DNA of 44,849 nt, taken from assembly GCA_021157815.1 (NCBI GenBank), contig JAGGVT010000191.1:1-44849 (forward strand), in the 5' to 3' direction. The DNA comes from a bacterium (GTDB lineage Bacteria > JAJVIF01 > JAGGVT01). A model generated the notes under the pieces. The model did not search any database, was not told the origin of the DNA, and was given only the letters and a program-made list of their open reading frames with translations. Position 1 is the stretch's first letter, and each line of letters starts with the position of its first letter. The translations under genes were made by a program, and so were the position numbers. This document shows, in pieces, positions 1 through 44,849 of this stretch.

Positions 1-217
1 CCATATCGCGCTTTGCGGTGATTCGTCCGGCGACTGTGATTTCATCATCCTCGTTTGAGGGAAATTTCGCGTGGATGTCCCCCGCGAATCCGGTTCGCTC
101 GAATTTGTGTCCAAAAGGGTCGATTCCTGCATCGCGCCATTTTTCAACGGCGGCTTTACGGCTTTCCATTTCGGATGAAATTTGTTCTTGTTCGTTTTTT
201 GTGTTTTCTTCTGTCAT
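1..217 (-). CDS. lysS: Lysyl-tRNA synthetase, N-terminal part (truncated by window edge)
   Basis: Reverse-strand translation from ATG at 217: MTEENTKNEQEQISSEMESRKAAVEKWRDAGIDPFGHKFERTGFAGDIHAKFPSNEDDEITVAGRITAKRDM. This matches the class II LysRS N-terminus (R..k....G.dPf...f.rt......vaGRi.akR.mG). Not in the ORF list because it runs off the edge. Confidence 0.8.
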   Translation of the reverse strand, partial: MTEENTKNEQEQISSEMESRKAAVEKWRDAGIDPFGHKFERTGFAGDIHAKFPSNEDDEITVAGRITAKRDM

Positions 218-357
218 GTTATCTTTTATACCTCGGGTTAACAGTGTCTGTTTAAATTATAACCCAATTACCGATTTGCTGATTAATAGAGGACATACCG
301 GCTATTTGGCATTTATCAAATATGAATCTTAAGTGAACATCAAATCGTTCTATCCGT

Positions 358-465
358 AAAAAGGGGACAGTCCCATAGGCTTCAAATCTGATGCTATCAA
401 TATACAATGCTGCAACCCTTCATTTATACTGTCTTTATTCACTTGCTTAGGAAAGTCCCCTTTTT
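358..465. repeat. ~108-bp intergenic element with inverted ends (AAAAAGGGGACAGTCC ... GGAAAGTCCCCTTTTT)
   Basis: Terminal inverted repeats read directly; a related AAAGGGGACAGCGCCCTTTT hairpin occurs at 40480-40498. Confidence 0.55.
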
Positions 466-615
466 ATTACCATCCTGAAGTATTCCATGTTATTTCTGTT
501 TTTTTCAATTTTAACCGGACAGTAGTGATCCCGGTTAATGAGAAACAGGGCTACCATTTATATCTATCAATGATAGATTCTTCGCTTCGCTCAGAATGAC
601 ATTTTTTCCAATGAA

Positions 616-1527
616 TCAATTCAATTCGCGGATTGTCGGTTCGAGTTTCATCAGTTCTATTAATTTCAGGTAATCATCCCATGTTAGATTCTCAGGGCGT
701 TTTTCCAGCAGGCAAACCATTATGCCCTGCAGGACATTCGCGCCGAATGAGCGGCCATCAATAACCGGTGTAGTGGTAATCAGCTGTTTGACTCCACGCT
801 TTCTCAGTTCCGCTTCATCCTCTTCGGTTGTTGTGTTCGTGATGATTATCTTGCCGTCCAGTTTGTCGGGCATGTATCGCCTGATATAGTGAAAATCACC
901 CGCAAGGATATCCTGAGGGGCGAACAGTTTTTCATATATCGCTTTTTTCTTCTGGCTCTCCTGCTTTTTACCGGTCGGATAGATAATCTTGAACGGCAGC
1001 CTTGTGAAAATCGGCAGGAGGAATTTGCCCACTCTGTCCAGTTCATTAAGTGATCGTATCTGATGATTTACGCCAAGCGCGACAATCAAATCGCCGTAAG
1101 TCATGTCGAGACCAATCTCCGCAAGTGTTTCAGCCATGCCCCATCTGTCGATGCCGCTAACGAGAAGGCATTTCATTCCCTCCTTGAGGATGCCCATTTC
1201 ATGCAGTTGTTTGACGATTTTTCGCTCCAGTGTGTGCTTGACATCGCTGCCATCGACAATGGGAGTTATTTTAGCCGCGTTTGCCATTCTTAGGGCGTCG
1301 CGGACGATGTACCTTCTGTTTCTGCGCCACAGATACAAATCAGCGCCGCCTATTCCGAAGCAGTCAACCTTGCCATCGAGCTGTTTTATTCGCTCAACCG
1401 CCTTGTCGAAATCACCATCGGTGCCTTCGCGAGAGATTCGAAAATCGTGATTGAGAAATGTTGCTTCAACGGTTTTGTTTCGAAGGGATGATCCTATCGA
1501 TACTGATACAACGGTTTTTACTGTCAT
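616..1527 (-). CDS. Quinate 5-dehydrogenase-like / shikimate-dehydrogenase-like Rossmann protein
   Basis: ORF 616..1563; ATG at 1527 preferred over the TTG at 1563. Resembles the conserved proteins annotated as quinate 5-dehydrogenase (VSVSIGSS..., GIGGADLYLW, NTTTEEDEAELRKRGVKQLITTTP). Confidence 0.6.
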   Translation of the reverse strand: MTVKTVVSVSIGSSLRNKTVEATFLNHDFRISREGTDGDFDKAVERIKQLDGKVDCFGIGGADLYLWRRNRRYIVRDALRMANAAKITPIVDGSDVKHTLERKIVKQLHEMGILKEGMKCLLVSGIDRWGMAETLAEIGLDMTYGDLIVALGVNHQIRSLNELDRVGKFLLPIFTRLPFKIIYPTGKKQESQKKKAIYEKLFAPQDILAGDFHYIRRYMPDKLDGKIIITNTTTEEDEAELRKRGVKQLITTTPVIDGRSFGANVLQGIMVCLLEKRPENLTWDDYLKLIELMKLEPTIRELN

Positions 1528-1559
1528 TTTTCTTTCACCGCCAGAATTCCTTGAATGGT

Positions 1560-2867
1560 TCAATCATCGGTAATGCTGAATTGCAAGTTTGACTCATCAA
1601 GGTAAACTCCTCGATAAATATCTTTTAACGCAATTAGTTTCACTTTCATCGGCCTTCGATGCTTTACAATTTTCTTCGCAATTTCATTAAGAGTCTGAGG
1701 CGCGATTTTTGACACCTGCCCGAACGGGTCCTGCAGAAGCCCGCGATCAAGCGCCTTGCTGCAGGCATCATGAATCATTTTCGCTGCAAGGTCACGCGCC
1801 TCGAAAAGATTCAATTTCCGCTCAACGCTTTGTTCAACGATAAGCGAACCGCTGTTGAATACAACGTACTGATCATACACATGAAAATTGACCGGTATTT
1901 TATCGCCTCGAAAAACATTCCTCGCGGAGAATACAAGAATTATAGATTCATCAGCCGATGAGCTGTTCACTTTTTCAATGATGCTGTAAAGTTCCTCGGA
2001 TGATGGTTTTTTGATTGAACAGCCAAGATTGTAGATTTCATCACCGCTTTCAAAATTGCGAAAACTTTGCTCGACCGCATCGGTAATCTGTTTTATCAAA
2101 AGGTCATTTTTAATTGTAAAGCCATACAGGCGCTGTCCCTCGAAAAAGGCGATGTCCTCTGTCTGCATGCGGTTAATGGCGGAATGTAATCCGGTTATTT
2201 CCGAATTAAGATCAGTAATTATGTTTTCAAGTCCTGTTATTTGTTTCTCTTTTTTCTGCTTTTCAGTTTCAAGGTATGTTATTTCAGTTCTTATAAATTC
2301 TATTTCCACCGTCGTATCATCAAGTTCATTTTTAATTTCAGTCAACTGAGCGCTTGAGGATGTCAGATCAGATTCGAGTTCGGTAATTGTATTTTCCAAC
2401 TGAAATTGATTCTGCGTCAGTTTATCAAGCTGCCCCTGTTTATCGATAATCTCATCACTTAGAAGTTCAAGGTCATTTCGATAGCCATCCGACTGAAGTT
2501 TTATCTCATCGCGTTGGGATGTAGCGGTTAAAATATGGTCGCCCAACTGAGTTACTTCGCTTTTTAAATTCCCTACTTCATCCTGAAGCTCGTTTCTCTC
2601 CAGTTTCATTTCCTGAATTTTATTCTGCATCTGCTCTGTTCTGAGAAGCATTTGACGCATCTGGCTTGAGAAAGTTATAAGGAGGAGGAAAGTTACAATT
2701 GAAATAACAGCGCCGATAATAATTGTAACCAACATCGCCGTTGTTCGAGGCCTTAACCCGAATATGCTGATTCGCTTTTTACCAATGCGCTTGCCAAGGA
2801 TATCACCAAAATAAGCAATAAGCATCGAGACTACGGAGATGATAATTATGAGTTTTATTCCTATCAT
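1560..2867 (-). CDS. DUF3084-like membrane-anchored coiled-coil protein
   Basis: Two N-terminal TM segments with GKRIGKKRISIFGLRPRTTA, long coiled coil, C-terminal globular domain; characteristic of DUF3084. Confidence 0.75.
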   Translation of the reverse strand: MIGIKLIIIISVVSMLIAYFGDILGKRIGKKRISIFGLRPRTTAMLVTIIIGAVISIVTFLLLITFSSQMRQMLLRTEQMQNKIQEMKLERNELQDEVGNLKSEVTQLGDHILTATSQRDEIKLQSDGYRNDLELLSDEIIDKQGQLDKLTQNQFQLENTITELESDLTSSSAQLTEIKNELDDTTVEIEFIRTEITYLETEKQKKEKQITGLENIITDLNSEITGLHSAINRMQTEDIAFFEGQRLYGFTIKNDLLIKQITDAVEQSFRNFESGDEIYNLGCSIKKPSSEELYSIIEKVNSSSADESIILVFSARNVFRGDKIPVNFHVYDQYVVFNSGSLIVEQSVERKLNLFEARDLAAKMIHDACSKALDRGLLQDPFGQVSKIAPQTLNEIAKKIVKHRRPMKVKLIALKDIYRGVYLDESNLQFSITDD

Positions 2868-2876
2868 AAAATTTCT

Positions 2877-3887
2877 CTATTCCCAATCGAGACGATTTCT
2901 CAGAGCGTCTCTCAGTTCATCAGGCGCAACAACGGCGACACCGGGTTTTCTGACCACAACTCCGGCGGCACAGTTTGCAATTTCAATCGCGTCCATAATG
3001 TTGGCACCGGCAGCCATCGCGAGAGCAAGTGTCCCGACCATTGTATCCCCAGCGCCGGAAACATCGTAAACATGGCTGGTCATTGCGGACAGGTGATGTT
3101 CCGAGCCGTCAGATTTGAAAAGGCTCAAGCCATCTCCTCCACGAGTAACCAAAAGCGCTTTGGGAGCAATTCTACCCATAAGAATATCCGCCGCTTTTTT
3201 CAGCGTTAATCTGTCGAATACTGTAATTCCAGTGAAAGCGACAGTTTCCTTCAGATTTGGAGAGATAAGCGTAACTCCTTTATAGAGATGCATATTGGCC
3301 GGCTTGGGATCAACGATTATCAGAAGTCCAAGTGATTTAGCCTTGTCGAGTACAGGCGTGAGAAGGTCTCTGCCAATCAACCCCTTGGCGTAATCGCTTA
3401 TCAGAAGCGCGTTTACGTTTTCAAGTTCAGCTGTCAGATATTCAACAAGTTTGTCACAATCATTTTTTTCTATTGGTTTGATGTCCTCGTTGTCGATTCG
3501 AAGCATCTGCTGGTTTGATGCAATAACACGGGTTTTAAGCGGAGTAATGCGTTTTGGGATTGTGAATATTCCGCTTTTTGAAATGCCGAAGGATTCGATT
3601 GTTCGAGTGAATTTCTCACCGATATTGTCATCCCCGACAATTCCCGACAGAATCGGATTCCCTCCGAGCGCGGCGATGGTCATCGCGACATTCGCCGCTC
3701 CGCCCGGACGTACCTCACGTTTCCTGATATTAACAATAGGAACAGGCGCTTCAGGAGAAATCCTTTCGGCGTTGCCCCAGATATATTCATCCAGAAGCAA
3801 ATCGCCAAGAATCAGAATTTTCTTCCCGGCAAATTCATCAATGGTTTTTTCAAATTTGTTATTTGTGTCCGGCATTTTATTATTCAT
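2877..3887 (-). CDS. rfaE1: D-glycero-beta-D-manno-heptose-7-phosphate kinase (RfaE1/HldE kinase domain)
   Basis: PfkB-family: ILGDLLLDEYIWGNAERISPEAPVPI, RPGGAANVA, DVSGAGDTMVGTLALAMA. Confidence 0.9.
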   Translation of the reverse strand: MNNKMPDTNNKFEKTIDEFAGKKILILGDLLLDEYIWGNAERISPEAPVPIVNIRKREVRPGGAANVAMTIAALGGNPILSGIVGDDNIGEKFTRTIESFGISKSGIFTIPKRITPLKTRVIASNQQMLRIDNEDIKPIEKNDCDKLVEYLTAELENVNALLISDYAKGLIGRDLLTPVLDKAKSLGLLIIVDPKPANMHLYKGVTLISPNLKETVAFTGITVFDRLTLKKAADILMGRIAPKALLVTRGGDGLSLFKSDGSEHHLSAMTSHVYDVSGAGDTMVGTLALAMAAGANIMDAIEIANCAAGVVVRKPGVAVVAPDELRDALRNRLDWE

Positions 3888-4842
3888 ACGTTGAATCCAT
3901 TAACCCGGTTAACATCCCCCACAACAGTGGAATGTTAATCTCATGATGGCCTATAATCTCAACAGATTCGCCTCCGACCTCAACCGCGCGTGCCAGAGGA
4001 TTAAGATTTGTCCGATAATGCTTCATGAAATCGAAATTTACTCCCATGAAATTTTTTAAATCGAATCCTATATTCTGGCATGCGGCAATCGCTTTCTCAA
4101 TCACAACCGGCATAACCACAGCACTGCCAATGTTGATAATCGCGCCGCCATCGGTGAGTTTGGAAATCTGATTGGTAAAAATCCTGAAATCCCGCATTGT
4201 ACCCAATCCCATTGTCGAGCCGTCCATGGATGGGTGAAAATGTATGAAATCAGTGCCGAAGGCAACATGAACAGTCAACGGAATTGAAAGCTCATACGCC
4301 TGTTTAAGCACAGAGACATCGCCATGAGGTGTTTCGGATTCACAAAGCGCTTTGCCATAGGATTCACCAAGCCCAAGGCCATCGGTGACACTGTTCATTG
4401 CGGAGTTTAAAAATTCCCCGGTTTCTTTGGTTACCGCAAATTGCCCTGTATTAATGCTGGCTTTGACATCCTCGGATGTTTCACCGAAAAGCGCGATTTC
4501 AGTATCGTGTATTGTGAAAGCTCCGTTGACGCCTATTGCAGAAATGAATCCGTTTTTCATCAGGTCGATTATAAACGGGGATACTCCAACCTTCACATTA
4601 TGCGCGCCCATTGTGGCAATAATCGGTTTTTTGTTTTGTTTAAATTCAAGAAGCATTCGCGCCAGATGTTTAAGTTGTTTCGCAGCGAGAATATCCGGCA
4701 GGCAGTTGAACAGTCCCGTCAGGTCTTTGGGATTAATTTCATCAGGCTTGCCGAAATCCTCGACATTGACGATGCTTTTTCTGTCGTGTATCGAAATAAG
4801 GTTAAGTTTCGAAAGGTCAATCTGTTCGTATTTTGATTTCAT
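3880..4842 (-). CDS. Deoxyhypusine-synthase-like NAD-binding-fold protein
   Basis: 320 aa; GAHNVKVGVSPFIIDLM, GVNGAFTIHDTE, DGGAIINIGSAVVMPVVIEKA; overlaps neighbours by 4-8 nt. Confidence 0.5.
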   Translation of the reverse strand: MKSKYEQIDLSKLNLISIHDRKSIVNVEDFGKPDEINPKDLTGLFNCLPDILAAKQLKHLARMLLEFKQNKKPIIATMGAHNVKVGVSPFIIDLMKNGFISAIGVNGAFTIHDTEIALFGETSEDVKASINTGQFAVTKETGEFLNSAMNSVTDGLGLGESYGKALCESETPHGDVSVLKQAYELSIPLTVHVAFGTDFIHFHPSMDGSTMGLGTMRDFRIFTNQISKLTDGGAIINIGSAVVMPVVIEKAIAACQNIGFDLKNFMGVNFDFMKHYRTNLNPLARAVEVGGESVEIIGHHEINIPLLWGMLTGLMDSTYE

Positions 4843-5414
4843 TTTTTGAAGTTCACAATCTGGACAGGTCCGCTGAGATTGACAAATACACGTTCGCCAG
4901 ATAAATCCACGGTTATCTGTTCAGCATGAAATTCCCAATCACCTTTGGCAAGTTTGATACTCCCACCCGCGCTTTGCAGAATGCCATCCTCGCCTGAAAA
5001 GAAAATTTCCTCAGCCCAGAAAGTGGAAAGGTCATCATTACGGACAGCATTTACTCCACCTGACAATCGCATCTCGCTGGCTTTCTGGTCGTAATTCCCT
5101 TCCGGTGCGGTTAGTGTAATGCTGGTTTCATCATCAACCTGAATCAGCGCTTTGGGTTGTGTCATCCTGAATTCACCCTGTACATTGCCATTAAGGTCAA
5201 CGCTTTCCAGAATCCATCGAACACGCCCATCCGACGCAATCTCCTCAACACGAGTAGTGCGTGCGCTGATTGAACCAATCTCGTTTTCAGGAGTTTTCGA
5301 GATTCTATCCGCAGGATCAATATCAGGCTGGTTCATCAGAGCATAAAACGTGCCCCATCCCGCGATGAGCATCATGGCAAACCAGAATAACAGATATGAA
5401 TATCGTCCCAGCAT
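4839..5414 (-). CDS. lptC: LPS export ABC transporter periplasmic protein LptC
   Basis: N-terminal TM anchor followed by OstA-like beta repeats (WILESVDLNGNVQGEFRMTQPKALI...LTAPEGNYDQKASEMRLSGGVNAV). Confidence 0.75.
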   Translation of the reverse strand: MLGRYSYLLFWFAMMLIAGWGTFYALMNQPDIDPADRISKTPENEIGSISARTTRVEEIASDGRVRWILESVDLNGNVQGEFRMTQPKALIQVDDETSITLTAPEGNYDQKASEMRLSGGVNAVRNDDLSTFWAEEIFFSGEDGILQSAGGSIKLAKGDWEFHAEQITVDLSGERVFVNLSGPVQIVNFKK

Positions 5415-5534
5415 ATTTCCCTGTGCCTTTATGGCCAGATAATCTTTAATCAGGTTTGTTTAATATACATAAAATCTTATCACAGACTTTAAGTGATAAA
5501 AACCGTTTGTACAAACCCGCATACGCTAATCTCC

Positions 5535-5563
5535 TTGACTATCATGCAAAGGATAACTAAAAT
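5535..5563 (+). promoter_or_regulatory. Predicted sigma70-type promoter for the SurA-like gene
   Basis: TTGACT - 17 nt - TAAAAT, about 85 nt upstream of the ATG at 5649. Confidence 0.5.
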
Positions 5564-5648
5564 TAATTGTTTGTGCCTGATTTCACGGCATCAAAATTAG
5601 TTTGGATAATCTCTAAAATAAAGAAAAGTTATAGAGAGGCAGAAATCG

Positions 5649-7658
5649 ATGAAACGCAAGAAAAGATATTTAACAACAATTGACTACTTCAGGACAAATA
5701 TAAAGTGGTTCATGATGGTTGTGGCCACAATTTTTATCGCGGGTATTTTCATTGGGCCTGGATTTGGCTCATACGGAAGCATGCAGTGCGGCGGCGATAA
5801 AACTGCGCATTTAACCCGCCAGCAATATGCTGAGCAGGAAAGCGAGGTAATGGCTCGCATGGGTGACAATGAATTCAGGGCTTATACCATTAACCAAAAA
5901 ACGGCCAATCGCCTTACCAGGTACACAAGAAACAGTCCCGGAACGATTATTTCACCGGAGCAGAAGATATCGGTTACATGGAGCATGCTTAACGAAGAAA
6001 TTGAAAAAACCTTAAAACTGGAAAAAGCAAAGGAATCAAATATCGAATTAAAGGCTGAAGAAATAAACGAGGTTTATGATAGTGAGAAGCAGAATATAAT
6101 GAGTGGAAGAGGATTAAGTACATCCACTTCAGAAGGCAATGTTAGTCTTTTGCAGATGGCGGATCGAAAAATTCAGGCTCAGAAATCAGAACGAGCGTTC
6201 CTCAGTTTTCTTTCGAGCCAGCTTCACATGTCACCAAAGGATTTTAAGAACATCATTCGGGATAATCTTCTTGTTGAAAAATACACAGAGAGCCTGAATG
6301 ATGAAGCAAAAGAACAGGTGAAATCGGACGCAAAGAGAGAATCGATTGAGTTATACAACAGAATTGTATCCGAGGGTGAGAATTTCGCCGAAGTGGCAGA
6401 AAACGAAAGTGATGAAAGTTCATCAGCAGCAAATGGCGGCCTTGTCGAGGACATGACAAGAAAAGACGCCAAAGCCAAAGATGATGAATATGCAACCGCT
6501 TTATTTACATCTGAAATAGGGAAAGTGCAGGAACCGTTGGAACTAGATGATGGGTTTTATATCATCAAGGTTGAAGACCGCACTCTCGCTGAAGGCGAGG
6601 ATTTCGAAAACGCAAAGGATGGCATTATCGCTGAAATAAAAGATGAGCTTGGAATCACTGATGATGAGGAAGAGAAAGAGCCTGAGGTAAAGGAATACTC
6701 AGATGAGGAGCTCACCGAGATGGCATCAACAGAGGGAATCGAAGAAGATACCGAAAAGGAATCTGTCGAATCTGAAAATCAGATTACTGACTACATGATA
6801 AAAGAGCGCTATGAGAAAGTTACTTTCCGCCTGATTTTTGTCAGGCCTGAAAGTTATCAGACTCGATATCAAGAAAATCTTAAGGCAATAAAAAAAGAGG
6901 AGGGAGTCGAAATAGTTGATCCCTTGATGAAGGCGTATAGTTACGTTGCGGATTATCAGGGTGATCGTGATTTCGATTCAGCGATCGAGGGCTTCAGGGC
7001 AATACGTGAGGAACGTCTTCTGACACTTAATGAAGAGAAAACCATCTGGCAGGAAAAAGAAACGGAACTTGAAAACGCTCCTGAAGATAAAAGAATTAAA
7101 CTGCTTGAAGAAACTGTCGTCCATGAAAGAAGCGTTGAGTACGCAAACACCAACCTCGCTCAGATTGATTACCTGATAGCGTATTACATGCAGGAAAAAA
7201 TCGCTTTTGTTGAGAATGAGATGATGACTGCTGAAGAACCGGATGAGAGTGCACAGGAAAAAGCTCAGTCAATGATTGATGAACTTCATTCAGAAATGCG
7301 CATATTGATTGAAGAAGCTGTCGCGTCTGAAAGCACACCGGATCCGTACTACAACGCCATGCTGGGTGACCTTCAGCTTGACGCGGGAGAATGGGTCGCG
7401 GCATACGAGAACTGGTCAATTGTGGCGGATTATGGCGAACGTGATCTCAGCCTTCTCCAAAGGGCGCAACCAGCTTTCAACAAGTTCCTTGAATTTCTTG
7501 AGGACGAGGAAATGCGTAAGAAAGCCGGAAAGGAATTCGATAAACTTCAAAAGAACCTTGACAAGGCGCTTGAAATACAGCGCAAACAGCAGGAGGAATG
7601 GCAGGCTCAAATGCAGAAAATGATTGAGGAGATGTCTCAGGAAGGCGAGTTGGAATAG
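5649..7658 (+). CDS. Membrane-anchored SurA/PpiD-type peptidyl-prolyl isomerase / chaperone
   Basis: Single N-terminal TM, SurA_N-like helices, a parvulin-like stretch (FAEVAENESDESSSAANGGLVEDMTR...LFTSEIGKVQEPLELDDGFYIIKVEDR) and a C-terminal TPR-like segment. Confidence 0.75.
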   Translation: MKRKKRYLTTIDYFRTNIKWFMMVVATIFIAGIFIGPGFGSYGSMQCGGDKTAHLTRQQYAEQESEVMARMGDNEFRAYTINQKTANRLTRYTRNSPGTIISPEQKISVTWSMLNEEIEKTLKLEKAKESNIELKAEEINEVYDSEKQNIMSGRGLSTSTSEGNVSLLQMADRKIQAQKSERAFLSFLSSQLHMSPKDFKNIIRDNLLVEKYTESLNDEAKEQVKSDAKRESIELYNRIVSEGENFAEVAENESDESSSAANGGLVEDMTRKDAKAKDDEYATALFTSEIGKVQEPLELDDGFYIIKVEDRTLAEGEDFENAKDGIIAEIKDELGITDDEEEKEPEVKEYSDEELTEMASTEGIEEDTEKESVESENQITDYMIKERYEKVTFRLIFVRPESYQTRYQENLKAIKKEEGVEIVDPLMKAYSYVADYQGDRDFDSAIEGFRAIREERLLTLNEEKTIWQEKETELENAPEDKRIKLLEETVVHERSVEYANTNLAQIDYLIAYYMQEKIAFVENEMMTAEEPDESAQEKAQSMIDELHSEMRILIEEAVASESTPDPYYNAMLGDLQLDAGEWVAAYENWSIVADYGERDLSLLQRAQPAFNKFLEFLEDEEMRKKAGKEFDKLQKNLDKALEIQRKQQEEWQAQMQKMIEEMSQEGELE

Positions 7659-7680
7659 CATCCGAGCAATTGAATTGGCA

Positions 7681-8862
7681 ATGATAAAACGTGAACAAAA
7701 ATCAGATTCCCCCGGTGACTCCGGGGGTTTTTATCCGGTGAAAACACTTTGGCGTTTAACGCGAATTTTCTGCATCGGTATCCTGCTTTGTGTAATGGCG
7801 ATACCTTACGCGCAAGCTGAGCCATTCGAACTGGTTGAAACCATGGATTATGGCGATGGGTTGGTTTATTCCGCATACAAACATGAATCGGTCGGAACTT
7901 TTTATTTCATCAAGCTAAAAGCGTCATCTGAAAAGTGGCGGCTCGTTCCCGTTTCCAACTGTAAGGGAATAAGGAAATGCGGCAATGTAAAACAGCTTGC
8001 GCTTGATTTCAACAAAGAAGCGCGAATCGCAGTCAACGCATCATTCTTTGATACCGCCAAATACCCGATTGGAACTGTGGCATCGGATGGCGTAATAATG
8101 TCCCTGGATAACCGAAAGCGAACGTCTCTCGGCATAAAAACCGATGGCAAAGGCATAATGGACGTTATCAGCCCAAGAGCGTTTATCACTTCGGATGACT
8201 ATTTCGAGCCAATCTGGATATGGGGATATAATCAGCCATCCAAGAAGAACGCGATAATTTGCTACAATCAGAACAATGGCAGCTCGTTTATAAACCTGCC
8301 GTCGGATGCTAAAGCTCTTGTCGTTGAATCTGAAAAAGTAATTGATATCGTTGCGAAGGGAAAAACCGCAATTCCGGATAATGGCCTGGTTCTGCTATTC
8401 AGAGGCAAATCACGAACGCACCTTGATAGATTCACGACAGGATGCGGAGTTTTGCTGGGACTTGTCATGCCGAAGGAATGGGAGAATACATCGTCGATAA
8501 TCACCGGCGGACCAAGAATAATCAATGATGCCAGACTGGTTGATTTGAAGAAGAACCATGAGAATTTTGAATCAAGGTTGTTTAAATCCCACAGAAGAAC
8601 GATTGTTGGATTAACGTGGAACGATGAGTTTTTTATCGCGGTGTTTCCCAAATCGGTAACCTATGACACAGCGGCTAAAGTGCTTCTCGCGATGAATGCG
8701 AAGGACGCCATGGGGCTTGACGGCGGCTCATCGACAAGTTTGTGGGTACGAGGTGTAAAGTATTTCAACGGGTCAAAAAGCGTTCCGGTTGCACTTGCTG
8801 TGGTTCCCCGGAACGAAGAGTCAAATCCCCTGCCATGGTTTGAGAATAAATACTGGAAATGA
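7681..8862 (+). CDS. Phosphodiester glycosidase (NAGPA-domain) family exported protein
   Basis: Signal-like N-terminus; AVNASFFDTAKYPIGTVASDGVI, GGPRIINDAR, GLDGGSSTSLWVRG. ATG at 7681 preferred, which removes the overlap with the upstream gene. Confidence 0.75.
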   Translation: MIKREQKSDSPGDSGGFYPVKTLWRLTRIFCIGILLCVMAIPYAQAEPFELVETMDYGDGLVYSAYKHESVGTFYFIKLKASSEKWRLVPVSNCKGIRKCGNVKQLALDFNKEARIAVNASFFDTAKYPIGTVASDGVIMSLDNRKRTSLGIKTDGKGIMDVISPRAFITSDDYFEPIWIWGYNQPSKKNAIICYNQNNGSSFINLPSDAKALVVESEKVIDIVAKGKTAIPDNGLVLLFRGKSRTHLDRFTTGCGVLLGLVMPKEWENTSSIITGGPRIINDARLVDLKKNHENFESRLFKSHRRTIVGLTWNDEFFIAVFPKSVTYDTAAKVLLAMNAKDAMGLDGGSSTSLWVRGVKYFNGSKSVPVALAVVPRNEESNPLPWFENKYWK

Positions 8863-8883
8863 ATGGCACTATGCAAATGAAAA

Positions 8884-8906
8884 AAGCCGGACTTAAAGTC
8901 CGGCTT
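8884..8906. terminator. Hairpin terminator between convergent genes
   Basis: AAGCCGGACTT-A-AAGTCCGGCTT, perfect 11-bp stem flanked by A- and T-rich sequence. Confidence 0.85.
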
Positions 8907-8931
8907 GTTGTTATCGGTTGTTGAGAATATA

Positions 8932-10803
8932 TCAGTTTGCAGAAACCAGAGGTTTGTAATTAAAACCGTCAGATGTAATCTGAACCGGTTCAGGATCAGG
9001 AGAAGCCATATCGTAAACAACGATGTCATGCGCATTCATAAGATCAAGAACCGTTTCAAAAACAACCAGGAGACCATCAGGAGAGATATCCGGGTTTGCA
9101 TATACCATTTCCATGCTAACGGAGTCTTCAGTGATTGGCGTAACACCATCCATTTCATTCCAAATCATGATATTTGCCGCGCCATGATCTTCCGATACAA
9201 AGACAAGTTGAATACCCATTCCATCGAACTGTGGAGATGTGTCATTGATGTCGGTGTTAGCAGTTATGTTTATCTGAGAGTCAGGCACATTCAAATCGAG
9301 AACATAGATTTCCATGTCATTTTCCAGGGCATCGGCATCAATACCGCTATATGCCAATTTCATCCCAGTACTGGAAATGGAAAGTCCAATTTTTGCCATG
9401 ACCAAGTCGCCATCGTTTGTCATCTGCTGATCATTCATACCCATAAAATCACATGTAAATATTTCTGTTCCCATTGCTGGTGTTGCTGTATATGCAATTA
9501 ACGGATTATCCGCAGCCATCACACATTCGAACACATTCTCCTGTGGAAGCTGATACAGGTCAGATGTAATCTCATTATAAATCCACATTCTCATTCCCAT
9601 TGCATCATAAAGCAGGACAATGGAACCATCGCTGTTTGCACTGACAGCAGATGGTTTGAAAAGGCATATATCGTCGGAACCATCAATGTTCATCCTGTAA
9701 CCTTTTGTATAGCCCGGAATGACTTTATCGCTGTCATAAATGATTTTGGACAAGTCAGCGGTTACGCCATTTGCCTGTGTAGTGGCTGAGTAGAATGTCA
9801 ATTGAGTATCAAGCGAAGCATTGGTAAACATTGAATGAACTTCAGAAACCCCCATGCCATCGGATTTTGTATAGACGAATTTCCTTGCGCCAGGTTCCTG
9901 AATAACTTCAACAGTTACCCAACCATAAGCATTGACATCCCAGACATTTGGGGAATACGCTTCAATTGGGATGTTGTATTCACCGATTGGAAGGCTGAGA
10001 GGATTGGAAATTTCACATTCCCAAATATTTGTTACATCGTTAAATACCATATCAACCATTTCATGGGTAAATAATGACAAATCCGCTTTTACCCACTCAA
10101 CATCTCTCTGCCAGTCAAGAACATCGCAACCCATTGTTGCTGTACCACCCTGTGGAGTCATGTATCCCTCAGTAAGGCCATGAGAAACAATTTCATAAGG
10201 TTCCTGAATGTTTTCTCCGAATGAACATTCAGTGATAAACAGAGTATCAATGGTGCATCCAGGCACAAATCTCATGCTGAAAAAATCCAAAACTCCAGTG
10301 GATCCTTCTACCGCCCTTTGAGATGATTCCTTGGCAAAAGCAAGGAAAGGCTTAGAATATACTCCGATAGAGGGCCAGAGCACAGTGTATCCATCAATAT
10401 CAGCAATTTCCTTGTTATAAGGATTCGCGAAGATAAGCCTTGCATCATAAACTGTAATTGATGTCGGATTCTGCATTAAAACACCGATATCAAGCCAGCC
10501 GTCCTCTCTGACATCCATCACCAAAAACCTGAGGCAGCCGTTAGGACACATGTCAAGATACTGTGTGAAATCGAAATGTGTTAAGCTGGCGTTGCGCACC
10601 GGTGTGACGGTGAATTCCATTGTATCTGGATCAAAACTCGCATTATACACACCTGTCACAGTGTGATTGCCATCTGAATTCTCAACTGCCGGATTTGTGT
10701 CGCCCAGATTTTCGATAGGATTTGCGTTTGTGGAACATCCAATTCCCAGCACAATAATAAATGCTGTGATAATCATTCCCAGGAAAAGTTTCGACATTTT
10801 CAA
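8932..10803 (-). CDS. Lipoprotein: shared CxxxCL module + Ig-like segment + TolB/WD40-like propeller
   Basis: Lipobox VLGIGC|STN; TPVRN...MCPNGCLRF...; C-terminal propeller motifs (ISSTGMKLAYSG, NINDTSPQFDGMGIQLVFVSE, NPDISPDGLLVVFET). Confidence 0.7.
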   Translation of the reverse strand: MKMSKLFLGMIITAFIIVLGIGCSTNANPIENLGDTNPAVENSDGNHTVTGVYNASFDPDTMEFTVTPVRNASLTHFDFTQYLDMCPNGCLRFLVMDVREDGWLDIGVLMQNPTSITVYDARLIFANPYNKEIADIDGYTVLWPSIGVYSKPFLAFAKESSQRAVEGSTGVLDFFSMRFVPGCTIDTLFITECSFGENIQEPYEIVSHGLTEGYMTPQGGTATMGCDVLDWQRDVEWVKADLSLFTHEMVDMVFNDVTNIWECEISNPLSLPIGEYNIPIEAYSPNVWDVNAYGWVTVEVIQEPGARKFVYTKSDGMGVSEVHSMFTNASLDTQLTFYSATTQANGVTADLSKIIYDSDKVIPGYTKGYRMNIDGSDDICLFKPSAVSANSDGSIVLLYDAMGMRMWIYNEITSDLYQLPQENVFECVMAADNPLIAYTATPAMGTEIFTCDFMGMNDQQMTNDGDLVMAKIGLSISSTGMKLAYSGIDADALENDMEIYVLDLNVPDSQINITANTDINDTSPQFDGMGIQLVFVSEDHGAANIMIWNEMDGVTPITEDSVSMEMVYANPDISPDGLLVVFETVLDLMNAHDIVVYDMASPDPEPVQITSDGFNYKPLVSAN

Positions 10804-11054
10804 ACCTCCGTAGAAAGGTAAGATATGTATTGGTTTATATATTTAAGTGGACTAAAATATTACTCTTACATACTGGTTATGTCAATTTATTTTTATGCCA
10901 ATTATTGAGAGTTTTAGATAATTGTTAAATATGATAAAATCAGGTTAGCTAAAATGATTAAATATGATTAAGTCCGATTAATTTTCCACAATAGCATCCG
11001 CATAATAATGAAAAGTAATATGATATTAGTATCTATTGAACAACCATGATTTCC

Positions 11055-11083
11055 TTGACCCTTAATTGTGGTGGTGATAACAT
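11055..11083 (+). promoter_or_regulatory. Possible promoter upstream of ahcY
   Basis: TTGACC - 17 nt - TAACAT; weak -10 match. Confidence 0.3.
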
Positions 11084-11152
11084 TTGCCGGTTTTTTGAGA
11101 TAATAATTTTTATGCTAAATAAGTAATAACTAATTCAAGGAGTATCAAAATA

Positions 11153-12418
11153 ATGGTTAAGATTCCCAGCGACATAAAGGATTCAGCCCTTTGGAAAGAG
11201 GGAGTGGATAAAATCGAATGGGCGCGGATGGAAATGCCTGTTCTGAGAAAGATCGAGGCGGATTTTAAAAAGAACAAACCTTTTAAAGGCATTCGAATGG
11301 CGGCTTGCCTTCACGTAACAACTGAAACCGCAAACCTGATGCGGTGTTTGAAATCTGGAGGAGCGGATGTGCACCTGTGCGCGTCAAACCCGCTATCCAC
11401 TCAGGATTCAACCGCGGCCGCGCTGGTGGAAAAATACGGCATTCCGGTTTACGCCATACATGGTGAAAACAATAAAGTATATTACAAGCACATTCATCAA
11501 GTGCTTGATATCAAGCCTCATCTGACAATGGATGACGGCGCGGATTTGGTCTCGACTCTTCACAAGGACAGAAAACCTTTGATAAAGGACATAATCGGCG
11601 GAACTGAGGAAACAACAACAGGCGTGATTCGACTTCGCTCTATGGCTGCCGACAAGGCGCTTAAATATCCGATTATAGCAGTCAATGACGCCATGACGAA
11701 ACACTTTTTCGATAACCGTTACGGCACCGGGCAATCCACGATAGACGGTCTTTTAAGATCAACAAATATTCTGCTTTCAGGCAAGCATTTTGTGGTTGCC
11801 GGTTACGGCTGGTGCGGACGCGGTTTGGCGATGCGCGCTGCTGGAATGGGAGCAAGAGTTATTGTAACTGAAATTGATCATGTAAAAGCGATTGAAGCTG
11901 TCATGGATGGTTTCGATGTTATGCCGATGAATGACGCCGCGAGTATCGGAGATATTTTCATCACACTGGCAGGAAACTGCAATGTCATTAATGGCGATCA
12001 TCTCAAGGCAATGAAGAACGGCGCTATCGTCGCCAACTCCGGCCACTTCGATTCCGAGATTGATCTGAAGGCTTTGAACAAACTCGCGAAGAAAGCTCCG
12101 AGACGGATTCGGCATGAGCTTGATGAGTATGTCATCGGGACGAAGAAGATCTATCTGGTCGCGCAGGGACGGTTGATTAATCTGGCATCAGCGGAGGGGC
12201 ATCCGGCAAGTGTTATGGACATGAGCTTTGCGAACCAGGCGCTGTGCAGTGAGTACATGATTAAAAACGCGAAGAAACTGAAAAAGACTGTTTATCCGGT
12301 TCCTCTGGATATCGATAATAAAATCGCGGCGATTAAGCTTGATACGATGGGAATCAAGATCGACAAGCTCACGAAAGAGCAGATTAAATATCTGGCAAGC
12401 TGGAAAGAGGGTACATAA
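11153..12418 (+). CDS. ahcY: Adenosylhomocysteinase
   Basis: [76 protein letters not shown]. Confidence 0.95.
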
Positions 12419-12443
12419 GGTTTAAAAAGGTAAGATGTTTTTT

Positions 12444-12500
12444 CCCCGGCAAAGGGATGCCGGGTTACATATTTCCCCAACAAGGGGATGCCGGGTTACA
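12444..12500. repeat. Two copies of the CCCGG...CCGGGTTACA hairpin repeat (12444-12469 and 12475-12500)
   Basis: CCCCGGCAAAGGGATGCCGGGTTACA and CCCCAACAAGGGGATGCCGGGTTACA. Confidence 0.85.
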
Positions 12501-12501
12501 T

Positions 12502-13407
12502 TTAGAAATTATATTTCAATGCAAGAACCGCATATGGAAAAGTGCGGTTCTTTACATTTTGGAAACTCGATTCACGGCTGAAGTTCATGCTGATTGCAGC
12601 GGCGTCTGAGAAATAAGCTCTTGCCATTGGTGTTCCGCTGATTGTCAAGCCAAGTTCGAGTTCGAGATTCAAGCCATCGCTGATGTTGCAGATACCCTCA
12701 ATGAGCGATGTTATGTGCCATCCGGCGAAATCCTTGAATAGTTTTCCGCTGCCGCCCCAGCGGAAATTACTTTCCATCGGGTCGTTGAGATATCCGATTC
12801 CTGCATAAACACACTGTCCACGCCCGGCAGCCATCTTGTTACGGGCATATCCGAGCAGGTAATGAATTTCGCTGTATCCTTTTAATTTTTGAGCGTACGC
12901 TAGATACGCTCCCCATGTGTGGGAATCGTGGAGTAGTATGGGGACTTCATCGATTATGAAAGGGTCGGCGGTGATTGTGTCGAAATGAATCCCGAATGCG
13001 AGGGCGTAAAGATCGCGGTGAAATCCCTCACTTTCCTCATCGGGTTTCGACAGGATTTTATATCGCGAGCCAAATGATGTTGACTCAAGTTTGATAACGG
13101 ATGTGGTTCCCGAGAGAGTTGAGAAACGCTTTGCCGCATTAATCATGAAATCATCCGAGACGGCGAATTCGAACGACATGCTGTTTTCGGTCGCTCGCCG
13201 TTTTTTACCTCCGGCGCTGGGTATGAACACTCGCGCCTGGCGGATATCGACATCGCCGTTATGAGCCTCAAGCCCAAACGCACTGGGGAAATGCGCCAGG
13301 TTTAATCGTGATTCTGAATCTTCATTGGATGAATCCGCGAGAAGAAATCCCGGATTGATTAGGACAGTTAGAAATACTGAAAGAAAGAGAATTGATTTGT
13401 ATTTCAC
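12502..13407 (-). CDS. Predicted exported outer-membrane beta-barrel-like protein
   Basis: Signal peptide (SILFLSVFLTVLINPGFLLA), alternating amphipathic strands, C-terminal aromatic ending (...PYAVLALKYNF). Confidence 0.5.
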   Translation of the reverse strand: MKYKSILFLSVFLTVLINPGFLLADSSNEDSESRLNLAHFPSAFGLEAHNGDVDIRQARVFIPSAGGKKRRATENSMSFEFAVSDDFMINAAKRFSTLSGTTSVIKLESTSFGSRYKILSKPDEESEGFHRDLYALAFGIHFDTITADPFIIDEVPILLHDSHTWGAYLAYAQKLKGYSEIHYLLGYARNKMAAGRGQCVYAGIGYLNDPMESNFRWGGSGKLFKDFAGWHITSLIEGICNISDGLNLELELGLTISGTPMARAYFSDAAAISMNFSRESSFQNVKNRTFPYAVLALKYNF

Positions 13408-13520
13408 TACACTCTCCGTGATGGAATGAATTGTGAACCTGATAGAAATACCGAATGAATTGTAATGATGAGAATGAAATAAATCAACAGTATGATAATA
13501 TGGCGGTTAGCCTACGGATT

Positions 13521-13576
13521 CCCCGGTGAAGGGACACCGGGTTACAGGTTCCCCGGTGAAGGGACACCGGGTTACA
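13521..13576. repeat. Tandem pair of the hairpin repeat (30-bp period)
   Basis: CCCCGGTGAAGGGACACCGGGTTACA at 13521-13546 and 13551-13576, identical. Confidence 0.9.
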
Positions 13577-13606
13577 TACTTAAAACAATTATTTGGGAAA
13601 GATGCA

Positions 13607-14143
13607 ATGAAAGAAAAACTGATTGAAATGATAAAGGAAAAAGCGCTGTTGACAGGTGAGTTTACGCTTGCGAGCGGCCGTAAGAGCAGCTACTATCTCG
13701 ATTTAAGGCGCCTTACACTCGACAGCCTTGCAGCCGCGCTGATTGGAAAGTTGATATTCGAGCGGTATGAAATTCTGGATTATGATGCCTTTGGAGGTCC
13801 CGCTGTCGGCGCGGTTCCAATTGTCGGAGCGGTGTTGAATCATGCTGGAACTCATGGAATTGATTTGAAGGGATTTTTCGTTCGCAGGGAAGTGAAAGAA
13901 CACGGTACAAATAAACAGATTGAAGGGCCTGTTGAACCCGGTGACAAGGTTGTGATTGTCGAGGACACAACCACAACCGCCGGCTCGCTTATTAAATGCT
14001 GCGATGCCGCAAGGTATTTCGGGTTGGATATCGTAAAGGTGCTTGTGATAATCGACAGGCTGGAGGGCGCGAAAGAAAACATGAAAAATGCTGGTTATGA
14101 TTATGACGCGCTTGTAACAACAGAGGATCTTGGATTGAAGTGA
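13607..14143 (+). CDS. pyrE: Orotate phosphoribosyltransferase
   Basis: LTGEFTLASGRKSSYYLDLRRLT, GGPAVGAVPIVGAV, VIVEDTTTTAGS. Start reset to ATG 13607 because upstream residues come from the repeat. Confidence 0.9.
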   Translation: MKEKLIEMIKEKALLTGEFTLASGRKSSYYLDLRRLTLDSLAAALIGKLIFERYEILDYDAFGGPAVGAVPIVGAVLNHAGTHGIDLKGFFVRREVKEHGTNKQIEGPVEPGDKVVIVEDTTTTAGSLIKCCDAARYFGLDIVKVLVIIDRLEGAKENMKNAGYDYDALVTTEDLGLK

Positions 14144-14164
14144 TATTGGTAAACTCACGCAATA

Positions 14165-14190
14165 CCCCGGCGAAGGGACTCCGGGTTACA
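14165..14190. repeat. Hairpin repeat copy
   Basis: CCCCGGCGAAGGGACTCCGGGTTACA. Confidence 0.8.
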
Positions 14191-14198
14191 CAACTTAT

Positions 14199-16091
14199 AT
14201 GAGACTGTTAAAAAACGGATTGCTCCTTGCATTAATGTTTTTTTCAGGTTTGCTTTCAGCAAACGCGCAAGCTGAAAAGATATCTGACATTCCCGCATTG
14301 CCAAAGGAAAAGCATCCTTTTGTTTATTTCACAATTGATGAGTTTTATCAAATCGAAAAACGAATTGAGAGGAAACCGTATCGCAACTGGTCGAAAAATC
14401 TAAAGAGGCGTGTGGAATCGTATATTAATAATCCTGATGCGGAATTAACTCATACAAAACGGATGCAGCGTGCGAAAGAACTCGCGTTCGTATACTGGAT
14501 TTACAACGACAGTAAATATGCCGAACTTGCGGTTGATTACCTTCTTCTTTTTGAGGATACACCAAAATTCACACAGAGCGGCAACTACCCGATAAAATAC
14601 GCACGGATATTATTCGATGGCTGCGCATCCTATGATTTGCTTTACGGTTATCTTCAGTTCAGACCCGCTGTAAATCAGGATATCCGTCGCAGGCTGGCAA
14701 AAGGCGCGCAGGCGTCATACGATTTCACACCGTTTTGGTACTCGCATCTCAAGAATAACTGGGGAATCAGGCAGTATTCAGCGCTTGGGCTGGCGTCGCT
14801 TGTTCTGGCGGATGGTGTCGATGGTTACTCGCCATCCAAATGGTGGCGTAAGGCTGAGAAATCGCTGGATGAGCATTTTAGATCACAGATTACTCCAGTC
14901 GATGGCGGATTCAGCGAGGGCAATTCATATCTTGTGTATTCAGCTGATTTGCATCTCCCCTACTCTCATGCTCGATTCCGAGCCACGGGAGATAATCTGA
15001 TGATGCGCGATTACATGAAAAAACTGCATCACTGGGCAGTGGATGTGATAATGCCCGACGGCAATGGACCCATGTTCGATGATTCCTCCAACTCCAGATT
15101 CCAGTTTGAGCAGTTATGCATGAATAGTGATGATCCCGAATTATACCGGTGGGCATATCTGAAATCAGGCGGAACTCACGCGGGGATTAATCTTGTGGAC
15201 GCTATCTGCAATTATGATGACTCCCCTGTTCCACGTGAACCGGATTCGCCATCATCCAGATTTCTTCCTGAGACAGGCAACATGATTTTCCGCTCAGGAT
15301 GGGACAATGGCGCGGTTTATGGATTATTCCTCGGCGAGCATGGACAGGCACGAATCAAAGGTGGAGGGCATGAGCATAACGATGTCGGCAGCTTTCAGAT
15401 TTTCGCGCACGGCGAATGGCTTTATCTTGACGGCGGCTACGGCGGATGGACTACCAATCACAGGATAAATACTCCCGATAACCACAACATGATTCTGGTA
15501 GATGGAAAAGGGCCTGCATCTATTGAGGTTATGGGTGAAAGGCTGGGAACATTCGGGGATGGCTATCTGAGTGAATATGAAAAAACTGAACGGTATGAGC
15601 ACTGCTTAATCGAAAGTTCCTATGCGGGATGCGAAATCAAACGAGAAGTTTATTTTATCGATTCTGATACGTTTCTGATTTTCGACAGGATATCATCCGA
15701 TTCGGAGCATGAATACACGCTGCCTTTTCACTTTCACGGCGGATTTGATACGGGCGGCAAATTTATCGAAACTCCGGACGGCGCTGTTCTTGTTCGGAAT
15801 GGAGTATTAACGCGGCTAAATGTCTTGCCTGTCGATTGTGAAATTGAATTCGCGACAAGGTCGGATGAGCATGCGTTTCGTCACGATGAATACCTTCTGC
15901 ATCAGGTGCGTGAGGTTAAGCTGTCCGGAAAAAATGCTGCTGTTTTGTCAATCATTCGAATTACAAAAGGTTGCGAGATTGATAAAATCGAATATGTTAA
16001 ACATGAAAATGGATTTATGGTAAGTTTTGATAAAGGGGGTTATTGGGTTGAGGTAATGGTAAATCCGTTATCGATTTCGTTGGAATTCTGA
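14199..16091 (+). CDS. Heparinase II/III family protein
   Basis: Signal peptide; alpha/alpha-toroid-like N-terminal half; FRSGWDNGAVYGLFLGEHGQARIKGGGHEHNDVGSFQIFAHGEWLYLDGGYGG. Confidence 0.85.
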   Translation: MRLLKNGLLLALMFFSGLLSANAQAEKISDIPALPKEKHPFVYFTIDEFYQIEKRIERKPYRNWSKNLKRRVESYINNPDAELTHTKRMQRAKELAFVYWIYNDSKYAELAVDYLLLFEDTPKFTQSGNYPIKYARILFDGCASYDLLYGYLQFRPAVNQDIRRRLAKGAQASYDFTPFWYSHLKNNWGIRQYSALGLASLVLADGVDGYSPSKWWRKAEKSLDEHFRSQITPVDGGFSEGNSYLVYSADLHLPYSHARFRATGDNLMMRDYMKKLHHWAVDVIMPDGNGPMFDDSSNSRFQFEQLCMNSDDPELYRWAYLKSGGTHAGINLVDAICNYDDSPVPREPDSPSSRFLPETGNMIFRSGWDNGAVYGLFLGEHGQARIKGGGHEHNDVGSFQIFAHGEWLYLDGGYGGWTTNHRINTPDNHNMILVDGKGPASIEVMGERLGTFGDGYLSEYEKTERYEHCLIESSYAGCEIKREVYFIDSDTFLIFDRISSDSEHEYTLPFHFHGGFDTGGKFIETPDGAVLVRNGVLTRLNVLPVDCEIEFATRSDEHAFRHDEYLLHQVREVKLSGKNAAVLSIIRITKGCEIDKIEYVKHENGFMVSFDKGGYWVEVMVNPLSISLEF

Positions 16092-16141
16092 TAAGTTAAT
16101 CTATTCGGCATAATCTTATCGTGAGAATATATCAGCATAAT

Positions 16142-16312
16142 CTACGATATGGGCTGACACCGTGGCTGTCACCGTGGCTGGCACCGAATTATGCGACATT
16201 TCTAACACGTGGCTCTCTCTGATACATAAAGCCTGAACGTCGCATAATATGATGTCGACCTATCATGTGTAATGTATTAACGTAACCTACGATATAGGCT
16301 GTCACCGTGGCT
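16142..16312. repeat. 26-bp direct repeats (16142-16167 and 16287-16312) with a 12-bp x3 tandem (16152-16187)
   Basis: CTACGATATGGGCTGACACCGTGGCT versus CTACGATATAGGCTGTCACCGTGGCT (24/26); GGCTGACACCGT / GGCTGTCACCGT / GGCTGGCACCGA. Confidence 0.7.
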
Positions 16313-16560
16313 TGTTTGAAGAAGACGATTCGAACCAGCGATTTGCGGCAATTGCCAGCAACCGTGATGGCACTGCGGAGGAAACTGTCGAATGGTATAA
16401 TAAGCGCGGGGAGACAAGTAAGAACCGCATAAAGGAACTGAAAATTTGATTCGGGATGGAATGTATGCCCTGCGGTGAACTTGAGGCGAACGCTTTGTTC
16501 TTCAGGATCGGCGTGCTTGCATACAATATGTTCAAGGAGGTGAGAGCACGTTGCTCAAAG
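16309..16560 (+). pseudogene. C-terminal relic of an IS1380/IS4-like transposase
   Basis: + strand translation: GLFEEDDSNQRFAAIASNRDGTAEETVEWYNKRGETSKNRIKELKI*FGMECMPCGELEANALFFRIGVLAYNMFKEV; the NRIKELK..FGM...CGE...NA.FFR..VLAYN motif is typical. In-frame TGA at 16447 and no N-terminal half. Confidence 0.75.
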
Positions 16561-16872
16561 CTCGCCTGGGGCTGTGCCCAGGCGATCTAGAAACAATAAA
16601 ATTTACTTTTATTCGTGGAGGGTTGGCTTAGCCTGTGCTGAGTATCCAGTAATGACAGTAACCAAACTTAGAAACCTCTTATTAAGGATTAAATAAAGCA
16701 GTTACTGTACACATGCCCGCCGTAAATAATTGAAAAAGCCTTGAAACCACCACCGAAAAAATATCCTCAAATCCAATCGCGGATTTTGGTGTAAGAATAT
16801 TTTCTTCTCATTCTGCAGATTTTAAGATATAATAATGTTTTGTGTTTTTTAACAGATTTGGAGTGAATAAGA

Positions 16873-17109
16873 ATGGCTTTTATACCAATGATACTGAAAG
16901 TGCTTCACATTATTTTAGCGGTAGCTCTGATTCTGGGTGTGATGTTCATGCAATCAAAGTCGGATAGCGGTCTGGCTGGAATCATGGGCGGAACAGGTGG
17001 CCACTCAGCGCGAAACATCAAGGGGCTGGATGAGAATTTCAGAGTGATGCTAAGGTATGTGGCAGTTGGGTTTCTGGCAACATCGTTTTTTAACGCGCTG
17101 ATTATTTGA
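16873..17109 (+). CDS. secG: Preprotein translocase subunit SecG
   Basis: 78 aa, two TM segments with LGVMFMQSKSDSGLAGIMGG between them. Confidence 0.85.
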   Translation: MAFIPMILKVLHIILAVALILGVMFMQSKSDSGLAGIMGGTGGHSARNIKGLDENFRVMLRYVAVGFLATSFFNALII

Positions 17110-17154
17110 TCATATCGATAGATAATAATAAAAGTGCAACAATCAACTTGGGAT

Positions 17155-19119
17155 TTATTTCCCGGGTTTTGTGTTATTCATGTCAACATTCGCGTAAAAA
17201 TCAAGTACTTCAGGATTCCTGAGCGCATCCTTATTGAGAATTTCCTTTCCTTCGATCGCCTTTTTAACTGCCAGCTCCACTTTTTTCATATTTAACGTAT
17301 AAAGTACATCCGGGGTCGCAATGATTTTCGCAGGTACATGCCTTGGCGATGCTTCAGCTCTTATTTCCTTTCGTATTTTTACTTTAATCTCATCGGAAAG
17401 TTCATGGCCATCAGCCATTTTCACAAAGAGTACGACACGGACATCTCCTTTGTATTCCTGACCAACAACGATGGAGTCATCAATTTCTTCCATGTTTTCA
17501 ACGATTCGATAAATTTCCGATGTTCCTATCCTTACACCGCCCGGATTTAAAGTCGCATCCGAACGGCCATACATCACAACCCCGCCATTTTTAGTAACCG
17601 TTACGAAATCCCCGTGACGCCATACGTTGGGATAAACATCGAAATACGCATTATGATATTTTTCACCATTTGGGTCATCCCAGAAATGAATTGGCATCGA
17701 TGGTGATGGTTTTATGCAAACCAGTTCACCTTCCTGGTCAATTATCGAATTACCATCAGCGTCATACGCATGAACATCCATCGCAAGACACCTGCACTGA
17801 ATCTCTCCGGCGTTTACTGGTCCAATCGGATTACCCGCTGCAAAACAACCGTTAATATCCGACCCACCTGAAATTGATGCCAGCTGAAGGTCCTCTTTCA
17901 CTTCCCGATAAATATATTCAAAACTTTCAACCGAAAGTGGTGAACCGGTTGAGAGTACAGATTTCAAAGCTGTGAGGTCATAATTATCTTTGGGTTTTAA
18001 ACCGGCGTTCATAATTGCGGCGATATACCCAGCGCTCGTTCCAAAAATGGTGATTTTCTCATCCTCTGCCATCTGCCATAACGCACCAGGATTGGGATGA
18101 AACGGGTTGCCATCGAACAACACCAGTGATGCTCCCACTCCAAGCGAACTAACAAGCCAGTTCCACATCATCCATCCGCATGTTGTGAAATAGAAAATTA
18201 CATCATCGCGTTTTAAATCCGTATGAAGCATCAATTCTTTCAAATGATTGATCAAAATACCCCCCGCTGATTGCACCATGCACTTGGGGGGTCCTGTCGT
18301 GCCTGATGTGAACATAATGTACAAAGGATGTGAAAACGGAAGCTGCTTGAATTCAACTTCAAGCCCATCCTCAGTTGATTTGAAATCGTTGTAATGAACC
18401 GCAATCGGGAGGTTGTTTATGTCCGCTTTTTCCTCAGTATATGGAACAACTATTACTTTTTCTATTGTTGGAAGATCTTTAATAATGTCGGCAACTCTTT
18501 CAAGTGAATCTAACTTATTCCCCTTGAAAAAATAACCGTTTGCAGTGAACAGGATTTTCGGTTTGATTTGTCCGAACCTGTCAAGCACACCTTTGACTCC
18601 AAAATCAGGTGAGCAGGATGACCAGACTGCACCAAGAGATGTTGCAGCGAGCATTGCGATTATTGCCTCAGGCATATTCGGGATAAAACCAACTATCCTG
18701 TCTTCCGGTTCAACACCGGCATCTTTGAGAGATTTTGCGACCTTTGCCACCTCGTTATAAAGTTCAGCGTAGGTAAGTTTTGTTGAATCCCGATTTTCAC
18801 CCTTGAAGATTAAAGCTACTCTATCGTCGCGATACCTGAGGAGATTTTCCGCGAAGTTCAATTCCGCACCAGAGAACCATTTCGCACCGGGTAGTTTAGT
18901 GAGGTCATCGACAACCTCATCATATTGCTTTGAGGTTATAATATCCGCATATTCCCAGAAACTCGACCAGAAATCCGGTATGTTATCTATTGACCAGTTA
19001 TACAGTGAGGAATAATCGGAAAAATCCTTGTTGTACTTTAGGTTAATTGCATTCATGAACGAGTACATGTTTGTACTCTTGATTCGTTCCTCATCAGGTT
19101 TCCAGAGCAATTTAGACAT
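17155..19119 (-). CDS. Acetoacetyl-CoA synthetase (acetoacetate-CoA ligase)
   Basis: ANL superfamily; N-terminus MSKLLWKPDEERIKSTNMYSFM and PGAKWFSGAELNFAENLL; YIMFTSGTTGPPKCMVQSAGG; YGRSDATLNPGGVRIGTSEIYR. Confidence 0.9.
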   Translation of the reverse strand: MSKLLWKPDEERIKSTNMYSFMNAINLKYNKDFSDYSSLYNWSIDNIPDFWSSFWEYADIITSKQYDEVVDDLTKLPGAKWFSGAELNFAENLLRYRDDRVALIFKGENRDSTKLTYAELYNEVAKVAKSLKDAGVEPEDRIVGFIPNMPEAIIAMLAATSLGAVWSSCSPDFGVKGVLDRFGQIKPKILFTANGYFFKGNKLDSLERVADIIKDLPTIEKVIVVPYTEEKADINNLPIAVHYNDFKSTEDGLEVEFKQLPFSHPLYIMFTSGTTGPPKCMVQSAGGILINHLKELMLHTDLKRDDVIFYFTTCGWMMWNWLVSSLGVGASLVLFDGNPFHPNPGALWQMAEDEKITIFGTSAGYIAAIMNAGLKPKDNYDLTALKSVLSTGSPLSVESFEYIYREVKEDLQLASISGGSDINGCFAAGNPIGPVNAGEIQCRCLAMDVHAYDADGNSIIDQEGELVCIKPSPSMPIHFWDDPNGEKYHNAYFDVYPNVWRHGDFVTVTKNGGVVMYGRSDATLNPGGVRIGTSEIYRIVENMEEIDDSIVVGQEYKGDVRVVLFVKMADGHELSDEIKVKIRKEIRAEASPRHVPAKIIATPDVLYTLNMKKVELAVKKAIEGKEILNKDALRNPEVLDFYANVDMNNTKPGK

Positions 19120-19146
19120 TTAAATCTCCCCAAATCCGGAAAGTTA

Positions 19147-20298
19147 TCAGCATCCAATATACCGAGAGATTACAATTTTCTGAACCTCGCTGGTACCCTC
19201 GCCGATTTCAAGCAGTTTTTGGTCACGATAGAATCGCTCGATGTTGTACTCACGCATTAAACCATAACCGCCATGAATCTGAACAGCGTGATTTACAACA
19301 CGAGACATAACCTCTGAACAATATAGTTTACTCATAGCGGCTTCTTTCTGGAAAGGTAAATCATTATCATGAAGCCAGCAGGCTCGATATAAAAGCCATC
19401 TGGCAGCTTCGATTTCAGTAGCCATGTCAGCTAGTTTGAAAGCGTTAGCCTGGAATTTGCAGATTTTCTTTCCAAATTGGACACGCTCCTGTGAATATTT
19501 AAGCGCGAGTTCATATGCTCCCTGCGCACCGCCTAATCCCATCGCGGCAATTGAAAGTCGTCCCTTGTCAAGTGTGGAAAGCATTTGCTTGAAGCCATCA
19601 CCACGTTTGCCGAGAATAGATGAATTCGGCACACGGCAATCCTCGAAATAGAGTTCAGCTGTATTAGATGATCTCCACATCATTTTGCCGTGCATGGTCT
19701 TGGTTGTGAAACCCGGTGTGCCATGTGGTATCAAAAAGCATGTGTATTCCTTTTTACCATCATCCCGTTTTCCAGTAATCGCCTGCGTTATGGCGAATCC
19801 TGTAATTTCAGATGATCCGTTGGTAATGAAAATTTTTGAACCGTTTATAATCCAATCATCGCCATCCTGAACAGCTACTGTCAGAGTGCCACCGGCGTCC
19901 GAACCCGCATTTGCTTCAGTAAGCCCGAATGAACCGAGAACCTTACCTGAGCACAGTTTGGGAAGCCATTCTTTTTTCTGCTCCTCGTTTCCGAAATAAT
20001 AGACTGGACCAAGTCCAAGTGAATTTCCGGCAGCCACAGTCGCGGCGGTTGAACCATCGACTCTGGCAAGCTCCTCAACGGCGATGATGTACGCCAGATA
20101 ATCCATTCCGGAACCGCCGTACTCTTCAGGAATGGTTAATCCGAAGAGATTCATATCCGACATTTTGGCGACCAGTTCAAGAGAGAATTCCTCTTTCTCA
20201 TCAAGCTGTTCAGCAATTGGCGCGATTTCATTTTCAGCAAAATCACGAATGGCATCTCTAAGCATGTTATGTTCATCGTTCAGATTAAAATCTACCAT
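19147..20298 (-). CDS. Acyl-CoA dehydrogenase
   Basis: FGLTIPEEYGGSGMDYLAY, GSFGLTEANAGSDAGG, QIHGGYGLMREYNIERFYRDQKLLEIGEGTSEVQ. Confidence 0.95.
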   Translation of the reverse strand: MVDFNLNDEHNMLRDAIRDFAENEIAPIAEQLDEKEEFSLELVAKMSDMNLFGLTIPEEYGGSGMDYLAYIIAVEELARVDGSTAATVAAGNSLGLGPVYYFGNEEQKKEWLPKLCSGKVLGSFGLTEANAGSDAGGTLTVAVQDGDDWIINGSKIFITNGSSEITGFAITQAITGKRDDGKKEYTCFLIPHGTPGFTTKTMHGKMMWRSSNTAELYFEDCRVPNSSILGKRGDGFKQMLSTLDKGRLSIAAMGLGGAQGAYELALKYSQERVQFGKKICKFQANAFKLADMATEIEAARWLLYRACWLHDNDLPFQKEAAMSKLYCSEVMSRVVNHAVQIHGGYGLMREYNIERFYRDQKLLEIGEGTSEVQKIVISRYIGC

Positions 20299-20351
20299 TT
20301 ATTGAGCTCCCTGAATGTATAAATATCCTCTGAGAATAATAAATAAAACTG

Positions 20352-20395
20352 AAAAAGCCCCTAACCCGATTGAAAAATATTACGGATACAGGGGC
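20352..20395 (-). terminator. Predicted rho-independent terminator after the DUF35 gene
   Basis: Minus strand: GCCCCT(GTATCCG...CGGGTT)AGGGGC followed by TTTTT. Confidence 0.65.
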
Positions 20396-20471
20396 AATAT
20401 TTTATCAAAAAAGTGGCGAGTTCGGAAATCCATAAAGTTGATAATAAGTTCGAACTCACCGGTGTCATCGT

Positions 20472-21011
20472 CTATTCAGCAGGCACGAAATAAACATCAG
20501 TCGGCTTGAATTTGCTCAACCTGAGAAATTTCGCCTGCACTTTCATTCCGATCCAGTCAAGGGTTGGTTTCAACGGGTCAACGCCAAGAAGCCTTGTAAG
20601 GAAGAGAGTATCAGCTTCTTCCCATTCAATTAGCGCAAGCACGAATGGACATTCCGGCAGGAATGTTTCCGACCCGAAATGGCAAACGGTAAACGTATGC
20701 ACCTTAGCCTGTTGTGGAAGTTCAATCCAATCCATCTCCTTGCCGCAAACAGGACATGCCAATCTTGGAGTGGCGCAAACATATCCGCATTTTTCATCCA
20801 TGCATTTTGTAGCAAGGAGTTTTTTATTCGAAACTCCCGCAAACCACGGACTGTCCTGGCCATAGGAATGAATGTAATCAACCTGCCACGGAAACTTAAT
20901 TACAATTGGCGCCATATCCTTCAGTTGTGATAAATCTTTTGGAAATGGAACACTGTAAACCTGTGTACCCTCCTGCTCCTCCTCTATTTTCATTTTGATT
21001 TCATCTGCCAT
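20472..21011 (-). CDS. Zn-ribbon / OB-fold protein (DUF35 type)
   Basis: CMDEKCGYVCATPRLACPVCGKEMDW rubredoxin-like ribbon then OB fold; adjacent to the thiolase gene. Confidence 0.85.
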   Translation of the reverse strand: MADEIKMKIEEEQEGTQVYSVPFPKDLSQLKDMAPIVIKFPWQVDYIHSYGQDSPWFAGVSNKKLLATKCMDEKCGYVCATPRLACPVCGKEMDWIELPQQAKVHTFTVCHFGSETFLPECPFVLALIEWEEADTLFLTRLLGVDPLKPTLDWIGMKVQAKFLRLSKFKPTDVYFVPAE

Positions 21012-21013
21012 TT

Positions 21014-22327
21014 TTACGCCTCCTTCTCCATGATAGTTACTGTAACATAAGTGCCTGTACCGGCGTGGCTGTGGATTGCCCCGACTTTTGCATCGGGCAG
21101 GAAAAGAGTTTTATCATTGAAATGTTTGGGAATTGTTCCCTGAAGCTGCCATAATGCAAAAACGCCCTGCATGATTCCGGATGCTCCGACCGGATGGCCA
21201 CAGGCAATCAAGCCTCCTGATGGATTAACAGGACAAACCGACTTATCTTTAAGTTTTAGGCCGTAATCGATATTGGGCATGAACGCTTTTCCACTGGCTG
21301 CGAAATCTCCACCCTCGCCGTACTTGCAGAGCCCCATATCTTCATAAGTCTGCATTTCACTTGATGTATAAGCATCATGCAGCTCGACAAAGTCAATCTG
21401 TCCAAGCGGGTCGGTGATTCCAGCCATCTCGTACGCCATCTTCGATGCCGTTCGTCCGGCTCGGAAACTATGAACTCCGGGATACTTGAGATCTTTATAG
21501 TCCTCAGGAGATTCGTTTGGAAGAAGAATGACATCCCCATGCGGACGGTCAGACATTCGCATCATGTCAGTGCCGCTACCGATTCCAGTCAGTTTGACTT
21601 TTGGAATTCGCTTTCCAGACTCTTTTTCCAGCTTGGCAACGCCATCTTCAGATGCCAGCATAATAGTTGCAGCGCCATCTGACATTACACAAATATCCAG
21701 CCTTGTTAGAGGATATGCAACCATCGGAGCATTGCGGACATCCTCAATTGTAAGTTTCAACTGTTTCTGTGAATATGGGTTGTGATAAGCGTTGTAGTGA
21801 TTCTTTACGGATATATGTGCGAGTTGCTCAACGGTTGTGCCAAACTCTTTCATGTGGCGAACAACCATCATCGCATAGTAACCGGAATAGAATCCGCCAA
21901 CAGGGAAATCCCAGCTGACATCGGATGCAAGTGCGATAAATTCGTTTCCCTTCCATGTGTTGACATGGCTCATGGTTTCAAAACCATAACAGGGACAAAT
22001 ATCCATTTGGCCGGAAGCGATTGATTTCCAACCTTCCTGAATGCACATGCCACCGGTTGCTCCACCACTTTCCACTCTGAGAGAGGGTTTCGGGCAAAGC
22101 CCAAGATAATCGGTAGCCATGATTCCGCCCATGAGTTGACGGGCGAAATGGTCTGAGAAATAAGAGGATACCGAGCCGTCACACATCTCGATAAATTTCT
22201 TGTACTCGATACCTAAATCATTGACAGCATAGTCAAAAGATTCTTTGACCAGCGCCTGATAAGTGGCGTCCGGACGAGCTTTTGCAAATTTTGAAACGCC
22301 GCCGGCAACAGCATAAACAGGACGCAT
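21014..22327 (-). CDS. Thiolase-superfamily protein (SCP2/lipid-transfer type)
   Basis: FVELHDAYTSSEMQTYEDMGLC, NPSGGLIACGHPVGASGIMQ, AIHSHAGTGTYVTV. Confidence 0.85.
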   Translation of the reverse strand: MRPVYAVAGGVSKFAKARPDATYQALVKESFDYAVNDLGIEYKKFIEMCDGSVSSYFSDHFARQLMGGIMATDYLGLCPKPSLRVESGGATGGMCIQEGWKSIASGQMDICPCYGFETMSHVNTWKGNEFIALASDVSWDFPVGGFYSGYYAMMVVRHMKEFGTTVEQLAHISVKNHYNAYHNPYSQKQLKLTIEDVRNAPMVAYPLTRLDICVMSDGAATIMLASEDGVAKLEKESGKRIPKVKLTGIGSGTDMMRMSDRPHGDVILLPNESPEDYKDLKYPGVHSFRAGRTASKMAYEMAGITDPLGQIDFVELHDAYTSSEMQTYEDMGLCKYGEGGDFAASGKAFMPNIDYGLKLKDKSVCPVNPSGGLIACGHPVGASGIMQGVFALWQLQGTIPKHFNDKTLFLPDAKVGAIHSHAGTGTYVTVTIMEKEA

Positions 22328-22505
22328 ATAATACCTCCCATGAATGGCTCAGAAGCAAGTCGGTAATTAATTCATGACCGAATTTCAGTTGTCACCGAGC
22401 CTGAAATGAATTTGATAAAAAATTCACAAGGTGGAAAAATATATCCGCCTTATGAAAGCTTAGATATCCTAATACTTATTATTATTTGTGTCAATATGAA
22501 ATTGG

Positions 22506-22697
22506 TTAGCAGGTTAGTAAGTTAGCAAGTTAGTAAGTTAGCAGGTTAGCAAGTTAGCAGGTTAGAAAGTTAGCAGGTTGGAAAGTTAGTAAGTTAGCAG
22601 GTTAGCAAGTTAGCAGGTTAGAAAGTTAGCAGGTTAGTAGGTTAGAAAGTTAGCAGGTTAGCAGGTTAGAAAGTTAGCAGGTTAGTAGGTTAGCTTG
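22506..22697. repeat. 8-bp tandem array, 24 units (TTAGYARG consensus)
   Basis: Units TTAGCAGG/TTAGTAAG/TTAGCAAG/TTAGAAAG at 22506+8n, no indels. Confidence 0.95.
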
Positions 22698-22769
22698 CTG
22701 TGCCCCGATGTGCATCATTATAAATGGCAACTTCAGGGCGCAGCAGGGAATAGCGCGGCAAGGAAACTG

Positions 22770-22927
22770 TCTCAGAACCTGCATTTTCTGTCATCCTGAG
22801 CGAAGCGAAGGATCTATTCTCGATAGCGTATATTAAATTCACCAGGTTTAATCATCAACACAGAAGCATATAGATTCTTCGCTACGCTCAGAATGACAAA
22901 TATCATGCCTATAATAGAGTTCTGAGA
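22770..22927. mobile_element. MITE-like element copy 1 (TCTCAGAAC ... GTTCTGAGA termini)
   Basis: Inner inverted repeats TGTCATCCTGAGCGAAGCGAAGGATCTAT / ATAGATTCTTCGCTACGCTCAGAATGACA; second copy in opposite orientation at 32269-32427. Confidence 0.75.
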
Positions 22928-23013
22928 CGCCTTCCAATCAGCGCCCCTACGGAGTGTAAGATTTGAAATACAGATTTATTATGAACATCATCACTTACAT
23001 AAAAAATGGAACG

Positions 23014-23045
23014 AAAAAAGACCGCAGGATTCATCGACGGTCTTT
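23014..23045 (-). terminator. Predicted rho-independent terminator
   Basis: Minus strand: AAAGACCG-(13 nt)-CGGTCTTTTTT. Confidence 0.75.
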
Positions 23046-23107
23046 AAATAATCATTATGCAACTGAACCACTTTATATTTCTGTCTCATTTCAGGGGTGC
23101 AGTATAA

Positions 23108-23187
23108 CCTGTTAACTTACTAACTTACTAACTTACTAACCTGCTAACTTACTAACTTGCTAACCTGCTAACTTACTAACCTGTTCA
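23108..23187. repeat. Inverted 8-bp tandem array, 10 units, running into the stop codon of the minus-strand lipoprotein gene
   Basis: CTTACTAA/CCTGCTAA/CTTGCTAA units are reverse complements of the 22506-22697 units. Confidence 0.95.
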
Positions 23188-24918
23188 CTGACGGTACATG
23201 CTTTCCAACACAGCCATTCCGCCTTCGTTGATGATTTCAAAAGTCGAAGTGTTCCAGTTCGGGTCTTCATCGACATTGTTCAGCGCGACCATTGTTACGA
23301 GCATATTGCCATCATCATCAATCCACTCATAAACCATAGCTTTCGAAAGCTCATACCCAAACAGTTTCATATCGATTATGGTTCGTAATTGAAGGGCGCT
23401 TTTTGTGGTTCCGCCACTGAGAGGTATGGTGCATAAGCCCATTCCGACTGCAGTGGTGTCATAGTTAATTGTAACCATTTCCATTAATCCACCGGTACCA
23501 AATTTGCGTTTGAACGCAGTGCTGGAATTATAAGGGTACGGGAAACCATCGATTGTTCCCGCAAACACAACGGATCCGTTGAACATATCCATTTCATAAA
23601 AACCAAGCGGCGTGCATTTATTGTTAGCGTAATCATGTTTTTCAGCCTGGTAATACAGACCGGAGCCAATTCCGAATTGGCCATCATTCTTGACAAAATG
23701 CTCTCTACCAGGGAAATCGTTAGTAAACAATGCAACTTCAGAATCACTCGGCGACAAAATCGACCGCTGCGCATCACCGTTAAATGCAATACCGGTGAAA
23801 TCCCAGGGCCCGTCGTAGTCAAGATAGTCAACCATGGTTCTGGTAATTACTCCATCAAAGGAATCGAAATTGTAGTAGTTCCCTATTGTTTTGTAGTCAT
23901 CATCCTCAGAAAGAGTGATTTCAACATCCAGAACCTCTTGATATACCTCAGCTGTTAAAATTACAAGCGTGGAAAAGTCATAGGAATAATTTGCGGATTC
24001 AGTGTCAATAACACGAACAAGCACGTTGTATGTTCCAGCAGGAGCGTTTTTCTGGTTTGTTACCATTGCGGAATAAGTCGCGTTGTTTCCAGCACCGGAT
24101 TCAAAAGAAAGGTTAACCGGAGCGTTGAAAAGGCTGTCGCAGTATGCAACCACCTGGCTGATAGTCTCAATGCCCTGGTAATCATACATGTCAACGGAAA
24201 TTTCAGCTGATCCGCCGATATCGGTTAATCCATCGGAGATTTCACCATCAAGGTTGATAACCTCAAACGAATTCATTTCCATTGGGAAAGTAACGCCGTC
24301 ATTTGGCGCCCAGCTGGCATCGACTGCGATATCAAAATTAAACGATTCAAGCGGCAGTTGAACAAGAAACGTTTCTGTGAAAACATCACCGGGAGCGAAA
24401 GGCCGTCGCTCAACTCCCTTGTTGTATGCGATGTAACTGTTGACATATCCGGGAATGGTTGGATTATCCCATAACGCGGTCAAGCCATCGTTGTTTTGAA
24501 TAGCGGTGCTGACACCAACACCGTAGTAATTCAGATCCGGCGGGAAAATCGCGATTACTCGAAGGTCAAACACTGTGAACATGGGGGCTGTCGTAGGATG
24601 AGTAACCTCAATATCACACTGTACAATATTGTCAGGCAGGAATTGAATATTTTTAACCTTAAGACAATTGCCGCAAGGCCATCCAAGCAGATATTCCTTT
24701 GCGTTCATGTGCGCGTTGAGTTCACGATTTGGCGTGATTGATCCTGTCTGTGTATCAGTTTCAAGATTCACCGTGTAATGCCCAAGGAAAGCCCGATTTG
24801 ATACAGCCTGCGCGTTTGGCTGGGTGATGTCATCAGGCTGGATAACACTATTCTGAGAACATGATCCCAGAAGAAGTGCAAAAACAGCAATGAGAATGGG
24901 GAAGAGTATTCTTCGCAT
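23185..24918 (-). CDS. Lipoprotein: shared CxxCL module + Ig-like segment + unassigned C-terminus
   Basis: Lipobox LLLGSC|SQN; ITPNRELNA...WPCGNCLKVKNIQF...VTHPTTAPMFTVFDLRV. Confidence 0.65.
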   Translation of the reverse strand: MRRILFPILIAVFALLLGSCSQNSVIQPDDITQPNAQAVSNRAFLGHYTVNLETDTQTGSITPNRELNAHMNAKEYLLGWPCGNCLKVKNIQFLPDNIVQCDIEVTHPTTAPMFTVFDLRVIAIFPPDLNYYGVGVSTAIQNNDGLTALWDNPTIPGYVNSYIAYNKGVERRPFAPGDVFTETFLVQLPLESFNFDIAVDASWAPNDGVTFPMEMNSFEVINLDGEISDGLTDIGGSAEISVDMYDYQGIETISQVVAYCDSLFNAPVNLSFESGAGNNATYSAMVTNQKNAPAGTYNVLVRVIDTESANYSYDFSTLVILTAEVYQEVLDVEITLSEDDDYKTIGNYYNFDSFDGVITRTMVDYLDYDGPWDFTGIAFNGDAQRSILSPSDSEVALFTNDFPGREHFVKNDGQFGIGSGLYYQAEKHDYANNKCTPLGFYEMDMFNGSVVFAGTIDGFPYPYNSSTAFKRKFGTGGLMEMVTINYDTTAVGMGLCTIPLSGGTTKSALQLRTIIDMKLFGYELSKAMVYEWIDDDGNMLVTMVALNNVDEDPNWNTSTFEIINEGGMAVLESMYRQ

Positions 24919-25119
24919 TTTAAAGCCTCCACAATGATGTGGTGTTTATGGATATAGCCAATACGTTGATTATTATTACGCATTTCAGCGTAAAAGTAAA
25001 CCGATTTAATTAACAGCGTATGTCGTTTAACGGTATGTAGCTGTTCAATGGATTAGATGCCTGATTGTTGTGAAAAAATGGAAGAGCCAGACCATTTACC
25101 GAATGTATTGCAGGAAAAT

Positions 25120-25144
25120 CCCGGCGAGGGGACTACGAGTTACA
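25120..25144. repeat. Degenerate hairpin repeat copy
   Basis: CCCGGCGAGGGGACTACGAGTTACA; upstream CGAATGTATTGCAGGAAAA also matches the copy at 29393. Confidence 0.7.
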
Positions 25145-25367
25145 TTTTTTCCCTAGAGACAGGCAGACAGGCCCGAATGGAAATAACTACTCTGTTATTT
25201 AAATAAAATCATTACTCTCCGAGAGGGATATCCTCAATAGAGATGGTAATTTCATTCGGAAATTCAATCTGGTCAAGGTTGTTTGCGGTTATCATAGGTG
25301 CTGACATGTCCGCCATTGATCTATAACCAGCGTATTCAGGATCGATATTCTCTCCATTTCGACCATA

Positions 25368-26405
25368 TTAAATTCCAAGATATTGAGAGCCTATACCATA
25401 AGCATTATCGGGGTTATACAACCTGCAAAACGCGATGAGTGTCTCATCGCCGATTTTGAGCCATGAGTATTGAGCGACTTTACTGTTGTCAAATCCAATT
25501 TTGAAATCCGCACCTGAGGTTTTAAGCAGTTTGGCAAAGCCAGCGAAATTTTCAAGAATGATTAGACTGTGTTCACACTGAAAACCTGGTTTATCCTTAA
25601 AACCTGAATATAGATCTTTAAAAGTTTGGGGTAAAACAAAGTTTTTTTCGCTGAAATAGTAATCCTCTGTTGTTCCACAAACACGAATATGAATCTGTCC
25701 GCACATTCCATATATCATCCGATTTTCTTTCGATAAAACATCATTGACCGGGATTGTTCCACCTATGATATCGATAGCCTTCTCTTTATCATCATCACCA
25801 ATACAGCCTCGTGCCCTGAATTCACGACGTTTATCCTCAAGAGTTTCACCTCTGTATGATTCCCATTCCCTCCAAGTGAATTCGATATAATTCTCAACCC
25901 ATTTTTCTATTCCCTCATCACGATAAGCTTTATAGTCGAGATCCACAAATGTCATTTTTGCATGATCGTCACTGAACTTTTCCCATTTGATCAAACCTCG
26001 ATCCGATTTATCAAGATTGAAATCTCTCCCGACTAAAACGCCTACCGGCGCTCCCGTCATGACATTACGAGGCCAATGCAATGGAAAACCGCTTCGGACA
26101 AAAGAAGACATCGATTCCGGATATGCCCCGGTAACACGTCTGTAAAGGCGAATTTCTTCAGCCAAATGAATTCTATAAGCATTGAGTTGGTAATAGCTTG
26201 AATCGTATAAATCGTTGCTTACAGGGAATGTCAGTCTTGTCCCCGCTGTAGCGCGTTCTGTCTGGAGAGGAGAAGCGCCAACCTCAGTTTTATCGCCGTC
26301 TGTCCTCCCCGGGTTTATCGGCTTTATCGATGATGAACATCCAATAACCAGGAACAATGATGTAATTAAAACCATCGAAATCATCAAATATGCGTTTGGT
26401 TTCAT
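25368..26405 (-). CDS. Hypothetical lipoprotein
   Basis: Lipobox LFLVIGC|SSS; start at Met in MKPNAYLMISM. Possible C-terminal continuation to 25212 past an in-frame TAA. Confidence 0.6.
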   Translation of the reverse strand: MKPNAYLMISMVLITSLFLVIGCSSSIKPINPGRTDGDKTEVGASPLQTERATAGTRLTFPVSNDLYDSSYYQLNAYRIHLAEEIRLYRRVTGAYPESMSSFVRSGFPLHWPRNVMTGAPVGVLVGRDFNLDKSDRGLIKWEKFSDDHAKMTFVDLDYKAYRDEGIEKWVENYIEFTWREWESYRGETLEDKRREFRARGCIGDDDKEKAIDIIGGTIPVNDVLSKENRMIYGMCGQIHIRVCGTTEDYYFSEKNFVLPQTFKDLYSGFKDKPGFQCEHSLIILENFAGFAKLLKTSGADFKIGFDNSKVAQYSWLKIGDETLIAFCRLYNPDNAYGIGSQYLGI

Positions 26406-26468
26406 TTTACATTCTCCTATGTAATACACTAATCATATAAGACACTTATTTTAAAACAATCATTGTCA

Positions 26469-27000
26469 CTAATTAAGACATCTCGAATTTAAAAGCCCAC
26501 AATCAGGTATATCGTCAATATTATCCTCACAGAAAAAGCAATCGCTTGGATCACAAGCTCCCTCAGTTCCCAATAGGGTCAACCCATTGATACCAAATAG
26601 TTATCTCATTGGGGGGTCCGCAAGGCGCTGAGCCGATTACCGGAAAACAAGGACCTTCCAAAGTATTACCACCAAGGTAAATAGGCCAATTCCAATGAGG
26701 ATTAGTCGCCGTACTAATTCCTCTAATCCTGCACCGGCTTTCCGTCGTAAAAATATTAATACCATAGCAACACCATGCACGCCTATATTGGCTTTCTTTT
26801 ATCCCGTAAGTGCACATTTCACCGGAATTTGGACATGGTAATAAATCGGGCAATAAAACCTGTCTTCCAACCTAGTAAGAAGGTCCAGGAAGACATGTAT
26901 CCGCGTAAGAGAATCTTACTGGAAAAAAGGACAGAAACAGCAGAAAAATAATCGCTAATGTAAAATAAATTTTGAACAAAAATGGTTTTGTATTCCTCAT
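26469..27000 (-). pseudogene. Disrupted small secreted Cys-rich protein
   Basis: MRNTKPFLFKIYFTLAIIFLLFLSFFPVRFSYADTCLPGPSY*VGRQVLLPDLLPCPNSGEMC...WVDPIGN*: ORF 26563..26853 lies in frame with a signal peptide starting at 27000 across a TAG at 26872-26874. A further Cys-rich stretch (GTEGACDPSDCFFCEDNIDDIPDCGLLNSRCLN*) follows in another frame to 26469. Confidence 0.6.
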
Positions 27001-27306
27001 GGGGCTTCTCCATCTTTTCATTCATTGCTTCGTCAATTATATTATTATACTTAAAAAATAAGTTTATATCAATCTATGGTTTAGTGACAAACTAAATCAA
27101 GTTTAGATGCCTGTTTGTTGTGAAAAAAGAAATAAATGGAAGCCCGGTTAATGAGAAACCTGGCTACGATTTATATCCCTTTTTCAGAGGCCTCTAAAAG
27201 ATAATATGATATATCGATAGCTGCATTCATCATAACTTTTAGTTCATGCTAAATGGGAAAAATCTCTTCCATTAATGTTTTTGACAGGTCGCAAAGGGAT
27301 TTTAGA

Positions 27307-27813
27307 TCAATAGTCGTGAGGAATTCCCTTGATATGCAAGAGAAGATGTTCCTGGTCATCCATGTCGTCAATCCAGCCATTATTGGCATCGGATTTTGCA
27401 TCCAGGTCTTTTATATACGGTTTTATATCAAGCACCGGGGTTCCATCGAATACATCCAGTCCAGATGTGAAAATCTCATTATTCATGATGCGTTTCACAC
27501 GAACAACACTAATCCCGATTGGGTTGGGACGCACAGGTGATCTGCTTGCAAATACGCCTACTTCAACACCATTTGCCCATGAGGGAGATACAATCATTGA
27601 TAAATCTTGCTTTATCTGATGTATATGGTAAATGACATAAATAAAGAGAAACCCATCCAGTTTATAGAGTCCGTCGGAATATTGGGGATCAATTGTAATC
27701 CGAAATTCTCCATCATCCTCATCTACTGGCTGATATGGCGCATTTTTAGTGTATGGCGTCCGGATAATCCCAACTTGTTGAAACTTAATATTTTCAATGC
27801 TAATATTCTCCAA
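27307..27813 (-). CDS. TrmO/TsaA family tRNA methyltransferase
   Basis: VGIIRTPYTK, GVFASRSPVRPNPIGISVV, GTPVLDIKPYI. Confidence 0.9.
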   Translation of the reverse strand: MENISIENIKFQQVGIIRTPYTKNAPYQPVDEDDGEFRITIDPQYSDGLYKLDGFLFIYVIYHIHQIKQDLSMIVSPSWANGVEVGVFASRSPVRPNPIGISVVRVKRIMNNEIFTSGLDVFDGTPVLDIKPYIKDLDAKSDANNGWIDDMDDQEHLLLHIKGIPHDY

Positions 27814-27888
27814 GAAGACTGTGTCTCTTTCACGTATTCATTCTTTAAGACAATAATATCGCTTCGATTCATTTTAGGAAAATAGTAA

Positions 27889-28248
27889 TTATCCTTTTTT
27901 GAGCGTTTGAAGTTTTTCCAATGTCTTTTCAGCAACGATTTTATCTTTATTGAAATGCTTTATCATTCTAATAAGGCATTTTTGTTTCTCTTTTTCATCA
28001 CCAAGATACTCAGCGCAAGCATTCATAAATCCTATTGTTTCAGTTATGTTTGCTTCTACGTCGCCTGGTATCAATTCACTGTCATGCTTAACTACATTTT
28101 CCGGGCATACATCATGGCATACGCCGCAGTGAATGCAATTCTTCATGTCAACCTTTGCTTTTCCACCAACCATGAAGATTGTGTTGGTCGGACATTCATC
28201 AACACAAATGCCACAGCCCAAACAGCCAGCTTTATCTACCCATGGCAT
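27889..28248 (-). CDS. 4Fe-4S dicluster ferredoxin-type protein with C-terminal helical domain
   Basis: CLGCGICVDECP and CIHCGVCHDVCP. Confidence 0.85.
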   Translation of the reverse strand: MPWVDKAGCLGCGICVDECPTNTIFMVGGKAKVDMKNCIHCGVCHDVCPENVVKHDSELIPGDVEANITETIGFMNACAEYLGDEKEKQKCLIRMIKHFNKDKIVAEKTLEKLQTLKKG

Positions 28249-28250
28249 AT

Positions 28251-29164
<914 letters not shown>

Positions 29165-29392
29165 AATCTCCTATGCGCATTTTCTAAAATCATTAATTGG
29201 CATCAAGTTTTTTCGATAACAGTTACTAATTACTACTATATACTAACACTAACGAAAACGTAACAGATTTGATATTATTTGTCAATAGGGTCATAATACC
29301 CAAAATCCGCGATTGAACTGATTAGTTAGATTAAAAATATCGTAGCTAATGAGAAGCCGGGCTACAACTTTCCCGAATGTATGGCAGGAAAA

Positions 29393-29418
29393 CCCCGGCG
29401 AGGGGACGCCGGGTTACA
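29393..29418. repeat. Hairpin repeat copy (a related AATGAGAAGCCGGGCTACA sequence lies at ~29348-29366)
   Basis: CCCCGGCGAGGGGACGCCGGGTTACA. Confidence 0.85.
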
Positions 29419-29465
29419 ATGCGAATACACTTTTTTCAGAGGTCTCTATGATATAATCGTTCCTC

Positions 29466-30440
29466 GTGAAAGACAGCCAAAAAGCGATAAGAGCTGATCA
29501 CGGATTTCGCTCTGTTCTACGGCGACTGTTCAAGCGTAAAAGCGCCATACTGGGACTCGTGATTATCATCATACTTTCCATCACCGGCATTTTCGGGCCC
29601 TTTCTCGCACCACATGATCCTGAATTGATTTACAAGGGATATGAAAAGCAATCGCCGGGAACAATCATTTTAAAAACAGAGATAGACAAGGAATTTGAAT
29701 TCGCAACGAGAGGTGCGTTTAAATATCCGTTTTTGATTAACAACCATCACTCCATTTTCCTAATGGGCACTGATGATCAGGGGCGGGATTTATTTTCACG
29801 CCTTCTGTTCGGCGCGAGGGTTTCACTGCTCGTGGGTATTGTGGCAGAGATAATCGCGCTCTTGATCGGCATTGTTGTCGGAGGAATCGCGGGATTCTAC
29901 GGTGGTCGCATCGATTCAATCCTGATGCGAATCACCGATATCTTCTTCGCCTTTCCATCACTTCTTCTGGCAATCGGGATACTCGCGATTTTTGAAAAGC
30001 CGGGCTTGTGGAATATATTCTTCGCGCTGGGAGTTGTCGGCTGGACTCAGGTCGCGAGAATTGTCCGCGGACAGGTTCTAACTGTAAAGGAGGAGGAATT
30101 TGTTGAGGCCGCTCGCGCAATCGGCGCCAATGATTTTAGAATCCTCATCAGGCATATCCTGCCGAACACAATCGCGCCGCTGATTGTCATCGGTACATTG
30201 GGAATAGCGTGGAATATTCTTTCGGAAGCCGGATTGAGTTTCCTCGGACTAGGTGTTCAACCGCCAGCGCCAAGCTGGGGAAACATGTTGACCGACGCAA
30301 GGTCATATATTAATTCAAAACATTACTTCATCTGTATAATCCCCGGACTGGCAATTGTATTCACTGTTTTGGGATTTAATCTCCTCGGTGACGGCCTTCG
30401 GGATTCACTAGACCCCCGAATGAAAAAAGGCGCTGTTTAA
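29466..30440 (+). CDS. Peptide/nickel-type ABC transporter permease (DppC/OppC family)
   Basis: FGPFLAPHDPE, GTDDQGRDLFSRLLFGARVSLLVG, VEAARAIGANDFRILIRHILPNTIAPLIV, ILSEAGLSFLGLGVQPPAPSWGNML. Confidence 0.95.
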   Translation: MKDSQKAIRADHGFRSVLRRLFKRKSAILGLVIIIILSITGIFGPFLAPHDPELIYKGYEKQSPGTIILKTEIDKEFEFATRGAFKYPFLINNHHSIFLMGTDDQGRDLFSRLLFGARVSLLVGIVAEIIALLIGIVVGGIAGFYGGRIDSILMRITDIFFAFPSLLLAIGILAIFEKPGLWNIFFALGVVGWTQVARIVRGQVLTVKEEEFVEAARAIGANDFRILIRHILPNTIAPLIVIGTLGIAWNILSEAGLSFLGLGVQPPAPSWGNMLTDARSYINSKHYFICIIPGLAIVFTVLGFNLLGDGLRDSLDPRMKKGAV

Positions 30441-30444
30441 ATGG

Positions 30445-30569
30445 AACTGTTGAATATGTCGATTTATCCTAGACTGTAGGGGCAACTCCCTGTGGTTGCC
30501 CTGCATTTATGGCATACTTCAGGACAGACAAAGGGGTCTGTCCCTACACATTAAACTTTTTCAACAGTT
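30445..30569. mobile_element. ~125-bp MITE-like element with two internal hairpins
   Basis: AACTGTTGAA ... TTCAACAGTT termini; internal GGGCAAC...GTTGCCC and GGACAGAC...GTCTGTCC. Confidence 0.55.
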
Positions 30570-30646
30570 CGTAAAAATAAGCATATTTAAGCACGAATTA
30601 CGTGAAACTAATTAATGGAGGTAAATTTCGCTCGTGTGAGAGTGAT

Positions 30647-31009
30647 ATGGTCTTAAAATGGCACATAAACGTTTACTGCTACACAATGATAATCATGATT
30701 GTCTTTCTGTTTTTCCTAATCATTCCGGATAAAGCCGTGTTATCCCAGACACCATCGGATAACTATAACAAGCAAATGGCAAAACTTGCGGATGATAACC
30801 TTAAAGCGTCAAATTCAAAAGACAGAGCAACAATTACCCGGAAATACGCCAGTCTTCAAAAACAAAAGAAAATGAAATCCGAGAATGTAGTAATTAACCT
30901 CGTTCCACTTAAATTCCTGCTTTTATTGATTATGGGTCTTTTTACATATCTAGTATTCCAGAATTTCTGGATAAGACGTTCAAAGGCAATTGAGAAGAGA
31001 ATCCGATAG
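30647..31009 (+). CDS. Small membrane protein, two predicted TM segments, function unknown
   Basis: TM-like TMIIMIVFLFFLII and FLLLLIMGLFTYLVF. GTG at 30602 is an alternative start. Confidence 0.5.
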   Translation: MVLKWHINVYCYTMIIMIVFLFFLIIPDKAVLSQTPSDNYNKQMAKLADDNLKASNSKDRATITRKYASLQKQKKMKSENVVINLVPLKFLLLLIMGLFTYLVFQNFWIRRSKAIEKRIR

Positions 31010-31050
31010 GAACGAATTCCTTCGAAAACTCCGTCTTTTTCATAAACCGA

Positions 31051-32142
31051 TTAAATATTCAAATCCGAACGAATATCATGCCTGGATTCTTTTTCCAGTT
31101 TTTTCAGGAGTTCTTTTTCCTTTGTGGAAAGCTCAGACGGTGTTTTTACTACGACCTCGCAAATCTGGTCTCCCTGTCCCCATCCTCGAAGATGCGGTAT
31201 TCCCTTGCCGCGTATTCGAATCTGCTGCCCTGATTGAGTTCCCGGGATGATTCTAAGGCGCCCTTTTCCAGTTAGAGTGGGGACCTCAATTGATGCCCCC
31301 AGCGCTGCCTCTGCAAAAGTTATTGGAATAATGCAATACAGGTTATCCTCAACACGTTGAAAAAACGAATGTTCATACACGCGTGTGTAAACATAAAGAT
31401 CACCCGCAGGCGCGCCCATATTCCCTGCATTGCCTTTTCCACTGACTCTGATACGGCTGTTGTTTGTAACACCGGGAGGAATTTTAACCGCGATTTTTTC
31501 CAATTGGCGCTGTCTGCCTGTTCCCCCGCATTTGTCGCAGGGATTTTTGTTGATTTGTCCTGAACCATGGCAGTTCGGACAGGTCTGGGAAAATCGAAGC
31601 ATTCCGCCACCTGTAACAACCTGCCCTCGCCCATTGCATGTTGGGCAGGTTTCAGGATGAGAACCCGGTTTTGCGCCTGAACCGTTGCAATATGAACATG
31701 GGATGGATCTTTCGATTGTAATTGTTTTTTTAGTGCCCTTTACGACCTCCAGAAGTGTCAGGTCAACAACCGCCTGAATATCGGCTCCGCGAGCGGGATC
31801 TTGCCTGCGACTGCCTCTGCCCTGGCGTTCGCCGAAAAACATTTCGAAAATATCCGATAAATCTCCGAAACCGGCTGATGATGGGTCGAAGTCGCCCGGT
31901 TGTCCCATTCCGGGTTGAAAAGCCGCCGCGCCGAACTGATCGTATCGCTGGCGTTTCTCGGGATCAGAGAGGATTTCATACGCCATCCCGATTTCCTTGA
32001 ATTTCTCCTCAGACTGTTTGTCGCCGGGATTGACATCGGGATGGTGCTTGCGCGCGAGTTTACGGTACGCTTTTTTTATCTGATCCTGCTCAGCGCCTTT
32101 TTCCACGCCGAGTAGTTCATATAGGTCTTTCTTTATATTCAT
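31051..32142 (-). CDS. dnaJ: Chaperone DnaJ
   Basis: J domain with HHPDVNPG; four CxxCxGxG zinc motifs; C-terminal substrate-binding domain. Confidence 0.97.
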   Translation of the reverse strand: MNIKKDLYELLGVEKGAEQDQIKKAYRKLARKHHPDVNPGDKQSEEKFKEIGMAYEILSDPEKRQRYDQFGAAAFQPGMGQPGDFDPSSAGFGDLSDIFEMFFGERQGRGSRRQDPARGADIQAVVDLTLLEVVKGTKKTITIERSIPCSYCNGSGAKPGSHPETCPTCNGRGQVVTGGGMLRFSQTCPNCHGSGQINKNPCDKCGGTGRQRQLEKIAVKIPPGVTNNSRIRVSGKGNAGNMGAPAGDLYVYTRVYEHSFFQRVEDNLYCIIPITFAEAALGASIEVPTLTGKGRLRIIPGTQSGQQIRIRGKGIPHLRGWGQGDQICEVVVKTPSELSTKEKELLKKLEKESRHDIRSDLNI

Positions 32143-32268
32143 ATTAATACATTCGTTCCCACAAGTTTAATTGCATCATTACAAATATATTATATGAGTC
32201 TGTATCTGTCAACATGTGCGCTGATGTTGATGTGGGGCGTAACGAAAAACGGCGCCGCTTGGTAGGTA

Positions 32269-32427
32269 TCTCAGAACATGGAATTTTGCGCGAAATATTG
32301 TCATTCTGAGCGCAGCGAAGAATCTATAAGTTGCTGTGTTGATGATTAAACCAGATGAAATTAATCCACGCTATCGAGAATAGATCCTTCGCTGCGCTCA
32401 GGATGACAGAAAAAGGGGGGTTCTGAG
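32269..32427. mobile_element. MITE-like element copy 2, inverted relative to 22770-22927
   Basis: Reverse complement reads TGTCATCCTGAGCGCAGCGAAGGATCTATTCTCGATAGCGTGGATTAATTTCATCTGGTTTAATCATCAACACAG..., collinear with copy 1. Confidence 0.75.
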
Positions 32428-32482
32428 GCACCCCGGTTTCCGGCAAGGGTCCTGAGGCATCCCGGTTTCCGGCAAGGGTGCC
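32422..32482. repeat. ~29-bp direct repeat x2
   Basis: TCTGAGGCACCCCGGTTTCCGGCAAGGGT / CCTGAGGCATCCCGGTTTCCGGCAAGGGT. Confidence 0.75.
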
Positions 32483-32538
32483 GAAACTCCCGGGCGGAAT
32501 ACTCAAGTTACCAATCTCATTCAAATTTCCTGATTCAT

Positions 32539-34641
32539 TCATTCAATCTCCAGGATTTCCTTGTCCGTTACCTCGAAAAGAGTATTATCATCATCCTTTC
32601 CCCAGACCATGAACTTATACCCAAAATCTGAACCCGCATAGTAAATGACATCCTCGCTCATGAAGAATTTAAGGATGTCAGCCATTCCCATATCGTCAAT
32701 CAAACCAATGCCGATAACATCCGAGAGCTTATTGGGAAAATGATTCTTTCTTGAGTAAAATATTGAAAGCAATGAGCGAATTTCGTTTATCGCGGCTAAC
32801 GCCTCATTGTTAGTGCAGTACTCAAGAATATCCCATGCCGAGTCATCAAAACTGTAAACCAGATTAAATCGTCCCTCCAGAAGATAGTGATTCTTATTTT
32901 TGGAGACGCCATCGAGTAAATCAAATGCTGTTTCGTTTTCCATATCCATCCACGCGAGGATATTGTAATCTTTGTCAATACGCATCAACGCGTGCGGATA
33001 CCAGTAAACGACCGCAGTTGAATCATCGCAGGCGTAAAGCAGACGCAAGTCAACATAATCACAAGCTTTCCATTCACGGGATGTTTCACCGGATTCAATA
33101 TCGAGATGCATTATCGAGGGAAAACCAAATTCCGTTACGCCTGCCGCCTGAATGAACGCGATATTTTCATCAATCTGGAAAATAATCGGGATGCCCTCGA
33201 TTGATATATCATTCGTTAAAACAACCTTTGTCTCGAATAAATTATCGTAATTATCACTTTGCACATCTTTAACAGAAAGAGAACCATCGTTTGGATCAAG
33301 CGTAAAAATCTTTTTATCATCTTTCAGTAATGTGGATATGATAATGTCAGAGGTATCGTGAAAGCATAACAGCTCGTTTTTACCGCTTTTAACGTTATTG
33401 AAAAAGACAGGCGTACCGATTGGGCGGCCCTTCAGGTCAACCTTCACACCGCTCAGGACAATGTATTTATCGATTTTATCCAGAAAAACAGATGCAAACC
33501 TGTTCGTATTGAGTTTTTCTATTTCGATTTCGCTCATTTCGTTGTTTTCGAATCGCTTAAGGACAAGCGTCATATCGCCATCGAAAGTGAACGGATTGAT
33601 TATGTCATCCGGGTTGTACTGGTCATCCAGCCAGATGCTGTTATCATAATCGATTGCAATCCGTCGCGGATGGGACAGCGCCGGGCGGCAGATACCAACT
33701 GAAATCGAACTCGCGGATTCAAGTCCGATATCATAGCGGTTTACTATCATCGTGTCAGGATCGGCGATTAATCCATGCAGATTTCCAATCCTGTCGTAGT
33801 CGAGCGACGTGATATATTGTTCACATTTAACAACGGTTTTTTTCTTCCCCAAATGAGTAAGAGTTGCAAGGAAAGGCGAGTTAAGATTTTCCTTATCGAT
33901 AATCTCGCCGGTCAGCGCGATTTCCCTGTTTGAGCTGACAGCGATATCGAAAATATCAAAACCGGCTGGATTATCCAGAAGTTCTGCGATGTTTATCGAA
34001 TCAACCGGCATGGCGTTTTTATTGAACACAATAATCTCATTATTGGCAAGCACAATCAGATGATTATTCGCGACATCCCAGTTATCAATCACATCGCCTT
34101 TTTTCCCGATAAAGCGTGCCAGTTTATCTGAAAACGGAAAGCTGGTTATATAAATGATGTCCTCATGCTCGACATAGATTTTATCAGTATCGAGACATAC
34201 AGCGCCGTAGGCGGATTCGTCCATCAAGTAATCAAGGATTTTGGAATCAGAAAGTGTGCCGGTGGAATCGAATACTTTCAGAACAGAGCAGCCATCCTCG
34301 TTATCAAGCAGAATCAAATCGCCGTCATCGGAAACCGCGAAAATATTCCTGCCGCTGATGAGGGTTAGCCCAAGATCAAACCTCGCGGCGTTTTCACCAA
34401 CACCCGCGGGAATGAGTCCGTTAATGAACTCACCTGTCCTGGAATATGCCTTAATATGTGATGAGTTTGAAACTGTATCGAGAATATGGAAAGTGCCATC
34501 GTTTCCGACTACGAGCTGCTGCGGATAAATCAAACTATCAACCGGGTCAGATACAGCGCGTTCAAGGCCTTTGACATCCGCCAATGCTGGAACTGGGCAG
34601 AGAAGAGAAATAGTTAATATCAGGAGAAACGTGAATCGCAA
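32539..34641 (-). CDS. Secreted beta-propeller-like protein with pilin-like C-terminal helix segment
   Basis: Signal peptide LLILTISLLCPVPALA; NHL/propeller-like repeats; C-terminal ALAAINEIRSLLSIFYSRKNHFPNKLSDVIG. Confidence 0.5.
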   Translation of the reverse strand: MRFTFLLILTISLLCPVPALADVKGLERAVSDPVDSLIYPQQLVVGNDGTFHILDTVSNSSHIKAYSRTGEFINGLIPAGVGENAARFDLGLTLISGRNIFAVSDDGDLILLDNEDGCSVLKVFDSTGTLSDSKILDYLMDESAYGAVCLDTDKIYVEHEDIIYITSFPFSDKLARFIGKKGDVIDNWDVANNHLIVLANNEIIVFNKNAMPVDSINIAELLDNPAGFDIFDIAVSSNREIALTGEIIDKENLNSPFLATLTHLGKKKTVVKCEQYITSLDYDRIGNLHGLIADPDTMIVNRYDIGLESASSISVGICRPALSHPRRIAIDYDNSIWLDDQYNPDDIINPFTFDGDMTLVLKRFENNEMSEIEIEKLNTNRFASVFLDKIDKYIVLSGVKVDLKGRPIGTPVFFNNVKSGKNELLCFHDTSDIIISTLLKDDKKIFTLDPNDGSLSVKDVQSDNYDNLFETKVVLTNDISIEGIPIIFQIDENIAFIQAAGVTEFGFPSIMHLDIESGETSREWKACDYVDLRLLYACDDSTAVVYWYPHALMRIDKDYNILAWMDMENETAFDLLDGVSKNKNHYLLEGRFNLVYSFDDSAWDILEYCTNNEALAAINEIRSLLSIFYSRKNHFPNKLSDVIGIGLIDDMGMADILKFFMSEDVIYYAGSDFGYKFMVWGKDDDNTLFEVTDKEILEIE

Positions 34642-34764
34642 TTTAGTTTCCTTATTTAGAATTCGATGTGATTATAACATTTGAACGCTAGTACTTTAGA
34701 GACCATTACAAAAAGAAGTGTTCATGGATAAGTATTTTTAGAACAGCGATTTATCGTTGTATCT

Positions 34765-34904
34765 CCCCCCCCCCTTAATCCCCCCGCGAGCGGTGGGAAA
34801 TATTTTGTGCATTTGCAAACAATATCCAATCTATATACTTGTGAAGTGAAGAGACAAAATTCTCCCTCCCCGCTCGCGGGGAGGGCTGGGGTGGGGGGCA
34901 TATG
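34765..34904. repeat. GC-rich inverted intergenic element starting with a C10 tract
   Basis: CCCCCCCCCCTTAATCCCCCCGCGAGCGG ... CCGCTCGCGGGGAGGGCTGGGGTGGGGGG. Confidence 0.6.
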
Positions 34905-34982
34905 GCGCTATTTGAGCATGACATAAACTTCCAGCTTTAAAAAAGGTTCACGCGTGGCTATAATCAAGCTTGATTAAAATAC

Positions 34983-36701
34983 ATGATACCATTGAGAAAA
35001 TATACTCCCTGGGTTCTTGTGCTGATTTTCGGTGCGATTTACCTGCTCACTCCCACAGTGCTGTACTACTGGGATGGTATCGTGTTCGCCTCACTGTGCG
35101 AGGAGGGCACTGTGCACGAGTTGATTCACCCGCATCATCTTTTATATAACCTATCTCTGGACATCGTGTATGAGATAATTCGCATGCATGTTCCAGGCTT
35201 TCGCTCACTTCCATTTCTAATCTGGGTTAGTTCGATATTTGGCGCGCTGACGATTTATTTCTCGCATTTGATTTTCAGGACAATTTTCAAACGAGAGGGG
35301 CTTGCAGTAGCGACAACGTCCTTCATGGGATTCTCATACACATTCTGGCATTTTTCCACTGATTCAAACGCGTATATTATCTCTGCGTTCTTTCCGGTTT
35401 TCGTGGCGTATTTATTGATTTCGATGAATGGCGCTCCAAAGCCGCGATTCAGGATGGTGTGGGCGTGCCTGGGATTCAGTGTTGGAATGTTGCTGCATCA
35501 GGTGGTCGTGTTTTTCTATCCGATTTACACTTTCTGGGTACTTGCATTCAAATTCAAAGACAGCAGGCTGAAGTTTCCGGCTGCCGCAAGATTGGCTTTA
35601 CTGTTTCTTCCCGCGATTATCACTGTCTCGGCTTATTTCCTGGTCGGACGAGTGTTTTTCCAGTTCCAATCGCTGGATGAATACTGGCAGTGGGCAACAG
35701 CATACGGGCATCAGCAAAGATGGTGGTTCGGAAGTGAAAATTCGGGTTTTCCCGCGTTCGCGAAAGCTATTGGCATCTCTCATCTGAAGTTGATGTTTTA
35801 CCCCGATTATATCCGCTTCGGATTATTCAGGTTTGATACTCTGACGTTTGAGGATATCGCGAAGAAATTACTGGCGCTTATCTCGCTTTTGACAGTATTT
35901 TTAGTGTTTATAAGAGGATTCGTTTACCTAATCGGGGCAATCGAGCGTCGTCGTTTTTACGCCGCGTTGCTTCTTTTGTGGATAATACCCTATTTCGTGT
36001 TTTTTACGTTTTTCACGCCGCAGTTTGAATTTTACAGGCTGTATTACCTGCTTCCAATTATGGTCATATTCGCGCTTGGGTTGAAAGGCTTTTTCGAAAA
36101 GCCATCGTATGAACATCTCGATTTGCCTATCCAGCCAAACAGGCTGTCAGGATGGGTTTTTGTTCTGTTAATGATTTTCGCTGTGTATAACGGTGTTGTA
36201 GGGATTCATCCGCAGATGTTTGAAGCGAACAATCGATGGCTTATGGACGCTAAAGCGTTTACTGCAAAAGCGCCCCGCGATGCTGTCATGGTCGTGCCCT
36301 GGTCGGATGAAAAAATGGAGGAATACAGCCGGGTCGCGAATCTCGCATCTTATTTTGGCACACAGGGAGTGCTGTTCGCTGAGCCGATAATTCAAATTGT
36401 AGGGCCGATGCCTGAAATTATCGGGCCACCTCCGATGCTGGATGATGAAATCAAACCGCGTGAATGGGATGAGGTCGAGATAAGACCGGGTTTATTCCCT
36501 GATATTGAAAAAGCGTTTTTTCATGTTGATTTGCTCAACATCCACAATGACGGCTGGCGTATTATCGCCTACAGGTTCCCGGATGTTAAAATCCCGCTAA
36601 AAGGAATCGTTCACCTTCCCAATGCTGAACGCTGCAAGACAGTCCGGTACGGCTCGATAGAATACCATCGGGGAAGGGATTTTTATTTGCAAACGGAATA
36701 G
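34983..36701 (+). CDS. Multi-TM membrane protein, glycosyltransferase GT-C/DUF2723-like
   Basis: Many TM segments; LTPTVLYYWDGIVFASLCEEG, HPHHLLYN, SYTFWHFSTDSNAY. Confidence 0.55.
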   Translation: MIPLRKYTPWVLVLIFGAIYLLTPTVLYYWDGIVFASLCEEGTVHELIHPHHLLYNLSLDIVYEIIRMHVPGFRSLPFLIWVSSIFGALTIYFSHLIFRTIFKREGLAVATTSFMGFSYTFWHFSTDSNAYIISAFFPVFVAYLLISMNGAPKPRFRMVWACLGFSVGMLLHQVVVFFYPIYTFWVLAFKFKDSRLKFPAAARLALLFLPAIITVSAYFLVGRVFFQFQSLDEYWQWATAYGHQQRWWFGSENSGFPAFAKAIGISHLKLMFYPDYIRFGLFRFDTLTFEDIAKKLLALISLLTVFLVFIRGFVYLIGAIERRRFYAALLLLWIIPYFVFFTFFTPQFEFYRLYYLLPIMVIFALGLKGFFEKPSYEHLDLPIQPNRLSGWVFVLLMIFAVYNGVVGIHPQMFEANNRWLMDAKAFTAKAPRDAVMVVPWSDEKMEEYSRVANLASYFGTQGVLFAEPIIQIVGPMPEIIGPPPMLDDEIKPREWDEVEIRPGLFPDIEKAFFHVDLLNIHNDGWRIIAYRFPDVKIPLKGIVHLPNAERCKTVRYGSIEYHRGRDFYLQTE

Positions 36702-36744
36702 CGGAAGTATGGAACATAATGGAATGAGGTCTCATCAAAAGGAT

Positions 36745-37146
36745 GGATTCCGGGTCAAGCCCGGAATGACAAACTACTGTCATTCTGTGAACTAATGTCA
36801 TTCTGTGAACTAATGTCATTCTGTGAACTACTGTCATTCCGTGAGTTACTGTCATTCTGTGAGTTACTGTCATTCCGTGAGTTACTGTCATTCCGTGAGT
36901 TACTGTCATTCTGTGAGTTACTGTCATTCCGTGAGTTACTGTCATTCTGTGAACTACTGTTATTCCGTGAGTTACTGTAATTCCGTGAGTTACTGTAATT
37001 CTGTGAACTAATGTCATTCCGTGAGTTACTGTAATTCTGTGAGTTACTGTAATTCTGTGAACTAATGTCATTCCGTGAGTTACTGTCATTCCGTGAGCTA
37101 CTGTCATTCCGTGAGTTACTGTCATTCCGGGCTTGACCCGGAATCC
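36745..37146. repeat. 18-bp tandem array (19 units) bounded by inverted repeats
   Basis: GGATTCCGGGTCAAGCCCGGAATGACA (36745-36771) and TGTCATTCCGGGCTTGACCCGGAATCC (37120-37146) bracket GTCATTCYGTGARYTAMT units at 36779+18n. Confidence 0.95.
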
Positions 37147-37201
37147 ATTCTTTTAGCTTTCGTAAGTTAATATCATTTCTTTCTTTTTCATAAATCTCAA
37201 T

Positions 37202-37627
37202 ATGCCTAAAACACCACTAAAAGTCCTCTTTATATGTACAGGCAACTCCTGCAGAAGCCAGATGGCTGAGGGGTTGATTAATCACGATTTCAAAGGCCAG
37301 ATTGAGGCGAAAAGCGCGGGAGTCATGCCGTGTTATGTGCATCCAAACGCGATTAAGGCTCTTGATGAACTTGGTATTGATATAACGCATCACGAATCGC
37401 AGCATGTAAATGAATTTCAAAACGAATATTTTGATATTGTGATAACTCTGTGTGATTATGCTAAAAGCGTCTGCCCGGATTTCCCAAACGCCGATGAGGT
37501 TATCCACATGCCGTTCGATGACCCTATTAATGCTGCTGGCAGTGAAGAGGATATCCTGAATGAATATCGCCGCGTGCGTGATTTACTGAGAAATCAAATC
37601 GGTGATTTTCTCAGCAAACAACTTTAA
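37202..37627 (+). CDS. arsC: Arsenate reductase ArsC, LMW-PTPase type
   Basis: VLFICTGNSCRSQMAEG, TLCDYAKSVCPDFP, FDDPINAAGSEEDIL. Confidence 0.9.
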   Translation: MPKTPLKVLFICTGNSCRSQMAEGLINHDFKGQIEAKSAGVMPCYVHPNAIKALDELGIDITHHESQHVNEFQNEYFDIVITLCDYAKSVCPDFPNADEVIHMPFDDPINAAGSEEDILNEYRRVRDLLRNQIGDFLSKQL

Positions 37628-37721
37628 AAAAGTGATACATAATAATCCAAAATCAGTTATAATTACGCATGGTTCTTTAAATAATTACTCCTTAAAAACA
37701 ATAATAGTGAGGTTTCAAGAA

Positions 37722-40409
37722 ATGAGATATTTTTCACATTTATTGATTGCACTACTAGTTTTGATTTTCGCTGGATGCTCCTCAAGTGCAACCAATCCGG
37801 TTACCAGTGTAAATCCTGTTAATGGCAATCAGGCTAATGCAATCGACACGCTGCCTGTAATCGCGTTCGACGGTTCAGGCGCAATCGGCTTGATGGGTGC
37901 TTATGGTGTCAGTATCAATCTTGATGAAATGACATTTGACATTACGCCGCTAAGAACATCGGCGTTGGGTGAATCATACATTGTCAGTGGAAAGGCATTT
38001 TTCACAATGACACCTTGCTCTGATTGTTTACAAATCGATAATATCAGCATGGATTTGGATGGCAACATCGTTCTTGGTCTAACAGTCAAACATCCATTCC
38101 CCAAAGGCGACACTTTGAAACCGCCAACCGCGGTTAACCGCCTTGATTTGGATGTTTTCGACCTTGCGGTTGTTATGCTGCCTGTTGAAGTAACTGCTGA
38201 TATTTATTCGTTGACTGGTGCTCAGACATATCCAGGCGTTCTTATCAACGCGGATGGTTACACTACAGAACTGGCAAATGTTGTGGATGACGCATCAGCA
38301 TTGCCCTATAAAATCTGTTTCGAGGATGCCAACAACAACAGGTTCGAAATGGGCACTGACTATCAGCCGTTCGATATGGTTATAAATCCGGGTGCCGGAC
38401 TGAATTTCGAGCTTTGGTTAACGATGGGTTACGGCGCGAGCGCAAAAAAACCGCAAAGGCTGAATCCATCATATTACATTCCTGAGTTCAACCGCAAATC
38501 CGCGTGGAAAGTTGTTGTTACTCCACCTGAGGGCGAAGACCCGCCGGCAGCTGGAAACACATGGACCAGCGCGGATACAACAACTGATTTTACAGTTACG
38601 ATTGATATTTATGACTGGAACCACGGCGCAACAATAGCTGTTGGAGAATATCCTGATCCTGCGAATCCGGATTATATCAGCGCGTCATCGGATATCAGCG
38701 CGGTTACAGTTGAGGTTCCGGGAATGACGTCAGCGATTGTTTCAGCTTCCACAGTTGATACAACACAGAACGGCTGGGATGATCCGTTGACTTATACAGC
38801 ATCTTTCCCAAATGAAAATGCTATTGCGGAAGGCGTTTATCAGGGACTTGTGAAAGTAACAGATTCGAGAATCCCCGGTGTATCCGCTTACGGTGGTGAA
38901 ACAGATACACTCGTTCATGCTCCTGATGGAATCATTCTTGAATGGTACAACATGAATGAATTCGCGACTTACCAGACATTCCCCGCGACTGTTGTTGTCG
39001 GAAGCACGATTGAACTGACATCGCCAAATGGCGGCGAGAACATCGGGGTTTACTGCATTCACGATATCACATGGAACACAATTCTATATACCGGTGATAT
39101 CAAACTGGAATACTCCAAAGACGGTTTCGTTTCTGATATCAACGAGATTATCGCCGCGACTGAGGATGATGGTATTTATAGCTGGGTGATTCCGGATGAT
39201 CCATCCACAACGGTTAGAGTCCGGGCATCGCTTGTGGATATACCCACTGTTTACGATGATTCAGACGCTGATTTCGCAATAATTCAAAATACTTTCTCAG
39301 TTGTGCTAGACGGGAATTACAGTTTCGATTCATCACGCCCTGATATTTCACCATCAATTATTACCAAACCAAACGGGGATGTGATTTGCAGCTATTGCCG
39401 TTGTTACTATGGTACCAGTTACACATCAGATTACGGGTACTCACCAAACAGCGGTGCAAGCTGGATTGAGCCATACTATGTAACGTGGGGTGGCAGTGCT
39501 GGAAACATGTCCACAATGGCAATTGATGCTGTCGGCGATGCATATCACAAGATTCACAGAGGGGGTAGCAGCTTAATCGTTCGATTCTCATCCGCCTCGC
39601 CAAATTCAGGAGTTTACCTGACAGCCGCAACACATGGAATGGCTCTAATTTTCACACATGATGGTCTGGCAGTCGAGTTCGGTGATTTTGGCAATACAAT
39701 TCGATATAAGAAGGGAACTGATCCGAACAGCCCGTTTTACAACGGCGATTGGACAGCCTGGATCAGCGCACCGCAATATACCGCAGTTCCATCACCGTCA
39801 AGATTGTCTCAAACACTGAATATCATTAAAGACCCGACAAACGCCATTTACATGGTTTACTACTCATCCAATGCGAGTGATACATGGATTCGAATGGCAT
39901 ATAATTCAGATGGCGAAGCATTGACATGGGATTATAACAATGATGTTTACGACGGCTCCGCAGACGGATATGATTGCGCGCGTGACCCAAGTCTGTGGCT
40001 TGATTCGGATTCCGACTGGCACAGTGCGTTTATCCTGCACACCAATTCGCCTTCATCCACGGAAAGCATTGCTTATGTGCGTTCTGATGATGCTCTCGCA
40101 TGGTCAACTCCGGTTACTGTTTATGAAGTATCGGGAGCGGATGTTCTGGATTGGGTTACTGTTACTGCGGTAACATGCGGATGTAATGAAATTGCCGTTA
40201 TAACCTATCAGGAAAACGATATTGTTTACCTTACATATAGCTGGAATCTGGGGCAGACATGGCAGACACCAACTCAGCTAAGTACCGGAGCTGACTGCAA
40301 AGCCGGCACCTGCGTTACTGATGATGATTACGTACTCACATGCTGGGAGCATGACGAGGTAACTGACAAAAGGATTGAAGTTATCCGCGCTCATTTCGAG
40401 CAGGATTAG
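37722..40409 (+). CDS. Lipoprotein: shared CxxCL module + Ig-like segment + SPNGGE domain + BNR/sialidase-like region
   Basis: Start set at ATG 37722 (MRYFSHLLIALLVLIFAGC|SSS, GAGG upstream); ITPLRTS...TPCSDCLQIDNISMDLDGNI...VKHPF...LDVFDLAVV. Confidence 0.75.
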   Translation: MRYFSHLLIALLVLIFAGCSSSATNPVTSVNPVNGNQANAIDTLPVIAFDGSGAIGLMGAYGVSINLDEMTFDITPLRTSALGESYIVSGKAFFTMTPCSDCLQIDNISMDLDGNIVLGLTVKHPFPKGDTLKPPTAVNRLDLDVFDLAVVMLPVEVTADIYSLTGAQTYPGVLINADGYTTELANVVDDASALPYKICFEDANNNRFEMGTDYQPFDMVINPGAGLNFELWLTMGYGASAKKPQRLNPSYYIPEFNRKSAWKVVVTPPEGEDPPAAGNTWTSADTTTDFTVTIDIYDWNHGATIAVGEYPDPANPDYISASSDISAVTVEVPGMTSAIVSASTVDTTQNGWDDPLTYTASFPNENAIAEGVYQGLVKVTDSRIPGVSAYGGETDTLVHAPDGIILEWYNMNEFATYQTFPATVVVGSTIELTSPNGGENIGVYCIHDITWNTILYTGDIKLEYSKDGFVSDINEIIAATEDDGIYSWVIPDDPSTTVRVRASLVDIPTVYDDSDADFAIIQNTFSVVLDGNYSFDSSRPDISPSIITKPNGDVICSYCRCYYGTSYTSDYGYSPNSGASWIEPYYVTWGGSAGNMSTMAIDAVGDAYHKIHRGGSSLIVRFSSASPNSGVYLTAATHGMALIFTHDGLAVEFGDFGNTIRYKKGTDPNSPFYNGDWTAWISAPQYTAVPSPSRLSQTLNIIKDPTNAIYMVYYSSNASDTWIRMAYNSDGEALTWDYNNDVYDGSADGYDCARDPSLWLDSDSDWHSAFILHTNSPSSTESIAYVRSDDALAWSTPVTVYEVSGADVLDWVTVTAVTCGCNEIAVITYQENDIVYLTYSWNLGQTWQTPTQLSTGADCKAGTCVTDDDYVLTCWEHDEVTDKRIEVIRAHFEQD

Positions 40410-40438
40410 ACATTGATTCCAGTTTTAATACCGGAAAA

Positions 40439-40469
40439 AAACACCCCGGATGAATATTCCGGGGTGTTT
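40439..40469 (+). terminator. Rho-independent-like terminator
   Basis: AAACACCCCGG-(9 nt)-CCGGGGTGTTT. Confidence 0.85.
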
Positions 40470-40595
40470 GTATTTGTATAAAGGGGACAGCGCCCTTTTA
40501 TGTCGCTGATTATACCTGCGTTTCCGAACGACCTTGTTTGCATTTAACGCATTATCTTCATATACATCGCTTTCTGTATGGCCATTCGAGCAGTA

Positions 40596-40621
40596 CCCCG
40601 GCGAAGGGACGCCGGGTTACA
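40596..40621. repeat. Hairpin repeat copy overlapping the stop codon of the next minus-strand gene
   Basis: CCCCGGCGAAGGGACGCCGGGTTACA; the minus-strand TAA stop (40617-40619) lies inside the repeat's GTTACA. Confidence 0.85.
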
Positions 40622-41519
40622 ATTTCAACAATTCCAGCGGATACTCGTATATTATGGAATCGAGTTCCTGTTCCCAGCTTGTAAATCCCATTTGCTTGAG
40701 CCAATCCAGCATTTGCGGATAGTCCGGGACAAATAGTTCAATATGGCTTTTGCCTTCTTTTTCAGGTGCGATTGTTTTTATGTGGCTTATCAGAGCATCA
40801 GCATATTTGTATTCCAGTGCATCAAGGAATGTCAGGCTGATTCGCTCGTTAAATATAATCAACGCAATTGCCTTGATTTCATCATCGAGCGTAATACCCA
40901 TGCACATATCTTTGTCGATGAAATACTCCTCGATTAATTTGTCTGAATAGGGATGCACAATCCAGTCGAAATTAAGAAGTCCTTTGAGCTTATTAAAATA
41001 CTCGGCGTTTTTCAGCCAGGAGAAAATGCTGTCCTTATCTTTGAATATTGTTACTGGATATGCGCTATCAAGTTTTTCGATTTCATCCTTTTGGAATTCA
41101 AGTTCCTTTATCGAGCGCTTGATGATTGCCTTAAATCCCAGCCGTTCGGAAACAGCGATTGATTCATGGTTGCCGATATATGTTGCAAACCTAAGCGATG
41201 TTAAATTAGAATCTTTCTTTGCCAGTTCAATGAAGTGCTTCGTTACGGTATCAGCAACTCCCTTCGCTTTGGCGTCAGGATTTTTCCGCAAGGACTGCAT
41301 CCAGGCATCCGTTTCGGTTAGATATGTAAGTTTCGCGCATCCGATTAACTCGCCATCGTGTTCAACCGCGGTGAATTCACCTTTGGATTGAAGCAGCCAG
41401 TCATCGAACACCCTTTCGAACATGCTCGCACTGTTCCAGATTTTGCTGGTTATCTGTATCAGAGTTTCCTTATCCTCAGGACGCATTTTTCTGATTATTA
41501 AATCTTCGTTCATATTCAC
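40617..41519 (-). CDS. GNAT family N-acetyltransferase
   Basis: IIRKMRPEDKETLIQI, FTAVEHDGELIGCAKLTYL, LRFATYIGNHESIAVSERLGFKAI. Confidence 0.8.
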   Translation of the reverse strand: MNMNEDLIIRKMRPEDKETLIQITSKIWNSASMFERVFDDWLLQSKGEFTAVEHDGELIGCAKLTYLTETDAWMQSLRKNPDAKAKGVADTVTKHFIELAKKDSNLTSLRFATYIGNHESIAVSERLGFKAIIKRSIKELEFQKDEIEKLDSAYPVTIFKDKDSIFSWLKNAEYFNKLKGLLNFDWIVHPYSDKLIEEYFIDKDMCMGITLDDEIKAIALIIFNERISLTFLDALEYKYADALISHIKTIAPEKEGKSHIELFVPDYPQMLDWLKQMGFTSWEQELDSIIYEYPLELLKL

Positions 41520-41713
41520 ATTATATCACCATCCATATTTTTGCATGATAATTATAGTGCTTACAGTAAGTAAAGAGAAAAATCCTGAAAGAATCGGTAT
41601 TCATGTTTGAATCATCACCCGTGTAAAGAAATATTACAGCATGACAATTGACTATTTTGTGATTTATTGCCATAATTTCTTCTGGTAAAAATATCTTTAT
41701 AGGGAATTTGATT

Positions 41714-42274
41714 ATGGGAATTCAAGAAATAGATGCATGTTATGTTATGAAACTCAAAGCTCTCAGTGAGACGACTCGTCTCAAGATGATTCCTCATCTT
41801 TCTGAGCCTCGGACTGTGAAACAGATTGCTGATATCCTGGAAGTGGATCATCACGCGCTCTATCATCACATGCGTGTTCTTGAAAAAGCAAAGATTGTTG
41901 AGCTGGTTAAAACCAGAAAAATTGGGAATATCGTTGAAAAATATTTCACACTGACAGATAACTGGGTCGTGATGCTCGGTTCATCGGAGCATTTCGGCGT
42001 AGCAAATTTAAGCCCGTTAATCCGCCAGATGGTTCTGACAATGCTGGAGGATTTGACTAAATCCTCACAGATCCCTGAAGAGTCAGCATCCATTTACAGG
42101 CTCTATTTCAAATTCAACTCTGAAGATATCAAGTCGAAACAACATAAGCTAAAGAAACTGTTTGAGGATTTCATTAAAGAGATTGAAAAGATAGAAGACA
42201 AGGATGGCGATTTTATATACTCGTTGAATCTGTTGCTGTTCAAAATGGGAGAACCGCTAAAAGAAGCAAAATAG
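41714..42274 (+). CDS. ArsR-type winged-helix transcriptional regulator
   Basis: KLKALSETTRLKMIPHLSEPRTVKQIADILEVDHHALYHHMRVLEKAKIVELV. Confidence 0.8.
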   Translation: MGIQEIDACYVMKLKALSETTRLKMIPHLSEPRTVKQIADILEVDHHALYHHMRVLEKAKIVELVKTRKIGNIVEKYFTLTDNWVVMLGSSEHFGVANLSPLIRQMVLTMLEDLTKSSQIPEESASIYRLYFKFNSEDIKSKQHKLKKLFEDFIKEIEKIEDKDGDFIYSLNLLLFKMGEPLKEAK

Positions 42275-42291
42275 AATCCGGTTTTTGGAAT

Positions 42292-42327
42292 AAAAATAGC
42301 AGAGGGCTTAAACCATCTGCTATTTTT
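42292..42327 (+). terminator. Rho-independent-like terminator
   Basis: AAAAATAGCAGA-(12 nt)-TCTGCTATTTTT. Confidence 0.75.
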
Positions 42328-42378
42328 ATATGCGATACAAGGGCACAGCAAACGGCGCCCCTACTCTAATTCTAATTA

Positions 42379-43671
42379 TTAGAAATTGACATCCACGAGT
42401 ATCTCAATAGGACCAATACCATGCATGTTCGGATTCGAGCTCGGCAGGAGCCTGAATTCGTTCAAGCCGTTCATTAAAAATCCCTGTAATGGAATCGAGA
42501 TGAACGGGTCATTACCGCCGCCGTAAATAGGAACAATCTGACCGTTAAGGTAAAAGTCGAAATCGCTTGGCATCTGTCGAGTCCAGCTGCCATCGGGTCC
42601 CTCATGCTCCCATGTGTTTGTCGAGGGGAATCTGAAAGTCATGCCATTCGGCGCCGGATTGTTTCCGTCGAAATAAAATTTACCGCCGAGGTAACCATCC
42701 TCGCCGAAAATGAACGAACCATAATTGATGTTGGCATTGAAAACAAAATCCTGCAGATTTGTTCTGACACCATTGACCCCGGGGACAATGTAATACCTTT
42801 GCCCATGCGGCATGTACGGTGTCCCGCCGGGATAGCCGTAATACATGGGACGGTTGTAGTAGTACGGGAAATAATAGGGATACGGATTGTAGTTGCGGCT
42901 TACATATCCGTTAGGGTAGAAATAGTAGGTCGGGCCAAGTTCACTAAGCGGCACCGCGTCTTTAATCCCAAGATCTTGTTGTGGTGATCTATAGTTTTGA
43001 TTATTTCCTCTGTAGTAATTTGGTGAGTTGTAGTAGTACCTTTTTTGGTTATACGCCCCCGGAGGATTACCGCCCTGTCCACCATAATTCGGTGTGTTGT
43101 AGCCATCGTGATTTGAATACGGCGCATTCGGAGCCATCGAATTGACATAATCCTTAATAAAAAAATGGCAGAAACTGACCGATTCTACACCGGGAGGAAA
43201 TGAGTCGGCATCGGGATTTTTCGCCACCTGCGCGATTACATGTTTGTCCAACGGGCTTCTACCGGCAATCAGAATCACCGATCCCCTGCCCTCCACAGGG
43301 GGAAGGTTGAATTTGTATTTATGAATCGGGTTTTGAGTCGGAACCATATGCATGTATTTATTCGTAAAAAGAGGCATTATTTGTCCATCTGGTGAGTATG
43401 CCAGCATGGTTAGATGTTTGTAGAACTGGCTCTTGTAATGCAGAGTTAATTGCGAGCCGGGAAGTAGGTAGCCGCCCTCAGGGATTTTCTCGCCGGGCCA
43501 TACGGATGCGATATCCGGGTGGAAATCCTCCGCGTTGTCGAGGCGGTTTATATCATCGATGAACCATTCGATTTTGCCATCCCTGATATCGTTTGACGCG
43601 GATGCTGTGCCGGTCATTGCCAGCGGAATCAGGACAATCAGAGTAATCATTAGTATTCGTAGATATTTCAT
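42379..43671 (-). CDS. Exported protein with Tyr/Pro/Asn/Gly-rich central segment
   Basis: Signal peptide MKYLRILMITLIVLIPLAMTGTASA; DUF4384-like first part; low-complexity YNQKRYYYNSPNYYRGNNQNYRS...YNPYPYYFPYYYNRPMYYGYPGG. Confidence 0.55.
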   Translation of the reverse strand: MKYLRILMITLIVLIPLAMTGTASASNDIRDGKIEWFIDDINRLDNAEDFHPDIASVWPGEKIPEGGYLLPGSQLTLHYKSQFYKHLTMLAYSPDGQIMPLFTNKYMHMVPTQNPIHKYKFNLPPVEGRGSVILIAGRSPLDKHVIAQVAKNPDADSFPPGVESVSFCHFFIKDYVNSMAPNAPYSNHDGYNTPNYGGQGGNPPGAYNQKRYYYNSPNYYRGNNQNYRSPQQDLGIKDAVPLSELGPTYYFYPNGYVSRNYNPYPYYFPYYYNRPMYYGYPGGTPYMPHGQRYYIVPGVNGVRTNLQDFVFNANINYGSFIFGEDGYLGGKFYFDGNNPAPNGMTFRFPSTNTWEHEGPDGSWTRQMPSDFDFYLNGQIVPIYGGGNDPFISIPLQGFLMNGLNEFRLLPSSNPNMHGIGPIEILVDVNF

Positions 43672-43814
43672 ATATTCAACCTCACCCGGGAACGAATTGA
43701 AAAATGCGAATCGCAACCACCTCATTAATTATACTACTATCTATAATAAGATACACTTTGCGGGGGAAAAGTTGAATGGGAGATTTGATAAAAATATAGA
43801 CCTGTAACGCCAGA

Positions 43815-43953
43815 TGTAGCCCGGGAATCCATTTCCCGGGAAAATTGCGTGCCTACAACGCAATATGGTATTCAATTCAGCATGGTTGATATAATATTCG
43901 TGTTTGTTTCATCTATGTCGCGTTTTCCCCGGGAAATAGATTCCCGGGGTACA
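43815..43953. repeat. ~139-bp element whose two ends are each CCCGGGAA..TTCCCGGG hairpins
   Basis: TGTAGCCCGGGAATCCATTTCCCGGGAAAA ... TTTCCCCGGGAAATAGATTCCCGGGGTACA. Confidence 0.7.
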
Positions 43954-43976
43954 TGGATTTCAATATTAAACCTATG

Positions 43977-44465
43977 CTATTTTGCCTTTTTCCTTACCGG
44001 AATATAAATGTCCATTTCTGATGCGTCACCAGCACAGCATCGGTTATCGTACAGTTCAATATCGGCTGAGTCGGAATGGTCATATTCAGAATTTGGCAGC
44101 CATTCTTTTAAAATCCATGCGAATGCATCCTGAATCGACTTCGGTATCTCACCCTTTACTGTGAATACAGCGTAATCCGTTTCAGGAATGGTTCTTAAAA
44201 CCATGCCATCAGGAATGTTGTCTGTTGATGTTACCTCAGATGCAATCATATAAACGAAAGACTGGTCCTCCATGTTGAAATCGGTGCAAACGCCAAGGGA
44301 TTCCTTGTCATCTTTTCTGTTCGGGATTTTGTCGATGAGTTTTTCCGCCATTATTTTTCCCCAGAATTCGGGAATCTGTTTCGTGTTCTGGTTATCCTTG
44401 AGAGTGGTTTTAAGTTCAAATCCAATAACCGGAAATGAACTCCTTGTGATGAATTTTGGTTCCAT
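43977..44465 (-). CDS. GyrI-like / AraC effector-binding domain protein
   Basis: PVIGFELKTT, IPDGMVLRTIPETDYAVFTVKGEIPKSIQDAFAWILKEWLPNSEY, DIELY..R..A....MDIYIPV. Confidence 0.8.
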   Translation of the reverse strand: MEPKFITRSSFPVIGFELKTTLKDNQNTKQIPEFWGKIMAEKLIDKIPNRKDDKESLGVCTDFNMEDQSFVYMIASEVTSTDNIPDGMVLRTIPETDYAVFTVKGEIPKSIQDAFAWILKEWLPNSEYDHSDSADIELYDNRCCAGDASEMDIYIPVRKKAK

Positions 44466-44725
44466 TTGATTCCCCTTGCATCTGATATGTAAGACGAGCA
44501 TAAACTAATATAATGTTTAGTAATTGTCAAGTTCTTTTTTATACTTTCCCTGTGATAGGGCGCCCAGGATTGCAGGGTTGTCGTTTTAAATGTGCTGTAA
44601 ACGGTATTAATACAGGTAACATAAAAGGTGTCTGACTCGAATTAATTTGGTACATCAAAATAAATCGCTTTGACATGTGTTATACTTAAATTAAGATTTA
44701 ATCTTTGGGCGGAGGTGCATTGGCA

Positions 44726-44849
44726 ATGCAATGGAAACCAGATTTTCTTAGAGGATTAGTAGTAACTGTTTTAGCGGGATTGCTTCTCTCAGTATGCACT
44801 GAAATCACCAATGCTGAAAACGGGATTATTGCGGATAATGTTCTTGAGC
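44726..44849 (+). CDS. Exported protein, N-terminal fragment (truncated by window edge)
   Basis: RBS-like GGCGGAGGTG then ATG; MQWKPDFLRGLVVTVLAGLLLSVCTEITNAENGIIADNVLE. Confidence 0.5.
   Translation, partial: MQWKPDFLRGLVVTVLAGLLLSVCTEITNAENGIIADNVLE

Follow-up and report, generated by a model that had tools for sequence, protein, structure and literature searches.

Among the short tandem repeats of bacteria, the cyanobacterial STRR heptamers form intergenic arrays throughout the genome and serve as strain markers, and at the loci of VNTRs, or long simple sequence repeats, unit number varies by whole units between strains, with units that are usually unrelated from locus to locus. To our knowledge, polarity relative to gene borders is no defining feature of the cyanobacterial STRR. 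Investigations on Xanthomonas and Nostoc revealed hundreds of intergenic arrays of the heptamers GGGAATC and GGGGA(C/T)T, which overlap stop codons and read outward on both sides of genes, with 70-75 convergent pairs (Rehm et al. 2015, PMC4692102). The 5′ neighbour lies on average 28 nt away and the 3′ neighbour 160 nt, the functions of the adjoining genes are unrelated, array length varies among close relatives, and four units are preferred; quadruplexes were considered, and no function was found (Rehm et al. 2015, PMC4692102). Intergenic arrays of the heptamer TAACTGA, with up to 43 copies, have been described in Beggiatoaceae, Cyanobacteria and Bacteroidetes; in the main genome studied, they mostly comprise 2-6 copies just upstream of start codons, and post-transcriptional roles were proposed for them (MacGregor 2015, PMC4679880).

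The window analyzed here, a stretch of 44,849 nucleotides from a 3.2-Mb draft genome (221 contigs, 90.9% complete), contains two arrays of an octamer, GTTAG(C/T/A)A(A/G), in inverted orientation (Table 1). Array 1 consists of 23 consecutive 8-bp units without an indel, including the unit GTTGGAAA, and is extended by the broken unit GTTAGCTT. Array 2, read on the minus strand, contains 8 perfect units (23117-23180) and then a GTTAACAG unit, beyond which a degenerate GTTATACT follows. The original prediction had counted 24 and 10 units, which is right to within one degenerate unit in each array, and its description of phased, indel-free units in a mixed order of variants, not the product of a single recent slippage of one unit, holds as well. 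As the reversed pattern is absent from both the window and the whole genome, the window arrays are not a product of chance. Array 2 had been described as running directly into the stop codon of a lipoprotein gene, which is nearly exact: 4 nt (ACAG) separate it from the TGA (23187-23185, minus strand) of a gene for a 577-aa protein. A probable intrinsic terminator of this gene, whose hairpin lies 63 nt downstream of array 2, was seen in the sequence and in the RNA fold, and was left unflagged by a strict terminator scan owing to its long loop. Because this hairpin sits beyond array 2, it is plausible from the sequence that the array lies within the transcribed 3′ UTR of the 577-aa gene, in agreement with a 3′-UTR role suggested earlier. 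An Rfam search of the window gave no match.

Table 1. Features of the window around the two octamer arrays
Feature	Position	Strand	Remarks
Thiolase-like gene (Thiolase_C_1, Thiolase_N)	21014..22327	-	upstream region bordered by array 1
Array 1	22505..22688	+	5′ end toward start of thiolase-like gene, 177 nt off; 3′ end into spacer
Decayed final unit of array 1 (GTTAGCTT)	22689..22697	+	
MITE-like dispersed element	22753..22944	.	26-nt imperfect terminal inverted repeats; independent of arrays
Probable intrinsic terminator of 577-aa gene	23014..23045	-	hairpin AAAGACCG...CGGTCTTT, then T-run
Array 2, 9 units	23109..23180	-	5′ end 4 nt past stop of 577-aa gene, sense
577-aa gene, stop adjoins array 2	23185..24918	-	no Pfam match

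Other repeats of the window are of different kinds. At 36775-37129, about 20 tandem copies of the 18-bp unit TACTGTCATTCCGTGAGT are found, in which the word TGTCATTCCG is common to the dispersed repeats. Two-copy tandems of 29-31 bp at 12441-12501, 13519-13576 and 32418-32479 resemble REP-like palindromes (CCCGGTG..CACCGGG) and have hundreds of BLAST matches across the sampled genome.

A genome-wide search revealed that the two arrays belong to a large family, so that the absence of other copies, which would have spoken for chance or artefact, is not what was found. Three consecutive GTTAGHAR units match 736 times on the forward and 818 times on the reverse strand of the whole genome, and the slightly stricter GTTAGYAR pattern 658 and 779 times; the latter gave no match in 384 other genomes, of which three belong to the same class, and a plasmid search gave none either. 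In the 1.65 Mb examined, which include the window, 70 arrays with 1079 units were delineated, from which about 130-140 arrays can be extrapolated for the genome. The spacing from unit to unit is 8 bp in 1008 of 1009 steps; the sole break of phase, at 1268-1386 (minus strand) of L225, is a 5-bp block with a GTTGCAG-like unit that splits one array in two. The median length is about 15 units, a value to be read in light of the many arrays that sit at contig ends and of short-read assembly, which may distort unit numbers. Within the octamer, positions 1, 2, 3 and 7 hardly vary, position 6 holds C or T and sometimes A, and position 8 holds A or G; positions 6 and 8 carry about 91% of the minor-allele cells over the 70 arrays, and the other six vary by 1.4% per site. 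Tandem Repeats Finder detected no other octamer array in the genome. Single intergenic units outside arrays are not enriched (27, against 38 for the reversed control), and only 3 sites carry GTTAGYARGTTAG; the octamer thus occurs in array form or else is absent. None of the 70 arrays lies inside an open reading frame. The array-bearing genes have ordinary housekeeping functions, including glutamate dehydrogenase, methylmalonyl-CoA mutase, NADH dehydrogenase, RsgA and HydF, and the domains of their products are complete up to the C terminus.

The arrays are strictly arranged relative to gene borders. The 5′ end of the G-rich strand adjoins a gene, typically at -5 to +13 nt from the stop codon, and from there the array extends away from the gene into the spacer. 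Of 62 arrays, 32 have a sense stop codon within -24 to +20 nt of the 5′ end, against 2 with an antisense stop at the 3′ end (p = 7e-8), and in 10 cases the first unit supplies the stop codon with its TAG. Spurious open frames would bear on the two sides alike, because all frames of both array strands contain stops. In 44 of the 50 arrays compared, the distance to a gene is shorter from the 5′ end than from the 3′ end (30:2 at stop sides, 14:4 at start sides), and where a sense gene lies on the 5′ side, 31 of 37 arrays start at most 15 nt from the stop, compared with 103 of 357 blocks of dispersed repeats. About one third of the arrays lie on the start side of a gene; where the 5′ side faces the start of a divergent gene, a promoter-sized gap is kept and the array is still directed away from the gene. 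Some arrays begin just past terminators, and one begins 22 nt after a tRNA gene. In 44 of 61 arrays, the 5′ flank is single-copy and the 3′ flank repetitive, the reverse arrangement being found in 2, and the right-hand spacers often hold high-copy dispersed repeats. The spacer between stop codon and array is 81% purine, with 8% T against a background of 32%. Array orientation shows no agreement with GC skew (27 of 56), so that the replication strand is without effect on it. These observations suggest that the direction of array growth or action is set by the neighbouring gene. Two simple accounts of the location were rejected: GTTAG is not enriched after the stops of array-free genes, which argues against a gene-end motif as the seed of arrays, and the arrays are not supported as terminator substitutes, as a terminator stands before the array in 3 and after it in 6 of 37 cases.

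Regarding array dynamics, a conspecific IMG/VR contig (L081) was compared with contig 167 of the host genome, to which it is 99.6-100% identical. Two arrays differ in length, one by exactly 15 units (120 bp) and the other by exactly 5 (40 bp; -15 and -5), and three adjacent arrays are identical. The comparison of unit numbers between strains that had been proposed at the outset therefore shows that the arrays change length by whole units, and such changes between near-identical strains indicate that the arrays are active. In the order of units, identical neighbours are avoided and identity is enriched at lag 2 and lag 4, as if 16-bp dimers multiplied. Whole arrays may perhaps also have been copied between loci: unit strings are shared between loci more often than expected from an order-1 Markov model and no more often than from an order-2 model, and none exceeds 10 units. 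Unit decay is greatest at the array edges, which is typical of tandem arrays under unequal exchange. Within positions 1-11642, the IMG/VR contig has the head module of a phage, with genes for terminase, portal, protease, major head protein and head-tail adaptor. Octamer arrays directly follow three of these genes (portal, protease and head protein), and dispersed repeats of the host stand between them; this contig is a resident prophage that was colonized by host repeats and is possibly domesticated.

The same octamer occurs in a few arrays in Pseudoalteromonas, Glaciecola, Marinomonas, Moorena, several Bacteroidota, Desulfosporosinus, Veillonella, a planctomycete and others, with 2 to 39 three-unit matches in each of 16 of these genomes; as only GTTAGYAR was searched across phyla, these counts do not give its frequency relative to other octamers. 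Its presence in viral contigs is at background level, since the reversed control, RAYGATTG, is as common (found in 8 contigs, the real pattern in 9). The polarity recurs in these species, where a sense stop stands at the 5′ end in 22 cases and an antisense stop at the 3′ end in 3 (p = 1.6e-4; 11:2 in Pseudoalteromonas and 11:1 in other GTDB genomes). In other intergenic arrays with units of 7-11 bp (L031-L089, L238-L320), the G-richer strand likewise tends to run outward from the stop codon (12:3). At several sites in Pseudoalteromonas (L039, L042, L047, L055, L066, L073, L076 and others), a conserved tail, ..CTAGA..CCTACC.CTTGTGTCAAG.AACTCGCTAACTTTAC, stands behind the GTTAGCAA arrays and is retained between species despite differing unit numbers.

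The arrays are best read as a lineage-specific, recently amplified, polar family of short tandem repeats that falls in the STRR/LSSR class, with a short fixed unit at many loci (70 arrays in 1.65 Mb) and whole-unit length polymorphism. The unit is 8 bp long, however, in contrast to the cyanobacterial heptamers, which also differ in sequence, and unlike in VNTRs, one unit occupies about 130 loci with a fixed polarity. The arrays of Xanthomonas and Nostoc share with the present ones the G-rich start at the gene border, the outward reading and the convergent pairs (here 32:2 at stops and 44:6 overall), whereas their units are 7 bp long and contain G-tracts, and the arrays are short. As GTTAGYAR provides at most GG across units, and therefore no run of the three or more G residues that give G-quadruplex capacity, quadruplexes are not required for the shared geometry. 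The TAACTGA arrays resemble the present family in that their opposite-strand units contain GTTA and read away from the gene, and in whole-unit length changes between strains; they are located upstream of starts, whereas the GTTAGYAR arrays lie mostly behind stop codons and have an octamer that is degenerate at two positions. The array polarity is that of telomeric G-strands. Tails added from a template, as by a telomerase or a retroelement, were rejected, as the genome, which is 90.9% complete, gave no RVT_1 match in a search for reverse transcriptase. The genome contains 9 Y1_Tnp (RAYT-type transposase) genes, and no arrays were found near the 6 RAYT loci that were read, which gives no link to REP/RAYT systems. 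The units stand head to tail without spacers, unlike those of a CRISPR array.

With about an even chance of being correct, we regard the arrays as a recently amplified, polar, STRR-type satellite that slippage-prone synthesis has probably extended outward from gene borders. The arrays would enlarge through replication slippage or unequal exchange in blocks of one to many units, with 16-bp dimers favoured, and their founding growth would proceed 5′ to 3′ outward: where the spacer has a nick, gap or break, the 3′ end on the gene side would be extended by slippage-prone DNA synthesis. Selection would retain only those arrays that spare coding sequences, promoters and terminators. Stop-side arrays would be transcribed as 3′ UTR, and a dedicated function would be unnecessary. 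Of the models considered, only outward growth from the gene-side 3′ end, with selection protecting the gene, predicts the rule for both sides of genes. Slippage alone leaves the spread of the octamer to about 130 places unexplained, and the concentration of the variation at two positions could equally reflect selection on GTTAG.A. as a putative binding site.

Such selection is central to a possible, although rather unlikely, alternative, in which the arrays are functional elements of 3′ UTRs or gene borders. The GUUAGYAR units would be putative sites for protein binding to RNA or DNA or would protect 3′ ends, and selection would fix both sequence and orientation; in one variant, the protection would be directed, for example, against antisense transcription, the antisense strand being C-rich and G-poor like Rho loading sites. 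The limitation of the variation to positions 6 and 8, the fixed sense orientation right behind stop codons and the place of array 2 between a stop codon and a terminator are consistent with this alternative, as are the post-transcriptional roles proposed for the TAACTGA arrays (MacGregor 2015, PMC4679880). However, the arrays stand at a small share of genes with no common function, and those on start sides lie outside the 3′ UTR. Single and double sites are unenriched, unlike those of most binding motifs, unit number differs widely between strains, and the low divergence at the other positions is also expected of young arrays that are not under selection.

An unlikely reading is that transcription itself drives the expansion. 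Past the stop codon, the nascent RNA is free of ribosomes and would form R-loops, and the exposed purine- and G-rich non-template strand would slip, which would account for the sense orientation and the anchoring at stop codons. The predominance of sense-oriented stop-side arrays, the purine-rich, T-poor spacer, the array behind the tRNA gene and an orientation that tracks genes rather than GC skew point in this direction. In contrast, the start-side arrays follow the same outward rule where no transcript is known, some arrays start past terminators, and the spread of one octamer is left unexplained. A wider proposal, which we consider doubtful, is that a general, sequence-indifferent process in bacteria produces polar arrays of 7-8-bp units that extend outward from gene borders, either by end or nick extension from the gene-side 3′ end or by transcription-linked slippage; the host genome would then be an extreme case of a single octamer, and the arrays of Xanthomonas, Nostoc, Pseudoalteromonas and Bacteroidota would be products of the same process.

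The original prediction noted that the inverted pair could form a long stem around the MITE and proposed to look for inversion of the segment; as a key idea, a functional stem or an invertible segment is not supported. About 9 intergenic regions, including that of the window, carry two arrays; in all of them the arrays face each other (-> <-), and the back-to-back arrangement (<- ->) was never seen. The pair in the window, with array 2 behind the 577-aa gene and array 1 upstream of the thiolase-like gene, reaches 81-95% complementarity over 44-88 nt in several registers, a length sufficient for recombination or for folding into a long stem, and the minus-strand RNA has a fold z-score of -21 against shuffled sequences. 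The predicted MITE is also real, with arms TGTCATCCTGAGCGAAGCGAAGGATCT / AGATTCTTCGCTACGCTCAGAATGACA, and half of the genome contains about 45 further, partial copies. Nevertheless, most arrays stand single, and the long stem is therefore a by-product of the border rule: inverted pairs are merely intergenic regions with an array at each border. Between paired arrays, each locus has a different segment, the arrays are not associated with any gene for an integrase or invertase, and the other MITE copies align only to the inner segment and carry no octamer arrays. The MITE was thus rejected as a carrier of the arrays, the arrays do not serve as its terminal inverted repeats, and a recombination or inversion device, or a transposable element around the MITE with the arrays as its ends, is very improbable and was rejected as a general account; the arrays are no special inverted device, and neither the stem nor the MITE nor inversion is what matters about them. 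Assembly artefact or contamination, for which the many arrays at contig ends of a fragmented draft (221 contigs) might speak, is hardly conceivable, as arrays lie inside long contigs at many loci and the separately deposited conspecific contig, with flanks 99.6-100% identical, has arrays at the same sites.

Why dispersed arrays of 7-8 bp arise in bacteria, and how one unit spreads to more than 100 places in a genome, has been an old question since STRRs were described. A strict polarity relative to gene borders without the capacity for G-quadruplexes removes the explanation that was considered for Xanthomonas. A directional mechanism of growth, or a directional function at the 3′ ends of genes, thereby becomes directly testable, and culturable Pseudoalteromonas with polar arrays would provide a laboratory model.
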